64,000 nt of DNA from Tetragenococcus osmophilus (GTDB lineage: Bacteria; Bacillota; Bacilli; Lactobacillales; Enterococcaceae): contig NZ_CP027783.1 of NCBI RefSeq assembly GCF_003795125.1, forward strand, positions 1,860,001 to 1,924,000. Direction: 5' to 3'. Below, one piece after another: positions 1 through 64,000 of this stretch (position 1 is its first letter; every line of letters starts with the position of its first letter). The notes beneath the pieces were generated by a model. The model was not told where the DNA came from. It searched no databases and worked only from the letters and a program-made list of their open reading frames with translations. A program made the translations under genes and the position numbers.

Positions 1-1
1 T

Positions 2-490
2 TATTCTGTTTACGAATCCCATAATCAAGATGTCTGTAAGATGCTGAACTATTATGATTTGAATGCAAGGACATTAGAACGGCGGAATGGATACATCTCA
101 TACTTAAAAGGGGCAGAATATATTGCTAATTTCTTGACTTTGATTGGGGCAACTAACTCAATGCTTAAATTTGAAGATGTACGTATTGTCCGTGATATGA
201 GAAATTCGGTGAATCGATTAGTTAATTGTGAGACAGCCAATATGAATAAAACAATCGATGCTGCAACAAAACAAGTGCAAAATATTCAACTGATTGAGGA
301 TCGAGTAGGCTTATCTGCTTTACCCGATAAGCTACAAGAAATTGCAGAGTTGCGTTTGGCTCATCCTGAAATTAGTTTAAAAGAACTAGGAGAAATGATA
401 CCTACAGGAGCAATTTCCAAATCGGGGATCAATCATCGTATTCGTAAAATCAATGAATTTGCAGATAAGTTAAAAGAAAAAGCGGGATAA
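2..490 (+). CDS. whiA: WhiA, DNA-binding regulator (C-terminal part)
   Basis: C-terminal 162 residues of WhiA, a chromosome-binding protein of Gram-positive bacteria linked to cell division and chromosome segregation in Bacillus. The reading frame is open from base 2, so the start lies outside the window. The visible part holds the end of the LAGLIDADG-like region and the C-terminal helix-turn-helix: [16 protein letters not shown], then [15 protein letters not shown], which is the family signature. In Firmicutes whiA usually ends a rapZ-yvcK-whiA operon; the strong hairpin right after the stop fits the end of an operon. I am confident of the family. Confidence 0.9.
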
Positions 491-502
491 AAAAGAAGAT
501 AG

Positions 503-549
503 AAAAAAGCTGAACCATAGGAGTAACCTCTCTATGGTTCAGCTTTTTT
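503..549. terminator. Bidirectional terminator between whiA and the thioredoxin-fold gene
   Basis: An 18-bp perfect inverted repeat (AAAAAAGCTGAACCATAG and its complement) around an 11-nt loop, with A-runs on the left and T-runs on the right. It can end both the rightward whiA transcript and the leftward gene that stops at 549. Confidence 0.85.
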
Positions 550-1064
550 TATTCGTTAATATAGTTTTTTAACATAGAGGATTCAATGTTTTCATCAAAA
601 ATATGATCTTCTAAGATAATTGTAGGGACAAGAGTGATATTTGCTTGATTTGTTTCTTCTACAATTTCTTCGGCGGTATCAAGGTGATGATGTTCGGTCA
701 AACCAAGTTCATTTCTAGCATAGTTAGCTACTTCTTGTAAGGACATATCTCCCCATTGATCTTGTGAATCAAAAATACGGGTTATATCAGAAATTGCTTG
801 TTTAGGGTCATCATCTGCTACAAATCGATGCATAACATTACCGCGTTGTAAAGATTCTTTTGGACGGTCTACTAATTTTATAACACGATTGATCTTACCA
901 TCAACAACAGCTTCTTCTAAGATTTCTTTTGATTCAGTGAACCATTGTTTGCAATAAGGACAATTTAAGTTAATAAACTCTACCATTGTTTTAGGCGCCG
1001 CGTTTCCGATCTGAATACCATATTTGGTATTTGTTTCTTCTTTTTTTATAGCTGAAATATCCAT
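549..1064 (-). CDS. DsbA-family thioredoxin-fold protein
   Basis: A 171-residue thioredoxin-fold protein. The redox motif C-P-Y-C is at residues 35-38, after a predicted first strand (TMVEFINLNCPYC), and a cis-proline V-P-T is at 146-148; between them lies a mostly helical insertion as in DsbA and FrnE-like oxidoreductases. There is no signal peptide or membrane segment, so it probably acts in the cytosol, perhaps in thiol or oxidative stress defence. An AAGGAGG ribosome site lies 7-8 nt before the ATG. It is transcribed alone, convergent with whiA. The fold is clear; the substrate is unknown. Confidence 0.8.
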   Translation of the reverse strand: MDISAIKKEETNTKYGIQIGNAAPKTMVEFINLNCPYCKQWFTESKEILEEAVVDGKINRVIKLVDRPKESLQRGNVMHRFVADDDPKQAISDITRIFDSQDQWGDMSLQEVANYARNELGLTEHHHLDTAEEIVEETNQANITLVPTIILEDHIFDENIESSMLKNYINE

Positions 1065-1208
1065 ACAAGTATTCCTCCTTCTTTATTTCCAGTGTAACGT
1101 TTTTTTTAGTCAATGTGAATCAATTTGGTTTTTAAGCAAATAAATATTTAGCATTTTTTGAAAAAATATGAAGGAAGTAACTTTTTTATCAACAACAGAA
1201 AAAAGCTA

Positions 1209-1217
1209 TGCTATACT
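1209..1217 (+). promoter_or_regulatory. Extended -10 promoter element for cdaA
   Basis: TGC-TATACT is an extended -10 sequence about 46 nt before the cdaA start. I see no good -35 box at the right distance, which is typical of extended -10 promoters. Confidence 0.5.
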
Positions 1218-1262
1218 ATATCAATGAAGGGTAAGTAGTCTTAAAGTAAAGGAAGGCTTTAT

Positions 1263-2159
1263 ATGTCGTTTAACATTGCAGAACTTTTTGATTTAGAATA
1301 TTGGAGACAGTTATTATCTGTAGATGTTTTTTCTGTTCCTTTTTTTGTTAATATTTTAGATGTCCTCGTTGTATGGTATCTAGTTTATAAATTAATACAG
1401 ATGGTCCAAGGTACCAAAGCGATTCAGCTATTTAAAGGTGTTGTAATGTTTATCGCTGTTCGTTTTTTAGCAGAAATCATTGGACTTAATACTTTATCGT
1501 GGTTGATGGACCAGGTTATTACATATGGTGTTATTGCAGCGATTGTCATTTTTCAACCAGAAATTCGCCGAGGACTGGAGCATTTGGGTCGAACGACCTT
1601 TTTTAGTCAGACTAAAGCAGAAACAGACCAAGGAGAAACGATGGTACAAGCCTTTGATAAGGCTATCCAGTATATGTCAAAACGTAAAATTGGTGCGTTA
1701 ATTACAATCGAACGAAGTACTGGTTTAGAGGAGTATATTGAAACAGGAATCACTCTTGATGCAGATATCACCGGTGAACTTTTAATTAATATTTTTATCC
1801 CAAATACGCCCTTACATGATGGGGCAGTGATTGTTAGAAATGGGAAAATTGCCGTTTCTAGTGCTTATTTACCTTTATCTGATAGTAATATGATTTCAAA
1901 AGAATATGGAACTAGGCACCGGGCGGCTGCAGGTGTTTCCGAGGTTAGCGATGCTTTAACTATCGTAGTTTCCGAAGAAACTGGTGGCGTGAGTTTGACT
2001 TTGAATAATCGGTTATATACCGAATTGAGTCAAGATGAATACTTAAAAGTACTTAGAGATAACTTAATTGTAGAAAGTCCAGATAAGAATAAGAAGAAAA
2101 AGAATTTTTTCAGGAACTTTTTAGATGAATTGAATAAGCTGAGTAAAGGAGGCAAGTGA
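1263..2159 (+). CDS. cdaA: Diadenylate cyclase CdaA
   Basis: Makes c-di-AMP from two ATP at the membrane. The 298-residue protein has three N-terminal membrane helices (about residues 25-100) followed by a DAC domain with both catalytic signatures: DGA at 186-188 (TPLHDGAVIVRNG) and RHR at 218-220 (GTRHRAAAG). The C-terminus is lysine-rich. It is first in the conserved cdaA-cdaR-glmM operon; the stop codon overlaps the cdaR start by one base. c-di-AMP controls potassium and osmolyte transport and cell wall balance in Firmicutes, which fits the glmM partner gene. Confidence 0.95.
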   Translation: MSFNIAELFDLEYWRQLLSVDVFSVPFFVNILDVLVVWYLVYKLIQMVQGTKAIQLFKGVVMFIAVRFLAEIIGLNTLSWLMDQVITYGVIAAIVIFQPEIRRGLEHLGRTTFFSQTKAETDQGETMVQAFDKAIQYMSKRKIGALITIERSTGLEEYIETGITLDADITGELLINIFIPNTPLHDGAVIVRNGKIAVSSAYLPLSDSNMISKEYGTRHRAAAGVSEVSDALTIVVSEETGGVSLTLNNRLYTELSQDEYLKVLRDNLIVESPDKNKKKKNFFRNFLDELNKLSKGGK

Positions 2160-3397
2160 TGCTTACGAAAAAGAAGAGAAGCAACATTGTCTATGGTCTT
2201 TTGGCTTTATTTTTCAGTTTAGTTCTTTTTTTCAATGCAAACGGGTCGAACTTTCAAAATAGTATCGCTACTTCAGAAGTTCACGAGGAAACCGCTCAAG
2301 ATATCCCTGTTTCCATTGAATATGACTCAGATGAATATTATATCCAAGGTTATGAAGATACAGTAGATGTAACATTAAGCGGTGCTAACCGTGTGCAATT
2401 AAATGCTGAAGCCAATGAAGAAACAAGAAACTTTGACGTGGTTGCTGACTTAAGCGATCTAGGAGAAGGTACGCATGATGTACCATTAGAAGTTGAAAAT
2501 TTGAGTAATAGTGTGGATGCTAGTGTAGAACCAGATACTTTAACAGTAACGATCGAAAAAAAGGCAACGAGAAATTTTCAAATTGACACTCAAGAGTTTG
2601 AGGATAAATTACAAGATGGTTTTGAGTTAGACGAAACTTCTGTTTCTCCGCAAGAAGTAGAGGTTACTTCAGGAGAAGAAACGATGGAAGAGATTTCCCG
2701 AATTGCTATTGTCTCAGATATAGAGACAATCAATGAAGATATTTCAGATACCTTTTCTTTACAAGCTGTGGATGAAAACGGGGAAGAGCTACCTGCTAGT
2801 TTGAGTCCACAAACAGCAAATGTACAGTTAGAAGTTTCAGCGCCTGACAAAGAAGTTAACTTATCTCCAACGCAAACTGGAGACGCAGCAGAAGGAATTT
2901 CTGACTTCGATTTTCAATTAAGCGAAAATAGTGCTACAATTACGGGGGCACAACATTTATTAGATGAAGTGGATTCTTTGGAAGTTCCGGTAGATGTCAC
3001 TGATGTCACCGAACCAACTACCAGAGATGTTAACGTGGAAGTTCCCTCGCAATTGAGTTCGGATGTTAATGCAGTTTCTGTAAATATCACACCGGAATTT
3101 GAAAATTCTGAACCAGAGGAAACGAACGATAATACAGAAGAAACAGGCGATACGCAAACGCCATCTGATGCAGATAATGATAATGCAGCAGCAGATGGGA
3201 ATGATGAGCAAAATTCAGAGATGAATACGGTAGAAAGCTCTTCTGTGGAAGAAGAAACAAATACTACAGAGGAAGATCAAGAACAAACCGCAGAATCACA
3301 AGAAACGCAGGAAACACAAGAAGAAGCACAAGAAACACAAAGTTCAGTAGATGAACAAATAGATGCACAAGAAAATGAAGAAGAAACAGAAAGGTAA
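2159..3397 (+). CDS. cdaR: CdaA regulator CdaR (YbbR-domain protein)
   Basis: Membrane-anchored regulator of CdaA. It has one N-terminal membrane segment (about residues 9-26) and then extracytoplasmic YbbR-type beta repeats to about residue 320. The last ~95 residues are a low-complexity tail rich in Glu, Asp, Gln and Thr with QETQ-type repeats. I chose the ATG at 2159 because GGAGG sits 6 nt upstream; a GTG one codon earlier (2156) is possible. The ATG overlaps the cdaA stop as TGATG, which suggests coupled translation. The long acidic tail is unusual for the family and may reflect life in salt. Confidence 0.88.
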
Positions 3398-3404
3398 GTT
3401 AATT

Positions 3405-4763
3405 ATGGGAAAATATTTTGGTACGGACGGTGTCAGAGGAATTGCTAATAAGGAGTTGACACCTGAATTAGCATTTAAATTAGGTCGCTATGGTGGATAT
3501 GTGTTGAGCCGTCATGAAGAAGAAAATACACAACCTAGAGTATTAGTAGGTCGTGATACACGTATGTCAGGTCAGTTGTTGGAAAACGCATTGATTTCTG
3601 GCTTGCTTTCGGTAGGTATTGAAGTTTTTCAACTTGGTGTCATTTCAACACCAGGCGTTGCTTATCTAACACGTGTACAAAAAGCAAGTTCTGGCGTCAT
3701 GATTTCTGCTTCTCATAATCCAGCAGAAGATAATGGGATTAAATTTTTCGGTAATGATGGTTTTAAGCTTGCAGATGAAAAAGAGCTAGAAATTGAAGCT
3801 TTACTTGATGCCACAGAAGATGAACTTCCTCGACCTTCTGCTGATGGTTTAGGTTCTTTAGAGGAATTTCCAGAAGGACTATTAAAATACTCCCAATATT
3901 TACAACAAACAATTAAAGATGACCTATCTGGACTTACTGTCTGTATAGATGCTGCTAATGGAGCAACGGCTTCTACAGTAAACCGTTTATTCGCTGATTT
4001 AGAAACAGATTTTTATACAATAGGCACTTCGCCTAATGGTGTAAATATAAATGATGGAGTAGGGTCAACACATCCTGAAAAATTAGCCGATTTTGTGGTG
4101 GAAAAACAAGCAGATGTTGGGATTGCTTTTGACGGCGATGGTGATCGTGTCATTGCAGTAGACGAAAACGGACAAGTTGTTGATGGGGATAAGATTATGT
4201 ATATTTGTGCTAATTATCTTGCTGATAATGACTTGTTAAAACAAAATACTATCGTAACGACTGTAATGAGTAATTTAGGTTTTCATAAAGCCGTAGAAGC
4301 TGCTGGCTTAAATGACGTAGTAACCAAGGTTGGAGACCGTTATGTTGTCGAAGAAATGCGGAAGCATGGCTATAATTTTGGTGGCGAACAATCAGGACAT
4401 ATGGTATTTTTTGATTTAAATACTACAGGTGATGGTATGCTTTCGGGTATCCAATTGCTTAACATCATGAAACAAACTGGTAAAAAGCTTTCAGAATTAG
4501 CCGCTGATGTGAAAATTTATCCACAAAAATTAGTTAATATTCGTGTATCTGATAAATATGGAGCGATGGATGTTCCTGAAATTAAAGCTGTGATTGATGA
4601 TGTCGAAGAAAAATTAGGTGATGAAGGTCGTATTTTAGTTAGAGCTTCTGGTACAGAGCCTTTGTTACGAATTATGGCTGAAGCACCGACAGATGAAGAT
4701 GTTGACTATTATGTGAATAAAATCGCTGACGTTGTTCGAGACCAAATTGGATTAGAAGAATAA
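3405..4763 (+). CDS. glmM: Phosphoglucosamine mutase GlmM
   Basis: Converts glucosamine-6-phosphate to glucosamine-1-phosphate on the way to UDP-GlcNAc and peptidoglycan. At 452 residues it is full length. Visible motifs are the N-terminal [10 protein letters not shown], the phosphoserine loop SASHNP (101-106), the magnesium loop DGDGDR (about 240) and the phosphate-binding [10 protein letters not shown] near the C-terminus. The start at 3405 (MGKYFGTDG) is the standard family start; only a weak AAGG site precedes it, so translation may depend on coupling to cdaR, whose stop is 7 nt upstream. GlmM can bind and inhibit CdaA in other Firmicutes. Confidence 0.95.
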
Positions 4764-4769
4764 TACTAT

Positions 4770-4804
4770 AAAACGGTCGTTCTTTTTTAGGACGATCGTT
4801 TTTC
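4770..4804 (+). terminator. Terminator after glmM
   Basis: Inverted repeat AAACGGTCGT / ACGATCGTTT (with G-U pairs) followed by a T-run, directly after the glmM stop. It closes the cdaA operon. Confidence 0.75.
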
Positions 4805-4870
4805 CTTTTCTTTGCTAAATTAGACAAACATGTGTCATAATATTCTTTAGTGATGAAAGGAGGCAAGATA

Positions 4871-5395
4871 ATGAATAGACAAAGATCTGTAAATTGGCCT
4901 GGGCTTATTTTAGGAATTTTATTTATTTTGATTTCTTTATTAGCGTTTAATAATCCAGGTGGTAGTTTATCTGCAATAGTTATCTTTTTTGCGGTACTAG
5001 CGATTATTAATGGTATTTTTAGTATCGTTGTTCGTAACCAGATAAAAAACATGACTGGGACTCGTGTAACGGTATTTTTAATATTAGGTATTATTGAATT
5101 ACTTCTTGGAATAGTATTACTATTTAATCTTAGTGCTGGAATTATTGCAGTAACCTATGTTTTTGCTTTTTGGTTTATTGCTGGCGCTCTTCGAAATTTA
5201 TTTTTCTTAGATCATGCTCGCTCATTTGGTAATGGACATTACTGGTTCACATTAATTATAAACTTGATTGGTATTGTGGTTGGTTTTATGCTATTTTTCG
5301 ATCCGATTGTATCAGCACTTACTATCTCGTTTTTAGTTGGTTTGTACTTGATGCTCATTGGTATTTTTTACATTATCAATTCTTTAGACCATTAA
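4871..5395 (+). CDS. HdeD/DUF308-family membrane protein
   Basis: A 174-residue membrane protein with about six hydrophobic helices arranged as three two-helix repeats, as in the DUF308/HdeD family. HdeD is linked to acid resistance in Escherichia coli, but the biochemical role is not known and I do not transfer it here. The start at 4871 is set by AAAGGAGG 7-8 nt upstream. It is a single-gene unit between two terminators. Confidence 0.75.
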   Translation: MNRQRSVNWPGLILGILFILISLLAFNNPGGSLSAIVIFFAVLAIINGIFSIVVRNQIKNMTGTRVTVFLILGIIELLLGIVLLFNLSAGIIAVTYVFAFWFIAGALRNLFFLDHARSFGNGHYWFTLIINLIGIVVGFMLFFDPIVSALTISFLVGLYLMLIGIFYIINSLDH

Positions 5396-5414
5396 ACTTA
5401 ATAAATTATAGGAG

Positions 5415-5452
5415 AACTTCTGGATAGATTATTAATTATCCAGAAGTTTTTT
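5415..5452 (+). terminator. Terminator after the DUF308 gene
   Basis: AACTTCTGGATA pairs with TATCCAGAAGTT and is followed by a T-run. Confidence 0.8.
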
Positions 5453-5533
5453 GTAGAAAAGCTTCTAGGTTAAAGGTTTCTCTTTGTAGATAACCTTGAC
5501 TTCTGATAGAATAGAAGAAAGGAAATAATAAGG

Positions 5534-6028
5534 ATGGTGCGTGTCATGACAGTGTTTACATTATTATTTGTTGCTTTTACAACTGTCTTATATCTTTTTT
5601 TGTTTTTAGTAAAAAAAGAACTCGTTTTTACTGCAAAACACCAGTCACTTTTTTCGCTCGTTTTTCCCATTTTATTTGGTATTTTTGCGGGAAGTTTATT
5701 TATAACGACAGGAACTTTGGACGAAATTATAAGAGGTACTGCAGTTGGCTTAGCTATTATTAGCTATGCTATCAATGGTAGAGGCATTACTGATGACCGA
5801 TTTGTTATTCATCCCTTAGATAATCGGGGAATCAAATTTGACGAAGTAGATCGAGTAGTACTGTTTCGAGATGAAAAGAAAAATGAAGTGAAGATGAATT
5901 TCTTTAAATTTGGTTTACGTGGACCATTAATGAAGTTTAGCGCTCCGATGGATGAATTAGTTAAATTTTTGTCTAAACATTTAAAAGAAGGAACCCCGAT
6001 TGATGTTGTAATGGAACCCAATGAATAA
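5534..6028 (+). CDS. Membrane protein of unknown function
   Basis: A 164-residue protein I do not recognise. It begins with a hydrophobic helix (about 5-27), then two further hydrophobic segments (about 39-58 and 66-82). The C-terminal half is soluble and reads like a small beta-rich domain (RFVIHPLDNRGIKFDEVDRVVLF...), similar in style to bacterial PH-like domains that follow membrane segments. The start ATG has AGAAAGGA about 12 nt upstream; a second in-frame ATG lies four codons later. It is a single gene with its own terminator. Confidence 0.65.
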   Translation: MVRVMTVFTLLFVAFTTVLYLFLFLVKKELVFTAKHQSLFSLVFPILFGIFAGSLFITTGTLDEIIRGTAVGLAIISYAINGRGITDDRFVIHPLDNRGIKFDEVDRVVLFRDEKKNEVKMNFFKFGLRGPLMKFSAPMDELVKFLSKHLKEGTPIDVVMEPNE

Positions 6029-6070
6029 AAAACAGCTTGTTTTGCTTTAATAAAGCACAAGCTGTTTTTT
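6027..6070. terminator. Bidirectional terminator
   Basis: AAAACAGCTTGT...ACAAGCTGTTTT with an inner GCTTT/AAAGC stem and flanking A- and T-runs, between convergent genes ending at 6028 and 6085. Confidence 0.8.
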
Positions 6071-6084
6071 AGACCTAGGTCCTT

Positions 6085-6681
6085 TTATTTAAATACAATA
6101 AAACGTTCATCATCTGCTAAAAAGTCTTTGGAATTTGCCTGCTCTTCTGGCGAGCCAAACACTAGTTGCGAACGTAAACGCCAGTTTTCCGGAACATTCC
6201 ATTCTGCAGCGACTGCTTCATCGATTACTGGATTATAGTGTTGCAAGTTCGCTCCAATCCCTGCTTCAGATAAAGTGGTCCAGACATTTGCTGTAGCAAT
6301 ACCGTTTGATTGTTCTGCCCAAGTAGGGAAATTATCAGCATATAAAGAAAATTGCTCTTGTAATTGTTTTGTGGTATCAACGTCATTGAAAAACATAGCA
6401 GTTCCAAGCCCTGATTTGAAACCAGCTAGTTTTCGCTTAGTGTTTTCAAATGCTTCCACAGGTGTTAATGGTTCTAACAATTGTTCGGTGATATCCCATA
6501 GTTTTTCATGAGCTTCTCCAAAAAGAGTAATCACGCGTGGTTCTTGTGCGTTAAAGGCACTTGGACTTTGTTTTACGGCTTCTTTAATTAACTCTGTAAT
6601 TTCTGTTTCAGGTAAAGAAGTATTACGCCCTAAAGAATAAATCGAGCGACGATTTTTGATCGTATCTAAAAAGTTTGACAT
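6085..6681 (-). CDS. Nitroreductase family protein
   Basis: A 198-residue FMN-dependent nitroreductase-fold enzyme that reduces nitro compounds or quinones with NAD(P)H. The N-terminal NRRSIYSLG provides the FMN phosphate-binding arginines, followed by AVKQSPSAFNAQEPR; AEQSNGIATANVWTTLSEAGIGANLQHYNP is the typical region near the dimer and FMN interface. Length and motifs match the short FMN group that in Bacillus includes quinone- and hypochlorite-induced enzymes. It is transcribed alone. A 17-bp palindrome sits in its promoter region at 6735-6751 and could bind the HxlR-type regulator encoded at 14162. Confidence 0.85.
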   Translation of the reverse strand: MSNFLDTIKNRRSIYSLGRNTSLPETEITELIKEAVKQSPSAFNAQEPRVITLFGEAHEKLWDITEQLLEPLTPVEAFENTKRKLAGFKSGLGTAMFFNDVDTTKQLQEQFSLYADNFPTWAEQSNGIATANVWTTLSEAGIGANLQHYNPVIDEAVAAEWNVPENWRLRSQLVFGSPEEQANSKDFLADDERFIVFK

Positions 6682-6734
6682 ATAAGCATCCGCCTTTGAT
6701 TAATAATTTGAGTTACAAAGTAAAGTATACATTC

Positions 6735-6751
6735 TTACTAAATGTTAGTAA
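6735..6751. promoter_or_regulatory. Palindromic operator candidate upstream of the nitroreductase
   Basis: TTACTAA-ATG-TTAGTAA is a perfect 7+7 inverted repeat with a 3-nt centre, 54 nt upstream of the nitroreductase start. Outer flanks ACATTCT and AGAATGT are also complementary, offset by three bases. Size and symmetry fit a dimeric winged-helix repressor such as HxlR/YodB types. Which protein binds is an inference. Confidence 0.5.
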
Positions 6752-6876
6752 AGAGAATGTTTATTTTTTTAAAGAACACTAAATTACCTGTTTCTATGTG
6801 TTAGACTGATAAATGGACCTACTATTATAGATGGATTATATTTGTACATATATTAAGATGAAGAGGAGCGAGATTT

Positions 6877-9800
6877 TTGAGCTTACAATTTATAACTGGT
6901 GACGGCAGTTGCGATCATGAAAAGATGGTCTTAGACCTTGCTTGTGAATGGTTGGAAAAAGAACATAACGAAGTCTTTTTTTTAGTTCCTAACTATAATA
7001 AATTTGAACGTGAACAAGAAATTTTATCGCAATTAAAAAATAGACAAGAAAAGGAAAACTTTAGTACCATTCGGGGACAAGTTTATAGTTTTAATCGTTT
7101 AGCTTGGTATTTTTTGCAAGATAGTGGTCAAATCAATGGTCAGAGCATTTCTGATACTGGTTCAGCTATGATTATGCGGAAAGTTTTGGATGCCTTGACA
7201 GAGGAACTAGTTATTTTCCGAGGAGAAGTGAATAAAGAAGGGTTTATTGCAAAATTATTGGAACTTTACCAAGAATTTCAACTAGGAAACATTTCCTCTG
7301 ATAACCTTGACTTTTCTTCGAATAATCAAACGACCGGAAAAAGAAAAGACTTTGAATTAAAAATGTATGAAATCAAGCAAATTTTTGCAGTTTATGAAGA
7401 AGAATTAACCAAAAGAAAGCTACAAGTGGAACAGCCGCTGACCATGTTGACGAACTTTTTAGCTAGTGAAGGATCGCAAGAAAAGGCCATGCTGGGGCAA
7501 AAACTTTTTATTATTACTGGTTTTTCTAATTTCAGTATGCAAGAACAAGAACTGTTAAAAGTCTTATTTGACAAGAGCCAAGTCTGTATTGATCTATATA
7601 TAGATTCTATCTATGCTGATAATGGACCACTTGATTTGTTTTTTGATCCTAAGCAAACTTATCATCTTCTAAAAAACTTTGCTCAAAGTCAGCAAGATCA
7701 TGTATTGTTTGATAAAAAAGCTCCTCAATTAACTCAAGTATCTACAAGTTATTTGGAGTTAGAACGTTGTTTTAAACAAACAAGTATTGGCAAATATAAA
7801 CAAACGCACGATTTGAATGATTATGTAGAGATTTGGAAAGTAGAAAACCCCGAAGAAGAAATACAACAAATAGCTACAGAAATTCGACACCTTGTTGTCA
7901 ATTCTTTTACGAATGGAAATGAGCGACTTTATTATCGTGATATTCAACTGTTAACTTTAAACTCAGAGCTTTACTATCCTTTTATTTCATCAGCCTTTAA
8001 AGAGCTTGGGATTCCTTTTTATTTGGACCAAGACCGTACAATGGAACAACATCCCTTAGTAGAATTTATCCATGCATTATTTGCCTTAGATAATTATTAT
8101 TATCGCACTTCCGATATCTTTCGTTTTTTGCGCACTGAACTTTACATACCTAATGATTTGCAAAATGAAGCTTCGGATTGGCAAAATGCGCGTGATACAT
8201 TTCGTTGGATGGTTGATTTAACTGAAAATGAGGCTTTAGCTCATAATTTTCACGGAGCTGATTGGACTCGTCAAGAAGACTGGCGCTTGTTTGACTTTGA
8301 TTTTGAACAAGAAGAGATTATTGATACTAAAAACATTGAAGAACTAAGTAATCAAGTTAGAAATAATTTCCGTAATGATATTGTAAGCTTTTTCCCGCGA
8401 CTAAAAGCAGCTACTAGCACAAGAGAAGCTATTGTGATTTTTTATGAGTTCTTACAAGAAATTGGGGTAGAAAAACAGTTACTTCATTGGCGTGAACAAG
8501 AAATCGAATGGGGAAATTTAGAGTATGCTCGCGACCATGAACAAACATGGGCTTCTCTAATGGATTTATTAGATGAATTTGTAGAAATCTATGGTAGTGA
8601 TCCTTTTGACTTTGATTTGTTTAAAGAGATTTTATCAAGTGGTTTAGAAAATTTAACCTTTGGTAAAATCCCGACCGCAATTGATCAAGTACAAATTAAT
8701 CCTCTAGACTTAACGCGTCCTTTGCAAGCTAAAATTACTTTTGCAGTGGGGTTGGATGAAACAAGTTTTCCTCGTACTGCTGAAAATAAGAGCTTGATTT
8801 CTACTGAAGAAAGGCAACAATTAAATGAAACTTTACAGGAAGGGCAGTATTTAAAAGATCAAACAGAAGAAACGATACGTAAAGAACCCTTTGTAGCTTA
8901 TAATATGTTGCTATCGGCTTCTGAAAAATTGTATTTGAGTTATCCCAAAAATGCTGATTCGAAGCAAAACATGAAAATGTCTCCTTATATTGCGCGTATT
9001 TTAAATTGGACCGATCTTACCGTACAAGAACGGTATAGTTTAGATTTAACTTCTGATGCACGCAATTATGTGGGAACATATAAAAGCTTGATTCGGCAAT
9101 TAAATAGCTTATATCGTCAAGTACAAGAAGAAAAGACTTCTCTTCCTGCCGTGTGGCAATCATTAAAAGATCTGCTTTTGTCCTCTAATTATGGAGGATT
9201 GGCTCAAAGGGTGTTTGAAAGTCAAGCTCATCGTAACGTTCCTGTGAATATCTCGCCAGAATTGGCAGAGCAACTATATGGCAAAGATATTTATAGTTCT
9301 ATATCCCAGATAGAAACGTTTTATGATTATCAGTATGACTACTTCCTTAAATATGGTTTGAAGCTGAAAGAAAGGGAAATTTTTGGCTTGGATTCAGCTG
9401 TTACCGGCGAAATTTTCCATGAGGCTTTAGATAATTTCTTAAAGGCAATTTTTCAAGAGGATCTTTCATTAACACAAATGACAGAAAATCAGCGTCAATC
9501 GTTAGTTGAACGCGTATTAGAAAATATGTTTGGCCAAGAACGATATGTATTTATGCAAAGTAGTGCGCGGATGAACTTTATTCGTTATCGTTTGAAAAAA
9601 ACGATTGAACGAGTCTCTTGGGGATTAAAAAAACAAGCAGAAAAAACACGTTTAACGCCAGTACAAACGGAAGTTTTATTTGGGGAAATTGCTGGAAATA
9701 AAGGAATTCCTGGCTTGAAGATCCCTTTATCAAATGGAGGAAATCTATATTTAAGAGGGAAAATTGATCGAATCGATACGACAACAGTGGATGGGAAACC

Positions 9801-10434
9801 ATGGCTTGCAGTTGTTGACTATAAATCGAGTGCTCATAAGTTTGATATTACTGATAGTTATTACGGTCTTGCGATGCAATTACTCACTTATCTAGATATT
9901 GCTTTAAAAGATGCAGTCGAACTTATAGGGCAAAAGGATGTTCATGGTGCTGGAGCATACTATTTTCATGTCTATGATCCTATCATGGATCCTAAAAAAG
10001 CTGGTGAACAAGAACGACTAAAACGTTATAAGTATGATGGTCTTTTTGCAGACGAACCAGAAGTATTTGAAGCATTTGATGAAACATTAAATAAGTCACA
10101 GTATTCTTCTGTGTTTCCTATTCAAATGGATAAAAATGAGCAACTGAAAAAATCAGCTAAAAGCAAAGAAAAATTTTATACAGCAGAAGAAATGAATGCG
10201 CTGATGGCACATAATCGAAAAAAATTAAAAGAAGCAGCAGAAAGGATTCTTTCTGGAGAAATAAAAATGAACCCTAGCTATAAAATGAAGGATAAACGAC
10301 GTGCTACACAATATTCGCCATTTCGTAGTATTTCTGCTTTTGATCCGATGCTAGAAGAAAATGATTATCATCGGATTCACCCGCTTTCAAAAGAAGAGAT
10401 TATGAAGCGTTTAGAGGAGGAAAATGATGGTTGA
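6877..10434 (+). CDS. rexB: ATP-dependent nuclease subunit B (RexB/AddB)
   Basis: One subunit of the RexAB (AddAB) helicase-nuclease that processes double-strand DNA ends for recombination. The protein has 1185 residues. The C-terminal nuclease domain carries GKIDRID followed by AVVDYKSS, the PD-(D/E)XK core. The region that holds the iron-sulfur cysteines in Bacillus AddB lacks them (FYDYQYDYFLKYG), so this is the cluster-free RexB subtype of lactic acid bacteria and relatives. The N-terminal Walker A is degenerate (TGDGSCDHEK), so ATP hydrolysis by this subunit is doubtful. Start is TTG at 6877 with GAGGAG upstream. It overlaps rexA by a few bases. Confidence 0.92.
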   Translation: MSLQFITGDGSCDHEKMVLDLACEWLEKEHNEVFFLVPNYNKFEREQEILSQLKNRQEKENFSTIRGQVYSFNRLAWYFLQDSGQINGQSISDTGSAMIMRKVLDALTEELVIFRGEVNKEGFIAKLLELYQEFQLGNISSDNLDFSSNNQTTGKRKDFELKMYEIKQIFAVYEEELTKRKLQVEQPLTMLTNFLASEGSQEKAMLGQKLFIITGFSNFSMQEQELLKVLFDKSQVCIDLYIDSIYADNGPLDLFFDPKQTYHLLKNFAQSQQDHVLFDKKAPQLTQVSTSYLELERCFKQTSIGKYKQTHDLNDYVEIWKVENPEEEIQQIATEIRHLVVNSFTNGNERLYYRDIQLLTLNSELYYPFISSAFKELGIPFYLDQDRTMEQHPLVEFIHALFALDNYYYRTSDIFRFLRTELYIPNDLQNEASDWQNARDTFRWMVDLTENEALAHNFHGADWTRQEDWRLFDFDFEQEEIIDTKNIEELSNQVRNNFRNDIVSFFPRLKAATSTREAIVIFYEFLQEIGVEKQLLHWREQEIEWGNLEYARDHEQTWASLMDLLDEFVEIYGSDPFDFDLFKEILSSGLENLTFGKIPTAIDQVQINPLDLTRPLQAKITFAVGLDETSFPRTAENKSLISTEERQQLNETLQEGQYLKDQTEETIRKEPFVAYNMLLSASEKLYLSYPKNADSKQNMKMSPYIARILNWTDLTVQERYSLDLTSDARNYVGTYKSLIRQLNSLYRQVQEEKTSLPAVWQSLKDLLLSSNYGGLAQRVFESQAHRNVPVNISPELAEQLYGKDIYSSISQIETFYDYQYDYFLKYGLKLKEREIFGLDSAVTGEIFHEALDNFLKAIFQEDLSLTQMTENQRQSLVERVLENMFGQERYVFMQSSARMNFIRYRLKKTIERVSWGLKKQAEKTRLTPVQTEVLFGEIAGNKGIPGLKIPLSNGGNLYLRGKIDRIDTTTVDGKPWLAVVDYKSSAHKFDITDSYYGLAMQLLTYLDIALKDAVELIGQKDVHGAGAYYFHVYDPIMDPKKAGEQERLKRYKYDGLFADEPEVFEAFDETLNKSQYSSVFPIQMDKNEQLKKSAKSKEKFYTAEEMNALMAHNRKKLKEAAERILSGEIKMNPSYKMKDKRRATQYSPFRSISAFDPMLEENDYHRIHPLSKEEIMKRLEEENDG

Positions 10435-13400
10435 TATTCCTTTAAAACCAAAAAATGAAACATTTACGGATAAACAATGGCAAGCAGTATTTGATTCGGG
10501 AGATAATCTACTTGTCTCAGCTTCAGCTGGATCAGGAAAAACCTCTGTCTTGGTTCGTCGCGTAATTGAAAAGTTAAAAAATGGGAGTAACATTGACGAA
10601 CTACTAATAGTGACTTTCACAGAAGCTGCAGCTCGAGAAATGAAGGAACGTATTCAACAAGCCTTACAAGATGCAATTAATAAAGAGAGCCAGCAAGAAA
10701 GACGGAACCACTTTGTAAAACAGTTAACGTTACTACCACGAGCGCCTATTTCTACCTTACATGCGTTTTGTCTAACGGTTATTCGACGTTTTTATTTTTT
10801 GATTGATTTAGATCCAGTCTTTCGTATGTTAACGGATGATACAGAACGCTTATTGTTAAAAGAAGAGGTTTGGGAGGAGTTAAGCGAAAGCTATTTTGAT
10901 TCTTCTGACCAAGAATTTTATCGTCTAGCAGAGAATTTTTCTAGCGATCGTTCAGATGATGGTTTTACTGATCTTATTATGTCTTTGTATGATTTTGCTA
11001 AGGCAAGCCCTAATACTGTTGATTGGTTAAATCAACTTCCTCAAAGTTATGATACTACACAAGGCCTTGTGGGAAATAAACTGTACCAAAATCAAGTGAA
11101 GCCTCTTATTTTAGCAAACTTACAGACAGCTATCGATCAACAAAAAACAGCTTTAGAAATCGCTCAAAATACTGGTTCAATGGAAAAAGCAGAATCATTA
11201 TTAGATAATGAGCTCAAACAAGCACGTCGTTTATGGTCTTATGTTAAGGAGGATAATGTCCAAGAAGCTTATGAGCAATTGTCAGCTTTTGATTTTCAAC
11301 GTTATCCAACTTTTAATAAGCAAGAAGAGTTAAAAGAAATTTCAGAGGATTCGATTAAACCACGTCGTAATAGTGCGAAAGATCTTATTAAAGAGACAGA
11401 AACGTATTTTGCCCAATCGCCTGAAAAAATGCTGGAGTTAATGAATTACGCTAAGCCATTGGTGAAAAAAATGGGTGAAGTTACTTTAAATTTTATTGAA
11501 AAATATCAAGAACGTAAGCAAGTAAAAGGGGTATTGGATTTTAACGACCTTGAACATTTTGCTTTAGATATTTTACGTGGGAACGGTGAAGGAAGTGAAG
11601 CTTCCAATTATTATCGAGACCGCTTTGAAGAAGTTTTGGTAGATGAGTATCAGGATACAAACCGTTTGCAAGAAGCAATTCTTTTTTGGCTTTGTAATCC
11701 AGAACCTGAGTACGGCAATCTATTTATGGTAGGGGACGTGAAACAGTCAATTTATGCCTTTCGATTAGCAGATCCTACATTGTTTGTAGATAAATATTCA
11801 GCTTTTGCTTATAACGAAGGCGGTAGACGAATTATTCTGGCTGAAAACTTTCGTTCGAGAAAAGAAGTTTTGCAATTTACTAACTTGGTTTTTGAACAGT
11901 TAATGGACGAAACCGTGGGCCAAATCCCTTATGACGGAGCAGCGCAATTAGTGCCAGGACTTTCTTTGTTTCCTGCAAGTGAAGATTTTAATACAGAACT
12001 CCTTTTATATGAAAAAGAAGTTGAGGAAGACCCAACAGTTGTCGACGATAAAACGGAAGGGGAGCTTTATTTAGTTGCTTTAAAAATTAAAAAATTGGTC
12101 GAAAGTAAATTTATGATTTATGATAAAAAGCAAAAAGAAAATCGACCGATTACTTATGATGATATCGTCTTGCTTACACCAACACGAAAAAATAATTTGG
12201 TGATTATGGATGTATTTAAGCAATTTCAAATCCCTTTGGAAGTGAACGATGCCCAAAATTATTTCCAAGCCACCGAAGTACAAATTATGGTCTCTTTATT
12301 GGAAATTATTGATAATCCTTATCAAGATATTCCTTTTGCAGCAGTATTACGTTCAGCGATTGTCGGATTAAACGAAGAAGAATTGACTAAGGTTCGTTTA
12401 GCTAAAAAAGAAGGATATTATTATGAAGCATTTTTAGCTTATTTGGAAAATGATGATGAACTTGCTAAGCGACTACGTTCATTTAATGAACAATTAGAAT
12501 CTTGGCGTTCGCTTTCTAGAAGACGTGCTCTTAGCGAATTAATATGGACAATTTATCAGGAAACAGCTTATTTAGATTATGTCATTGGATTAGCCTCTGG
12601 TAGACAACGTTACGCTAATCTAGTTGCTCTAGCTCACCGAGCTGAAACTTATGAACAGAGTAGTTTTAGAGGATTGTATCAATTCATTCGTTTTATCGAA
12701 AAGATGCAAGAAAAAGATAAAGATTTGGCAGAGCCTCTTGCCTTATCACAAGAAGATGCTGTGAGAGTAATGACAATTCATGCAAGTAAGGGCTTGGAGT
12801 TTCCTGTTGTTTTTCTTTTAGATATGACAAAACAGTTTAACTATAGCGATTTTACTACACGTTATATTTTCGAAGAGAAGTTAGGAGCTGGTATCCAATA
12901 TATCGACCAAGAACAAGTATGTTATGATACTTTACCATATCAAGCAATTAAACAGCAGCGTATTAAAAAAATGCTATCTGAAGAAATGCGTAAACTCTAT
13001 GTTGCCTTAACGCGTGCAGAGCAAAAACTTTATCTGGTTGGCTCCTATAAAACAAAGGAGGAAGCGATAAAAAGTTGGCAAAAAGCTTTGGATCAAGAAA
13101 GTAAGGTGTTAGATCCTGCCTTACGATTAAAAGGGAAAGGAAACTTAATGGATTGGGTGGGTATGACTTTAATACGACATCCAGATATGCAAAATTATAT
13201 TCAAGCAGTTAGTAAAAAAACGATAGATCATCCAGCTCATTTTGAAATTCATTGGAGTAATCAAGCGCAATTAGCAGAAGCTATAAAAGAATATCAAAGA
13301 CCAGAAACTCAAAAACAAAGGTTAACTTCCCCAGAAAAAACGGAAGTAAATGAACTACAACAACGGTTAAATTTTGTCTATCCTATGCAAAAGTCAACGA

Positions 13401-14098
13401 AGACGACAAGTTATCAATCCGTTTCTGAAATGAAACGTTTATATAACGATCCTGACGAACAACAACTAAATAAGATCTCTTGGGAAAGCACCTTAGAGCA
13501 GCAGCAAAATCAACATTATCGATATGTCACTGAAGAGTTGGCTAAGCCTAAATTTATGCAAGAAGAAAAAGTTGATGCGGCTACTATAGGAAGTGCAACG
13601 CATAACTTATTACAATTGCTTCCATTAACTACGCCGCCTACTTTCGATAGTATACAACAAAGGCTTGCGAAATTAGTAGAACAGCAACAAATAGAAAGTC
13701 AGGTGGCAGAAAAAATAGATTTATCCGCTATTTTGTGGTTTTTCCAAACAGAATTAGGAAGAAAAATTCTTGCTACGCCTGAGTTAGTCCATAGAGAACA
13801 ACCTTTTTCGATGTTAAAAGATGCGCGAGAAGTCTTTTTAGATTTTGATGAAGCAGATGCTGAGTTACTAATTCACGGGATTGTAGATGGCTATATCGAA
13901 TATGAGGATTATGTTATTTTATATGACTTTAAAACAGATGTTGTGTATAATGAACAAAGAAAGCAAGAACTAATAAGTAATTATCAAGGACAATTGCGTC
14001 TATATCGGGAAGCTTTAGCACAAGCTTTAAATAAACCTGTGTTAAACACTTTTTTAATTCTGTTAAATCATAAAGAAATTATTGAGATGACAACTTAG
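10427..14098 (+). CDS. rexA: ATP-dependent helicase/nuclease subunit A (RexA/AddA)
   Basis: UvrD-type 3'-5' helicase plus nuclease, partner of RexB. The 1223-residue protein starts with a Walker A, SASAGSGKT (about residue 30), followed by UvrD motifs including VDEYQDTN, GDVKQSIYAFR and VMTIHASKGLEFPVVF, and ends with a RecB-like nuclease containing VILYDFKTD. I favour the ATG at 10427, 6 nt after GGAGG; an ATG one codon earlier (10424) is also possible. It overlaps the end of rexB by 8 nt, so the two are probably translationally coupled. Confidence 0.93.
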   Translation: MVDIPLKPKNETFTDKQWQAVFDSGDNLLVSASAGSGKTSVLVRRVIEKLKNGSNIDELLIVTFTEAAAREMKERIQQALQDAINKESQQERRNHFVKQLTLLPRAPISTLHAFCLTVIRRFYFLIDLDPVFRMLTDDTERLLLKEEVWEELSESYFDSSDQEFYRLAENFSSDRSDDGFTDLIMSLYDFAKASPNTVDWLNQLPQSYDTTQGLVGNKLYQNQVKPLILANLQTAIDQQKTALEIAQNTGSMEKAESLLDNELKQARRLWSYVKEDNVQEAYEQLSAFDFQRYPTFNKQEELKEISEDSIKPRRNSAKDLIKETETYFAQSPEKMLELMNYAKPLVKKMGEVTLNFIEKYQERKQVKGVLDFNDLEHFALDILRGNGEGSEASNYYRDRFEEVLVDEYQDTNRLQEAILFWLCNPEPEYGNLFMVGDVKQSIYAFRLADPTLFVDKYSAFAYNEGGRRIILAENFRSRKEVLQFTNLVFEQLMDETVGQIPYDGAAQLVPGLSLFPASEDFNTELLLYEKEVEEDPTVVDDKTEGELYLVALKIKKLVESKFMIYDKKQKENRPITYDDIVLLTPTRKNNLVIMDVFKQFQIPLEVNDAQNYFQATEVQIMVSLLEIIDNPYQDIPFAAVLRSAIVGLNEEELTKVRLAKKEGYYYEAFLAYLENDDELAKRLRSFNEQLESWRSLSRRRALSELIWTIYQETAYLDYVIGLASGRQRYANLVALAHRAETYEQSSFRGLYQFIRFIEKMQEKDKDLAEPLALSQEDAVRVMTIHASKGLEFPVVFLLDMTKQFNYSDFTTRYIFEEKLGAGIQYIDQEQVCYDTLPYQAIKQQRIKKMLSEEMRKLYVALTRAEQKLYLVGSYKTKEEAIKSWQKALDQESKVLDPALRLKGKGNLMDWVGMTLIRHPDMQNYIQAVSKKTIDHPAHFEIHWSNQAQLAEAIKEYQRPETQKQRLTSPEKTEVNELQQRLNFVYPMQKSTKTTSYQSVSEMKRLYNDPDEQQLNKISWESTLEQQQNQHYRYVTEELAKPKFMQEEKVDAATIGSATHNLLQLLPLTTPPTFDSIQQRLAKLVEQQQIESQVAEKIDLSAILWFFQTELGRKILATPELVHREQPFSMLKDAREVFLDFDEADAELLIHGIVDGYIEYEDYVILYDFKTDVVYNEQRKQELISNYQGQLRLYREALAQALNKPVLNTFLILLNHKEIIEMTT

Positions 14099-14109
14099 TA
14101 AAGCAACTT

Positions 14110-14140
14110 TTGGCAAGAGTTTGCATAGATATGTTATACT
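14110..14140 (+). promoter_or_regulatory. Promoter for the HxlR-type regulator
   Basis: TTGGCA at 14110-14115 and TATACT at 14135-14140, the latter preceded by TG (extended -10). The spacing of 18-19 nt is slightly long. Confidence 0.55.
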
Positions 14141-14161
14141 TAGAAAAAGAGGTGAGGGCTT

Positions 14162-14509
14162 ATGATGGAAACAAAAGAAACAACTTATACACTTTGCCCA
14201 AAATTTGAGAAAGCTTTTTCTATTTTAGGAAAAAAATGGAATGGCTTGATTATAGATGTATTACTACAAGAAAAAGAACAACGTTTTGTTGACATGGCTC
14301 ACAAAATTCCTATGTTAAGCGATCGTGTTTTAACGGAGCGTTTAAAAGAGTTAGAAAAAGAAGGAATTGTCAGTAAAACCGATGACCTATATCAACTAAC
14401 AGATAAAGGCGTTGGTCTTAAAGAAGTGTTGGATTCAGTACGTAATTGGAGTCAAGACTGGTTAACGGAAAAAGAGTGTAATTTTAGTAGCTCAGCAGAT
14501 AGCTGTTGA
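14162..14509 (+). CDS. HxlR-family regulator, YodB-like
   Basis: A 115-residue winged-helix repressor. The N-terminal TLCPKFEKAFSILGKKWNGLII closely follows the pattern of Bacillus YodB/HypR (a conserved cysteine before P-K, then the LGKKW helix), and LSDRVLTERLKELEKEGIV is the recognition helix region. Cysteines sit at residue 12, near the end (ECNF) and at the last residue; in YodB the N-terminal cysteine senses quinones and diamide by disulfide formation with C-terminal cysteines. Start ATG at 14162 follows GAGGTGAG. By analogy it may control the nitroreductase at 6085-6681, but this is inference. Confidence 0.82.
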   Translation: MMETKETTYTLCPKFEKAFSILGKKWNGLIIDVLLQEKEQRFVDMAHKIPMLSDRVLTERLKELEKEGIVSKTDDLYQLTDKGVGLKEVLDSVRNWSQDWLTEKECNFSSSADSC

Positions 14510-14534
14510 TTTCGTTTCTTTTTTTTAGTAAACT
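14506..14534 (+). promoter_or_regulatory. Candidate pheST promoter
   Basis: TTGATT and TAAACT separated by 17 nt, just upstream of the T-box leader. The -10 lies within a 14-nt palindrome, TTTAGTAAACTAAA. Confidence 0.45.
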
Positions 14535-14544
14535 AAAAATAATT

Positions 14545-14772
14545 GAATAGAGAAAAAGCGTTAATAGAAGAGAGTAGTTTGGTTGAAACAGTAAAGGGAG
14601 AATTGCCATAGACTGAAAGCAAGGACTGTTTTCGAAAAATGAAGTTCACTTCTGGAGCTTGCTTAGCTATAAAGCCGGTAATGACTACCGTTAATTAATT
14701 AAGTGCGCGATGACTGTCGCGAATTAGGATGGTAACACGAACCTCGTTCCTTTATAGGAGCGAGGTTTTTTA
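14545..14772 (+). ncRNA. T-box riboswitch controlling pheST
   Basis: A leader of about 230 nt before pheS that senses uncharged tRNA. The T-box core at 14726-14739 (AGGATGGTAACACG) is a variant of the usual AGGGTGGNACCGCG; its TGGT can pair with the ACCA end of a tRNA with discriminator A, as in tRNA-Phe. It is followed by an overlapping terminator at 14740-14771 (AACCTCGTTCC / GGAGCGAGGTT, then T-run). UUC triplets that could serve as Phe specifier occur in the stem I region (for example 14645-14647), but I did not model the fold, so the specifier is not fixed. Confidence 0.88.
14740..14771 (+). terminator. T-box regulated terminator
   Basis: GC-rich hairpin with a run of six T, the off-state structure of the pheST T-box. 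Confidence 0.85.
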
Positions 14773-14800
14773 CGTTAAAATTTAAAAAGGAGGCGTTTAT

Positions 14801-15844
14801 ATGTCTTTACAAGAACAATTAGAAACATTAGAAAATGAAACATTACAACAAATTCAGCAGACGACAGATTTATCTACTTTAAATCAAATTCGCGTACAAA
14901 CGCTCGGGAAAAAAGGGCCAATTACCGAAGTATTACGTGGAATGAAGGATTTAACACCTGAAGAACGTCCTAAAGTAGGTAGCTTTGCTAACCAAGTGAG
15001 AGATAATTTAACCCAACAAATTGAAGAAAAAAGAGCGAAACTAGAAGAAGAAGCGCTAAACCAGTCGTTAGCAGAAGAAAGTATTGATGTTACTTTACCA
15101 GGAAAACAAATTCCCCAAGGGACGCGTCATATCCTAACAAAAATTTTAGAAGAAATTGAAGATATCTTTGTGGGGATGGGTTATCAAATTATTGAAGGCT
15201 CAGAGGTGGAACAAGATTATTATAACTTTGAGCGTATGAATATTCCAAAAAATCACCCTGCACGTGATATGCAAGATACTTTTTATATTTCAGATGAATT
15301 ATTGGTACGGACTCATACCTCACCTGTTCAAGCTAGAACAATGGAAAAACATGATTTTTCAAAAGGGCCACTTCGCATGATTTCCCCAGGTAAGGTGTTT
15401 CGTCGTGATACGGATGATGCTACTCACAGTCATCAGTTTTATCAAATTGAAGGCCTTGTTGTTGATAAACATATAACACTGGGAGATTTAAAAGGTACAT
15501 TGGAAGAACTTATGAAAAAGATGTTTGGAGAAAACCGTGAAATCCGCTTACGTCCTAGTTACTTTCCTTTTACGGAACCTTCTGTTGAAGTAGATGTTTC
15601 TTGCTTCAAATGTGGGGGAAAAGGTTGTAGTGTTTGTAAGAATACCGGATGGATCGAAATTTTAGGATCTGGGATGGTACATCCGAATGTTTTAGAAATG
15701 TCTGGAATTGATTCTAAAGAATACTCTGGTTTTGCTTTTGGCTTAGGTCCGGATCGTATCGCTATGTTACGCTATGGCGTAGATGATATTCGCAGTTTTT
15801 ATTTAAACGATACTCGTTTTATTGATCAGTTCAAGGGGGAATAG
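14801..15844 (+). CDS. pheS: Phenylalanine-tRNA ligase alpha subunit
   Basis: Catalytic subunit of the alpha2-beta2 enzyme that charges tRNA-Phe. It has 347 residues: an N-terminal coiled coil that grips tRNA (about 1-90) and a class II aminoacylation core with motif 2 ([27 protein letters not shown]) and motif 3 ([14 protein letters not shown]). The segment [17 protein letters not shown] (around residue 265-285) adds four cysteines that may bind zinc, as in other pheS proteins of this group. AAAGGAGG precedes the ATG. pheT follows after 3 nt. Confidence 0.96.
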
Positions 15845-15847
15845 TAA

Positions 15848-18271
15848 ATGCTTGTTTCATATAAGTGGCTAAATGAGTTAGTGGACGTGTCGCATGTCAC
15901 TTCTCAAGCGTTAGCCGATCAAATGTCATTAACCGGAATTGAAGTAGAAGGCGTTTCTTATCCAAATGCTGGGTTGAAAAAAATTGTGGTAGGAGATGTT
16001 AAAGCGTGTGAACCACATCCTGATTCTGACCACCTGTCTATTTGTCAAGTTGATGTAGGTCAGGAGGAATTGCAACAAATTGTTTGTGGAGCGCCTAATA
16101 TTAAAGCTGGGGTTAAAGTAATTGTGGCTTTACCTAGCGCACGAATCGCTGGAAATGAAAAGATAAAAAAAGGGAAAATAAGAGGTCAAGTTTCTAATGG
16201 GATGATTTGTTCTTTACAAGAACTTGGCTATAATGAAAGTGTTGTTCCTAAAGAATACGCTGAAGGTATTTATTATTTGCCGAACGAAGCGGTACCAGGC
16301 CAAGAAGTATATCCTTACTTAGCCATGGACGATGCCATTATTGAGTTGGATATTACACCCAACCGTGCAGATGCATTGAGTATGCGCGGGGTCGCTTTTG
16401 AAACAGGTGCTATTTATAATAAGAAACCTATTTTTCCAAAAAAGGAACTCCAAGAAAGCTCAACTAAAGCAGCAGATAAAATCGATGTGACAGTAACCAA
16501 TGAAAAAGACGCACCTAGTTATCAAATTCGTCTAATCGAAAATGTAAAAATTCAGCCGAGTCCACGATGGTTACAGAATCGTTTGATGAATATTGGTATT
16601 CGACCGATTAATAATGTGGTAGATATTACCAATTATATTCTAATGTATTATGGCCAACCATTACATGCCTTTGATTATGATCGTTTATCACAGCAAGAAA
16701 TTGAGGTACGTCGAGCACAAGAAGGTGAACAATTGGTTACACTCGATGGCGAAACACGTACACTTTCTAAGCAGAATATTGCTATTACAGACGGTCAAAA
16801 ACCTGTAGCTTTAGCTGGAGTGATGGGCGGGCTTGATTCAGAAATTACAGAATCGACAACTACAGTAGCTCTTGAAGCGGCATTGTTTGAACCGGCAGCT
16901 GTTAGGCATACTTCTCAAGAATTTAACTTACACAGTGAATCTTCTACTCGTTTTGAAAAGGGGATTAATGTAGCGACAATCGACGAAGCATGTGAACAAG
17001 CTTGTGCCTTGATTGCTGAGTTAGCAGGTGGAGATGTATTACAAGGGGCGGTAAAAGCAACTGAAGTACATCCAAAAGATACAGAAGTTTCCATTACTTT
17101 ACAACGCATTAATAATTACTTGGGTACTGAATTAACTGTGCCTGAAGTCAACAATATCTTTTCTGCCTTAGGATTTGGTTATCAAGAAAATGAAGGGAAT
17201 TATACTGTTGTGGTTCCTCCTCGTCGGTGGGACATAGCTATCGAAGCTGATGTTGTAGAAGAAGTAGCAAGAATTTACGGCTATAATAATTTACCTTCAA
17301 CATTGCCTAAAGGAGAAACAGTTGCAGGAACATTGACGGACACACAATTAAAAACACGAAAAGTTCGTACATTATTAGAAGCAGCTGGATTAAGTGAAGC
17401 CATAAGTTATGCATTGACTTCAGAAGAAAAGGCAAGACAATTTACTAATACAACTTCAAAACTAACGCGCCTAGATTCTCCAATGACAGCTGAACGAACG
17501 GTACTACGTTTAAACTTAGTTACTGGACTTTTAGATGATGTCGCTTATAATGTAGCGCGTAGAAATGGACAAGTGGCTTTATATGAAATCGGTCGTATTT
17601 TTATTCAAACAGATAATCATAACCCTAAGGTTGACTTGCCACAAGAAAACAATCATGTAGCTTTTGCTATTGCTGGACAGTGGAAAGCTAGCGATTGGCA
17701 AAGTAAAGAAGAATACGTTGATTTCTATCGTGCTAAAGGGATCTTAGAAGAATTATTTACTGAGTTAAACTTAGCAGAACAGATCACTTATGAGAAAACA
17801 ACGCAATTAAAAGAAATGCATCCGGGAAGAAGTGCTGAAGTCTTTTTAAATGGACAAAGTATCGGTTTTATTGGACAGGTTCATCCGTCTGTTACTAAAC
17901 AATATGAAATACCAGAAACATATGTAGCAGAGTTGGATTTGGATACGATCTTAAATACAAAACCTGAATTTACTTATGTCCCAGTCTCAAGATATCCAAA
18001 AGTCTCACGAGATATTGCATTAATGGTAGAAGAAGGCATTGCTAATCAAACGTTAGTACAAACCATTGAAAAGGCTGCAGGGAAATTTTTACAAAATGTT
18101 TCTTTATTTGATGTTTATCAAGGAGAAAATATTGCCTCAGGGTTTAAATCAATGGCTTATCGTTTAACCTTTGTTAATCCAGAAGCTACTTTGACCGATG
18201 AGCAAGTAAACAAAGCAATGAACAAAGTTGAAAAAGCTTTAACTGAGGAACTAGCAGCCACTATTCGTTAA
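15848..18271 (+). CDS. pheT: Phenylalanine-tRNA ligase beta subunit
   Basis: 807 residues, the full-length bacterial form. Domains in order: the N-terminal EMAP/OB-type tRNA-binding domain (about 40-150, with [13 protein letters not shown]), the B3/B4 editing region that hydrolyses Tyr-tRNA-Phe (about 210-400), B5 DNA-binding-like domain, the catalytic-like core, and the C-terminal anticodon-binding fold ([12 protein letters not shown]...). It is co-transcribed with pheS under T-box control. ATG at 15848 has the weak site GGGGA upstream, consistent with coupling to pheS. Confidence 0.96.
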
Positions 18272-18292
18272 AGTAAAATTAAAAATAAGATA

Positions 18293-18343
18293 AAAAAATT
18301 CCGAGTAAAAAAGTGGATAAACTTCCTACTCGGAATTTTTTTA
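18293..18343. terminator. Bidirectional terminator between pheT and trpS
   Basis: AAATTCCGAGTA pairs with TACTCGGAATTT with a 19-nt loop; A-run on the left and T-run on the right serve both convergent transcripts. Confidence 0.85.
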
Positions 18344-19360
18344 TTAACGGAAATAGTTGATACCCATTGCCGTCTTTACTTCATCTAATGTTTGTGCAGC
18401 AATTTGTTCTGCTGCAAGGCTACCTTCTTTTAAAAGGTCCATTACATATTGAGGGTCTTGGGCAAACTTTTCACGTCGAGTGCGCATCGGAGTTAATACT
18501 TCATCTAATACCTCTATGAGATAACGTTTAATTTTTACGTCACCTAAGCCACCTTGTTGATACTGTTCTTTTAATTCTTGAACATAGTTTTTATCTTTGG
18601 CAAAAACATCAAGATAAGTAAAGACCATATTCCCTTCTACATTTCCTGGATCTTGAACATGTATGTGGTTGGGATCTGTGTACATATTCATTACTTTTTT
18701 ATCTACAGTTTCTTTAGAATCAGCAAGATAAATTCCATTATTTAAAGATTTACTCATTTTGCCTCGTCCATCAATTCCAGGCAAACGTCCCATTCCTTTT
18801 TCTGGAAGGACGCCTTTGGGGTTTATTAGGACCTCTTGGTAAGTTGAATTAAAAGAATGGACGATTTCTTGTGCTTGTTCTACCATTGGTTTTTGATCTT
18901 CACCTACTGGAACTAAATTGGCTTTAAAAGCGGTAATATCTGATGCTTGCGAAATAGGGTAAATAAAAAAGCCTGTAGGCACACCTTCGCCAAAATTTTT
19001 TTGTTCAATCTCTGTTTTTACAGTAGGGTTACGACGTACACGACCCACACTGACTAAGTTCAAATAATACATTGTTAATTCAGAGAGTTCAGGGATCTGA
19101 GACTGAATAAACAAGGTCGACTTTTGGGGATCCAAGCCCACGGCTAAATAATCTAATGCAACTTCTAACACATTGGAAGAAACTTTTTCAGGTGTTCTTG
19201 CATTATCAGTTAACGCTTGAATATCAGCAATCATAACAAATAAATTATTGTTTGGATCATCTTGCATTGTTTTTCGTGTTCTTAGTGAACCGACATAATG
19301 ACCCAAATGTAGATTTCCCGTGGGACGGTCTCCTGTAAGAATTGTATTCACATTGTTCAC
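18344..19360 (-). CDS. trpS: Tryptophan-tRNA ligase
   Basis: Class I aminoacyl-tRNA synthetase, 338 residues, charges tRNA-Trp in the cytosol. The HIGH-like motif is TGNLHLGHYVGS (about 14-25) and the KMSKS loop is present intact (GRGKMSKSLNN, about 200). The stop is in the arm of the terminator shared with pheT. RBS is AAAGGTG just before the ATG. No T-box core is visible in the 240 nt upstream, so regulation is probably not by tRNA sensing here. Confidence 0.95.
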   Translation of the reverse strand: MNNVNTILTGDRPTGNLHLGHYVGSLRTRKTMQDDPNNNLFVMIADIQALTDNARTPEKVSSNVLEVALDYLAVGLDPQKSTLFIQSQIPELSELTMYYLNLVSVGRVRRNPTVKTEIEQKNFGEGVPTGFFIYPISQASDITAFKANLVPVGEDQKPMVEQAQEIVHSFNSTYQEVLINPKGVLPEKGMGRLPGIDGRGKMSKSLNNGIYLADSKETVDKKVMNMYTDPNHIHVQDPGNVEGNMVFTYLDVFAKDKNYVQELKEQYQQGGLGDVKIKRYLIEVLDEVLTPMRTRREKFAQDPQYVMDLLKEGSLAAEQIAAQTLDEVKTAMGINYFR

Positions 19361-19413
19361 CTTTTTCTAAATGTAGTCTATAGCAATCTTACCTTTTTTT
19401 TTTATGAGAAACA

Positions 19414-19425
19414 ATCCTTAAGGAT
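19414..19425. promoter_or_regulatory. Palindrome in the trpS/glnQ divergent promoter region
   Basis: ATCCTTAAGGAT, a perfect 12-bp palindrome, followed about 30 nt later by GTAAG-TTTC-CTTAC. Possible operator for either divergent gene; no known consensus matched. Confidence 0.3.
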
Positions 19426-19510
19426 AAGTTATTATAAAATTTATATGGTAAGTTTCCTTACATTAAAATGTTAGAAACCGTTGTTTTTTGGCTTTAAAGT
19501 CAAAAAAAAC

Positions 19511-19540
19511 TTTACAAAAGCAAAACTGTCTGCTTATAAT
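19511..19540 (+). promoter_or_regulatory. Promoter for the glutamine ABC transporter operon
   Basis: TTTACA (19511-19516) and TATAAT (19535-19540) with an 18-nt spacer, about 60 nt before the first gene. Confidence 0.6.
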
Positions 19541-19602
19541 AATGATTAGTTATCTATTAGAAAACTCTTATTAATTTTAAATAATAGAAGGTGTGTGAAG
19601 AC

Positions 19603-20340
19603 ATGGCAATGATTGAATTTAAAAACGTTGAAAAATACTTTGGTAATTTTCATGCTTTAAAAGATATTAATCTTACATTTGAAAAGGGTGAAGTAGTTGT
19701 AGTAATTGGCCCTTCTGGTTCTGGAAAAAGTACTCTGTTGCGCACCATTAATGGTCTAGAAACTATTTCATCGGGTAATCTTTTGATTAATGATCAAGAT
19801 ATACGAAGTAAACAAACAAAACTAACTGAAATTAGAAAGAATATTGGCATGGTGTTTCAACATTTCAACTTATACCCGAATAAAACGGTATTGGAAAATA
19901 TTACGCTAGCACCTACAAAAGTCTTAAATAGAAATGAAAAAGAAGCCAAAGATGCAGCAGAAAGATTATTAGATCGAGTGGGGATGTTAGATAAAAAAGA
20001 CTCTTATCCTTCAACACTTTCGGGTGGGCAACAACAACGTGTAGCAATTGCTAGAGGGCTAGCCATGCAACCGGAAATGCTATTATTTGATGAACCAACT
20101 TCAGCTTTAGACCCGGAAATGATCGGAGATGTATTAGATGTTATGAAACAATTGGCACGTGAGGGGATGTCTATGATTGTGGTTACGCATGAGATGAATT
20201 TCGCTCGCGATGTTGCCGATCGTGTCATATTTATGGCTGATGGGCAAGTTTTAGAAGATAGCTATGATGTTGAAGGATTTTTTGAACAACCGAGTGAAAG
20301 ACGTGCTCAACAATTTCTTAATAAAGTTGTGAACCACTAA
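19603..20340 (+). CDS. glnQ: Amino acid ABC transporter ATP-binding protein (GlnQ type)
   Basis: ATPase that powers polar amino acid uptake. About 245 residues with Walker A (GPSGSGKSTLLR), Q-loop, ABC signature (LSGGQQQRVAIARGLA), Walker B (MLLFDEPTSALDPE) and H-loop (VVTHEMNFARDVADR). I chose the ATG at 19603, 9-10 nt after AAGGTG; an in-frame ATG at 19609 is also possible. First gene of a four-gene operon with a lipoprotein and two permeases. The exact substrate, glutamine or glutamate, is inferred from family resemblance. Confidence 0.92.
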   Translation: MAMIEFKNVEKYFGNFHALKDINLTFEKGEVVVVIGPSGSGKSTLLRTINGLETISSGNLLINDQDIRSKQTKLTEIRKNIGMVFQHFNLYPNKTVLENITLAPTKVLNRNEKEAKDAAERLLDRVGMLDKKDSYPSTLSGGQQQRVAIARGLAMQPEMLLFDEPTSALDPEMIGDVLDVMKQLAREGMSMIVVTHEMNFARDVADRVIFMADGQVLEDSYDVEGFFEQPSERRAQQFLNKVVNH

Positions 20341-20409
20341 AGCCTTATTTTCACAGACAAGGTTCGTTGAAATGGTTTATAGGAAACGGACGAATAAGGA
20401 GGAAGAATT

Positions 20410-21225
20410 ATGCTTAGAAAAAAACTAGTCTCCCTTTTGACCCTTTTGTTTGTCGTGTTTACATTATCTGCTTGTAGATCAGAAAGTATAGCAGATCAAG
20501 ATGTTTTATCGATGAGTGAGGATTCAAATGAAATTACTTGGGGCGTCAAAAATGATACTCGATTATTTGGATTGATGGATATCTCTTCACAGGAGGCAAA
20601 AGGATTTGATATTGACATAGCAAAAGCGATCACTGAAAAAATATTAGGACGAGATGGTCATGCGACATTTGTTGAAGTAACATCTAAAACACGGATTCCT
20701 TTATTAAAAAATGGCAATATTAACGCGATTATTGCAACAATGACAATTTCTGAAGAACGTAGAGAAGAAGTAGACTTCTCTGATGTTTATTTTGACGCGG
20801 GTCAATCACTGTTAGTCGAAAAGGGGAGTCCTATTACAGATGTGGATTCTATTGGGCCGGATAATACAGTTTTAGCGGTAAAAGGATCCGCTTCTACTGA
20901 AAATATCCGAGAACACGCTCCTGAGGCTAACGTAATAGAATTAGAAAATTACGCTGAAGCGTTTACGGCATTACAAGCTGGTCAAGGAGACGTAATGACA
21001 ACAGATAACGCTATTTTATTAGGGATGGCAAGTGAAAATTCTAACTACGAACTCGTAGGAGGAACCTTTACAAACGAGCCTTATGGAATTGCAGTAGATA
21101 AGAATCAAGAAAACTTTTTAAACGCTGTGAATGAGGCTTTAGAAGAAATGCATGAAGATGGAACCTATGATGAAATTTATGAAAAGTGGTTTCCAAATGA
21201 TGATGAAGGTCGAGTCCATGAATAG
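20410..21225 (+). CDS. Amino acid ABC transporter substrate-binding lipoprotein
   Basis: A 271-residue type 3 periplasmic-binding-type protein. The N-terminus is a lipoprotein signal peptide (hydrophobic LVSLLTLLFVVFTLSAC) with lipobox LSAC, so it is anchored to the outside of the membrane by a lipidated cysteine near residue 22. The mature part has the signature FDIDIAKAITEKI and TMTISEERREEVDFSDVYFDAGQ, typical of glutamine/glutamate-binding proteins. AAGGAGG precedes the ATG. It delivers substrate to the two permeases that follow. Confidence 0.92.
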   Translation: MLRKKLVSLLTLLFVVFTLSACRSESIADQDVLSMSEDSNEITWGVKNDTRLFGLMDISSQEAKGFDIDIAKAITEKILGRDGHATFVEVTSKTRIPLLKNGNINAIIATMTISEERREEVDFSDVYFDAGQSLLVEKGSPITDVDSIGPDNTVLAVKGSASTENIREHAPEANVIELENYAEAFTALQAGQGDVMTTDNAILLGMASENSNYELVGGTFTNEPYGIAVDKNQENFLNAVNEALEEMHEDGTYDEIYEKWFPNDDEGRVHE

Positions 21226-21236
21226 GAGGGAAAGAG

Positions 21237-21878
21237 ATGTTAGCATTGTTTCAAAATTACTCGGGAATGTTTTTGGACGGGTTTAAAGTCACCATATTGT
21301 CCAGCTTAATTGCTTTATTTTTTAGCTTGCTGATAGGTACTTTGATGGCTATCTTTCAGTTATCTTCAAATAAAGTGGTAAGAGGATTAGCTAGAGGTTA
21401 TGTTGAACTTTTTCGAAACATCCCTTTGTTAATTATCGCGATGTTTTTTTATGTTGTTTTACCTATGTACGGATTTCCCTTCACAGGCTTTCAGGCTGGT
21501 ACGATTGGTTTAACCATTTATACTTCTGCCTTTATTGCTGAAACTGTGCGTTCTGGTATCCAAACGGTACCCAAAGGCCAAACAGAAGCCGCTTTATCAT
21601 CAGGCTTTAGTTCTGTGCAAGTGATGCGCTATATTGTTTTGCCTCAGGCTTTTAAAATTGTGATTCCGCCTTTGGGAGGACAATTTATTAATTTAATTAA
21701 AAATTCGTCTATACTCGCAATTGTTGCTGGCCTTGATTTGATGTATCAAGGCGATCTAATTGCAAGTACCACGTTTATCACCTTTGATACGTATATCATT
21801 GTTGGTATTTTTTATTTAATTTTGACATTGCCGTTATCTTACTTAATGAACTATTTAGAAAAACGTTTGGATGTCTAG
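21237..21878 (+). CDS. Amino acid ABC transporter permease
   Basis: 213-residue membrane permease of the His/Glu/Gln group with about five helices. The EAA loop that docks the ATPase is visible: QTEAALSSGFSSVQVMRYIVLPQAFKIVIPPL. It also has the family's VELFRNIPLL segment. Start ATG at 21237 with GGAGGG upstream, 11 nt after the lipoprotein stop. It pairs with the next gene as a heterodimeric channel. Confidence 0.92.
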   Translation: MLALFQNYSGMFLDGFKVTILSSLIALFFSLLIGTLMAIFQLSSNKVVRGLARGYVELFRNIPLLIIAMFFYVVLPMYGFPFTGFQAGTIGLTIYTSAFIAETVRSGIQTVPKGQTEAALSSGFSSVQVMRYIVLPQAFKIVIPPLGGQFINLIKNSSILAIVAGLDLMYQGDLIASTTFITFDTYIIVGIFYLILTLPLSYLMNYLEKRLDV

Positions 21879-21901
21879 TCTAGAAAGGAGAAAAACAGCA
21901 T

Positions 21902-22558
21902 ATGGATTTTATAGGAGCATTTTCATTTGATAATCTGCGGTTTTTATTAGATGGTCTGCAGGTTACTGTTTCGGTATCAGCTATATCGATCGTTCTTAGC
22001 TTTTTAATCGGTGCGCTAGCGGGCACTTTACGTTTTTCAAATATCCCTGTCTTGTCTAGAATTCTAGGTTTAGTGATTGATATCATTCGAAATTTACCGT
22101 TACTGCTTATTATTTTCTTTACTTATTTTGCTTTGCCACAGATTGGTATTCGCTTTGATATTTTTTGGTCAGCAATAGCTGCTTTAACAATTTTTGAGTC
22201 TGCTATGCTTTCCGAAATTTTTCGAGCTGGTTTGAATGCAGTGCCGGATGAACAAACTGAAGCGGGGCTTTCAACGGGATTGAGCTATTTACAGACTATG
22301 GTTATTATTATTATCCCGCAAGCTTTTCGCTCGATGATTCCTGCGATTATTAGCCAATTGATTTCTTTAGTAAAGGATTCTTCTTTGGCTATTATTATCT
22401 CATTACCAGAGATAACTCACCACGCTAGGATTATTTATGGGCAAGATACAAACTATGTTTTACCGATGTTTGTCGCATTGACGATTAGTTACTTTGTTAT
22501 CTGTTATTTGCTTTCATTGCTATCCAGATACTTAGAACATAAACGTTATAAATATTAA
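21902..22558 (+). CDS. Amino acid ABC transporter permease
   Basis: 218-residue second permease. It has the same architecture as its neighbour: IRNLPLLLIIFFTY and the EAA loop QTEAGLSTGLSYLQTMVIIIIPQAF. The ATG follows AAAGGAG. Last gene of the operon; a terminator follows 15 nt later. Sequence differences between the two permeases show they are distinct subunits and not a recent duplication. Confidence 0.92.
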   Translation: MDFIGAFSFDNLRFLLDGLQVTVSVSAISIVLSFLIGALAGTLRFSNIPVLSRILGLVIDIIRNLPLLLIIFFTYFALPQIGIRFDIFWSAIAALTIFESAMLSEIFRAGLNAVPDEQTEAGLSTGLSYLQTMVIIIIPQAFRSMIPAIISQLISLVKDSSLAIIISLPEITHHARIIYGQDTNYVLPMFVALTISYFVICYLLSLLSRYLEHKRYKY

Positions 22559-22572
22559 AGTAACAACTGATT

Positions 22573-22602
22573 AACTCATCCTTTGAGAGGGTGAGTTTTT
22601 TT
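22573..22602 (+). terminator. Terminator of the amino acid ABC operon
   Basis: AACTCATCCT / AGGGTGAGTT hairpin with one G-U pair and a run of seven T. Confidence 0.85.
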
Positions 22603-22654
22603 GTAGAAAAGTCTAAGTGTAAAATTTATTGAGGTTATCCCTAGACGAATAAAA

Positions 22655-22713
22655 AAGAAACCGTTACTCTATTCATTGGGCTTACAGGCACTAATGAATA
22701 AAGGCGGTTTCTT
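22655..22713 (+). promoter_or_regulatory. Hairpin over the transposase ribosome-binding site
   Basis: AAGAAACCG (22655-22663) pairs with CGGTTTCTT (22705-22713), and ATTCATT (22671-22677) with AATGAAT (22693-22699). The right arm contains the Shine-Dalgarno region and ends at the base before the start ATG, so the fold would block translation of read-through transcripts. Confidence 0.6.
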
Positions 22714-24132
22714 ATGGAATCTATTGTAACAGATTTAGTTGAAGTAATGAAGAAGGAAACGAATTTTTTAGCAAGGGAAAAAGCCATGATGGTCTTTTTT
22801 GCCCAACTCCTAGCGACGATAACACAACTTGCTTTTCAAATTCTCGATGCGGAGGTTTCGACCCAATGCAAGAAGGAAGGCTTTCAAGTGGATCGTAAAA
22901 GTGAACGAACGGTGACTTTTTTATTTGGCACCGTGACCTATGTTCGCCGCCGAATGAAAAATCAAGCCAATGAAATTCGTTATCCTTTGGATGAATTTCT
23001 AGGGATTCGAAAGAGCTTCCGTTATAGTTCTCTTGTGCTACGCAACGTTTCTCAATTGGGGTCCATCATGGTCTATCGTCACGTTTCCCAAGCGATTGAT
23101 TGTTTGACTTCTTGGCGTATGAGCCACCAAAATGTGCAACAACTGGTGGTCAAAACCGGGGAACTGATTCAGACGCGAAGTACTCATGAAAGTCGCTACG
23201 ACGGGATCATTTCTAAGAAAAAAGTGCCCTATTTATATTTAGAAGGCGACGGAGTGAAGATTGGCGGTCAGAAGAAGCAGTCGCTAGAAATCCATCGTTT
23301 TCAAGTATGTGAAGGGAGCCAGAAAGTCGGGAATCGCACGGAAATGATCGCCCCGCACTTTGTCAGTCATCTTAACCGACAACAAGCGCAAAAAGAAATA
23401 ATGAACTATATTCAAGCGCATTATGATCTAACAAATACCGTTGTCGTTTCCAATAGTGACGGTGGTTCAGGCTATGAAAAAGCCGTGTTTGATGAACTTT
23501 CCTTAGGTTGTTTACGTCATGAACACTTTCGTGATCGGTATCATGTCCATCGGAAAATCAAAGAACGCCTGTCTTTTGTCCCGCAACTTCAAAATCGGAT
23601 GATCCAGGCGATTCAACATTATAATTGGCCAGAGGTCCAGCTTGTCTTAGACACCTCGGAAAGTTTGATCGAAGAAAAGGAAGCTGAAACCTTGGAACAA
23701 TTACGCTTACTCCATCATTATCTTCAAAGGAATTGGCCGTATTTAAAACCTCGGAAAGCCCGAGGAATCGTGGATCCCAAAGCTTGTATTGGCACAATCG
23801 AAAGCACCCATCGGAAGATGACCTACCGGATGAAGCGCCAAGGACGGTTATGGACAAAAACGGGCGCGCAGGCCATGATTCGTGTCATTGATAGTTTAAG
23901 AAACCAAGAATTTGATGGTTGGTTGAACCAATATGAAGCTCTTCCTAACGACGTGGTCGCCCAGGAAAAGCGTTGGAAAGCCATGAAACGTTGGGTACAG
24001 AAAAAGCCTAACTTTCAAACGCATGAAGGGGCCTTGAAGGGGAAAATCGGCGAAGGAAAAGCCAAAAGTGCGCCCTTAGGCCAATTCGCCAAAGGGTTGG
24101 AGCAATTAATAACGACACCGAATTATATCTAA
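22714..24132 (+). CDS. ISLre2-family transposase
   Basis: 472-residue transposase of the ISLre2 (UPF0236-like) family, full length and uninterrupted. Recognisable segments are FLFGTVTYVRRRM near residue 70, YLYLEGDGVKIGGQ, VVSNSDGGSGYEKAVFDEL (a probable acidic active-site region) and GTIESTHRKMTYRMKRQGRLWTKTGA. The GC content of the gene seems higher than the neighbours, which supports foreign origin. The start ATG is buried in a hairpin (see that entry). Confidence 0.88.
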   Translation: MESIVTDLVEVMKKETNFLAREKAMMVFFAQLLATITQLAFQILDAEVSTQCKKEGFQVDRKSERTVTFLFGTVTYVRRRMKNQANEIRYPLDEFLGIRKSFRYSSLVLRNVSQLGSIMVYRHVSQAIDCLTSWRMSHQNVQQLVVKTGELIQTRSTHESRYDGIISKKKVPYLYLEGDGVKIGGQKKQSLEIHRFQVCEGSQKVGNRTEMIAPHFVSHLNRQQAQKEIMNYIQAHYDLTNTVVVSNSDGGSGYEKAVFDELSLGCLRHEHFRDRYHVHRKIKERLSFVPQLQNRMIQAIQHYNWPEVQLVLDTSESLIEEKEAETLEQLRLLHHYLQRNWPYLKPRKARGIVDPKACIGTIESTHRKMTYRMKRQGRLWTKTGAQAMIRVIDSLRNQEFDGWLNQYEALPNDVVAQEKRWKAMKRWVQKKPNFQTHEGALKGKIGEGKAKSAPLGQFAKGLEQLITTPNYI

Positions 24133-24338
24133 TAAAAACTTGTTTTTGTTAGATATCATGAGGTCTAACCGAACGAACGTGAGGTAAAAAAATACAAAAG
24201 TGTCTGTCCCAAAGGTCATTTTTTATTCGACCTCAAAAAATTTGACACATACTAGAAAAGTAGAAAACTTGAAAAGTTTGAACAAAAAGTACACAATAAG
24301 TAAGTGATGTATTGAAAGAAAAGTAAAGGGTGACAAAT

Positions 24339-25157
24339 ATGAACGAGCAACCCATTGGGTTTATTGACTCAGGTGTTGGGGGATTTACCGTTGTAAAAGA
24401 AGCAATGAAACAATTGCCCAATGAAAATTTTATCTATTTAGGAGATACAGCGCGCTGTCCTTATGGTCCTCGGCCTAAAGAGCAGGTAATTCAATTTACT
24501 TGGGAGATGACAAATTTTTTATTAAAAAAAGGGATTAAAATGTTAGTCATCGCTTGTAATACGGCTACCTCTGTCGCTTTAAATGAAATTAAAGAAAAAT
24601 TACAAATCCCAGTTGTAGGAGTCATTATGCCGGGAACAAGAGCGGCAGTAAAAGCGACAAAAAATAATCAGATTGGTGTAATTGGAACCGAAGGGACAGT
24701 TAAAAGCGCTTCTTATGAGCATGCAATTAAAGAAAAAGTTACCAGTTCTCAAGTAGTTAGTCTTGCTTGCCCTAAGTTTGTTCCTATTGTGGAAAGCAAT
24801 CAATTTCATTCTTCGGTAGCTAAAAAAATCGTTTTTGAAACGTTGCTACCCTTAAAATCGAAGAATTTAGATACTTTAATTTTGGGATGTACTCACTATC
24901 CGCTGTTACGTTCTGTGATTCAAGATGTTATGGGCAAAGACGTTACTTTAATTGATTCTGGAGCAGAAACAATCAGTGAAGTTAGTATGCTTCTAGATTA
25001 TTTTGATATAGCCAATAATGAAAATGGGGCAAAAGAGAACGCACAATTTTATACTACAGGGTCAACTTATTTATTTGATCAAATTGCTCAAGATTGGTTA
25101 GGAAAAAACGCTTCTTCAAAACAAATTCATTTAGGAGGTACCAACGATGCGACATGA
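24339..25157 (+). CDS. racE: Glutamate racemase
   Basis: Makes D-glutamate for peptidoglycan. 272 residues with the two catalytic cysteines in IACNTATS (about residue 75) and [11 protein letters not shown] (about 185) and the N-terminal [16 protein letters not shown] chose ATG 24339 because GGGTG lies about 7 nt upstream and the family starts just before PIGFIDSG. Its 3' end overlaps the RNase PH/RdgB fusion by 11 nt, so racE, the fusion and the YfcE gene form an operon. Confidence 0.94.
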
Positions 25158-26493
25158 TGGTAGGTATTTTGATCAATTACGCGAAATAAAATTAGAGACA
25201 AATGTTTATAAACAACCTGAAGGCTCAGTAGTTGTTTCTTTTGGTGATACGCAAGTTATTTGTTCTGCTACAATAGAAGATTCTGTACCGCCTTTTTTAA
25301 AAGATACCAATACTGGTTGGGTTTCAGCAGAATACAGGATGCTTCCTAGAGCTACTCAAACCAGAAATAAAAGAGAAAGTACTAAGGGTAAATTAAAAGG
25401 ACGCACAATGGAAATCCAACGTCTCATTGGTCGCTCTTTGCGATCCATTGTTGATTTAGATAAACTAGGTGAACGTTCAATTATCATTGATTGTGATGTA
25501 GTACAAGCAGATGGCGGCACAAGAACGGCTAGTATTACAGGGGCCTTCACGGCTTTAAGACTGGCTATTGATAAGTTATTACAAACGAAGACCCTTAATG
25601 AAGATCCTATTAAAGAATTCGCTGCAGCTGTTAGTGTAGGGATTTTACCAGATGAGACTTGTGTACTTGATTTGGATTATGAAGAGGATAGTAGTTGCGT
25701 AGTAGATATGAATGTGGTTATGACGGAATCAGGACGTTTTATTGAAGTCCAAGGCAATGGAGAAGAGGCTACATTTGATCGTTCACAGTTAGACGAGCTC
25801 CTTTTACTAGGAGAGCAAGGGATCAATACTTTGGTCACTAAACAAAAAGCTGCCTTATATGCCAAAAAAGAAGCACAATCAGTAGATGAACAAACAGTTG
25901 TTATTGCTACTGGAAATCTTGGAAAAGCGCAAGAATTTACTTCAATGTTTCATAAAGCAGGTTATAAAGTTAAGACAATGAAAGACTTTCCTGAGCTTCC
26001 TGACGTTGCAGAAACTGGGAGTACCTTTGAAGAAAATGCGCGCTTAAAAGCAGAGACGATTGCTAATATTTTACAATGCCCTGTATTGGCTGATGATTCT
26101 GGTTTACAGGTAGAAGCTTTACATGGAATGCCGGGGATTTATTCGGCTCGATTTGCAGGAGAACAGAAAAATGACGCAGCTAATAACGCAAAATTATTAT
26201 ATGAATTAACAGAGGTACCTGATGAACAAAGAAGAGCTCAATTTCATTGTACATTAGTATTTGCAGCGCCCAAAAAAGAAAGTTTGGTAGTAGAAGCGAG
26301 TTGGCCTGGTCGGATCGCTCGCATTCCACAAGGAGATAATGGATTTGGTTATGATCCGTTGTTTATACCACAGGGAATGGATATTTCAGCTGCTCAGCTA
26401 AGCGAAAGCGAAAAAAACCAAGTAAGTCACCGTGCACTTGCTTTAAATAAATTACAAAACCAATGGCAAGCATGGTTAGAAGGAGGAGATTAG
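25147..26493 (+). CDS. Fused ribonuclease PH / XTP-dITP pyrophosphatase
   Basis: 448 residues with two complete domains. Residues 1-245 are RNase PH, which trims tRNA 3' ends with phosphate ([52 protein letters not shown]). Residues 250-448 are the RdgB/HAM1 enzyme that hydrolyses deaminated purine nucleotides such as XTP and dITP ([56 protein letters not shown]). In most bacteria these are neighbouring separate genes (rph, rdgB); the fusion is known in Enterococcus and relatives. GGAGG lies 8 nt before the ATG. Confidence 0.94.
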
Positions 26494-26494
26494 G

Positions 26495-27007
26495 ATGAAA
26501 TACCTAGTCGTTAGTGATAATCATGGAGATCGACAAATTTTAGTGGATTTATTTAATCGTTATAAAGAACAAGTAGATTATATTTTTCATTGTGGAGATT
26601 CTGAATTAGCAAGTGATGACCCATTATGGGAAGGTGTTTATGTAGTAACAGGCAATACTGATTCAGACTCACGTTATGAAGTGTCTCAAGTTGTGGATAC
26701 AGGTGAAGATGTTGTGTACTTAACTCATGGACATTTATCAGGAGTGAAGATGGGCTTAACGCAATTAGATATGCAAGCTCAAGAAGATAAGGCAACTATT
26801 GCTTTATTTGGTCATACTCACCAACTGGGCTGTGAGGTAAATAAAGGGCGCTTGTTTTTAAACCCTGGAAGTATTTTGCAACCACGTGGAACGATACCGA
26901 TAAAAACTTATGCAATTATTGAAAGTACGGAAACTTCTTTTCAAGTACAATATTATGATCGAAACTTCGATCCTATTGAAAGTCTTGCATTTACTTTCAA
27001 CAAATAG
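26495..27007 (+). CDS. YfcE/MJ0936-family metallophosphoesterase
   Basis: 170-residue phosphodiesterase of the calcineurin-like fold. Metal ligands are visible: SDNHGD near the N-terminus (D-x-H), HCGD around residue 37, GNTD (about 55), THGH (about 78) and GHTHQ (about 107). These enzymes hydrolyse cyclic or bis-nitrophenyl phosphodiesters in vitro; the natural substrate is not settled. The ATG follows GGAGG and begins 1 nt after the fusion gene stop. Last gene of the racE operon; a terminator follows. Confidence 0.88.
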   Translation: MKYLVVSDNHGDRQILVDLFNRYKEQVDYIFHCGDSELASDDPLWEGVYVVTGNTDSDSRYEVSQVVDTGEDVVYLTHGHLSGVKMGLTQLDMQAQEDKATIALFGHTHQLGCEVNKGRLFLNPGSILQPRGTIPIKTYAIIESTETSFQVQYYDRNFDPIESLAFTFNK

Positions 27008-27012
27008 AGAAT

Positions 27013-27046
27013 AAACTCAAAAGCTTGAAAAAACTTTTGAGTTTTT
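27013..27046 (+). terminator. Terminator of the racE operon
   Basis: AAACTCAAAAG / CTTTTGAGTTT hairpin followed by T-run. Confidence 0.8.
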
Positions 27047-27111
27047 AATGCAAAAAATAGGAAATCATTCATACTTGTGAATAAAAAGAGTATAGTAGTT
27101 ATGAAATTTTA

Positions 27112-27125
27112 AAGAAAGCGCTTTT
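27112..27125 (+). promoter_or_regulatory. cre-like site upstream of cbpB
   Basis: A sequence centred on AAAGCGCTTT agrees with 11 of 14 positions of the CcpA consensus TGAAAGCGCTTTCA. It lies 26 nt upstream of a TATAAT at 27151-27156. Weak evidence for carbon control. Confidence 0.3.
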
Positions 27126-27191
27126 TATATTTTTTATGGCTAATTTACGATATAATTAACTTGTAGTTTTGTTAGAAATGGAGGTAGAAAG

Positions 27192-27686
27192 TTGATTGGG
27201 AAACACACCAAATCTATACTTTTAGAAAACCAAGATTCTTTCTTGATTGCTGCAGAAAATGTAGCTACTGTATTGTGTAGTCATCCGGCGGAACATGCAT
27301 TATTGGTTTTATCTAAAGTAGGATATAATAAGATTCCTGTTTTAGATTCATCTGATCGTCTAGTTGGCCTGATTAGTCTAGCTAATATTGTAGATAAAAT
27401 GGTCGATTTGAATGGATTTAATTCTAAAGTACTTGATGGATTAAATGTTGCAGATGTAATGGAGGATAAAATTCCTTCATTGAAGCCCGAAAATGATTTA
27501 GAAGATGCTCTACATTTATTAGTAGGCGTTTCTTTTTTGCCGGTAGTTGATGAAAATGATATTTTTAAAGGAATTGTTACAAGAAAAGAAGTGTTAAAAT
27601 CTGTGAATCATCTTGTACATGAAGCAGAAAAAAGATATGAATTTATTCCAAAAACAGACGAAATAAAAGAGGGGATAAATACCTAA
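27192..27686 (+). CDS. cbpB: CBS-domain c-di-AMP-binding protein CbpB (DarB/YkuL type)
   Basis: 164-residue protein with a pair of CBS domains. The segment EHALLVLSKVGYNKIPVLDSSDRLVGLISLANIVDKM closely follows Bacillus DarB (EHALLVLTKTGY.AIPVLD...), whose free form activates the stringent-response enzyme Rel and pyruvate carboxylase and which is silenced by c-di-AMP. The second CBS motif is SFLPVVDENDIFKGIVTRKEVLK. Start is TTG at 27192 with GGAGGT 6-7 nt upstream. It stands alone between terminators. The partner protein here is not known from sequence. Confidence 0.85.
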   Translation: MIGKHTKSILLENQDSFLIAAENVATVLCSHPAEHALLVLSKVGYNKIPVLDSSDRLVGLISLANIVDKMVDLNGFNSKVLDGLNVADVMEDKIPSLKPENDLEDALHLLVGVSFLPVVDENDIFKGIVTRKEVLKSVNHLVHEAEKRYEFIPKTDEIKEGINT

Positions 27687-27711
27687 AAATGGGATAAGAA
27701 GTCCTTTTGAG

Positions 27712-27778
27712 AAAACCCCCGAACTATACTTGATAAGATTGCTTACTTGCGACAACTTCTGTATAGTTCGGGGGTTTT
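27712..27778. terminator. Long-stem bidirectional terminator between cbpB and mscS
   Basis: A perfect 18-bp stem (AAAACCCCCGAACTATAC and its complement) with an unusually large 31-nt loop, between convergent genes. Confidence 0.8.
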
Positions 27779-27799
27779 ACTTTTACTTCAACTTCATTT

Positions 27800-28723
27800 T
27801 TAAATATTAATAGGCGTTGAAGGGATGGTGTATCCATCTTTTGTTAGTTCCTGAATTGAAGCACTCAGTAATTCTTCATGTAATTGATACTGTTGTCCAT
27901 TTGTGACATACATTATCGTTCGAACAGCAAAGTTACTATTTCCTAAATCCACAACCCCAAAGATAGCAGGAGGAGTTTGAATATATTCAGAGTATTCATC
28001 AACTATTTGCTGGTTAGCCCGCTCGATTGCTTGCTGAATTCCTTCGATCCCTTCAGAAGGCTTAACACGGACTTCCACTAAAACACGCATATCAAAGCGT
28101 GACATATTACTTATTGTCGTAATATTACGATTAGGGATAAAATGAACGGTTCCATCAAACGATTGTAATTGCAGCGTTCTTAAACCAACCGAAATAACAG
28201 TTCCATCAAGCGCTATATCTGTTAAAAGAATATAGTCGCCCACATTGAATTGTTGTTCAATAATAATGAAAAATCCATTAATGACATCATTCATAAATCC
28301 TTGGGCTCCAAGACCAATTGCTAAACCAGCAATACCGGCACCAGCTAGAAGAGAACCTACAGGAACGCCCAAAGAGGAAAGTAACGAATAAATGTAAAAG
28401 AAACCAAGAGTATAGCGAGCCACGTTTTTGGACAACGTTTTTATTGTTTTTACACGTATTTCGTTCTGCTTCTTTTTTTTATTCATGCGGAAACCGCGAT
28501 CAATAAAATAGTCTGCTAAGCGTATTAATATAGCAAACAAGATAGTTAAAGCAAGTACAGCTAGAATTTTTGAAATAACCGTCCCCGTTAATTCGGTCCA
28601 ATTAATGCTACTCCACCAGCGTTGAAAAGCATTTAATTGTTCTGTGGTAGGTTCAGTAATTTCTGAACTTGTTGAACTTGCTGTAGAAGCTAAGATTTTT
28701 TGCGCTCCTATAATTAAAGACAT
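27800..28723 (-). CDS. Small-conductance mechanosensitive channel (MscS family)
   Basis: 307-residue pressure-release channel of the inner membrane. It has three hydrophobic helices; the pore helix and beta domain are marked by AGIAGLAIGLGAQGFMNDVINGFFIIIEQQFNVGDYI, with the alternating Gly/Ala pattern that packs the MscS pore. The C-terminus has the mixed alpha/beta vestibule (VRTIMYVTNGQQYQLHEEL). I chose ATG 28723, 6-7 nt after GGGAGGG. A TATAAT with TG extension lies about 30 nt upstream. It protects against osmotic downshock, a relevant hazard for a salt-tolerant cell. Confidence 0.92.
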   Translation of the reverse strand: MSLIIGAQKILASTASSTSSEITEPTTEQLNAFQRWWSSINWTELTGTVISKILAVLALTILFAILIRLADYFIDRGFRMNKKKKQNEIRVKTIKTLSKNVARYTLGFFYIYSLLSSLGVPVGSLLAGAGIAGLAIGLGAQGFMNDVINGFFIIIEQQFNVGDYILLTDIALDGTVISVGLRTLQLQSFDGTVHFIPNRNITTISNMSRFDMRVLVEVRVKPSEGIEGIQQAIERANQQIVDEYSEYIQTPPAIFGVVDLGNSNFAVRTIMYVTNGQQYQLHEELLSASIQELTKDGYTIPSTPINI

Positions 28724-28807
28724 AATATTCCCTCCCAAAATAATGCTTAACTATTATAACAAGCTTTTTATAAAAAGAAAATCAAAAATTACGGGAGTAA
28801 ATAAAAT

Positions 28808-29563
28808 TTAAGATAAGTGTACACCCTTATCGACAAAGACGGTTTCACCAATAATTCCACTAGCTAAAGGACTGATCAAAAAGGCACAGACATTTCCAAT
28901 TTCATTAGTAGTTACGCTTACTTCATCGGCCGTACGGTCTTGTGATAATTGAATTAATTTTTGATAATCCTTCACTCCAGTAACAGCTAATGTTTTGACC
29001 GCTCCGGCAGAAATGGCATTGACATGAATTTGTTCTTGAGCAAGTTCTGTAGCTAAATATCGTACAGCTGCTTCTAATGAAGCTTTGGCAATTCCCATCA
29101 TGTTATAATTTGGAACGGAACGTTGAGAACCAAAATAAGTAAGAGTTACAATCCCGCTGCCTTCATTTAGTAATGGCTTGGCATAATGGGTAACAGCGAT
29201 CAATGAATAGCTACTAATATCTTGGGCAAGGGAAAAACCTTCACGTGAGATATCGGAAACATCGCCTTGTAGATCGTTCTTATCAGCAAAAGCAATGGCA
29301 TGAACCACGCCGTCAATTTGTCCGGCGTAATTTTCAATTTGAGAAAACGCATTTTTTATACTATCATCATCAGAAACATCACATTCGACTAAAAATTCGT
29401 CTCCATTGAGCATTTTTTCTAACGATTTTTTCATACGATCATTCTGATAGGTATAAATCACCTCTCCTCCTTGTTCAGTGATTGCTTGTGCGCATCCCCA
29501 AGCAATGCTTCGCTTATTGGCAACGCCCATAACGACGATTTTTTTTCCGGTTAGAAAACCCAT
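28808..29563 (-). CDS. fabI: Enoyl-ACP reductase FabI
   Basis: 251-residue short-chain dehydrogenase that performs the last reduction step of fatty acid elongation with NAD(P)H. It has the FabI-type cofactor site (GVANKRSIAWGCAQAI), the loop VHAIAFADKNDLQGD, and the catalytic pair in YNMMGIAKASLEAAVRYLA (Tyr-x6-Lys). AAGGAGTGG precedes the ATG. It is divergent from fabZ; two FabT-like operators lie in the shared intergenic region, so repression by FabT when fatty acids are supplied is likely. Confidence 0.94.
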   Translation of the reverse strand: MGFLTGKKIVVMGVANKRSIAWGCAQAITEQGGEVIYTYQNDRMKKSLEKMLNGDEFLVECDVSDDDSIKNAFSQIENYAGQIDGVVHAIAFADKNDLQGDVSDISREGFSLAQDISSYSLIAVTHYAKPLLNEGSGIVTLTYFGSQRSVPNYNMMGIAKASLEAAVRYLATELAQEQIHVNAISAGAVKTLAVTGVKDYQKLIQLSQDRTADEVSVTTNEIGNVCAFLISPLASGIIGETVFVDKGVHLS

Positions 29564-29647
29564 AATTCCACTCCTTAAATTAATAAATAATGATTTCGTT
29601 TATTGTTCATGAAAAAGCTCCATGATTTCTTATTATTAGATAAAATT

Positions 29648-29662
29648 GTTTGATTGTCAAAC
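29648..29662. promoter_or_regulatory. FabT-type operator 1
   Basis: GTTTGATTGTCAAAC, an inverted repeat with the TTTGA...TCAAA core of FabT sites, 86 nt upstream of fabI. Confidence 0.7.
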
Positions 29663-29710
29663 TAAATTTACGTATTTTACTCTTTTATTGCTAAATAAGG
29701 TAAAATGTGT

Positions 29711-29729
29711 TACTTTGATAGTCAAAGTA
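29711..29729. promoter_or_regulatory. FabT-type operator 2
   Basis: TACTTTGATAGTCAAAGTA, an 8+8 perfect inverted repeat with the TTTGA...TCAAA core, 27 nt before fabZ and just downstream of a TAAAAT -10 candidate at 29701-29706. Confidence 0.75.
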
Positions 29730-29755
29730 TTCTGTTTTTTGAGAGGATTTAAATT

Positions 29756-30193
29756 ATGGAAAAATTTTTAACTGAAGAAGAAGTAAAGGAAGTTATTCCT
29801 AACCGTTATCCGATTCTTTATATTGATTTTGTGGACACAATTGAATCAGGAAAAAAAATCATAGCAACGAAAAATGTAACAATCAATGAAGATTTTTTTC
29901 AAGGGCATTTTCCTGAAAATCCCGTTATGCCAGGAGCATTAATTTTAGAAACTCTAGCACAAGCTGGTTCCATTCTCATTTTAAAATCAGATGAATTTCA
30001 AGGAAAAACCGCTTATATTGGAGGCATCAATAAAGCTAAATTTCGACAAAAGGTGTTACCAGGAGATACTTTAAAACTTTCATTTGAAATTACTAAAATA
30101 AAGGGAACTGTAGGTACTGCTGAAGCCAAGGCTACTGTTGAAGATAAAATAGCTGCTGAATGCGAATTTACCTTTATTGTCGGAGACCAGTAA
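29756..30193 (+). CDS. fabZ: 3-hydroxyacyl-ACP dehydratase (FabZ/FabN type)
   Basis: 145-residue hotdog-fold dehydratase that removes water from 3-hydroxyacyl-ACP. The active-site block is FFQGHFPENPVMPGALILETLAQAG, with the catalytic His in GHFP and the acidic residue in LETLAQ. In Enterococcus faecalis the dehydratase encoded beside fabI is FabN, a FabZ-like enzyme that also isomerises the double bond to make unsaturated fatty acids; the neighbourhood suggests the same may be true here, but sequence alone does not separate the two. GAGAGG precedes the ATG. Confidence 0.9.
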   Translation: MEKFLTEEEVKEVIPNRYPILYIDFVDTIESGKKIIATKNVTINEDFFQGHFPENPVMPGALILETLAQAGSILILKSDEFQGKTAYIGGINKAKFRQKVLPGDTLKLSFEITKIKGTVGTAEAKATVEDKIAAECEFTFIVGDQ

Positions 30194-30228
30194 TCTAAAA
30201 GGAAAAACAAAGAAAGTAAGAATGGGAA

Positions 30229-30265
30229 GGCCGTAATATTTCAATAAGAAATGTTACGGCTTTAT
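30229..30265 (+). terminator. Terminator after fabZ
   Basis: GCCGTAATATTTC / GAAATGTTACGGC stem with a short loop; only a mixed T-rich tail follows. Confidence 0.65.
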
Positions 30266-30294
30266 TATAATAAGAAAAAACAAGGAGGAATTTC

Positions 30295-31386
30295 ATGGGA
30301 AAGATGGGGATTTCGCTCTATCCAGAACGTTCTACTTTTGCCAAGGACAAGGCTTATTTGGATTTGGCGTATAAATATGGGTTTAAACGGGTCTTTACTA
30401 GTCTCTTACAAATAGAAAAGGAAAAGAATCAAGTGTTAGCTGAATTTAAGCAAGTCATAGATTATGCTAATTCTCTTGATATGGAAGTTATGGTTGATAT
30501 CAATCCTCGTCTATTTGAACAATTAGATATTTCATATAATGACTTATCTTTTTTTTATGAGTTAGGCGCAGATGGATTGCGATTAGACTTAGGCTTTACA
30601 GGAGCCGAAGAAGCACAAATGACACGCAATCCCTATCGTTTAAAAATTGAAATCAATATGAGTGGTGGGACGAATTATGTGGATAATATTATGTCTTACT
30701 CACCAAATACGGATAATCTATTAGGTTCGCATAATTTTTACCCTCATCGTTATACGGGGTTAGGCTATCAGCACTTTGTCTATTGTTCTGAAAAATTTCG
30801 AGGTTACAATTTAAACACTATGGCATTTGTTAATTCGCAAGCTGCTACGTTTGGACCTTGGCCAATACAAGACGGATTATGTACACTAGAAGACCATCGT
30901 ACACTAGCTATTGAAACTCAAGTAAAACATTTACTTCTAACTGGTTTGATTGATGATATTACAGTTGCCAATGCTTATGCATCTGAGGCTGAATTACAAG
31001 CTATGGCGGAAAGTTTTCATGCTCTTTATCCGGTCTTACATGTCGATGTTGCCAAAGATATCACAGAAAATGAAAGGCGTTGTTTGTTTAACCATTTGCA
31101 TAGCTATCGTGGAGATGCTTCGGAATATCTCTTACGTTCTACGATGACTCGGGTTTATTATAAAGATGAAACCTTTCCTGCACATAATACACAAGATATG
31201 CTGCGAGGAGATGTGCTGATTGATAATGAAAGATACGGGCAATATAAAGGAGAAACACAGATCGCGTTACAAGCAATGTCAAATGATGGACGGACGAACG
31301 TCGTAGGTCGTATTGCTGCAGAAGAGTTATTTTTACTTCAATTTTTAAAACCTTGGTCTAGTTTTGGTTTGGTAGAGAATAAATAA
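30295..31386 (+). CDS. mupG: MupG-family 6-phospho-N-acetylmuramidase (DUF871)
   Basis: 363-residue TIM-barrel protein of the family first called DUF871. In Staphylococcus MupG hydrolyses MurNAc-6-phosphate-GlcNAc taken up during wall recycling. Family segments seen are MGISLYPERS at the N-terminus, EVMVDINPRLFEQL, GADGLRLDLGF, HNFYPHRYTGLGYQHFVYCSEKFR, and FGPWPIQDGLCTLEDHR. The C-terminal domain (from about 245) ends with GRIAAEELFLLQFLKPW. AAGGAGG precedes the ATG. It stands alone, with no PTS gene nearby, so the substrate supply route is not shown by context. Confidence 0.85.
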   Translation: MGKMGISLYPERSTFAKDKAYLDLAYKYGFKRVFTSLLQIEKEKNQVLAEFKQVIDYANSLDMEVMVDINPRLFEQLDISYNDLSFFYELGADGLRLDLGFTGAEEAQMTRNPYRLKIEINMSGGTNYVDNIMSYSPNTDNLLGSHNFYPHRYTGLGYQHFVYCSEKFRGYNLNTMAFVNSQAATFGPWPIQDGLCTLEDHRTLAIETQVKHLLLTGLIDDITVANAYASEAELQAMAESFHALYPVLHVDVAKDITENERRCLFNHLHSYRGDASEYLLRSTMTRVYYKDETFPAHNTQDMLRGDVLIDNERYGQYKGETQIALQAMSNDGRTNVVGRIAAEELFLLQFLKPWSSFGLVENK

Positions 31387-31399
31387 GCTTAAATATTTT

Positions 31400-31434
31400 A
31401 CTAGAACGTTATATTTTACGTTCTAGTTTTTGTT
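31400..31434 (+). terminator. Terminator after mupG
   Basis: ACTAGAACGT / ACGTTCTAGT hairpin with T-run. Confidence 0.85.
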
Positions 31435-31537
31435 TACCATATAAAAATTATGTAAACAAAAACGCAAATTATTTTTATTTATTTGTATTTTTTCGTATAC
31501 TAGATAAGAAAATTTAATGGTTATGAGGAAAAAGAAA

Positions 31538-32470
31538 ATGAAATATTTAAAATGGTTCATTCCTATTATAGGAATTTTAATTTTTGCTGGTTTGATTTAT
31601 GCCGGAAATTATTTTTATGAGTATGCTATAATACCTTCTGAAAAAGATTTTTTAAGTCCAGATACTGCTCCAGAAACTGCCGAAGAAAAGCAAGTAGAAA
31701 AGTGGTATACCAATGAGGATAACCGCAGTCGTTGGCACGTTCGTTCGGAAGATGGGTTAGAATTATCAGCTATTTTTTTACCGGCTGAAAAACAAAAGAG
31801 GAAAACAGCGGTTTTAGCTCATGGATATATGGATACGGCTGAATCTATGGCTGAATATGCTAAAATGTATCATGACATGGGATATAACGTATTAGTGCCG
31901 GATGCTCGTGGCCACGGACAAAGCCAGGGAGATTACATTGGCTTTGGTTGGCATGAACGTAAGGACTATCTACGGTGGATCGATCAAGTTTTAAACAGAC
32001 AAGGAAACGACGAAACGATCACCTTGTATGGAGTAAGTATGGGAGCAGCAACTGTGATGATGGTTTCTGGTGAAAATTTACCTGCAAACGTTGTTTCTAT
32101 TGTGGAAGATTGTGGCTATGCTTCTGTAAAAGAAGAATTGACCTATCAGTTAAAAGACCAGTTTGATCTGCCAGCCTTTCCATTGATCTCTATAACGAGT
32201 GCTGTGACTAAAGTACGTGCTGGGTACTTTTTTGGAGAAGCTGATGCAACAAAACAGTTAGCTAAAAATAAACTCCCCATATTTTTTATTCATGGAAAAG
32301 AAGATAAATTTGTTCCCTTTTCAATGTTAGATGAAGTCTATCAAGCAACAGATGCGCCAAAAGAAAAATGGGAAGTAGATCATGCAGCGCACGCTGATAG
32401 TTATAAACAAGATCCAGAGCTTTACCAAGAGAAAGTACATTCTTTTTTACAACAACATATAAATAAGTAA
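31538..32470 (+). CDS. Membrane-anchored alpha/beta hydrolase
   Basis: 310-residue hydrolase with an N-terminal membrane helix (about 4-25) and an exposed catalytic domain. The nucleophile elbow is GVSMGAAT (G-x-S-x-G), an oxyanion block AVLAHGYMDTAESM precedes it, and the base is probably the His in VDHAAHADSY, with Asp in HGKEDKFVPF. The ATG at 31538 has GAGGAAAA about 8 nt upstream; an earlier ATG at 31517 has no such site. The substrate is unknown; the family includes YqkD-like esterases. Confidence 0.85.
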   Translation: MKYLKWFIPIIGILIFAGLIYAGNYFYEYAIIPSEKDFLSPDTAPETAEEKQVEKWYTNEDNRSRWHVRSEDGLELSAIFLPAEKQKRKTAVLAHGYMDTAESMAEYAKMYHDMGYNVLVPDARGHGQSQGDYIGFGWHERKDYLRWIDQVLNRQGNDETITLYGVSMGAATVMMVSGENLPANVVSIVEDCGYASVKEELTYQLKDQFDLPAFPLISITSAVTKVRAGYFFGEADATKQLAKNKLPIFFIHGKEDKFVPFSMLDEVYQATDAPKEKWEVDHAAHADSYKQDPELYQEKVHSFLQQHINK

Positions 32471-32555
32471 ATGATGGACAAACACGTAAATGCTAGGTAC
32501 AATAAGAAAGGTTTAAGGATAGATAGTTTCAGTATATAGAATGGAGGACACAAGT

Positions 32556-33872
32556 ATGTCCATGTTTTTTGATCAAACAACAATCGATGTGAAAGCAGGA
32601 AATGGGGGTAACGGCGCAGTTGCTTTTCGTAGGGAAAAATACGTTCCTAATGGTGGACCTGCTGGCGGCGATGGAGGCCGTGGTGGCGATGTTGTATTCG
32701 TCGTTGATGAAGGTTTACGAACATTAATGGATTTTCGTTATAACCGACGTTTTAAAGCTAAGTCAGGAGAAAACGGCATGAATAAAAGCATGCACGGCCG
32801 GGGAGCGCAAAATCTTTACGTTAAAGTGCCTCAAGGAACGATCGTACGTGATGAAGATACAGGCGCTTTACTTGGTGACTTAGTAGAAAATGGTCAAACC
32901 CTTACTATCGCAAAAGGTGGAAGAGGCGGCCGTGGCAATATACACTTTGCTACTGCAAAAAATTCTGCTCCTGAAATTTCAGAAAATGGCGAGCCAGGAG
33001 ACGAAAGAAAAATTAATTTAGAATTAAGAGTATTAGCAGACGTTGGATTGGTAGGATTTCCTTCTGTTGGAAAATCAACTTTATTATCAGTAGTTTCTTC
33101 GGCTAAACCTAAAATTGCTGCCTATCATTTTACTACTTTGGCTCCGAATTTAGGAATGGTTTCTGCTTCAAATGGCGCTAATTTTGTAATAGCTGACCTG
33201 CCCGGTCTAATTGAAGGTGCTTCTCAAGGCGTAGGTTTAGGAATTCAATTTCTACGTCACATAGAACGGACAAGAGTTCTTTTGCATGTCATTGATATGA
33301 GTGGCATGGAAGGACGCGATCCTTATGAGGACTACCAAGCAATTAATCAAGAATTAGCTTCTTACGATCTTCAGTTATTAGAGCGTCCGCAAATCATTGT
33401 TGCAAACAAAATGGATATGCCTGATGCCCAAGAAAACTTGGAAGAATTTAAACAAAAGTTAGCGCAAGAACAAACAGAAGAAGCAAGTGATTTACCGTTA
33501 ATCTTTCCTATTTCTGGAATAACCAAACAAGGAATTGATACTTTAGTCAATGCTACGGCTGACTTATTAGAAGATGCGCCGATGTTTCCAATTTATGAAG
33601 AAGAAACGACAGGAGAAGACACTGTACAATATGGTTATACTTCTGAAAATCCTGATTTTGAAATTCAAAGGGACCCGGATGCTACTTGGGTATTAACTGG
33701 TGATAAGTTAGAAAAGCAATTTGAAATGACAAATTTTGATCATGAGGAATCTATTCGACGATTTACTCGGCAGCTACGAAAAATGGGTGTGGATGAGACT
33801 TTACGTAAACAAGGGGCAAAAGACGGCGATCTTGTTCGAATTAAAGATTTTGTCTTTGAATTTGTTGAGTAA
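32556..33872 (+). CDS. obg: GTPase Obg/CgtA
   Basis: 438-residue essential GTPase that associates with the 50S ribosomal subunit and stress signalling. Three domains are visible: the glycine-rich Obg fold (1-158, [20 protein letters not shown]), the G domain with [11 protein letters not shown] (G1), DLPGLIEGA (G3) and NKMD (G4), and the C-terminal OCT domain (about 355-438). The start at 32556 follows GGAGG by 7 nt. The downstream gene at 33902 is close and may share the transcript. Confidence 0.96.
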
Positions 33873-33901
33873 AGCTATAGGAGCTAAGGAGGCGCGAGAC
33901 G

Positions 33902-34453
33902 ATGACTGAACGCGTAATTATTATGAACTTTGAAGAAAATGCTAAAGCTTACCAAGCATTTTCTATGATAAAAAAAGTACAAGAAAACCAAGAACTTAGT
34001 GGTGAACAAATGGCCGTTGTTACTCATTCAAACGATGAGCAGCATCAATTTAATGTAGAAGATTTCATTGACTTTACTGGTACAAATCAAACTTCAAAGG
34101 GCGGCCTTATTGGGATGATTGTTGGCATTTTAGGCGGACCTTTAGGTATAATTTTAGGTTGGTTTGGAGGAAGTGTTATTGGCGCTTCAAGAGACAGTAA
34201 AGAAATACGCCAAGCGCAAACAATTTTTGACTTTGTTGGTAATAAAATTGATGTGGGAGAAACAGGTTTAATTTTAATTGCAGATGAAACAGATAACCGA
34301 CCACTAAACCAAATAATTATGATGGAATTAGGCGGAGAAATTGCTCGCTTTGATTTAGCAGAAGTGCAAGAAGAAATAAGGAAAGCCCAGGAAGTAGAAG
34401 AAACAACTAAAGAAAATACCAAAAAAGATTGGGACGAAAAACATAAAGAATAA
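33902..34453 (+). CDS. DUF1269-like protein with glycine-zipper membrane hairpin
   Basis: 183-residue protein. The N-terminal half is a ferredoxin-like domain (MTERVIIMNFEENAKAYQAFSMIK...), the centre is a Gly-rich hydrophobic hairpin (GGLIGMIVGILGGPLGIILGWFGGSVIGA, residues about 62-92), and the C-terminus is a charged coil. This layout fits the DUF1269/TIGR-type membrane stress proteins. AAGGAGG precedes the ATG. Function unknown. A link to Obg is only positional. Confidence 0.7.
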   Translation: MTERVIIMNFEENAKAYQAFSMIKKVQENQELSGEQMAVVTHSNDEQHQFNVEDFIDFTGTNQTSKGGLIGMIVGILGGPLGIILGWFGGSVIGASRDSKEIRQAQTIFDFVGNKIDVGETGLILIADETDNRPLNQIIMMELGGEIARFDLAEVQEEIRKAQEVEETTKENTKKDWDEKHKE

Positions 34454-34493
34454 GCTTGTATTGAAAAGTTTAAAAAAGAAAGACAGGTAATTT

Positions 34494-35438
34494 ATGGAAC
34501 TGGAATTTTTAGGCACGGGCGCTGGCTTACCAGCCAAGCATCGTAATGTGACAAGTATTGCATTACGTCTTTTAGCCGAGCGTAATGCCGTTTGGTTGTT
34601 TGACTGTGGGGAAGGTACGCAAATGCAAATTTTGCATACGACGATTAAACCACGCAAAATTGAAAAAATTTTTATTAGTCATCTGCACGGTGACCATATA
34701 TTTGGTCTTCCAGGATTGATAACAAGTCGTTCAAATCAGGCAGGGGATAAACCATTAGAAATTTATGGCCCTCGAGGATTAGAAGATTTCATTCGCACGT
34801 CCTTGAAAATTTCGAAAACACACTTAAACTATCCGTTAAAATTTATCGAAATTTCTAGTGATGAACAAACCTTATTTGAAGACGAGCAATTTATTGTGTC
34901 TTGTAAAAAGTTGGATCATGGGATTGCAAGTTATGGTTTTAGAGTAACTGAAAAAGATCATAAGGGTGAGCTTCAGGTTGAAAAACTAAAAGCTTTGGGA
35001 ATTCAACCAGGACCTGTTTACGGTAAATTAAAGCAAGGAGAAAGCATAACTTTAGCAGATGGACGCATAGTTGAAGGAAAAGACTTTGTTGGCGAGGATA
35101 AAAAAGGTCGTATTGTAACTATTTTAGGCGATACTCGCTACACGACAAATGCGATTGCTTTGGCAGAAGATGCCGATGTCTTGGTGCATGAAAGTACTTT
35201 TAATAAACATGAAGAAAAACTTGCTAAGTCTTACTACCATTCGACAACACAGCAAGCAGCAAAAGTTGCGAAAAAAGCCGGTGTTAACCAACTGATCTTA
35301 ACTCATATTAGCGCGCGTTATTTGAATAAAGATGCGATTGAACTAGAAAAAGAAGCGCAAGAAGTCTTTTCTCAAACGACGATAGCCAAGGATTTTTATT
35401 GGTTAGAAATTCCATTTCAAGCAAGGGAGGAAAGTTAA
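34494..35438 (+). CDS. rnz: Ribonuclease Z
   Basis: 314-residue zinc endonuclease that cuts pre-tRNA after the discriminator base, needed for tRNAs without an encoded CCA. It is a metallo-beta-lactamase fold: [14 protein letters not shown] at the N-terminus, the HxHxDH zinc motif in [14 protein letters not shown] (about 63-68), the HGI segment (about 140), GDTRY, and HESTF and THISARY ligands. The flexible exosite arm lies between about 150 and 200. Length is typical of the short RNase Z form. Confidence 0.94.
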
Positions 35439-35443
35439 AAGCA

Positions 35444-36232
35444 ATGAATTTAAAAAATAAAACTATTCTAGTGACTGGAGCTTCTTCTGGTTTAGGAGAG
35501 CAGATTTGTTATGAAGCAGCTAAGAAGGGCGCTATTGTTATTGTTTGTGCTCGTCGCATCCAATTGATTGGCCAAGTAAAAGAAAAATGTAGTGAATTAA
35601 GTCAAAATGACGCATATGCTTTTCAATTGGACATTTCAGACCCTCAAAGTATTGAACGTGTATATGAAAAAGTTAAAGAAGAGGTCGGTTCCGTCGACTA
35701 TTTAGTTAACGATGCTGGTTTTGGTTATTATGAGGATTTTGTGGCATTTGAACAAGCAAAAATTCGGGAAATGTTTGAAGTCAATGTCTTAGGCTTAATG
35801 CTTTTGACACAACGAGTAGCTATTGATATGTTGGAAGCTAAAAAAGGTCATATTATAAATGTTTCTTCTATGGCTGGAAAAATGGCAACACCTAAATCAA
35901 GTGTGTATTCCGCTACAAAGTTTGCCGTACTTGGCTTTTCCAATGCTTTACGTTTGGAATTAAAACCATTTGGTATTAATGTTACTACGGTAAATCCAGG
36001 CCCTATTCAAACAGAATTTTTTGATAAAGCAGACCCAAGCGGAAATTATTTAGCACAAGTAGGGGCTCTTGCGATTAAACCAGATAAATTAGCTACTAAA
36101 ATTGTTAAACAGATGAATCATCCTAAGCGAGAAATTAACCAGCCAGTTATTATGGAGTTTGCTGCTCGAGCTTACCAGCTATTTCCTAAAGTAGGTGATT
36201 TTTTAGCTGGTGGAATATTTAACCAAAAATAG
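35444..36232 (+). CDS. Short-chain dehydrogenase/reductase
   Basis: 262-residue classical SDR. Cofactor motif TGASSGLGEQI near residue 12, NDAGFGYY in place of the usual NNAG (about 90), and catalytic Ser/Tyr/Lys in NVSSMAG and YSATKFAV (about 140-160). A basic residue after the glycine-rich loop (CARR) suggests NADPH. Start 35444 follows GGGAGGAAA. Close to rnz (5 nt gap), as in related genomes where a YqjQ-like SDR follows rnz. Substrate unknown. Confidence 0.88.
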   Translation: MNLKNKTILVTGASSGLGEQICYEAAKKGAIVIVCARRIQLIGQVKEKCSELSQNDAYAFQLDISDPQSIERVYEKVKEEVGSVDYLVNDAGFGYYEDFVAFEQAKIREMFEVNVLGLMLLTQRVAIDMLEAKKGHIINVSSMAGKMATPKSSVYSATKFAVLGFSNALRLELKPFGINVTTVNPGPIQTEFFDKADPSGNYLAQVGALAIKPDKLATKIVKQMNHPKREINQPVIMEFAARAYQLFPKVGDFLAGGIFNQK

Positions 36233-36269
36233 CTTAAATAAAAAAGGTATTAGTTAGGAGTGTGTTTAT

Positions 36270-36674
36270 ATGAAAAATCAATGGCGAATTATTCTTGGGT
36301 TAGTTTTAACCTTATTGATCGTATTATTTGCGGTGATGAACAACATGGATGTGCCAATCAACTTTGGTTTTTCTCAATTATCAGCACCACTTGTCATTAT
36401 CATTATAGGTTCGGCATTTTTAGGAGCCATTATTATTGCACTAGTGGCTACAAGTACAATTTGGCAACAAAAAAAAGAAATCAAAAGATTAAAGAAACAA
36501 TTAGGCGAATTGGAACAATCTATTGATCAAAAAGTGGCGGATAAACGAAAAGAGCTGGAAAGAGAGTACAATAATAAGCTTGCTGCTTTACAATCAGATA
36601 ATGAAGCTCAAGACCCATCCACTGAGAACCAACAAGAAGAAAATACAGAAGAACAAAATACAAAAAGCGAGTAA
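36270..36674 (+). CDS. LapA-domain (DUF1049) membrane protein
   Basis: 134-residue protein with two membrane helices (about 7-25 and 40-66) separated by MDVPINFGF, the hallmark of the LapA/DUF1049 family, followed by a charged coiled coil (KKEIKRLKKQLGELEQSIDQKVADKRKELERE) and an acidic, Gln-rich tail. Gram-positive members are of unknown role; they cannot assemble lipopolysaccharide. TAGGAGTG precedes the ATG. Closes the rnz-SDR-lapA run; a terminator follows. Confidence 0.8.
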   Translation: MKNQWRIILGLVLTLLIVLFAVMNNMDVPINFGFSQLSAPLVIIIIGSAFLGAIIIALVATSTIWQQKKEIKRLKKQLGELEQSIDQKVADKRKELEREYNNKLAALQSDNEAQDPSTENQQEENTEEQNTKSE

Positions 36675-36682
36675 AAAAGCTA

Positions 36683-36729
36683 GCAAAGAAGGACTCTTTA
36701 ACAAAAATATGTCCTTTCTTTGCTTCTTT
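36683..36729 (+). terminator. Terminator before recJ
   Basis: GCAAAGAAGGAC / GTCCTTTCTTTGC inverted repeat with a T-rich tail. It is followed by an extended -10 (TGG-TATAAT at about 36738-36746) that likely starts recJ. Confidence 0.65.
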
Positions 36730-36773
36730 ACTTAGGTTTGGTATAATACAGTGTTGTGGTTAGGAGTGATTGC

Positions 36774-39071
36774 TTGAAACAAGCGAATTATCATTGGCAA
36801 TTGTCTGAAACAGTGGAATTGCCCCAAGAGTTTATTGAACAATTAAAAAATGAAAGCCTCCCTCTATTTTTAGGCCAGCTTTTATGGCAGCGTGGAATAA
36901 AAACGGCGGAAGCAATCAAAACTTTTTTTCACCCAGCGCTTGATCAGCTTTATGATCCTTTCAATTTATTTGATATGGAAAAAGCTGTTACAAGAGTTCA
37001 AAAAGCGTTGGAAAATGAAGAAAAGATTTTGATTTATGGCGATTATGACGCTGATGGGATTACTAGTACATCTCTTATGAAAGAAACATTAGAGCTTTTA
37101 GGTGCTGATGTTAGCTATTATTTGCCTAACCGGTTCAAAGATGGCTATGGCCCTAATATAGAAGTATACAAAGAAAAGATTGCGGACGGCGTCGGGTTAA
37201 TTTTAACGGTAGATAACGGCGTTGGAGGAAGTGAAGCGATTGATTTTGCTAATAGTCAGGAAGTCGATGTCATTGTAACAGATCATCATGAGCTTCCCTC
37301 AAATTTACCTAACGCATATGCTATTATTCACCCTCGCCACCCTGAAGGGCACTACCCGTTTGGTGAATTAGCCGGCGTAGGTGTTGCTTTTAAGTTCGCT
37401 TGCGCTTTACTTGATGAAGTTCCCACTGATTTTTTAGATTTAGTAGCTGTTGGCACAGTTGCTGACATGGTTTCCTTAACGGACGAAAACAGAGTATTAG
37501 TGGTTTTTGGTTTACAAGCTTTAAAGCAAACACAACGAATTGGTTTACTTGAGTTACTGCGGGTAAGTCAGGTTTCATCTGAAACAATGGATGAGTCGAC
37601 CATAGGATTTGCTATTGCCCCTCGTTTGAATGCACTAGGTCGCCTAAAAGACCCTAATGAAGCCGTAGAATTATTGACAACCTTTGATCAAGATAAAGCT
37701 CGCTATTTATCTGATCAGCTTAATCAGATCAATAACGAAAGAAAAACAATAACACAAGAAATTACCGAAGAAGCTATGCAACAAATTCAAGCAGACAAAA
37801 AAATCCAAATTATTAGTGGGGAAAATTGGCATGAAGGTGTATTAGGAATTGTGGCCGGAAATATAGCTCAAAAGGTTGGTCAGCCGACGATTGTTTTAAC
37901 TTATACACAAGAAGGCCTATTAAAAGGTTCCGGGCGCAGCGTAGATTCGGTGAATCTATTTAAACTGTTAGATCAAGTTCGAGAATTAATGGCAAGTTTT
38001 GGAGGCCACCATGCTGCTGTAGGGCTTAGCATAACAAGTGATAATTTATCTTATTTTATTGAAAAAATTGATGAAATTTTAGAAGTTAACCAAGTTCAAC
38101 CTGTAAACCATTTGTCTATTGATGCTACTCTAAGTTTAGCCGATGTTAGCTTACAACATATTGAAGCGATGCAGTCACTAGCTCCTTTTGGAATGGACAA
38201 TCCTTTACCTTATATTTTATTCAAAGACTGCACTGTGATAAATACTCGTGCTGTCGGAGCAGATGGGAATCATTTGAAGCTATCTATAAAGGATGATTCG
38301 CAAGCAAATGTGGAAGGAATTGGTTTTGGTTTTGGACCAGACATTACAGAATTTCAAAGCGAACCAGCTGATATTGTAGCTCAATTATCTATTAATGAGT
38401 GGAATCACAAACGTATTCCTCAAATTATGCTAAAGGACTACTGTATTGATGATCTACAAGTGTTTGATTATCGTTCTAAAAAATATCAACAAAATTTGTC
38501 TTTTATAACGCCGACCTTATTTGTTAGCTTTTCTAGCAAAGAAACAACAAAGTTAGCAGATAAAATTGACCATCCAATTGTAACGTATGAGGATCAAGAA
38601 ACTTTTCTTAATCAGATTAATGACGTTACTTTCCAGCAGTTGGTATTAGCAAACTGTCCAATTGATTTAAATGAAGCCAAAAAAGCGATTGAACTCGCTC
38701 AAGTTTCTCGTGTCTTTTTCTTATGTTCAGCAAAAGATGAGGCTTATTTAGATGGAATTGGTACTAGAGAACAATATGCAAAGTTATTTCAATTTATTAG
38801 TAAACAACAATGGACTGATGTAAGATATAAATTGTCACTTATTGCACAACATTTAGATATTCCCGAAAATCTATTGGCTTTTATGATTCAGGTGTTTTTT
38901 GACTTAGGTTTTGTTACAATAAAGGATGGAATGATGAATCAAGTGCAAAATCCAAAACCTCATGCATTGTCAGAAAGTCAAACCTACCAAAAACGTTTGA
39001 GTAAGATTAAAACAGAGGAATTTTTATTATTAAGTGATCTACCAACATTAAAACATTGGTTATCAACATAA
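36774..39071 (+). CDS. recJ: Single-stranded-DNA exonuclease RecJ
   Basis: 765-residue 5'-3' exonuclease used in recombination and repair. DHH motifs: IYGDYDADGITSTS, LTVDNGVG, VTDHHELPSNLP and the DHHA1 domain motif SGRSVDSVNLFKLL...FGGHHAAVGL. The C-terminal 190 residues (after the OB-like region with GIGFGFGPDITEF) are the extra domain seen in Firmicutes RecJ. I chose the TTG at 36774, 5-6 nt after TAGGAG, giving LKQANYHW; the sequence before it does not look coding. apt follows, as in many relatives. Confidence 0.93.
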   Translation: MKQANYHWQLSETVELPQEFIEQLKNESLPLFLGQLLWQRGIKTAEAIKTFFHPALDQLYDPFNLFDMEKAVTRVQKALENEEKILIYGDYDADGITSTSLMKETLELLGADVSYYLPNRFKDGYGPNIEVYKEKIADGVGLILTVDNGVGGSEAIDFANSQEVDVIVTDHHELPSNLPNAYAIIHPRHPEGHYPFGELAGVGVAFKFACALLDEVPTDFLDLVAVGTVADMVSLTDENRVLVVFGLQALKQTQRIGLLELLRVSQVSSETMDESTIGFAIAPRLNALGRLKDPNEAVELLTTFDQDKARYLSDQLNQINNERKTITQEITEEAMQQIQADKKIQIISGENWHEGVLGIVAGNIAQKVGQPTIVLTYTQEGLLKGSGRSVDSVNLFKLLDQVRELMASFGGHHAAVGLSITSDNLSYFIEKIDEILEVNQVQPVNHLSIDATLSLADVSLQHIEAMQSLAPFGMDNPLPYILFKDCTVINTRAVGADGNHLKLSIKDDSQANVEGIGFGFGPDITEFQSEPADIVAQLSINEWNHKRIPQIMLKDYCIDDLQVFDYRSKKYQQNLSFITPTLFVSFSSKETTKLADKIDHPIVTYEDQETFLNQINDVTFQQLVLANCPIDLNEAKKAIELAQVSRVFFLCSAKDEAYLDGIGTREQYAKLFQFISKQQWTDVRYKLSLIAQHLDIPENLLAFMIQVFFDLGFVTIKDGMMNQVQNPKPHALSESQTYQKRLSKIKTEEFLLLSDLPTLKHWLST

Positions 39072-39130
39072 AAACGACGAGGCAGAATTAAAATAAAAGA
39101 TTTTAAGCGCGTCTATTAGGAGGAAAACGA

Positions 39131-39643
39131 GTGAATTTAGAAGATTATATTGCAAGCATTCCTGATTATCCTGAAAAAGGAGTTACTTTTAGAGATATTT
39201 CACCACTTATGGCAGATGGTGAAGCCTTTCGTGCGGCAGTTAATGAAATTGTAGAGTATGCTAACCAAAAGCAAATTGATATGGTAGTTGGTCCAGAAGC
39301 TCGTGGTTTTATTGTGGGCTGTCCAGTTGCCTATGAGTTAGGCGTTGGATTTGCACCTGTGCGTAAGCCTGGCAAGTTGCCTCGTAAAACAATTGAAGTA
39401 ACCTATGATAAAGAATATGGAGAAGATACCTTATCACTTCACGAAGACGCTATTAAACCTGGACAACGCGTACTTATCTGCGATGATCTATTAGCAACTG
39501 GTGGTACTGTAAAAGCTACAACCGAGCTAGTGGAAAAATTAGGGGGAACTGTAGTGGGTTGTGCTTTTCTAATCGAGCTATTAGATTTACATGGACGAGA
39601 TAAAATTAAAGACTATGAAATTCTTACTTTGTTAGATTATTGA
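39131..39643 (+). CDS. apt: Adenine phosphoribosyltransferase
   Basis: 170-residue purine salvage enzyme that joins adenine and PRPP to AMP. It has the N-terminal hood [10 protein letters not shown], the PEARGFIVG segment and the PRPP-binding loop [16 protein letters not shown]. Start is GTG at 39131 with AGGAGGAAAA upstream. Gene order recJ-apt is conserved in Firmicutes. A terminator follows. Confidence 0.95.
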
Positions 39644-39661
39644 TATGAGTGAGTGGGAAAC

Positions 39662-39698
39662 GGACGCTTTTCAAAAAGGAAGGCGTCTTTTTTTATTT
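39662..39698 (+). terminator. Terminator after apt
   Basis: GACGCTTT / AAGGCGTC stem with a run of seven T. Confidence 0.75.
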
Positions 39699-39727
39699 AG
39701 GGATAAAAGTCAACTATTGTTGTTATA

Positions 39728-39768
39728 AAAAAGAGTCAAAAACCTAACGATCATACGGTCTTGACTCA
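39728..39768 (-). terminator. Terminator of the small SOS-controlled gene (leftward)
   Basis: GAGTCAA / TTGACTC with an inner ACC/GGT pair; on the minus strand it is followed by a T-run. It fits the end of the gene at 39816-40010. Confidence 0.6.
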
Positions 39769-39815
39769 TTGAACGAATGTAGCGATTTTGAATAATAAGT
39801 AACAACTTAGTGTAT

Positions 39816-40010
39816 TTACGGTTTGGTTTGATAGCGATGTGTGTGGCGTTTATATTCTATTTGTGTGTTTTTTTCATCGTCCCAAAGTAGTAACCATAAG
39901 GTAATTAAAGGGCTAACAAATAAGGCAGAAACAAGGAAACCAAAATGACCAATAGCAATACCAATTATTAATACAGCGATAATAAATCCAAAACGACGGG
40001 TTCCTTTCAT
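39816..40010 (-). CDS. Small membrane protein under a LexA box, function unknown
   Basis: 64 residues with two hydrophobic helices (about 6-25 and 26-43, FGFIIAVLIIGIAIGHFGF and VSALFVSPLITLWLLLW) and a charged, His/Lys/Arg-rich C-terminal tail. I do not recognise the family. Start ATG has GAAAGGATGAG upstream. It has its own promoter with a perfect LexA box over the start site and lies just downstream of lexA on the same strand, separated by the lexA terminator. In Bacillus the SOS division inhibitor yneA sits beside lexA; this protein is shorter and lacks a LysM domain, so it is at most an analogue. That role is inference. Confidence 0.7.
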   Translation of the reverse strand: MKGTRRFGFIIAVLIIGIAIGHFGFLVSALFVSPLITLWLLLWDDEKNTQIEYKRHTHRYQTKP

Positions 40011-40033
40011 AATGATCTCATCCTTTCTATATA

Positions 40034-40047
40034 CGAACTAACGTTTG
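40034..40047. promoter_or_regulatory. LexA box of the small membrane gene
   Basis: CGAAC-TAAC-GTTTG matches the Firmicute LexA consensus CGAACNNNNGTTYG at every fixed base. On the minus strand it begins 7 nt after the -10 box, covering the expected transcription start. Confidence 0.85.
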
Positions 40048-40054
40048 CATACTT

Positions 40055-40083
40055 ATTATACGAATATTTGTTCCCTTTGTAAA
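40055..40083 (-). promoter_or_regulatory. Consensus-like promoter of the small SOS gene
   Basis: Minus strand TTTACA (40083-40078) and TATAAT (40060-40055) with an ideal 17-nt spacer. Confidence 0.8.
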
Positions 40084-40091
40084 GTGAAAAA

Positions 40092-40122
40092 TAAAAAGAT
40101 CTTCGAAAAAATGAAGATCTTA
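40092..40122 (-). terminator. Terminator of lexA
   Basis: AAGATCTTC / GAAGATCTT hairpin with a T-run on the minus strand, 12 nt after the lexA stop. Confidence 0.85.
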
Positions 40123-40133
40123 CTGGTTTTGTG

Positions 40134-40751
40134 CTAAAAATGGCGATAAAGTCCGACGACTTCTCCTAATATTTTCACTATGGGTAAGATAATAGGTTCC
40201 ATAAAATCATTTTCTGGTTGTAAACGAATATGATCCTTTTCTTTATAAAATCTCTTACAAGTAGCTTCTTCTTCTTCTGTCATTGCAATAACAATGTCTC
40301 CGTTTTCGGCGGAGTCTTGTTTTCTAACAATCACCTGATCCCCGTCTAAAATTCCGGCGTTAATCATGCTTTCTCCTCGGATAGTTAACATGAATAACTG
40401 TCCATCTTGGGTGGTTAAGTTAGGAGGGATTGGAAAAAAATCTGAAGCTTCTTCTACCGCTAATATCGGTTCGCCAGCAGTAACTGTTCCTAACATTGGA
40501 ATGCTTTCTTGTTGTACTCCAATTGCTTCTAAACCTAAAACAGTTAACTCAATAGCTCGTGGTTTTGTAGGATCCCGTTGTATCAACCCCTTTTTTTCTA
40601 AACGAGCTAGATGTCCATGAACAGTTGAAGTAGAAGATAGACTCACACCTTCACCAATTTCCCTGACAGTTGGTGGGTAGCCTTTCTGACCGACACATGT
40701 GTGAATAAATTTTAGTATTTCGGTCTGTCGATTTTCTGTACGTTTCGCCAA
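40134..40751 (-). CDS. lexA: LexA repressor
   Basis: 205-residue SOS repressor that cleaves itself when RecA filaments form. The N-terminal winged helix is [55 protein letters not shown]. The cleavage bond is the Ala-Gly in TVTAGEP, the catalytic Ser is in RGESMI and the Lys in ATCKRFY. I chose TTG at 40751, 8 nt after AGAAGG, because LexA proteins start MAKRT; a GTG three codons earlier would sit on the ribosome site. A LexA box upstream shows autoregulation. Confidence 0.95.
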
Positions 40752-40807
40752 AGTTAACACCTTCTCTCTCTTATTAATTAAAGTTTAGCATAACGTAATA
40801 TAAAATT

Positions 40808-40821
40808 CAAACAAACGTTCG
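40808..40821. promoter_or_regulatory. LexA box of lexA
   Basis: On the minus strand CGAAC-GTTT-GTTTG, a full match to CGAACNNNNGTTYG, overlapping the candidate -35 (TTGTTT) of lexA, with TATGCT as -10 16 nt later. Confidence 0.8.
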
Positions 40822-40891
40822 CCTTAAATTTATTGCTTATAATTGTTTTTTACGCTATCCTTGTGTAAGATGGAAAAAGGAGGGACTTACG

Positions 40892-41134
40892 ATGATATCA
40901 GATGAAAAAATCAACCGTATTAATGAATTAGCAAAGAAGAAAAAAGAGCAAGGCTTAACAGATGACGAACAAAAAGAACAAAAAAATTTGAGACAAGAGT
41001 ATTTATCAGAATTTCGTGGTGGCATGAAAAAACAAATTGAAGGAATGAAAGTCGTAGATCCTGAAGGAAAAGATGTCACTCCTGAAAAGTTGAAAAAAAT
41101 TCAAAAGAAAAAAGGAATACACGATCGCAAGTAA
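40892..41134 (+). CDS. ynzC: DUF896 protein YnzC
   Basis: 80-residue, highly charged helical protein of the DUF896 family. It begins with two helices (INRINELAKKKKEQGLTDDEQKEQKNLRQEYLSEFRGGMKKQIEGMKVVDPEG), the family core. Bacillus YnzC is encoded in the SOS yneA-yneB-ynzC operon next to lexA and is of unknown role. Here it is divergent from lexA without yneA or yneB between them. AAAGGAGGG precedes the ATG. Confidence 0.9.
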   Translation: MISDEKINRINELAKKKKEQGLTDDEQKEQKNLRQEYLSEFRGGMKKQIEGMKVVDPEGKDVTPEKLKKIQKKKGIHDRK

Positions 41135-41238
41135 GGGATTAGTGTATCCCTTTTCAAATTTAGTTGAAAAATAAATCGTTATCTTTTATAATTAAATAGA
41201 ATTAAAAGTAAAATTAACCTAAATAGGAGGCGTTTGTA

Positions 41239-43233
41239 TTGTTTGATGAGATTGACGAACTAGGCGTTAATACGTTGCGAACATTAAGTATTGATGCTGT
41301 TCAAAGCGCGAACTCAGGGCACCCAGGTTTACCTTTAGGGGCAGCCCCTATGGCTTATGCTTTGTGGACGAAGTTTATGAAAGTTAACCCAAAAACTTCG
41401 AGAAATTGGATTGACCGTGACCGCTTTGTTTTGTCAGCTGGACATGGCTCGGCCTTATTGTACAGCTTGTTACGTTGTTCCGGTTACAATGTTTCCATGG
41501 AAGATTTAAAAAATTTCCGTCAATGGGAGGGCCATACGCCTGGTCACCCAGAAGTTGGAGAAATTGATGGCGTAGAAGCAACGACAGGACCTTTAGGCCA
41601 AGGTTTAGCTATGGCTGTCGGTATGGCTATGACAGAAGCGCATTTAGCGGCGCAATATAATAAAAAAGATTTTCCTATTATTGATCACTATACGTACGCT
41701 TTAGCTGGTGATGGTGATTTAATGGAAGGCGTTTCGCAAGAAGCTTCTTCTTTAGCCGGACATTTACAATTAGGCAAGTTGATTGTCTTTTATGATTCCA
41801 ACGATGTTTCTTTAGATGGCCCTACGGCTAAAGCGTTTACCGAAAATGTAGGCAAACGCTATGAAGCTTACGGATGGCAGTATTTATATGTCGAAGATGG
41901 CACAGACATGGAGGCTATTGCCAATGCCATTGAAGAAGCGAAACAAAATACGTCGCAACCGACATTTATCGAAGTAAAAACGGTGATTGGCTTAGGTTCA
42001 CCTAAAGAAGGAACGTCAGCCGTTCACGGGGCTGCTTTAGGTGAAGAAGGCGTGACAGCGGCGAAAGCCTTCTTTGGCTGGGATTTCCCAGAGTTTACTG
42101 TACCTGAAGAAGCGGCCCAACGATTTAAAGAAACGATGATCGATCAAGGCGAACAAGCTGAGGCAGAGTGGAACGATTTATTTGCCGCTTATGAAAAAAG
42201 TTATCCTGAAGAAGCGGAACAATTGAAGAAAGCTTTTGCCGGAGAGTTGCCTGAAGGCTGGGAAGAAAACTTACCAAAATATGAAGTCGGGGATGAATTG
42301 GCAAGTCGGAAATCTAGTCAAGAGATCATTCAAGAAATTTCAAAAGCGGTGCCTTCTTTCTGGGGCGGTTCTGCTGATCTATCTTCTTCCAATAACACGA
42401 TGGTATCTGAAGATAAAGATTTTGCTGTTGATCAATATGATGGACGTAATATTTGGTTTGGTGTCCGCGAATTTGCGATGGTGGCGATTATGAACGGCAT
42501 CCAATTACATGGCGGTTCGAAAATCTACGGAGGCACTTTCTTTGTCTTTAGTGATTATTGCCGTCCTGCTTTACGTCTAGCAGCCATTCAACACTTACCT
42601 GTGACTTATGTGTTCACTCATGATTCGATCGCTGTTGGAGAAGACGGTCCGACGCATGAGCCTGTAGAACAATTGGCTAGTTTACGTGCTATGCCGAATA
42701 TGAGTGTGATTCGTCCCGCAGATGGTAATGAAACCCGTGCTGCTTGGAAATTAGCGATGCAAGCTCAAAGCCATCCAACGATGTTAGTGTTAAGCCGTCA
42801 AGGTCTTCCAACTTTAGCAGGAACAACGGAAAATGTGGAAGAAAACGTAGCTAAGGGTGGATATGTCATTTCTTCGCAAAAAGGAAATAAACCGGATGGT
42901 ATTTTACTTGCGACCGGTTCTGAGGTTCATTTAGCTGTGGAAGCCCAAGAACAATTAGCTAATGACGATATTGATGTTTCTGTGGTTTCTTTACCAAGTT
43001 TTGACCGATTTGAACAACAAAGTGAAGCTTATAAAGAATCGGTATTACCAAGTGGGGTAACAAAACGCTTAGGGATTGAAGCAGGGGCTTCCTTTGGTTG
43101 GCATAAATACGTTAAAGATGATGGCGCATTATTAACGATTGATCGCTTCGGCGCATCAGCTCCAGGAGGCAGAGTCTTAGAAGAATACGGCTTTACCGCA
43201 AATAATGTAGTATCTATTTTTAAAACAATGTGA
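41239..43233 (+). CDS. tkt: Transketolase
   Basis: 664-residue thiamine-diphosphate enzyme of the pentose phosphate pathway that moves two-carbon units between sugar phosphates. It has NSGHPGLPLGAAPMAY, HGSALLYSLL, the ThDP motif GDGDLMEGVSQEA...N, and the pyrimidine domain with FGVREFAMVAIMNGI and THDSIAVGEDGPTHEP. Start TTG at 41239 with GGAGG 8 nt upstream. Codon use looks more biased than in neighbouring genes, as for a highly expressed enzyme. lexA-ynzC-tkt order matches Bacillus. Confidence 0.96.
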   Translation: MFDEIDELGVNTLRTLSIDAVQSANSGHPGLPLGAAPMAYALWTKFMKVNPKTSRNWIDRDRFVLSAGHGSALLYSLLRCSGYNVSMEDLKNFRQWEGHTPGHPEVGEIDGVEATTGPLGQGLAMAVGMAMTEAHLAAQYNKKDFPIIDHYTYALAGDGDLMEGVSQEASSLAGHLQLGKLIVFYDSNDVSLDGPTAKAFTENVGKRYEAYGWQYLYVEDGTDMEAIANAIEEAKQNTSQPTFIEVKTVIGLGSPKEGTSAVHGAALGEEGVTAAKAFFGWDFPEFTVPEEAAQRFKETMIDQGEQAEAEWNDLFAAYEKSYPEEAEQLKKAFAGELPEGWEENLPKYEVGDELASRKSSQEIIQEISKAVPSFWGGSADLSSSNNTMVSEDKDFAVDQYDGRNIWFGVREFAMVAIMNGIQLHGGSKIYGGTFFVFSDYCRPALRLAAIQHLPVTYVFTHDSIAVGEDGPTHEPVEQLASLRAMPNMSVIRPADGNETRAAWKLAMQAQSHPTMLVLSRQGLPTLAGTTENVEENVAKGGYVISSQKGNKPDGILLATGSEVHLAVEAQEQLANDDIDVSVVSLPSFDRFEQQSEAYKESVLPSGVTKRLGIEAGASFGWHKYVKDDGALLTIDRFGASAPGGRVLEEYGFTANNVVSIFKTM

Positions 43234-43243
43234 AAGTTAAACA

Positions 43244-43294
43244 AAAAAGAAGTATGGAGCTAGTTTTATTAACAGCTTCATACTTCTTTTTTTT
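43244..43294 (+). terminator. Terminator after tkt
   Basis: AGAAGTATGGAGC / GCTTCATACTTCT stem with a long T-run. Confidence 0.85.
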
Positions 43295-43398
43295 AGACTA
43301 TTTAAAATCTTTTAAAAGACTTTTGCTGTTGTATCAAAGATTCTTATGATGATAGGAAAGACTTTTAAAAGAAATTAAGTAAAAGATATTGTTTTATT

Positions 43399-45078
43399 CC
43401 TGAATGATTTATAAATTTTTCCAAGAATGATTTAATCCTTGGTATGCTCATTTTTCTAAAAGTTTAGTTGCTTCACCTTCTGGGTGTACAAAAAGAACGC
43501 ACTTCGTGTTATTGTAAAGTCGACAAAACATAACAATAAGGAGTGCGTTCTTATGTCTTTCACTTTACAACAAAAACCATTAATATTCAATTCTCAAAAG
43601 AAAATTTCTATCACCAATGATGGGGGCGCCTTAACCAATGATGCCGGAATGGTACTGGTTGCCGAATTTTTAAAGAAGATTCATTTTGATCAGTTATTAA
43701 ATGAACGGATTCATATCAACGATCACCGCAAATTTTCGCACCATTCCTGGCTAGAAATCTTGAAACAATGGCTTTATCAATTGATTGCGGGATATTCACG
43801 CGATCGAGATGCCAATAAAGTGCAATACGATCGCCTCTTTCAAGAAGCACTTCAACAAGAAAACCTTAGTTCGCAATCCATGCTTTCGACCTTTCTGCAT
43901 ACATTAACGACAGAAAATGTGTCGCAACTTGCGCAAGTAGCCAAAGACTTAGCGGATCTATGGTTGGACCATGACAATACACAACACTTGGTGCTCGATT
44001 TTGATTCCACATCTTGTCCCACCTACGGTAAACAAGAAAAAGCCGAGTTTATCTATCACTATGGTATCAATGGCTATCATCCGTTTGTCGCTTTTGAAGG
44101 ATTAACCGGGCTTGCTTTAGATGTTCGCCATCGTCACGGAAAATCCTATACGTCTACCCATGCCGAAGATTATCTCGAGGAGATGTTAGATCGTTATCAA
44201 CAGCGATCCAGTGATCCTCTGATCATGGTTCGTGGAGATAGCGGATTTGCCAAGCCCGAAATTTTTGCCCATTGCGAAGACCGTCAAGTCCGTTATGTGA
44301 TCAAACTCAAAAGCAACGCCCGTTTGCTCGACCACATTCAACATCAAGTCCTTTATCAAGACGACACCGATTATACGAAAACCGAACAACAATATTTTCT
44401 AATGGACTATCGGGCGAATAAATGGCGACAATCACGTCGAGTCGCCATGAAAGCCACTCGTCCTGCCGGATCCTTACTCTTTACCGATTTTCAGTTTATC
44501 GTTACAAACTTTGAGAATCTCGATCCCAAGACGATTTTTCAACTCTATCAAAAACGAGGGAACATGGAAAACTTCATTAAAGAAATGAAAGGCGGCTTCT
44601 TTGCCGAAAAAACAGATAGCGCTTCGTTTACAGCCAATCAAGCGCGTTTAGCCTTAAGCTTTATGGCTTACAACATCATTCATTTGATGAAGCATCTAAC
44701 CTTTCCTTCGACAGAAAAAGCGACAGTGATCGATACCATCCGTTTTAAACTGTTTCATCTAGCAGGCAGAATGACGGAACATGCACGACAAATCCAGATC
44801 CATCTTTCGAATACGAATGTTTATGACACTTTATTCTGGGACGTTTTGGCCAGAATCCAGCGGCTGAATCTATAAAAATGAGAACAAAAGAAGAAAAAAC
44901 AGCGCCTTGATTTTCGCCTTAAAGACTTTCTAGGAAGAAGTATGTTTATTTTTAGGCATAGAAAGCTGTCCAGCACCGTCATCTGCCAAAAAAAGGCAAA
45001 AAAAAGATTCAATAACATCAAAAAGGCTCTTTCATTCGGGACGAAAGTTATCCACAAGCTTTTTAGAAATCATTCAGG
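43399..45078 (+). mobile_element. IS1380-family insertion sequence, complete copy
   Basis: 1680 bp. Ends are inverted repeats: left CCTGAATGATTTATAAA, right (complement) CCTGAATGATTTCTAAA. It is flanked on both sides by TTATT (43394-43398 and 45079-45083), a 5-bp target duplication. One intact transposase gene. A second copy in opposite orientation begins at 62866; the shared right end confirms the boundary. About 150 nt at each end are non-coding. Confidence 0.9.
43553..44875 (+). CDS. IS1380-family transposase
   Basis: 440-residue DDE transposase. The N-terminal part has SITNDGGALTNDAGMVLVAEFL, typical of the family; the first catalytic Asp is in HLVLDFDSTSCPTYG, the second probably in MVRGDSGFAKPEIF, and the Glu in GNMENFIKEMKGGF. 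I chose the ATG at 43553, 8 nt after AAGGAG. Intact and so probably active. It differs from the copy at 63069 by at least one residue (Ala versus Thr in TDS[A/T]SFTANQ). Confidence 0.92.
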   Translation: MSFTLQQKPLIFNSQKKISITNDGGALTNDAGMVLVAEFLKKIHFDQLLNERIHINDHRKFSHHSWLEILKQWLYQLIAGYSRDRDANKVQYDRLFQEALQQENLSSQSMLSTFLHTLTTENVSQLAQVAKDLADLWLDHDNTQHLVLDFDSTSCPTYGKQEKAEFIYHYGINGYHPFVAFEGLTGLALDVRHRHGKSYTSTHAEDYLEEMLDRYQQRSSDPLIMVRGDSGFAKPEIFAHCEDRQVRYVIKLKSNARLLDHIQHQVLYQDDTDYTKTEQQYFLMDYRANKWRQSRRVAMKATRPAGSLLFTDFQFIVTNFENLDPKTIFQLYQKRGNMENFIKEMKGGFFAEKTDSASFTANQARLALSFMAYNIIHLMKHLTFPSTEKATVIDTIRFKLFHLAGRMTEHARQIQIHLSNTNVYDTLFWDVLARIQRLNL

Positions 45079-45166
45079 TTATTTAATTTTTTAGCATACA
45101 ATAATTTTTATAGAATTCTTAATTTTCTTACTAAAGTTTTTTAAAAGTCTTTTGAAGGAGGATGTT

Positions 45167-46051
45167 ATGGTTTACCAAACACGAAGTGCTCGTCACCAGA
45201 AAAAAGCAACGCTTAATAAGAAATTCAACAAGAAAACGGTGCTATCTCTTGTAGGTACAGGTTTAGTTCTTGCTCCAACGACAACAGTTTTGTTTCCGCA
45301 AGAAAGTCATGCTGAACAATATCAAGTGTCAGAATCAGAAGCTTCTAATTTGATCAGTCAAATTAGTTCTTCAGCACAGCAAATTGCAGATAGTAATGAC
45401 TTATATGCTTCAGTTATGATTGCTCAAGCAATATTAGAAAGTGGAAATGGCAGCTCGTCACTTTCTTCTTCGCCTACACATAATCTCTTTGGAGTGAAAG
45501 CCTATGGTCAGGAACCTTCCGTTTGGTTATCTACACAAGAGTACATTGATGGGGAATATGAAACCATGAAGGAGCCCTTTAGAATTTATGACTCTTATGA
45601 AGAGTCTTTACAGGACCATGCAGCTCTTTTGAAAAGTTCAAGTTATTCTTCTGGCACACCTCATTATCAAGGAGCGTGGAAAAGCCAAACAACAGATTAC
45701 ACAGATGCTACAGCTTTTCTTACGGGAAGGTATGCTACTGATCCTGATTATGGGCAAAAACTTAATTCCTTAATTGAAAGCTATAATTTAACGCAATTTG
45801 ACACTCCGGCTCAATCAAATGATTTTTCTGAACCTCAAACAGATTACGATACAACTGAAAGTACTTCAAATGAAGAAGTAGAAGGGGAAGAAACGACAAC
45901 TACTAATGAGACAAGTTCAACTTATACTGTTCAACAAGGGGACACCTTATGGGATATCGCGCAAAACCATGGAATAAGCTTAGATGAATTAATGGCAAAT
46001 AACGGGTTAAGTAGCGGTTCAGTTAGTATTGGACAACAATTAGTCGTTTAA
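45167..46051 (+). CDS. Secreted N-acetylglucosaminidase (GH73) with LysM domain
   Basis: 294-residue autolysin-type enzyme. The N-terminus is a signal peptide (basic start, hydrophobic VLSLVGTGLVLAPTTTVLF, likely cleavage after SHA). Residues about 45-210 are the GH73 domain with the catalytic Glu in IAQAILESGNG and THNLFGVKAYG; a Thr/Glu linker follows and a LysM wall-binding domain ends the protein (TYTVQQGDTLWDIAQNHGISLDELMANNGL). It likely cuts glycan strands during growth or cell separation. ATG at 45167 follows AAGGAGG. Its promoter seems interrupted by an IS1380 copy. Confidence 0.9.
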   Translation: MVYQTRSARHQKKATLNKKFNKKTVLSLVGTGLVLAPTTTVLFPQESHAEQYQVSESEASNLISQISSSAQQIADSNDLYASVMIAQAILESGNGSSSLSSSPTHNLFGVKAYGQEPSVWLSTQEYIDGEYETMKEPFRIYDSYEESLQDHAALLKSSSYSSGTPHYQGAWKSQTTDYTDATAFLTGRYATDPDYGQKLNSLIESYNLTQFDTPAQSNDFSEPQTDYDTTESTSNEEVEGEETTTTNETSSTYTVQQGDTLWDIAQNHGISLDELMANNGLSSGSVSIGQQLVV

Positions 46052-46074
46052 AAATATTGTTTATAAAAACTAAC

Positions 46075-46110
46075 AGAGGCTAGAAGAAATATTTTCTAGT
46101 CTCTTTTTAT
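46075..46110 (+). terminator. Terminator after the glucosaminidase gene
   Basis: AGAGGCTAGAA / TTTCTAGTCTCT hairpin with T-run. Confidence 0.8.
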
Positions 46111-46188
46111 TTTGCCTTGAGGAAAAATGCTAGAAAAATAAACAAATACATAGTATTATGAAATTAATAGAAAATGGAGGGGGTCTTG

Positions 46189-46620
46189 TTGAGAAGTTTC
46201 GAAGAAGCATTGCGACGTTTAAAAGATGAAAATATACGTGTCACGTCACAACGTAAAGCAATTCTAGAGTTTTTAGCTTACTCAAATGAACATCCTACTG
46301 CCGAGACTATCTACAAAACTATTGCTGATAAATTCCCAGGAATGAGTGTGGCTACTGTTTATAATAACTTAAAGCTTTTTACTAAGATTGGTTTTATTAA
46401 AGAGCTGAGCTATGGAGATGCATCTAGCCGTTTTGATTTTTATACAGAACCGCACTATCATGTGATTTGCCGAAGATGTGGTCAAATTTCTGATTTTCAT
46501 TATCCTAACTTAGAAGATGTGGAGATGGCTGCTAGTAAATTAACTGGCTTTGATGTTGATGACCACCGTTTAGAAGTTTATGGGCTTTGTCCAAATTGTC
46601 AAGCAGAAATTGCAAAATAA
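46189..46620 (+). CDS. perR: Peroxide-sensing repressor PerR
   Basis: 143-residue Fur-family regulator. The DNA-binding helix is in HPTAETIYKTIADKFPGMSVATVYNNLKLF. Metal ligands match PerR: His in EHPTAE, the Asp in SRFDFYTEPHYHVICRRCGQISDF, and HHRLE-type ligands (DDHRLEVYG); two CxxC pairs (CRRC, CPNC) bind structural zinc. The block RFDFYTEPHYHVIC and DFHYPNLEDVE follow Bacillus PerR better than Fur or Zur. Start TTG at 46189 lies 5-6 nt after GGAGGGGG; TTG 46186 is possible. Confidence 0.88.
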   Translation: MRSFEEALRRLKDENIRVTSQRKAILEFLAYSNEHPTAETIYKTIADKFPGMSVATVYNNLKLFTKIGFIKELSYGDASSRFDFYTEPHYHVICRRCGQISDFHYPNLEDVEMAASKLTGFDVDDHRLEVYGLCPNCQAEIAK

Positions 46621-46626
46621 TATTAT

Positions 46627-46668
46627 CAAAAAAGCTGTTTTACTTTATATTAAAGAAACAGCTTTTTC
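46627..46668 (+). terminator. Terminator after perR
   Basis: AAAAAGCTGTTT / AAACAGCTTTTT inverted repeat, 15-nt loop. Confidence 0.8.
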
Positions 46669-46692
46669 GCACTAGAGAAAAAGGAGTATTTC

Positions 46693-47403
46693 ATGATTTC
46701 GTTACGAGATTATTTAAAAAGCGGGCAAACAACACTTTCCAACCTTTTGATTGAAAACTATCGAAAATTAGGGCTAACAAATGACGAGTTTATTCTATGG
46801 ATACAGTTATATAAATACCATGAATCAGGTAATGATTTTCCTGATTTAACATCTATTGCAGTAAATATGGACTGCGAGCAAAAGGAAATTTATCATTTGT
46901 TAAATCAATTGGTTGAAAAACAAGTGATTACTATTGAATCGGAAAAAAACTCGCAAGGGATTAGAAATGATTTTTATGATTTTTCAGCTGTTTTTACAAA
47001 ATTGGAGGCTTTGCAAAAGCAACAACAAAAACAAACTGAAGAGATAAATTATGAACAAAAGGTTCAATCGTTATACCAAATGTTTGAAAAAGAGTTTGGG
47101 CGAGCATTGTCTCCTATTGAGTACCAACGAATAGGCCAATGGATTGAAGAAGACCAATATAACCCAGATTTAATTCGACTTGCTTTAAAAGAAGCTGTAT
47201 TAAATCAAGCCTATAGCTTGAATTATATTGATCGAGTTTTACTTTCGTGGGAGCGAAAAAATATTACAACTCAACAACAAGTAGAAGAGGAACAGAAACG
47301 GCGTAAACGAACGATGCTAAGCAAAGAAACAACTAGAAGTGAAAAAGATTTGCCTAATGTTTCTTTGCATAATTGGTTGGAAGAAGATAATGATAATCAG
47401 TAA
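46693..47403 (+). CDS. dnaD: DnaD replication initiation protein
   Basis: 236-residue primosome protein that helps load the replicative helicase. The N-terminal winged helix (MISLRDYLKSGQTTLSNLLIENYRKLGLTNDEFILWIQLYKY) and the C-terminal DnaD domain (about 115-205) with the YxxxIxxW-type motif LNYIDRVLLSWERKNI are clear. AAAAAGGAG precedes the ATG. In many relatives nth follows; here a terminator follows directly, now split by an IS3-family element. Confidence 0.93.
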   Translation: MISLRDYLKSGQTTLSNLLIENYRKLGLTNDEFILWIQLYKYHESGNDFPDLTSIAVNMDCEQKEIYHLLNQLVEKQVITIESEKNSQGIRNDFYDFSAVFTKLEALQKQQQKQTEEINYEQKVQSLYQMFEKEFGRALSPIEYQRIGQWIEEDQYNPDLIRLALKEAVLNQAYSLNYIDRVLLSWERKNITTQQQVEEEQKRRKRTMLSKETTRSEKDLPNVSLHNWLEEDNDNQ

Positions 47404-47486
47404 ACCATAAAAAAGAGGAAAAGTCTATGATGAACCGACCCCCAAAATTTAGACCCAAAATCTAACTTTTGGAGGTCGGTATTTTT

Positions 47487-48062
47487 ATGGCTAAATATCA
47501 TTTTGAATTCAAATGGAAAATCGTTCAAGAATACTTAGAGGGCAAAGGTGGATATAGCTATCTAGCCAAGAAGTATTCCGTCAAAAATAAGAAACAAATA
47601 GAAAATTGGGTAAAGGCCTATGAGGAACTCGGTGAAGAAGGGCTTTTCCGTAAACGGCAAAATCAGAGTTATTCTGTTCAATTTAAGCTAGATGCGGTAG
47701 AATTATATCAAACAAGTGAGCTGTCCTATCGTGAAGTTGCCAATAAGCTTGAAATGAACAACCCTGCGTTGCTTGCCAATTGGATGCGGAAATTTCGAGA
47801 TCATGGCGTCGATGGACTCTCAAAAACGAAAGGACGTCCATCTGCCATGCCTCAGAAAAAGCCAAAGAGAGAGCCAGCATCTGTCAAAACCACTCTAGAA
47901 GAACAAGACCGTATGAAGGCATTAGAGAAGCAAGTTCGTTCGCTCCAGATTGAAAATGCCTTTTTAAAAGAATTGAGGAAGCTGCGAAAACAGGAAGCCC
48001 AACAAAGACGAACGAATCAATCGCACGAATCATCGCAAGCCTCCGAGGATCATTCAAATTAG
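47487..48062 (+). CDS. IS150-group transposase OrfA
   Basis: 191-residue DNA-binding half of the transposase. Two helix-turn-helix units are visible (YLEGKGGYSYLAKKYSVKNKKQIENWVKAY and DAVELYQTSELSYREVANKLEMNNPALLANWMRKF), then a basic linker and a leucine-zipper coil (MKALEKQVRSLQIENAFLKELRKL). Start 47487 follows GGAGG by about 11 nt. OrfB lies in the -1 frame, so a fused OrfAB would need -1 slippage, perhaps near GCGAAAACAGG around 47982. Confidence 0.88.
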   Translation: MAKYHFEFKWKIVQEYLEGKGGYSYLAKKYSVKNKKQIENWVKAYEELGEEGLFRKRQNQSYSVQFKLDAVELYQTSELSYREVANKLEMNNPALLANWMRKFRDHGVDGLSKTKGRPSAMPQKKPKREPASVKTTLEEQDRMKALEKQVRSLQIENAFLKELRKLRKQEAQQRRTNQSHESSQASEDHSN

Positions 48063-48079
48063 TTGAGCTTCTTGAAACA

Positions 48080-48906
48080 TTGAACTTTCCAAAGGCAACC
48101 TTTATGTACTGGCAAAAACGGTTTGATCGAAAAAATCCGGATCAGGAAATCGAAGAAGAAATGGCTACGATTCGGAAAAAACACAAAGATTACGGTTGTT
48201 TGCGAATGACCCAAGAGCTTAAAAACCGTGGGTTCCATGTCAATAAAAAGAAAGTACAGCGCTTGATTCGAAAGTTGGGACTTGAAGTCCGAACTTATAC
48301 CCGGAAATCTCGTCGTTATAGTTCTTATAAAGGAAAAGTTGGAACGGTTGCGAAGAATCGAATCCACCGTCGCTTTTACACCAGTATTTGTCATCAAAAA
48401 ATGACAACAGACACCACAGAATTCAAGTATTTTGCCTTAGACACCAACGGCGTGATCCGACAAAGAAAGCTGTATTTGGATCCGTTTATGGATTTGTATA
48501 ACAGCGAGATCCTTTCTTACCGTATTTCAGAAAAGCCCAATGCCATGGCCATCATGGAAGGGTTGGAAGAAGCTATTGAAATCACCAATGATTGTCTCTA
48601 TCGTCGCACCTTTCATTCCGACCAAGGATGGGCTTATCAAATGAACGCATATACACATAAACTAAAGAAACACAAAATCTTTCAAAGTATGTCTCGAAAG
48701 GCCAACTGTTTGGATAATGCCATCATGGAGACCTTTTTCAGTCTGTTAAAGCAAGAAGTCTTTCATGGAGAAATTTATCATGGTTTTGAAGAGCTGAAAG
48801 CGGCAATTGACGACTATATCTATTACTACAATAATGAACGAATGAAACAAAATTGAATTGGAAGAGCCCTGTTCAATTTCGGAAAGCAGAGCTAAAAGCG
48901 GTCTAA
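48080..48906 (+). pseudogene. IS150-group transposase OrfB, frameshifted near its end
   Basis: Catalytic half with the DDE core: TTDTTEFKYFALDTNG (first Asp), FHSDQGWAYQ (second Asp) and CLDNAIMETFFSLLKQE (Glu). The frame stays open upstream into orfA, as expected for a -1 fusion. The reading frame stops at 48856 (YYNNERMKQN); restoring one A in the run at 48849-48852 would give KQKLNWKSPVQFRKAELKAV and a stop at 48904, which is the normal family ending. The Shine-Dalgarno-independent TTG at 48080 is only the first possible start. One-base loss could also be a sequencing error. Confidence 0.8.
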
Positions 48907-49014
48907 TCTCTTGGGCAAAACCAGAAAAAAAGGAGTAGATTTCTCTACTCCAAAAAAAGTCTAACTTTTAGGGGTCACTTCATAATAGGCTTTTCCTCTT
49001 TTTTAAAATTATTT

Positions 49015-51480
49015 TTATCCAGTGCTTTCTTCTTCCGGTTCAGGAGGAGATTCGTCCTCAGAACCTCCGTCGTTATTACCGCCAGTGTCTTCATTGCCAC
49101 CTTCGTTTTCTCCTCCAGTATCTTCTTCCGGTTCACTTTCATTACCGTCATTTCCGCCGGTGTCAGAAGGTTCACTTTCAGGAGGAGGTTCCTCTTCTTC
49201 AGAAGTAGAAGGCTCTTCTTCCGGTTCACTGCTTGGTGGTGTACTTTCTTCTTCTTCAGATGATGATGGTTCTTCTTCCTCAGAAGTAGAAGGCTCTTCT
49301 TCCGGCTCACTACTTGTTTCTGGCGTTGTTTCTTCTTCAGACGATGATGGCTCTTCTTCTTGGGTAGAAGAAGGAGCTTGCGAAGAAGGGGTAGATGAAG
49401 AAGGTGCGCTTCTTCTGCTTCTTCTTGGCGTCTGTTGTGAGGAAGAAGATGGTGTATCTTCTTGCCCTCTTAAATAAAGCTCTTTGCCGATTCGTACTAG
49501 ACCATCTGGCATGGACCAATCTTGATTTTCGACAGAAGAAGAGACGTATTCCATTAGTTCACGATAAACGTCAGAGGCTACATGTGATGACTCACTCGTT
49601 ACTGGGGTCATCTTATCATTGTAACCAGTCCACACAGCTAATGCGTAATTCCGAGTATAACCAACGAAATTAGAATCAGGAGAAGGAGAAGAAACATCGT
49701 CTTCGAGTTCTTCTAATTCTTCATCTGTATAATTTGATGTTCCGGTTTTACCTGCTTGATATAAACCAGAAATTTCAGCATTTGTTCCTGTGCCGTCACT
49801 ATCTGAAATTACATCTTTTAATATGTCAGTGACCATATAAGCTGTAGTATCTTCCATAGCTTTTTGACCGTCATCTTCAAATGCTTCTACTTCTTCTGAT
49901 CCATCTTGATAAACTATTTTGTTTACATATTGCGGTTCGTAATAAGTACCGCCATTGGCAAAGGCAGAATAAGCAGCTGCCATTTTCAGGCTAGATATAC
50001 CATATTCGGTGCCATCTTGTTCGTCAGCATTACTTGATATAGCGTTAGATTGATTTAAATTCTTGTAATGAATATTTAAATTCTCTAAGAAATCTTGAAT
50101 GGAATCTGAACCTACATCTGCAAACAATTTTGCTGCTGGAATATTTCTAGAACGGACTAAAGCCTTACGTAAAGTCATAGAGCCCATGTAGGAATTATCC
50201 CAGTTAGTAATTTCTGTATCACTGCCAGTATAAGAATAAGGTTCATCGACAATTGTTTTAGCTGTAGAATACTTCTTAAATTCAAAAGCTGGTCCATAGT
50301 CTACAACAGGTTTTACGGTAGAACCAAAATCTCTTGAAGTATTGACAGCTAAGTTATTTCCTAAAAGCGTTCCTTCTTTAACATTTCTTCCACCAATTTG
50401 CGCCTTAACTTTACCAGAGTCAGGTTCCATTAGCGTTGAAGCTACTTGCATCTTTTCATCAGGATAATCAACATAATCATCAGAGTTTACAATATCATAT
50501 AATCTTCTTTGAGCATCTTCGTCTAAATTCGTATAAATATTAAGTCCATCTCGATAAACGTCTTTTCCTGTCTTGTCTTCAACTTCTTTAATAACTTCTT
50601 TAGTATAATTATCATAGTATTTACGGTCATCGTCTTCTTCTTCAAGCTCTTGTAAGCCTTCATCGATAGAAGTGTTTGTAGCATCTTCGTATTCTTGTTG
50701 GGTAATTTTTCCATTATCTAACATCGTACTTAAAACAGTGTCACGTCGTGTTTCGGCTTCTTCTTGATTAACGTAAGGATCATAATAATTAGGCGCGTTT
50801 GGCATACCAGCAATTAAGGCGGTCTGCGCAAGAGAAAGCTCATTTAAGGATTTCCCATAAAAGGCCTGAGAAGCTGTTTGCATACCATAAAAGCCATTTG
50901 ACATATAAACTTTATTTATATAATAAGTTAAAATTTCTTGTTTTGATCTTTGACGCTCTAGTTTAACCGCAAGCCAAGCTTCTTGTGCTTTACGTTTTAA
51001 TGTTTGATCTTCTTCACTTGTTGAAAAATAGGAAAGTTTAATCAATTGTTGCGTCAGCGTACTACCGCCTTGTTTGCCTCCGGTTGTAACGTTAGAAAAA
51101 GCTGAGCCGACAATTCGTATCGGGTCAACACCAATATGTTTATAAAAGCGACGATCTTCAATTGATACGATAGCATCTTCTAACTGTTGAGGGACATCAG
51201 TAGGTGAAATCTTTTCACGTCTTTCAGAACCAATGTCTTGGAATATCTCTCCATCAGCAGCATAAAGTTTAGAAGATACAGTTGCATCTAATTCTTCTTC
51301 ATTTAATGCTGGTGCGTCTTTAGCATAAAACGCGAATAATCCGGCGCCAGCGATTAATACAACACAAACAAAAGCGAATAAGGCGAGCAAAATTTTAAGT
51401 ATAATAGAACCTGGCCCACGTTTTTTATTGGGGTCTTTTTGCTGATGTCGACTGACTCGTGAATTTGATTGATTTGCCAT
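49015..51480 (-). CDS. pbp1A: Class A penicillin-binding protein PBP1A
   Basis: 821-residue bifunctional wall synthase. Order: basic N-terminus, membrane helix (about 27-52), GT51 glycosyltransferase with EDRRFYKHIGVDPIRI and GGSTLTQQLIKL and KQEILTYYINKVYMSNG, then transpeptidase with GSTVKP (nucleophile Ser), SRN and KTGTSN. After about residue 680 comes a ~140-residue extracellular tail almost wholly of Ser, Glu, Pro, Thr and Gly, with EPEEEPSTSEEEEP repeated twice. It is co-transcribed with recU (2-nt gap). GGAGAAAC precedes the ATG. Confidence 0.93.
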   Translation of the reverse strand: MANQSNSRVSRHQQKDPNKKRGPGSIILKILLALFAFVCVVLIAGAGLFAFYAKDAPALNEEELDATVSSKLYAADGEIFQDIGSERREKISPTDVPQQLEDAIVSIEDRRFYKHIGVDPIRIVGSAFSNVTTGGKQGGSTLTQQLIKLSYFSTSEEDQTLKRKAQEAWLAVKLERQRSKQEILTYYINKVYMSNGFYGMQTASQAFYGKSLNELSLAQTALIAGMPNAPNYYDPYVNQEEAETRRDTVLSTMLDNGKITQQEYEDATNTSIDEGLQELEEEDDDRKYYDNYTKEVIKEVEDKTGKDVYRDGLNIYTNLDEDAQRRLYDIVNSDDYVDYPDEKMQVASTLMEPDSGKVKAQIGGRNVKEGTLLGNNLAVNTSRDFGSTVKPVVDYGPAFEFKKYSTAKTIVDEPYSYTGSDTEITNWDNSYMGSMTLRKALVRSRNIPAAKLFADVGSDSIQDFLENLNIHYKNLNQSNAISSNADEQDGTEYGISSLKMAAAYSAFANGGTYYEPQYVNKIVYQDGSEEVEAFEDDGQKAMEDTTAYMVTDILKDVISDSDGTGTNAEISGLYQAGKTGTSNYTDEELEELEDDVSSPSPDSNFVGYTRNYALAVWTGYNDKMTPVTSESSHVASDVYRELMEYVSSSVENQDWSMPDGLVRIGKELYLRGQEDTPSSSSQQTPRRSRRSAPSSSTPSSQAPSSTQEEEPSSSEEETTPETSSEPEEEPSTSEEEEPSSSEEEESTPPSSEPEEEPSTSEEEEPPPESEPSDTGGNDGNESEPEEDTGGENEGGNEDTGGNNDGGSEDESPPEPEEESTG

Positions 51481-51482
51481 GT

Positions 51483-52103
51483 TTAGAGTTTCTCCTTTGC
51501 TTGTAAATGCTTATCCACTGCCTCTAAATAAGGAATACGTGGTGCGATCTTAGGTTGGATCTCAATGGCATCTTTTTCGATGTCAGCTAGTGGTAAGGAC
51601 TTTTTTTGCGCTTTTCTATCACGCCAATAGCCAATAAGCAGCTTACTATCTAGAAAAAAGCAACGCTTTAATGTAGAAAACCATAATAACACAAAACATA
51701 TACCGTTTTGTTTGATACATTTTTCCATGTGAGCAATTTGATGCTCATGGAAATTTTTAAAAGGAAAGGAAGTTTTGTTTTTTGTTTCCTTTGCTTCAAA
51801 ATCGATATAATGACCCTTATAAACGCCATTATAATCGGTTGTAGATGGTTCTTTAAAATAAGCTTCTTTAATAACAGCAGCACTTCTTTTAGGATAATCT
51901 ACCTTTACGATTTGTAAGGGTAGAGGTTTTTTATGTACTACAGCAAGCTCATGATTAAGATAATATTGGTTACTTTGGTTAATTGCTTCTTCAAAACGCA
52001 TTCCGCGATTCGCGAAATTTATTGATTTAGCTTTTTCTTGCATTTTTTGTTTTGACGTTTCATTATAATGGTTAGGGTGGCCATTAGGGTAATGAAAGAC
52101 CAT
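51483..52103 (-). CDS. recU: Holliday junction resolvase RecU
   Basis: 206-residue resolvase that cuts four-way junctions during recombination. The nuclease core is visible: NRGMRFEEAINQSNQYY, then YPKRSAAVIKEAYFKEPSTTDYNGVYKGHYIDFEAKETKNKTSFPFKNFHEHQ, with the acidic Asp, Glu and Lys (DFEAK) of the PD-(D/E)XK fold. I chose the ATG at 52103, about 10 nt after AGGAG; GTG 52112 is too close to that site. recU-pbp1A is a conserved operon in Firmicutes. Confidence 0.94.
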   Translation of the reverse strand: MVFHYPNGHPNHYNETSKQKMQEKAKSINFANRGMRFEEAINQSNQYYLNHELAVVHKKPLPLQIVKVDYPKRSAAVIKEAYFKEPSTTDYNGVYKGHYIDFEAKETKNKTSFPFKNFHEHQIAHMEKCIKQNGICFVLLWFSTLKRCFFLDSKLLIGYWRDRKAQKKSLPLADIEKDAIEIQPKIAPRIPYLEAVDKHLQAKEKL

Positions 52104-52164
52104 GATTCTCACACTCCTGAGCTATATTATACCAAAAAGATAAAAAGAAAGAAAAGGTAATATT

Positions 52165-52716
52165 ATGCAAAGCATACATACATTGATTGTTACCGGATAT
52201 AGAAGCTTTGAACTAGGCGTTTTTCAAGAGAATGATCCCAAAGTAAAAGTTATTAAGAAAGTTATAAAAAACACGCTAGAGCAGTATTTAGAAGAAGGGT
52301 TAAACTGGGTTTTGTTAGGTGGTAATTTAGGGATAGAACTCTGGTGTGGACAAGTTATCGAAGAACTAAAAGTAGACTATCCGGAATTAAAATTTTCTGT
52401 AATTTTTCCTTATTTAGAATTTGGAAATCACTGGAACGAAACAAATCAAGCTGCACTACAAAAAGTGGTGGAAGAGGCTGATTATGTAGATTCTGTTAGT
52501 CACTTACCTTATAAAAATCCAAGTCAATTAAAAAATCATACACATTTTCTACTTACACATGCAGATGGCGCAATCGTTGTATATGATGACGAGTATGCTG
52601 GAAAGACTTCCTATTTCTTACATGATGCTAATGAGTATGCTAGTGAACATGCTTTCTTAATCCATCAGATTACAATGGATGATTTACAAGATGCAGTTTT
52701 TGATGATTCTGTTTGA
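52165..52716 (+). CDS. ypsA: DUF1273/YpsA (SLOG-fold) protein
   Basis: 183-residue protein of the YpsA family. Features seen: VTGYRSFELGVF at the N-terminus (nucleotide-binding style strand-loop), WVLLGGNLGIELWCGQVIEEL and ADGAIVVYDDEYAGKTSYF, both conserved in the Rossmann-like SLOG fold. In Bacillus and Staphylococcus YpsA affects cell division and FtsZ; its ligand is not known. Divergent from recU-pbp1A and followed by gpsB, the usual order. Confidence 0.87.
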   Translation: MQSIHTLIVTGYRSFELGVFQENDPKVKVIKKVIKNTLEQYLEEGLNWVLLGGNLGIELWCGQVIEELKVDYPELKFSVIFPYLEFGNHWNETNQAALQKVVEEADYVDSVSHLPYKNPSQLKNHTHFLLTHADGAIVVYDDEYAGKTSYFLHDANEYASEHAFLIHQITMDDLQDAVFDDSV

Positions 52717-52786
52717 TTTATTCGCTTTTTTTGGATAGAATAGACATGAGAAAAGAATTAGCACAAACAATTAATGAGGTGGAAAG

Positions 52787-53263
52787 ATGGCAAATACAAC
52801 ATACACTCCCAAAGATATCTTACAACAAGAATTTAAAACCAAAATGCGCGGTTACGATCCTGTAGAAGTGGACGAATTTTTGGACGGCGTAATCAAAGAT
52901 TATGAAGCCTATAATAAAGAAATTTTAACATTACAAGAAGAAAATGATCGTTTGAATGCTAAAGTAGGGCAATTAAGTAAAAGCCAAGCTACGCAATCAC
53001 GTCAACAAACAGATTCAACACCAAAGAGTCAAACAGTTACGAATTTTGACATTTTAAAACGTTTGTCTAATCTAGAAAAAGAAGTCTTTGGTAAAAAGTT
53101 AGACCAAGAAGTAAATAATGAATCACGTTCTGCTCAAACGAGTGAAGCATATAATGATTCAGATAGTGCACAAACTAGCAATACACGAACAGCTGGTAGT
53201 CGGATAGATACGAATCGTCCAGCTGACGATGACGATGATTTAGAAAAAACTCGTCAATTTTAA
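52787..53263 (+). CDS. gpsB: Cell division regulator GpsB
   Basis: 158-residue DivIVA-like protein that links septal and lateral wall synthesis and binds class A PBPs. The N-terminal membrane-binding block TPKDILQQEFKTKMRGYDPVEVDEFLDGVIKDYE is highly typical, followed by a coiled coil to about 65 and the C-terminal trimer helix (NFDILKRLSNLEKEVFG, about 85-101). An extra ~55-residue tail rich in Ser, Thr, Asp follows, longer than in Bacillus. GAGGTGGAAAG precedes the ATG. pbp1A lies 1.3 kb away on the opposite strand. Confidence 0.92.
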   Translation: MANTTYTPKDILQQEFKTKMRGYDPVEVDEFLDGVIKDYEAYNKEILTLQEENDRLNAKVGQLSKSQATQSRQQTDSTPKSQTVTNFDILKRLSNLEKEVFGKKLDQEVNNESRSAQTSEAYNDSDSAQTSNTRTAGSRIDTNRPADDDDDLEKTRQF

Positions 53264-53270
53264 TTTAAAA

Positions 53271-53670
53271 ATTGTGGTTTTCGGATAATCGCGGCTTGAG
53301 TAAATCAAGCTGAGGAAAGTCCATGCTCACACAGGCTGAAATGCCTGTAGTGTTCGTGCTCAGCGAAAAAATAAGCTGAGGTATCTCATTAAAGAGATAA
53401 CGGCAGGAAAAACGGCTAAGGTGTAGGCTAGTCTACACTAAGCCCGAGTATCCTTGAAAGTGCCACAGTGACGAAGCAATAGGAGAAATCTTATTGTTGG
53501 AACGCGGTAAACCCCTCGAGTGAGCAACCCAAACAAAAAGGTAGGGGCACTTTTTGCCGCGAAATAAAACGCGAGCAAGAAGACAATATTATTGTAGATA
53601 GATGATTATCTAAGTTATTTTGCTCCCTGTAAAATAACTGGACAAAACATGGCTTATAGAAAACCACAAT
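53271..53670 (+). ncRNA. rnpB: RNase P RNA (type B)
   Basis: About 400 nt. Conserved blocks are GAGGAAAGTCCATGCTC near the 5' end, TGCCTGTAGTGTTCGTGC, ACGGCAGGAAAA, GAGTATCCTTGAAAGTGCCACAGTGACG, GGAACGCGGTAAACCCCTCGAG and ACAAAACATGGCTTAT near the 3' end. The 5' ATTGTGGTTTTC pairs with 3' GAAAACCACAAT to close P1, which sets both boundaries. Layout is that of the Bacillus type. It is located between gpsB and rlmL, as in many Firmicutes. Confidence 0.96.
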
Positions 53671-53679
53671 AAGCAGGGA

Positions 53680-53708
53680 AAAAACCTCCCCTTGGGGAGG
53701 TTTTTTTA
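53680..53708 (+). terminator. Terminator of rnpB
   Basis: AAACCTCCCC / GGGGAGGTTT with a 2-nt loop, then a run of seven T. Confidence 0.9.
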
Positions 53709-53747
53709 TTAATAAAGTAACCATAAGTAAGTATTTTGGAGGCAATT

Positions 53748-54887
53748 ATGAAAGATAATCTGCATTTTAATTTAATAGCCACGGCAGCAAGTGGCTTAGA
53801 AGCTTTAACTGGAAAAGAGCTACGAAATTTAGGAATTGACTGTCAAGTTGAAAATGGACGGGCTCGTTTTGAAGGGACAATTGAAACTATAGCACAGACA
53901 AATTTATGGCTACGTACAGCTGATCGAGTAAAGATTGTAGTAGGAGAATTTGATGCGTATAGTTTTGACGAATTATTTGAGAAGGTCAAAGCTTTGCCGT
54001 GGGAGGAATACCTTCCGTTAGATGCTGCTTTTCCAGTAGCTGGTAAATCTATTAAATCCAAACTATATAGCACACCCGATTGTCAAGCAATTACGAAAAA
54101 AGCGATTGTAGAACGTATGAGAAGTTTTTACCATCGTCCGCAAAATCTGCCCTTTACCGAAACAGGCGCATTATATAAGTTAGAAGTTATTTTACGTAAA
54201 GACCATGTGATGGTTTTATTAGATACTACCGGTTCAAGTTTATTTAAGCGCGGTTATCGCTTGGAAAAAGGAGGGGCACCATTAAAAGAAAACATGGCTG
54301 CAGCTCTTATAAAATTGACAAATTGGTATAATGATAAGCCTTTTGTAGACCCTGTATGTGGTTCAGGAACGTTATGTATTGAAGCTGCATTAATTGGACA
54401 TCAAATGGCTCCTGGCTTTAATCGTGATTTTGCTTGTGAACAATGGGAATGGGTTCCAAGCGAGATTTTTGAACGTGTACGTAATAAAGCAGAGGAGATA
54501 GCCGATTATGATGCTGAGTTAGATATTACAGGGTATGATATTAATGGTGAAATGATCGACATTGCACGTGCAAATGCTGATGAAATAGGCTTAGGAGATT
54601 CAATTACATTTAAACAACAAGCATTAAAAGATTTTAGAACTGAAAAAGAAAATGGTGTGATTGTTGCTAACCCGCCTTACGGAGAGCGTTTAGGTGAAGA
54701 AAATAGTGCACAAAAACTATATGAAGAAATGGGAGATGTATTTAAACCATTAACAACTTGGAGTAAATATATCTTAACTAGTGATTTAGCATTTGAAGAT
54801 TACTATGGCCAAAAAGCGACGAAAAAAAGAAAGCTATACAACGGGACAATACGAACGGACCTGTTTCAGTACTGGGCTAAAAGATAA
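53748..54887 (+). CDS. rlmL: THUMP-domain 23S rRNA methyltransferase (RlmL/YpsC type)
   Basis: 379-residue class I methyltransferase that modifies 23S rRNA guanine (G2445 in E. coli numbering, by family). The N-terminal THUMP domain (about 1-160, TAASGLEALTGKELRNLG) binds RNA; the Rossmann domain has FVDPVCGSGTLCIEAAL, GYDINGEMIDIARANA and the catalytic VANPPYGERLG. Start 53748 follows GGAGG by 6-7 nt. It lacks the second methyltransferase domain (RlmK) found in the E. coli fusion, as is usual in Firmicutes. Confidence 0.92.
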   Translation: MKDNLHFNLIATAASGLEALTGKELRNLGIDCQVENGRARFEGTIETIAQTNLWLRTADRVKIVVGEFDAYSFDELFEKVKALPWEEYLPLDAAFPVAGKSIKSKLYSTPDCQAITKKAIVERMRSFYHRPQNLPFTETGALYKLEVILRKDHVMVLLDTTGSSLFKRGYRLEKGGAPLKENMAAALIKLTNWYNDKPFVDPVCGSGTLCIEAALIGHQMAPGFNRDFACEQWEWVPSEIFERVRNKAEEIADYDAELDITGYDINGEMIDIARANADEIGLGDSITFKQQALKDFRTEKENGVIVANPPYGERLGEENSAQKLYEEMGDVFKPLTTWSKYILTSDLAFEDYYGQKATKKRKLYNGTIRTDLFQYWAKR

Positions 54888-54891
54888 TAGT

Positions 54892-54929
54892 AACTCTACA
54901 AAGCCTTATTTAATAGTCTTTGTAGAGTT
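54892..54929 (+). terminator. Hairpin after rlmL, weak terminator
   Basis: AACTCTACAAAG / CTTTGTAGAGTT perfect stem, but no T-run follows. Confidence 0.4.
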
Positions 54930-54970
54930 GTATAAGGTTACTTAAATTGACTTTACGTCTATCCTTGCGT

Positions 54971-55345
54971 CTATTTTTTGTTTTTGTCTTTACTTTTCAT
55001 GTACTTATCAAACTCTGTTGCAATTTCTTGGTGGGAATCTCTAGTAGCATGAGTATAAACAGACAGTGTTGTCCTTATTGTTTTATGACCTAATCTTTCT
55101 TGAACTTTCTTTAAAGCACTAGAGGAACTACCCATTTCAAATAACAAACTACAATGAGTATGCCTTAAACCGTGTGGTGTTATTTCCTTTAAATTAAATT
55201 TAGCAGTGATGAGTTTCATTGCACGATAAGGATTTTTTAGCTGTAGTTGATTATTTGGTTTTTCATTAGAGAATATAGGTTGGTTTTTGTTTATGGTGTC
55301 ATGCCCATACCTGGAAGCCGACTTTTTTTGTACTTCTCTCCATTT
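54971..55345 (-). pseudogene. Tyrosine recombinase (integrase) remnant
   Basis: The minus strand encodes the C-terminal catalytic end of a phage-type integrase: ITPHGLRHTHCSLLFEMG (His-x-x-Arg), KKVQERLGHKTIRTTLSVYTHATRDSHQE (His and the nucleophilic Tyr). Only the second half of the catalytic domain remains; the first catalytic Arg region is missing. The frame stays open to about 55345, where a short stretch resembling an integrase N-terminus (WREVQKKSASRYGHDTINKNQP) appears to be joined to it, suggesting an internal deletion. It sits right after rlmL, so this may be an old phage or island integration site. Confidence 0.7.
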
Positions 55346-55483
55346 TTAACTGTTCAATTATTGTATCATCTAATAAAATATTTCTTTCCTCAGCATTTTT
55401 GTTCTTGGAAGTACTGTCTCATATTTTTTATATAAAAATGCACTATTATATTCATGATAGTTCACATTATTTGATATAAATTT

Positions 55484-55678
55484 TCATTTTCCTTTTTTAC
55501 TATCTAAGATAGAGCCGACAACAATACCAATTAGCATGCCAATCCCGGCACCTAATGCTATAGCAAATAATGCCAAGGTTGAAGACACCATTGCATTTAC
55601 TACAACGCCAATTCCTGCACCAAACAAGAGTCCAAAAGCAACTCCATAGGTCAAATATTTATGAGAGTCTTTGTCCAT
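55484..55678 (-). CDS. Small glycine-zipper membrane protein
   Basis: 64 residues. A hydrophilic start (MDKDSHKYLTYGV) is followed by two Gly/Ala-rich helices (FGLLFGAGIGVVVNAM and LALFAIALGAGIGMLIGIVVGSI) and a lysine tail. Glycine-zipper repeats (GxxxG, GAGIG twice) suggest helix packing in the membrane. No clear ribosome site is seen before the ATG at 55678, and an in-frame TTG lies five codons upstream. I do not know the function. It lies in the accessory zone between an integrase remnant and a decayed antitoxin. Confidence 0.5.
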   Translation of the reverse strand: MDKDSHKYLTYGVAFGLLFGAGIGVVVNAMVSSTLALFAIALGAGIGMLIGIVVGSILDSKKGK

Positions 55679-55693
55679 ATATAACACATTCAA

Positions 55694-56051
55694 TCTTAGC
55701 CTATTTATTTTAATTATAATATGCCTTTTAATTCATTGATCAAAATAGAATTTATCTAGGTCATACAAAAATACACTATTTAATATTAACAATTCTTACT
55801 TTTACAATATCTGATTGTAAAAACTATTATACCTATGAATTACTCATTTCTTATAAAAAATCAGCTTTTTCTTTTTTCTAGCCTTTTCCTTTTTATTTGC
55901 TTCATATGCAGATGTATAGATTAAATCTAAAAATAGCAACATTGTTGAGGATCATGTTATGGACTATAATTCGTTTCAGCTAAGCGTTGATTTAGAATTC
56001 TAACTATTGTATAAAGCTTAAATTATAGTATGCTAGTATTGAGGTGATTTC
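55694..56051. other. AT-rich intergenic region with no recognisable gene
   Basis: About 360 bp of very AT-rich sequence. I find no open frame with a ribosome site, no strong hairpin and no repeat. The last 50 bases hold a TATAGTATG-like -10 that may have served the decayed gene that follows. Confidence 0.6.
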
Positions 56052-56520
56052 ATGATTCAAAACAAATTAACTCAATTATTTGAAGAACACAATGGTATTT
56101 TAACGACGGAATTGGTAAATAAATATGGGGATAAACGATTCTACACTTAGAAAAGCTATGGACCGAAACGATATCCAAAAATATTGTCGAGGTGTTTATT
56201 TTTTGGACGCTCTTTATTTTGATGGCCTCTACATGCTGTAGTTGAAATATTCGAAAAGTGCTTTTTTACATGAGATAGCGGTTACGCTGCATTAGTTGGA
56301 CACTAACTATTCGCTAGTATTTCATGTATCGTTTCCTAGAAGGTATCATTTAGCCAACGTAAAGTGCAGAGTATCAAACTTTATTATGTTTCAATAAACA
56401 ACTTAATTGAGGAATATATTGATGTGGTAGATAGTTGAGATTCCAATTCGTTAACTGGATGTTTAATTTATGATAAATCATCATCGAACTTTTAAGCATA
56501 GTGGTAAAGAGTCAAGATAA
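56052..56520 (+). pseudogene. Decayed AbiEi-type antitoxin gene
   Basis: Starts MIQNKLTQLFEEHNGILTTELVNKYG, then a one-base gain in GGGG near 56130 shifts the frame; the next frame continues INDSTLRKAMDRNDIQKYCRGVYFL, the winged-helix start of AbiEi antitoxins of type IV toxin-antitoxin systems. After that, YSKSAFLHEIAVTLH, FPRRYHLANVK and a VVDS-like block follow the family order but are broken by at least five in-frame stops. GAGGTGATTTC precedes the ATG. No AbiEii toxin gene is seen downstream; the IS110 element begins where it would be expected. Confidence 0.7.
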
Positions 56521-56572
56521 AAAATGAATTTATTGTTACTCTACCACTAAAAAATAGGCGCACTGAACTAGG

Positions 56573-56600
56573 CCTATGCAAATCAAGCGTTTTCATAGGC
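56573..56600. repeat. Hairpin at the downstream end of the IS110 element
   Basis: GCCTATG...CATAGGC inverted repeat with a 14-nt loop. It may mark the element's right end or end the transposase transcript. Confidence 0.45.
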
Positions 56601-56633
56601 TGTTTCCCTAGCAATGCGCAAATAACTTTTTCG

Positions 56634-57884
56634 TTATTTTTCTATCACGCTCCTAGGTGGCGTATAGAGTTGGTGGTTCCGTAGTAGCGTATCCACCAAG
56701 CGCACAAATTTTCTTGCAGTTAAAACGAGGGCTCTTTTGTGTTGATGTTTCGGTGTTTCTTGATACTTTTTACGATAAAAGGCTTGATATTCGGGCAAAT
56801 GCCGACTGACAGAATTGGCAGCTTCAATTAAGTAGTAACGGAAATAGCGATTGCCTTTTTTCGTTAAGGGGGTGTTTTCAGCTTCATGACGTCCTGACTG
56901 ATGCTTGGGCCAAGTGAGCCCGGCATACTTAGCTAAACTGGTTTGATCAGGAAAACGTTCGATTTGACCAATTTCAGCTAACAAGCCAGCGGCGTAAACA
57001 GGGCCTACACCAGGAATACTGGTTAAACATTGGTATTCGGGCACCGTTTGGACGAGATCTTCAATCCCTTGGTCACAGTCTTTAACGGCTTTTTCCAAGG
57101 AACGAATTTCACGTACAAGGATACCTAAGATCATATCGATCGATTCGCTCACAACTTGATCGAGCCGGTAGGAACTACGGACGGCTCGTTGGATCGTTTT
57201 CGCTAACCCTTCGGGGTCTTTAAAGCGGCCGCGCCCTTTGGATTGGAGCCATTCGGCCAAGTCTTTCAAAGGCAGGTTCGCCAAATCGTCTAAGGACAAG
57301 TCTTGGGTGAAAAGATCCATGATGGCGGCACTGAAAACGGTCGTGGAACCTTCGGCTTCACGTAATTCCTTTTTTAGGGTATTGCATTTATACGAAAGAT
57401 TTTCGATAAAATGTTGTTTCACCTCCACTAATTGCCGCACGATTTGATATCGTGTACGAGTCAATCGTTGAAGGGCCATATATTTTTCTCCTTTGATAGG
57501 AGAATTCGTATAGCGTTGAATCCGCAAGTAATCGGCGATCATGAACGCATCGATCGGGTCGGTTTTATCCGCATCAAACATTTTCATATATTGTTTAATT
57601 CGATGCGGATTTTCAATGGTGGTAATGGCGTGAATGGCTTGAAGCTGTTCATCTTGGTGAAAATTTACCGCTGGATGATAGCTATACATGGAAGTAGATT
57701 CCATACCAATCACAATCTGGTCAAACGAATAGGTTTCGTGAAAGGAGAGAATCTGTTCTTTCAGCTCCCAGGCACCTTGGGTATCATTGCCATAGGTGTG
57801 ATTTAACAACACCACCATTTCATCGGTTAAATAACATGTATCTAGTTTTTCTGAGCTAACGTCTATACCTACAAATAATTTCAC
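56634..57884 (-). CDS. IS110-family transposase (DEDD recombinase)
   Basis: 416 residues, apparently intact. The N-terminal RuvC-like DEDD domain has FVGIDVSSEKLDTCYL (first Asp), VIGMESTSMYSYHPA (Glu) and MFDADKTDPIDAFMIADYLR (Asp pair). The C-terminal transposase-20 domain has LTSIPGVGPVYAAGLLAEIG, a helix-hairpin-helix, and NTPLTKKGNRYFRYYLIEAANS with the serine thought to attack DNA. AAGGAGGTCC precedes the ATG. The family uses a bridge RNA to pair donor and target. Confidence 0.93.
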   Translation of the reverse strand: MKLFVGIDVSSEKLDTCYLTDEMVVLLNHTYGNDTQGAWELKEQILSFHETYSFDQIVIGMESTSMYSYHPAVNFHQDEQLQAIHAITTIENPHRIKQYMKMFDADKTDPIDAFMIADYLRIQRYTNSPIKGEKYMALQRLTRTRYQIVRQLVEVKQHFIENLSYKCNTLKKELREAEGSTTVFSAAIMDLFTQDLSLDDLANLPLKDLAEWLQSKGRGRFKDPEGLAKTIQRAVRSSYRLDQVVSESIDMILGILVREIRSLEKAVKDCDQGIEDLVQTVPEYQCLTSIPGVGPVYAAGLLAEIGQIERFPDQTSLAKYAGLTWPKHQSGRHEAENTPLTKKGNRYFRYYLIEAANSVSRHLPEYQAFYRKKYQETPKHQHKRALVLTARKFVRLVDTLLRNHQLYTPPRSVIEK

Positions 57885-58200
57885 GGGAAGGACCTCCTTT
57901 CAAAAAAATTAGGAAAATGCTTCGATACTGTGGGCTTCCCAAGATACACGTTGTGTAATCACAACCTCGTTTACGAGAATATAATGACAAAGGGCAAGAG
58001 CTGCTTTTCCACCTTCTACTCAAGGTAGGCTTGTCCAAATGTCGAAACAGATAGTGTGTTGGTAATGATAACAACGGTCTGGGTTGCATGCTTAAACGCG
58101 TAGACAGAACTACAGGAGGAAATAGCACAATCCCATGTGGATCCTTTCCACTGACTATTATATCTCAGGAACCACACAATATCGAAACAAGATCCCAAAC
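57885..58200 (-). ncRNA. Candidate bridge RNA region of the IS110 element
   Basis: The 316-bp non-coding end before the transposase holds three tight hairpins: GTTGTG-TAAT-CACAAC (57950-57965), CTCGT-TT-ACGAG (57966-57977) and ACCTT...AAGGT (58011-58026). In IS110 elements this end is known to encode the bridge RNA. I did not fold it or identify the guide loops, so this is a candidate by position and structure. Confidence 0.5.
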
Positions 58201-58207
58201 GCCCTCC

Positions 58208-58269
58208 GCTCGTTCAAGAATCACGAGCTGCGCGGAGCTCCGCTCCTTGCCTTGGCGAGCAAAGCTCGC
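58208..58269. repeat. Cluster of three GC-rich hairpins
   Basis: GCTCGT...ACGAGC (58208-58228), the palindrome GCGGAGCTCCGC (58232-58243) and GCGAGC-AAA-GCTCGC (58255-58269) follow each other in about 60 bp. The GC content is far above the surroundings. No gene overlaps. The next 130 bases to the aldo/keto reductase contain nothing I recognise. Confidence 0.6.
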
Positions 58270-58400
58270 TTTAACAAAAGGGAAACATTGTGTTGCTTAA
58301 AGCTTTTATTGATGAATGTTATTTATTTTATTTTCAAAGAACCAGAATGTTTGCATCAGAGATGATGCTTATAAATATATTTTACGAGGAGGGACCGACA

Positions 58401-59408
58401 TTGGAAACACGAAAAATTAAGAGTTTAAATGTTTCGCCGATTGGGATGGGGTGTATGGGATTTTCCCATGGATACGGGCAAGTTCCGGAAAAAAGTTATA
58501 GTATTGAAGCTATCCGAAAAGCTTATCGCTTTGGATGTACTTTCTTTGATACAGCAGAAGTTTACGGAAAAGAAATGTTTCACCCTGGACATAATGAACA
58601 GCTGGTTGGAGAAGCAGTAGAACCATTTAGAGAAAATATTGTTTTAGCAACAAAATTTCATATTGATAAAGATGAAATTTCCGAGGGTATCGATTTATAT
58701 ACTGCTATTCGCAAACATTTAGATAATTCATTAAAAAATTTGAGAACGGATTATGTGGATCTTTACTATTTGCATAGGGTAAATGAGTTTATCTCAATTG
58801 AAGATATTGCTAAAGTAATGGGTCAACTTATTAATGAAGGATTGATTAAAGAGTGGGGGCTGTCGCAAGTTTCTGTAGAAACACTTTCCAAAGCACACAA
58901 GTTAACTCCAGTGGCAGCTGTTCAAAACTTATATTCAATGGTGGAACGTGATTGTGAAAAAGACATTTTTCCTTACTGTATTGAAAATGGAATTAGTGTT
59001 ATTCCATTTTCTCCTGTTGCAAGTGGATTCTTATCTGGGAAAGTAACTGATGAAACAAAATTTGAAGGTGACGACGTCCGCAAGTTTGTACCACAATTGT
59101 CTAAAGAAAATATTGATGCTAATCAACCAATATTGGATCTTCTTAGTAAGTTTGCTCAAGAAAAAAATGCAACCAACGCTCAAATATCGCTTGCTTGGAT
59201 GCTTCATAAGTACCCTAATGTTATCCCTATTCCAGGTTCAAAAAATCAGGAACGTATTTTAGAAAATCTTGCTTCATGGAATGTCAAACTAACTAGTAAA
59301 GAATTTAAAGCTATTGAATCTGAATTAAATCAAATCACAGTTTATGGGCACAGAGGTCATGTAGAATCACAACAAAAATCTTTTGGACAAAATTGGGAGA
59401 ATTCCTAA
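58401..59408 (+). CDS. Aldo/keto reductase
   Basis: 335-residue NAD(P)H-dependent oxidoreductase with a TIM barrel. Catalytic tetrad: Asp and Tyr in FFDTAEVYGKEMFH (about 50-60), Lys in IVLATKFHI (about 85), and His in DLYYLHRV (about 125). The cofactor end reads WMLHKYPNVIPIPGSKNQERILEN. It resembles the AKR13-like group. Start TTG at 58401 with GGAGGG about 6 nt upstream; the upstream in-frame sequence does not look coding. Substrate unknown. It lies in the accessory zone. Confidence 0.88.
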   Translation: METRKIKSLNVSPIGMGCMGFSHGYGQVPEKSYSIEAIRKAYRFGCTFFDTAEVYGKEMFHPGHNEQLVGEAVEPFRENIVLATKFHIDKDEISEGIDLYTAIRKHLDNSLKNLRTDYVDLYYLHRVNEFISIEDIAKVMGQLINEGLIKEWGLSQVSVETLSKAHKLTPVAAVQNLYSMVERDCEKDIFPYCIENGISVIPFSPVASGFLSGKVTDETKFEGDDVRKFVPQLSKENIDANQPILDLLSKFAQEKNATNAQISLAWMLHKYPNVIPIPGSKNQERILENLASWNVKLTSKEFKAIESELNQITVYGHRGHVESQQKSFGQNWENS

Positions 59409-59537
59409 GAATCGAATTCATTTAATTATGTTGCTTGTGATTATGTAGAACTGAAATCTTATATATGAACAGTTAGGTAATCTGAGCTTTTGATATAGTA
59501 ACTAGCAACATTATTTTTTTATCGGGAGTTGAGTATC

Positions 59538-60071
59538 GTGGATAGAAAAGAGTTTAAAGCTTCGTTGTCTAAAAGAATAAAAATTTTTCTTTTAGGACTT
59601 CCAATGTTCCTTGTATCTATCATTTTAGTTCTAGTTGCTTTAAATGTCTTTCAAGAAAGTCCTGCTGCGGTGAACACTTATATTTTTCGTTTGATTGTTC
59701 TTATTATTGGAGCCATAGGTTGTTTATTTTTTGGATATACTACTTTAGTTGTATTTATGTTTATTATTATGCAAAAACCTGCGCTTATGATTGACGATAA
59801 AGGTTTAACTGATAAAAGTTCTGGGATGAGTGCTGGTTTTATCCCTTATAATCAAATAAAAGTGGTATCGAATAGGTGCCCTTATATTGTTGTTCATTTA
59901 AAAGACCCGGAAGCTTTTTTAAACAAAGAACCTTTCTACAAGCGTAAGTATCGAAGAATAAATAAGAAATACGGTTATGATTATATTATGATTGATTTAG
60001 TAGAGTATGATAACCAAAAAATTCATGGTATTTGTAAGGAGATAAATCAAAGGGTCAAGTATACAAGATGA
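59538..60071 (+). CDS. STM3941-like membrane protein
   Basis: 177 residues with two membrane helices (about 15-35 and 50-76) and a C-terminal PH-like domain (ALMIDDKGLTDKSSGMSAGFIPYNQIKVVSNRCPYIVVHLKDPEAFLN), the layout of the STM3941 family of unknown function. I chose GTG at 59538, about 10 nt after GGGAG; a TTG at 59529 is too close to that site. A strong terminator follows. Isolated gene. Confidence 0.65.
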   Translation: MDRKEFKASLSKRIKIFLLGLPMFLVSIILVLVALNVFQESPAAVNTYIFRLIVLIIGAIGCLFFGYTTLVVFMFIIMQKPALMIDDKGLTDKSSGMSAGFIPYNQIKVVSNRCPYIVVHLKDPEAFLNKEPFYKRKYRRINKKYGYDYIMIDLVEYDNQKIHGICKEINQRVKYTR

Positions 60072-60083
60072 GTGATACTTCTT

Positions 60084-60118
60084 AAAAACAGGTCGTATGA
60101 ACCGACCTGTTTTTATTA
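60084..60118 (+). terminator. Terminator after the STM3941-like gene
   Basis: AAACAGGTCG / CGACCTGTTT hairpin with T-run. Confidence 0.85.
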
Positions 60119-60365
60119 TGTTTATTTTACATCAATATATTGGTCATGTTTTTTGAGAGTATTTTTTTTAAAATACGAAGATATGGGTATGAAAAATTTT
60201 TAGCTCGGTTATAATGTTAGTGAGGTTTCTAAAAACTTCCTCATTTTCGAGTTTTTTATAAAAATGTACTTTAATTTTGTTAAAAGGTTTTTTAAAATAG
60301 ACGGTGAAACAAAAAAGAAAAATCTGTAGCTATTTTATGACATGCAAAATATGGAGGTAAACGTA

Positions 60366-62068
60366 TTGGATGTACAACAAATTATATTTCAATTCATAGG
60401 AGGAATTGGGATTTTCTTATTTGGATTGAAATATATGGGAGATGGACTGCAAAGAGCTGCTGGAGATAATCTAAGAAGTATTTTAAATACATTTACTTCC
60501 ACTCCTTTAAGAGCTGTCTTAGCTGGAGCTACTGTCACTGCGCTTATCCAGAGTAGTACAGGCACAACGGTGCTTACTGTTGGGCTAGTTAGTGCGGGTT
60601 TTATGACTTTGACTCAAGCTATTGGTGTTATTATGGGTGCCAATATTGGCACAACCATTACAGCATTTATTATTGGTTTGAATATTAGTGATTATGCTCT
60701 TCCGATTATTGGAGTAGGGGCCTTATTCTTATTTTTCTTTAAAAACCAATTAATCGCTAGTATTGGGCAAATTATTTTTGGCTTTGGTGCTTTATTTTAT
60801 GGTTTAGATTTAATGGGGAATGGGCTTGAACCATTACAAAATCTCCAGATATTTAGCGACTTAATGATTCGATTATCTGACAGTCCATTTTTAGGAATTA
60901 TTAGTGGTTCGGTTATGACGTTTATTTTACAAAGTTCCTCTGCTACCACAGGGATTTTACAGCAACTATTTGCCCAAGGGGCTATGTCCATCGAAGCTGC
61001 TTTGCCGATCCTTTTTGGTACAAATATAGGAACAACATTTACATCAGTTCTTGCCGCAATGGGCGCCAGCCTTGCTGCAAAAAGAACGGCGGTAGCTCAT
61101 GTTATTTTTAATGTATTAGGAACTATTCTTGCTATGATACTTTTTGCTCCTTTTACTAGAGTTTTAAGTATGCTTACTAGTACTTTTAGTTTAAATCCTG
61201 AGTTGGAGATCGCTTTTGCTCATGGTGTCTTTAATTTATTGTCTGTCTCTGTCCTGATTTGGTTTACACCTCAATTGGCTAAACTTGTAAGCAGGATTGT
61301 CCCAGGTGAAGAAGACACGATTGAAATGTATGAGCCTAATTTAGATTACTCCTTGATTCAAAGGTCACCAGCTTTTGCATTAGACCAAGCTAAACACGAA
61401 ATCGTTCAGCTAGGACAATTTGTGTTGGAAGAGTATAATACAATGTTTGGCTATTATCTTAATCAAGATAAAAAGAGTTATGATCACGTGCTTAAAATTG
61501 AAGATGTTGTAGATCGTATAGATATTCAAATTACAGAGTACTTGATGTACATTTCAGTAGAGGATTTACCTGTGAGAAGTTCTAATGAACATGCACAAAT
61601 GGGCGAATAGGAAAGTATTTAGAACGTATAGGAGATCATACTGAAAACATCTTAAAAAATATCGAAGAAGTAAACGCTGCTGAGAAAATACAGAAAAGAA
61701 ATGGAAATGGCGCAGATGAGAATGTGTTGTACAATGAAGACTTAATTGAATTATTTAATTTAGTTAAACAAAATATCGAAGAAGCTGTACAAGCTTATGC
61801 AGAAGATAGCCATTCTATTGCTGGAAAAGTTATTAAACGAGAAAAAGATGTTAATAGTCTGGAAGAAAGTATTCGAAGGACTTATATTTCTAATTTGAAT
61901 AAAGGTATTGGGAAGCCATCAGATGGGATTTTATTTGTGGATATTGTTTCTAATTTAGAACGTATATCTGATCATTCGGTTAAAATTGCTAAGCATAGCT
62001 TAGGAATAAGATATCCTTTCTCCAAACAAGTATTGAATACAAAAGGGGAAGGATTTGTAAAGATATAG
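60366..62068 (+). pseudogene. Na/Pi cotransporter family protein, frameshifted
   Basis: A NptA-like phosphate transporter. The first frame has two inverted repeats of the Na/Pi motif: LAGATVTALIQSSTGTTVLTVGLV and FILQSSSATTGILQQL, with GANIGTT and GTNIGTT loops and about eight helices, then the start of a PhoU-like domain. It stops at 61610 (HAQMGE). The -1 frame continues at once with IGKYLERIGDHTENILKNIEEV and SNLERISDHSVKIAKHSLG, the rest of the PhoU-like domain, to 62068. A single-base change near 61600 would restore one protein of about 567 residues. Start TTG at 60366 follows GGAGG. The channel part may still be made. Confidence 0.85.
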
Positions 62069-62102
62069 TTTAAAGGTAAGGTTCGCTAAGTATATAGTTT
62101 GC

Positions 62103-62152
62103 ACTCTCTTTAAGATAGACTTTTGAAAGCCGATTTTAAAGAGAGTTTTTTT
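62103..62152 (+). terminator. Terminator after the Na/Pi transporter
   Basis: ACTCTCTTTAA...TTTAAAGAGAGT inverted repeat followed by a run of seven T. Confidence 0.8.
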
Positions 62153-62240
62153 ATAAAAAGATTCAATCGGAGAATGATTTCTTTATTATCTCACTGTTTT
62201 GAAGTAATGATAGTCATATTGAAAAGGGAGGGGATACTTT

Positions 62241-62789
62241 ATGGTTGAAAGTAATAATGCATTAATAGATAATATTAAATTTCAGTTTAATATTTCTAAG
62301 AAACTTCTTGATTATCATCTTTCATCATTAAGCCAAGAAGAATATTTATGGCGTTCACCCAACTGTGGACTGTATATCCAAGAAATAGATGGTAAGTGGT
62401 ATGCTAATTTTCCTGAAGAAGAAACGTATGATATGGGAACGCCCAGTATTGCTTGGACGTTATGGCATGTAACATTCTGGTGGGAAATGGTGTTTAATCA
62501 TTCTTTTGGTGATGGCACACTAACAAAAGAGCAGATAAATGTTCATAAAGATATAGAATCGGTCAAAGGAAATATTCATTCTCTAATAGAAAGATGGCAG
62601 AAAACTTTATGCAGTATAACGGAAGAAGAACTATATAGTAAATGTTATAGTAAGTTTCCGTTTAATAATGAAGTGGAATTTCATAAATTAGCTTCTTGGT
62701 TAAACCTTGAATTAATGAAAAATGCTTCTGAAATTGGTTATGTTCGATTTGAATATGCGTCATTTTCGAACAGGGAAAATGATAGGTAA
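62241..62789 (+). CDS. DinB-fold protein
   Basis: 182-residue four-helix-bundle protein of the DinB/YfiT superfamily. SIAWTLWHVTFWWEMVFNH carries the conserved His of helix 2-3 metal site, and the end WLNLELMKNASEIGYVRFEYA is a frequent family closing. Members bind a divalent metal and often act as thiol transferases; this one's substrate is unknown. AGGGAGGGG precedes the ATG. It is the last gene before the second IS1380 copy. Confidence 0.78.
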   Translation: MVESNNALIDNIKFQFNISKKLLDYHLSSLSQEEYLWRSPNCGLYIQEIDGKWYANFPEEETYDMGTPSIAWTLWHVTFWWEMVFNHSFGDGTLTKEQINVHKDIESVKGNIHSLIERWQKTLCSITEEELYSKCYSKFPFNNEVEFHKLASWLNLELMKNASEIGYVRFEYASFSNRENDR

Positions 62790-62865
62790 ATATATGCAAG
62801 TAAGAAGTTTATCACTTATAGAATCATGAATTTGAAATTTTATAAATATATGAAAAGAGGATTAT

Positions 62866-64000
62866 CCTGAATGATTTCTAAAAAGCTTGTGGATAACTTT
62901 CGTCCCGAATGAAAGAGCCTTTTTGATGTTATTGAATCTTTTTTTTGCCTTTTTTTGGCAGATGACGGTGCTGGACAGCTTTCTATGCCTAAAAATAAAC
63001 ATACTTCTTCCTAGAAAGTCTTTAAGGCGAAAATCAAGGCGCTGTTTTTTCTTCTTTTGTTCTCATTTTTATAGATTCAGCCGCTGGATTCTGGCCAAAA
63101 CGTCCCAGAATAAAGTGTCATAAACATTCGTATTCGAAAGATGGATCTGGATTTGTCGTGCATGTTCCGTCATTCTGCCTGCTAGATGAAACAGTTTAAA
63201 ACGGATGGTATCGATCACTGTCGCTTTTTCTGTCGAAGGAAAGGTTAGATGCTTCATCAAATGAATGATGTTGTAAGCCATAAAGCTTAAGGCTAAACGC
63301 GCTTGATTGGCTGTAAACGAAGTGCTATCTGTTTTTTCGGCAAAGAAGCCGCCTTTCATTTCTTTAATGAAGTTTTCCATGTTCCCTCGTTTTTGATAGA
63401 GTTGAAAAATCGTCTTGGGATCGAGATTCTCAAAGTTTGTAACGATAAACTGAAAATCGGTAAAGAGTAAGGATCCGGCAGGACGAGTGGCTTTCATGGC
63501 GACTCGACGTGATTGTCGCCATTTATTCGCCCGATAGTCCATTAGAAAATATTGTTGTTCGGTTTTCGTATAATCGGTGTCGTCTTGATAAAGGACTTGA
63601 TGTTGAATGTGGTCGAGCAAACGGGCGTTGCTTTTGAGTTTGATCACATAACGGACTTGACGGTCTTCGCAATGGGCAAAAATTTCGGGCTTGGCAAATC
63701 CGCTATCTCCACGAACCATGATCAGAGGATCACTGGATCGCTGTTGATAACGATCTAACATCTCCTCGAGATAATCTTCGGCATGGGTAGACGTATAGGA
63801 TTTTCCGTGACGATGGCGAACATCTAAAGCAAGCCCGGTTAATCCTTCAAAAGCGACAAACGGATGATAGCCATTGATACCATAGTGATAGATAAACTCG
63901 GCTTTTTCTTGTTTACCGTAGGTGGGACAAGATGTGGAATCAAAATCGAGCACCAAGTGTTGTGTATTGTCATGGTCCAACCATAGATCCGCTAAGTCTT
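62866..64000 (-). mobile_element. IS1380-family insertion sequence, second copy (cut by window end)
   Basis: Begins with CCTGAATGATTTCTAAA, identical to the right end of the copy at 43399-45078, and continues as its reverse complement to the window edge. The 5 bp before it are ATTAT. The other end lies outside, so the target duplication cannot be checked. Confidence 0.92.
63069..64000 (-). CDS. IS1380-family transposase (partial at window end)
   Basis: C-terminal ~310 residues of the same transposase as at 43553-44875, on the opposite strand; the start lies beyond base 64000. The frame is open to the last base. It contains the catalytic HLVLDFDSTSC, MVRGDSGF and GNMENFIKEMKGG segments. One residue differs from the other copy (Thr for Ala in TDSTSF), so the two copies have diverged very little. 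Confidence 0.9.
   Translation of the reverse strand, partial: DLADLWLDHDNTQHLVLDFDSTSCPTYGKQEKAEFIYHYGINGYHPFVAFEGLTGLALDVRHRHGKSYTSTHAEDYLEEMLDRYQQRSSDPLIMVRGDSGFAKPEIFAHCEDRQVRYVIKLKSNARLLDHIQHQVLYQDDTDYTKTEQQYFLMDYRANKWRQSRRVAMKATRPAGSLLFTDFQFIVTNFENLDPKTIFQLYQKRGNMENFIKEMKGGFFAEKTDSTSFTANQARLALSFMAYNIIHLMKHLTFPSTEKATVIDTIRFKLFHLAGRMTEHARQIQIHLSNTNVYDTLFWDVLARIQRLNL

Follow-up and report, generated by a model that had tools for sequence, protein, structure and literature searches.

Insertion sequences (IS) that create or break promoters, sometimes by forming a fusion promoter, are documented in a review of such events (PMC9330008). The fusion promoters described there share with the locus reported here an IS end lying beside promoter elements, with a potential new −35 for a host −10. 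The cases treated there are gains of drug resistance, whereas the present insertion divides a conserved promoter on the chromosome, with no known selected trait. ISEcp1 and ISPme1 belong to the same transposase family as our element and, like it, turn their 3′ end towards a neighbouring gene; according to the same review they possess complete outward promoters, whereas the tail of our element has none above shuffle level. In soy-sauce Tetragenococcus, moreover, traits are known to change through IS movement, as with the ISTeha elements (PMC10269466, PMC9045211). An IS splitting a promoter is a known kind of event and this particular instance is new: a literature search by title and abstract opening (IS1380 and autolysin promoters, the mraZ palindrome, Tetragenococcus) returned no match for this insertion.

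The gene downstream of the insertion encodes a GH73 protein of 294 aa with one LysM; membership follows from its Pfam Glucosaminidase domain and the enzymatic activity is predicted. Residues 59–217 match chain 7qfu ("Peptidoglycan hydrolase", E 4e-54), the closest among solved structures, which we take to be the catalytic domain of Enterococcus faecalis AtlA. T. muriaticus is nearest, with 90% identity in the glucosaminidase. CseA of T. halophilus, described by Shirakawa in 2020, is likewise a putative N-acetylglucosaminidase of this genus and is said to act in daughter-cell separation. AtlA, with which the protein shares the GH73 domain, is an N-acetylglucosaminidase of E. faecalis (PMC9108991, PMC10113225).

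We analysed a window of 64,000 nucleotides, the whole stretch under study, from a genome of 2.38 Mb in three contigs (Table 1). The initial annotation reported a complete IS1380 copy flanked by TTATT, and this was confirmed base for base. The element is 1,680 bp long by sequence reading and comparison of genomic copies, and it has the transposase, the terminal inverted repeats (43399–43415 and 45062–45078; 17 nt, 94% complementary) and the length of about 1.7 kb that define the family. IS1380 target duplications are 4–5 bp; by our own reading the four copies of the element have duplications of 5 (TTATT), 5, 5 and 6 bp, only the last exceeding this range. The last T of the −35 hexamer TTGTTT (43394) is also the first T of the left TTATT, and the element together with one TTATT makes an inserted length of 1,685 bp.

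Table 1. Features of the split promoter region and its surroundings, in window coordinates.
Feature	Coordinates	Strand	Evidence
Transketolase gene (tkt), upstream	41239-43233	+	TIGR00232, 936 bits
Terminator-like hairpin of transketolase with T run, upstream of the entire region	43247-43295	+	within inverted repeat I1; sequence
Palindrome copy 1, severed from the gene by the insertion	43306-43321	.	motif match, 15/16 to AGTCTTTTAAAAGACT
Palindrome copy 2, severed from the gene by the insertion	43359-43374	.	motif match, 13/16
Native −35, TTGTTT	43389-43394	+	invariant in own genome and 7 congeners
Left target-site duplication, TTATT	43394-43398	+	sequence, copy comparison
IS1380-family element	43399-45078	+	four full-length genomic copies; ends via copy comparison
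Hairpin covering the transposase ribosome-binding site	43493-43552	+	inverted repeat I5, 21-nt arms; fold
Transposase, 440 aa	43553-44875	+	NF033539 transpos_IS1380, 356 bits (cut-off 180 bits); Pfam DDE_Tnp_1_4
TTATCCACA beside the right inverted repeat	45048-45056	+	sequence
TTCAGG, element tip, candidate new −35, 18 bp from TACAAT	45073-45078	+	matrix score
Right target-site duplication, TTATT	45079-45083	+	sequence, copy comparison
Native −10, TACAAT	45097-45102	+	invariant in own genome and 7 congeners
Conserved block near the expected transcription start; TTATAG and TCTTAA invariant in own genome and 7 congeners	45108-45127	+	alignment
Palindrome copy 3, directly before the ribosome-binding site	45135-45150	.	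14/16; aligned in 9/9 Tetragenococcus sequences
Glucosaminidase, GH73 and one LysM, 294 aa	45167-46051	+	PF01832 (Pfam Glucosaminidase), 112 bits; LysM, 57 bits

Four full-length copies of the element are present in this genome; one other copy is identical to that in the window, and the remaining two differ from it by one base, the same in both. There are 11 further copies of a related IS of about 74% identity; the element itself is found at 96% in T. halophilus DSM 20339, in at least 3 copies. The near-identical copies suggest recent transposition activity and, with the presence of the element in T. halophilus DSM 20339, indicate a recently mobile resident of the genus. Another of its copies runs into the window across the right end (62863–64000, opposite strand), and shortly downstream of the glucosaminidase gene two adjoining frames (47469–48856) resemble by eye an IS3-type orfA/orfB pair. 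The TTATCCACA near the right end, presumably a DnaA box, occurs in 6 of 9 other IS1380 copies and TTATCCCCA in the remaining 3, the tail being otherwise diverged. Its retention may hint at a role of host DnaA in transposition; a literature search for IS1380 together with a DnaA box found no paper.

Removal of the element and one TTATT joins TTGTTT and TACAAT at a spacing of exactly 17 nt, with 65 nt from the end of TACAAT to the glucosaminidase ATG (45167), just as initially annotated. A terminator-like hairpin stands between tkt and this promoter region. The comparison was made between species, one genome per species, and comprised our genome and 8 other Tetragenococcus genomes, among them T. 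muriaticus DSM 15685, T. halophilus DSM 20339, T. halophilus subsp. flandriensis NBRC 114546, T. solitarius NBRC 100494 and a Tetragenococcus MAG (G008). In all 8 congeners the region upstream of the orthologue aligns through the end of the transketolase gene. The presence of the uninterrupted arrangement in relatives was a check set in advance, and at genus level it was passed: exact TTGTTT-N17-TACAAT is found in 7/8 congeners and the element at this site in 0/8. The −35 and −10 of a sigma-A (sigma-70) promoter, with a spacer inside the 16–18 bp range, are therefore kept exactly in those seven. In the eighth (G006) the promoter has diverged, with TTTACA-17-TAAACT at nearly the same place by our own reading. 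Beyond the genus, one genome (L064) of a neighbouring genus retains TTGTTT-17-TACAAT by eye, and the gene order transketolase, glucosaminidase, Fur-family gene extends across the family (tkt at 18/21 loci, fur at 20/21).

Because its promoter has diverged, G006 was excluded from the count of invariant columns. Our genome and the other 7 agree completely at 70 of 235 intergenic columns, including all 12 hexamer columns. Column shuffles reached this conservation in 0 of 100,000 trials (probability about 5e-7), a value that is optimistic since shuffling ignores the clustering of conserved columns; the hexamers, however, had been named beforehand. Apart from TTGTTT/TACAAT, no hexamer pair spaced by 17 bp is fully invariant in this set; the pair TGTTTT and TACAAT at 16 bp is the same one shifted by a base, and at 15, 18 and 19 bp there are none. 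In these genomes the block TTATAG...TCTTAA, just after the −10, equals the promoter hexamers in conservation. Since related species keep it intact, the split promoter appears clearly real. The intact arrangement is shown to be ancestral in the genus, and both the insertion and its exact place are established.

Consensus strength gives a different picture from conservation. The scores come from a standard sigma-70 matrix of E. coli type, and native, fusion and shuffled values lie close together. The initial annotation regarded TTGTTT...TACAAT as a good promoter, a description that the matrix does not bear out: the native −35 scores 1.52 bits and the whole promoter 6.42. Two other upstream matches in the joined site score higher (7.73 and 6.96) and 57% of dinucleotide shuffles reach the joined-region score, so that by this measure the promoter does not rise above its A/T-rich background. 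A strict promoter scan of the occupied region returned 0 sites. At the level of sequence, the case for the promoter is conservation rather than consensus strength. The new −35 had been judged a poor match, which holds for TCAGGT at 17 bp (−4.53) but is not supported for TTCAGG at the element tip, which at 18 bp scores 1.29 bits and gives a whole fusion promoter of 5.69; this best of three spacings is equalled by 24% of random sequence.

The transposase and glucosaminidase genes share orientation, and we found no terminator-like site after the transposase gene (44800–45200) and none between the two genes, so that transposase transcripts could run into the glucosaminidase gene. Fusion promoter and read-through are both possible. 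We consider it probable, with real room for doubt, that the insertion into the conserved promoter leaves expression reduced and deregulated. In this account a recent IS1380-family transposition inserted 1,685 bp and thereby parted the −35 of the gene's single conserved promoter from its −10. The native −35, the A/T-rich stretch and its two palindromes, displaced from the −10 by this distance, would be unusable by RNA polymerase, and native level and control would then be lost because these sequences are out of its reach. Weak transcription would persist through the fusion promoter (TTCAGG, 18 bp, TACAAT), through read-through or through both, so that expression would most likely be lower and deregulated, not abolished. 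We infer this direction as more likely than silence because the native −35 is itself poor, the tip is nearly its equal and a terminator is absent. A loss is argued from the constraint on native sequence and spacing and from the removal of the upstream stretch. Against this account, the conserved block after the −10, which the insertion has left intact in this allele, might contain a different start; one alternative, TTTTTA-N17-TAGAAT, scores 5.37 and its −10 is absent in four of the seven congeners.

It is possible, though unlikely, that the element has little or no effect, the tip substituting for the −35 so that expression hardly shifts. The small difference between TTCAGG and TTGTTT, and between the totals of fusion and native promoter at an 18-bp spacer, would allow this, and the reading frame is intact; yet TTGTTT and its 17-bp spacing would not be expected to be invariant in eight genomes if the −35 were freely replaceable, and the upstream stretch is lost as well. 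Somewhat less probable still is an increase in expression. Its cause might be transcripts reading through from the transposase gene, an outward promoter that escaped detection, or the loss of palindromes at which a repressor had been holding expression down. Such a reading is consistent with the co-oriented transposase gene without a terminator, with palindromes flanking the promoter on both sides and with the outward promoters of ISEcp1 and ISPme1 in the review cited above (PMC9330008). However, an outward promoter in the tail is unsupported, as the best complete promoter in the 203-nt 3′ non-coding tail scores 4.71 against a shuffle mean of 5.12. The chimeric RNA can also fold its ribosome-binding site onto the element's AATAACATC, a pairing that does not exceed chance (z −0.95). 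That the hexamers are chance A/T matches, with transcription from elsewhere and an irrelevant insertion, is very improbable despite the two higher-scoring upstream matches, since those are never fully invariant pairs as TTGTTT-N17-TACAAT is and a terminator-like hairpin lies between tkt and this stretch. Reduced and deregulated expression from a split promoter is the reading we prefer.

The insertion had also been said to leave the −35 and two CTTTTAAAAG palindromes on its far side. Both cores (within 43306–43321 and 43359–43374) do lie beyond the element; a third, looser copy, which had gone unmentioned, stays with the gene. The CTTTTAAAAG core belongs to a longer, TTTTAAAA-centred palindrome near AGTCTTTTAAAAGACT, which in Tetragenococcus recurs upstream of the glucosaminidase gene, of mraZ and of an nrdH/nrdE-like locus. 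Upstream of mraZ it lies 159–162 nt before the aligned start in 8 of the 9 Tetragenococcus genomes scored (13–16 of 16 positions), with copies varying on both arms across these 8, and the ninth (G008) has a 1-mismatch palindrome at the corresponding position. In our genome 16/16 matches occur only upstream of mraZ (Pfam MraZ) and overlapping the end of an integrase-like frame, and one 15/16 copy lies in a helicase-like frame (the latter two named by reading). Further sites are at L181 1501–1516 and L256 1601–1616. Outside Tetragenococcus the mraZ palindrome occurs in 4/4 genomes of genus g6, 2/2 of g8 and 2/7 of g5, and it is not clear in the 8 genomes scored from g3, g9, g13 and g14.

A similar site precedes the nrdH-like/nrdE-like locus (glutaredoxin and ribonucleotide-reductase domains) in 6/9 genomes. 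The nrdH-like upstream DNA is nearly identical in T. halophilus DSM 20339, T. muriaticus and our genome (L249, L268, L271) and differs in T. halophilus subsp. flandriensis, a pattern that suggests recombination between species.

Across the nine genomes we counted 70 palindrome sites against 15 for a reversed control. This enrichment is mostly discounted because in many of the 39 further stretches the site falls within an open reading frame, where it can often be read as Ser-Leu-Leu-Lys, and the excess is largely coding; at ≤3 mismatches our genome has no enrichment (37 against 34 for the control). Upstream of the glucosaminidase gene the signal is absent from the larger genera g3, g4 and g14. 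The orthologue upstream regions of g4 (L125–L128, L159–L163) have, by eye, TTAC repeats about 11 nt apart and no palindrome; we take these to resemble a WalR site. The palindrome may be merely a weak hairpin or a conserved A/T tract, and we treat it as a lead rather than a result. Tentatively, and with low confidence, it might be an undescribed operator (about AGTCTTTTAAAAGACT) shared with the mraZ division/wall cluster and the nrdH-like/nrdE-like locus, by which expression of the hydrolase would follow growth and division; the element would then remove two of three operators and uncouple one member of the regulon in a natural strain.

Four GH73 paralogues are found elsewhere in our genome. 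A 710-aa frame combines a GH73-LysM match with four additional ones to the LysM region, presumably making it closer to AtlA in build; two others are frames of 396 and 376 aa, and the fourth, of 208 aa, has a stop within the aligned stretch. Because these paralogues remain, one with several LysM stretches, the effect on chaining that had been suggested appears doubtful. In view of these paralogues and of an element tip that is usable, the functional consequence is probably smaller than the initial annotation proposed.

The locus offers a clean natural promoter break whose ancestral state is known from seven relatives; in fermentation, clumping and autolysis are traits that wall hydrolases might influence. 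The palindrome shared with mraZ and the nrdH/nrdE-like locus may matter more than the insertion itself: if it is an operator, septum cleavage would be tied to the division cluster and to DNA-precursor synthesis in this family.
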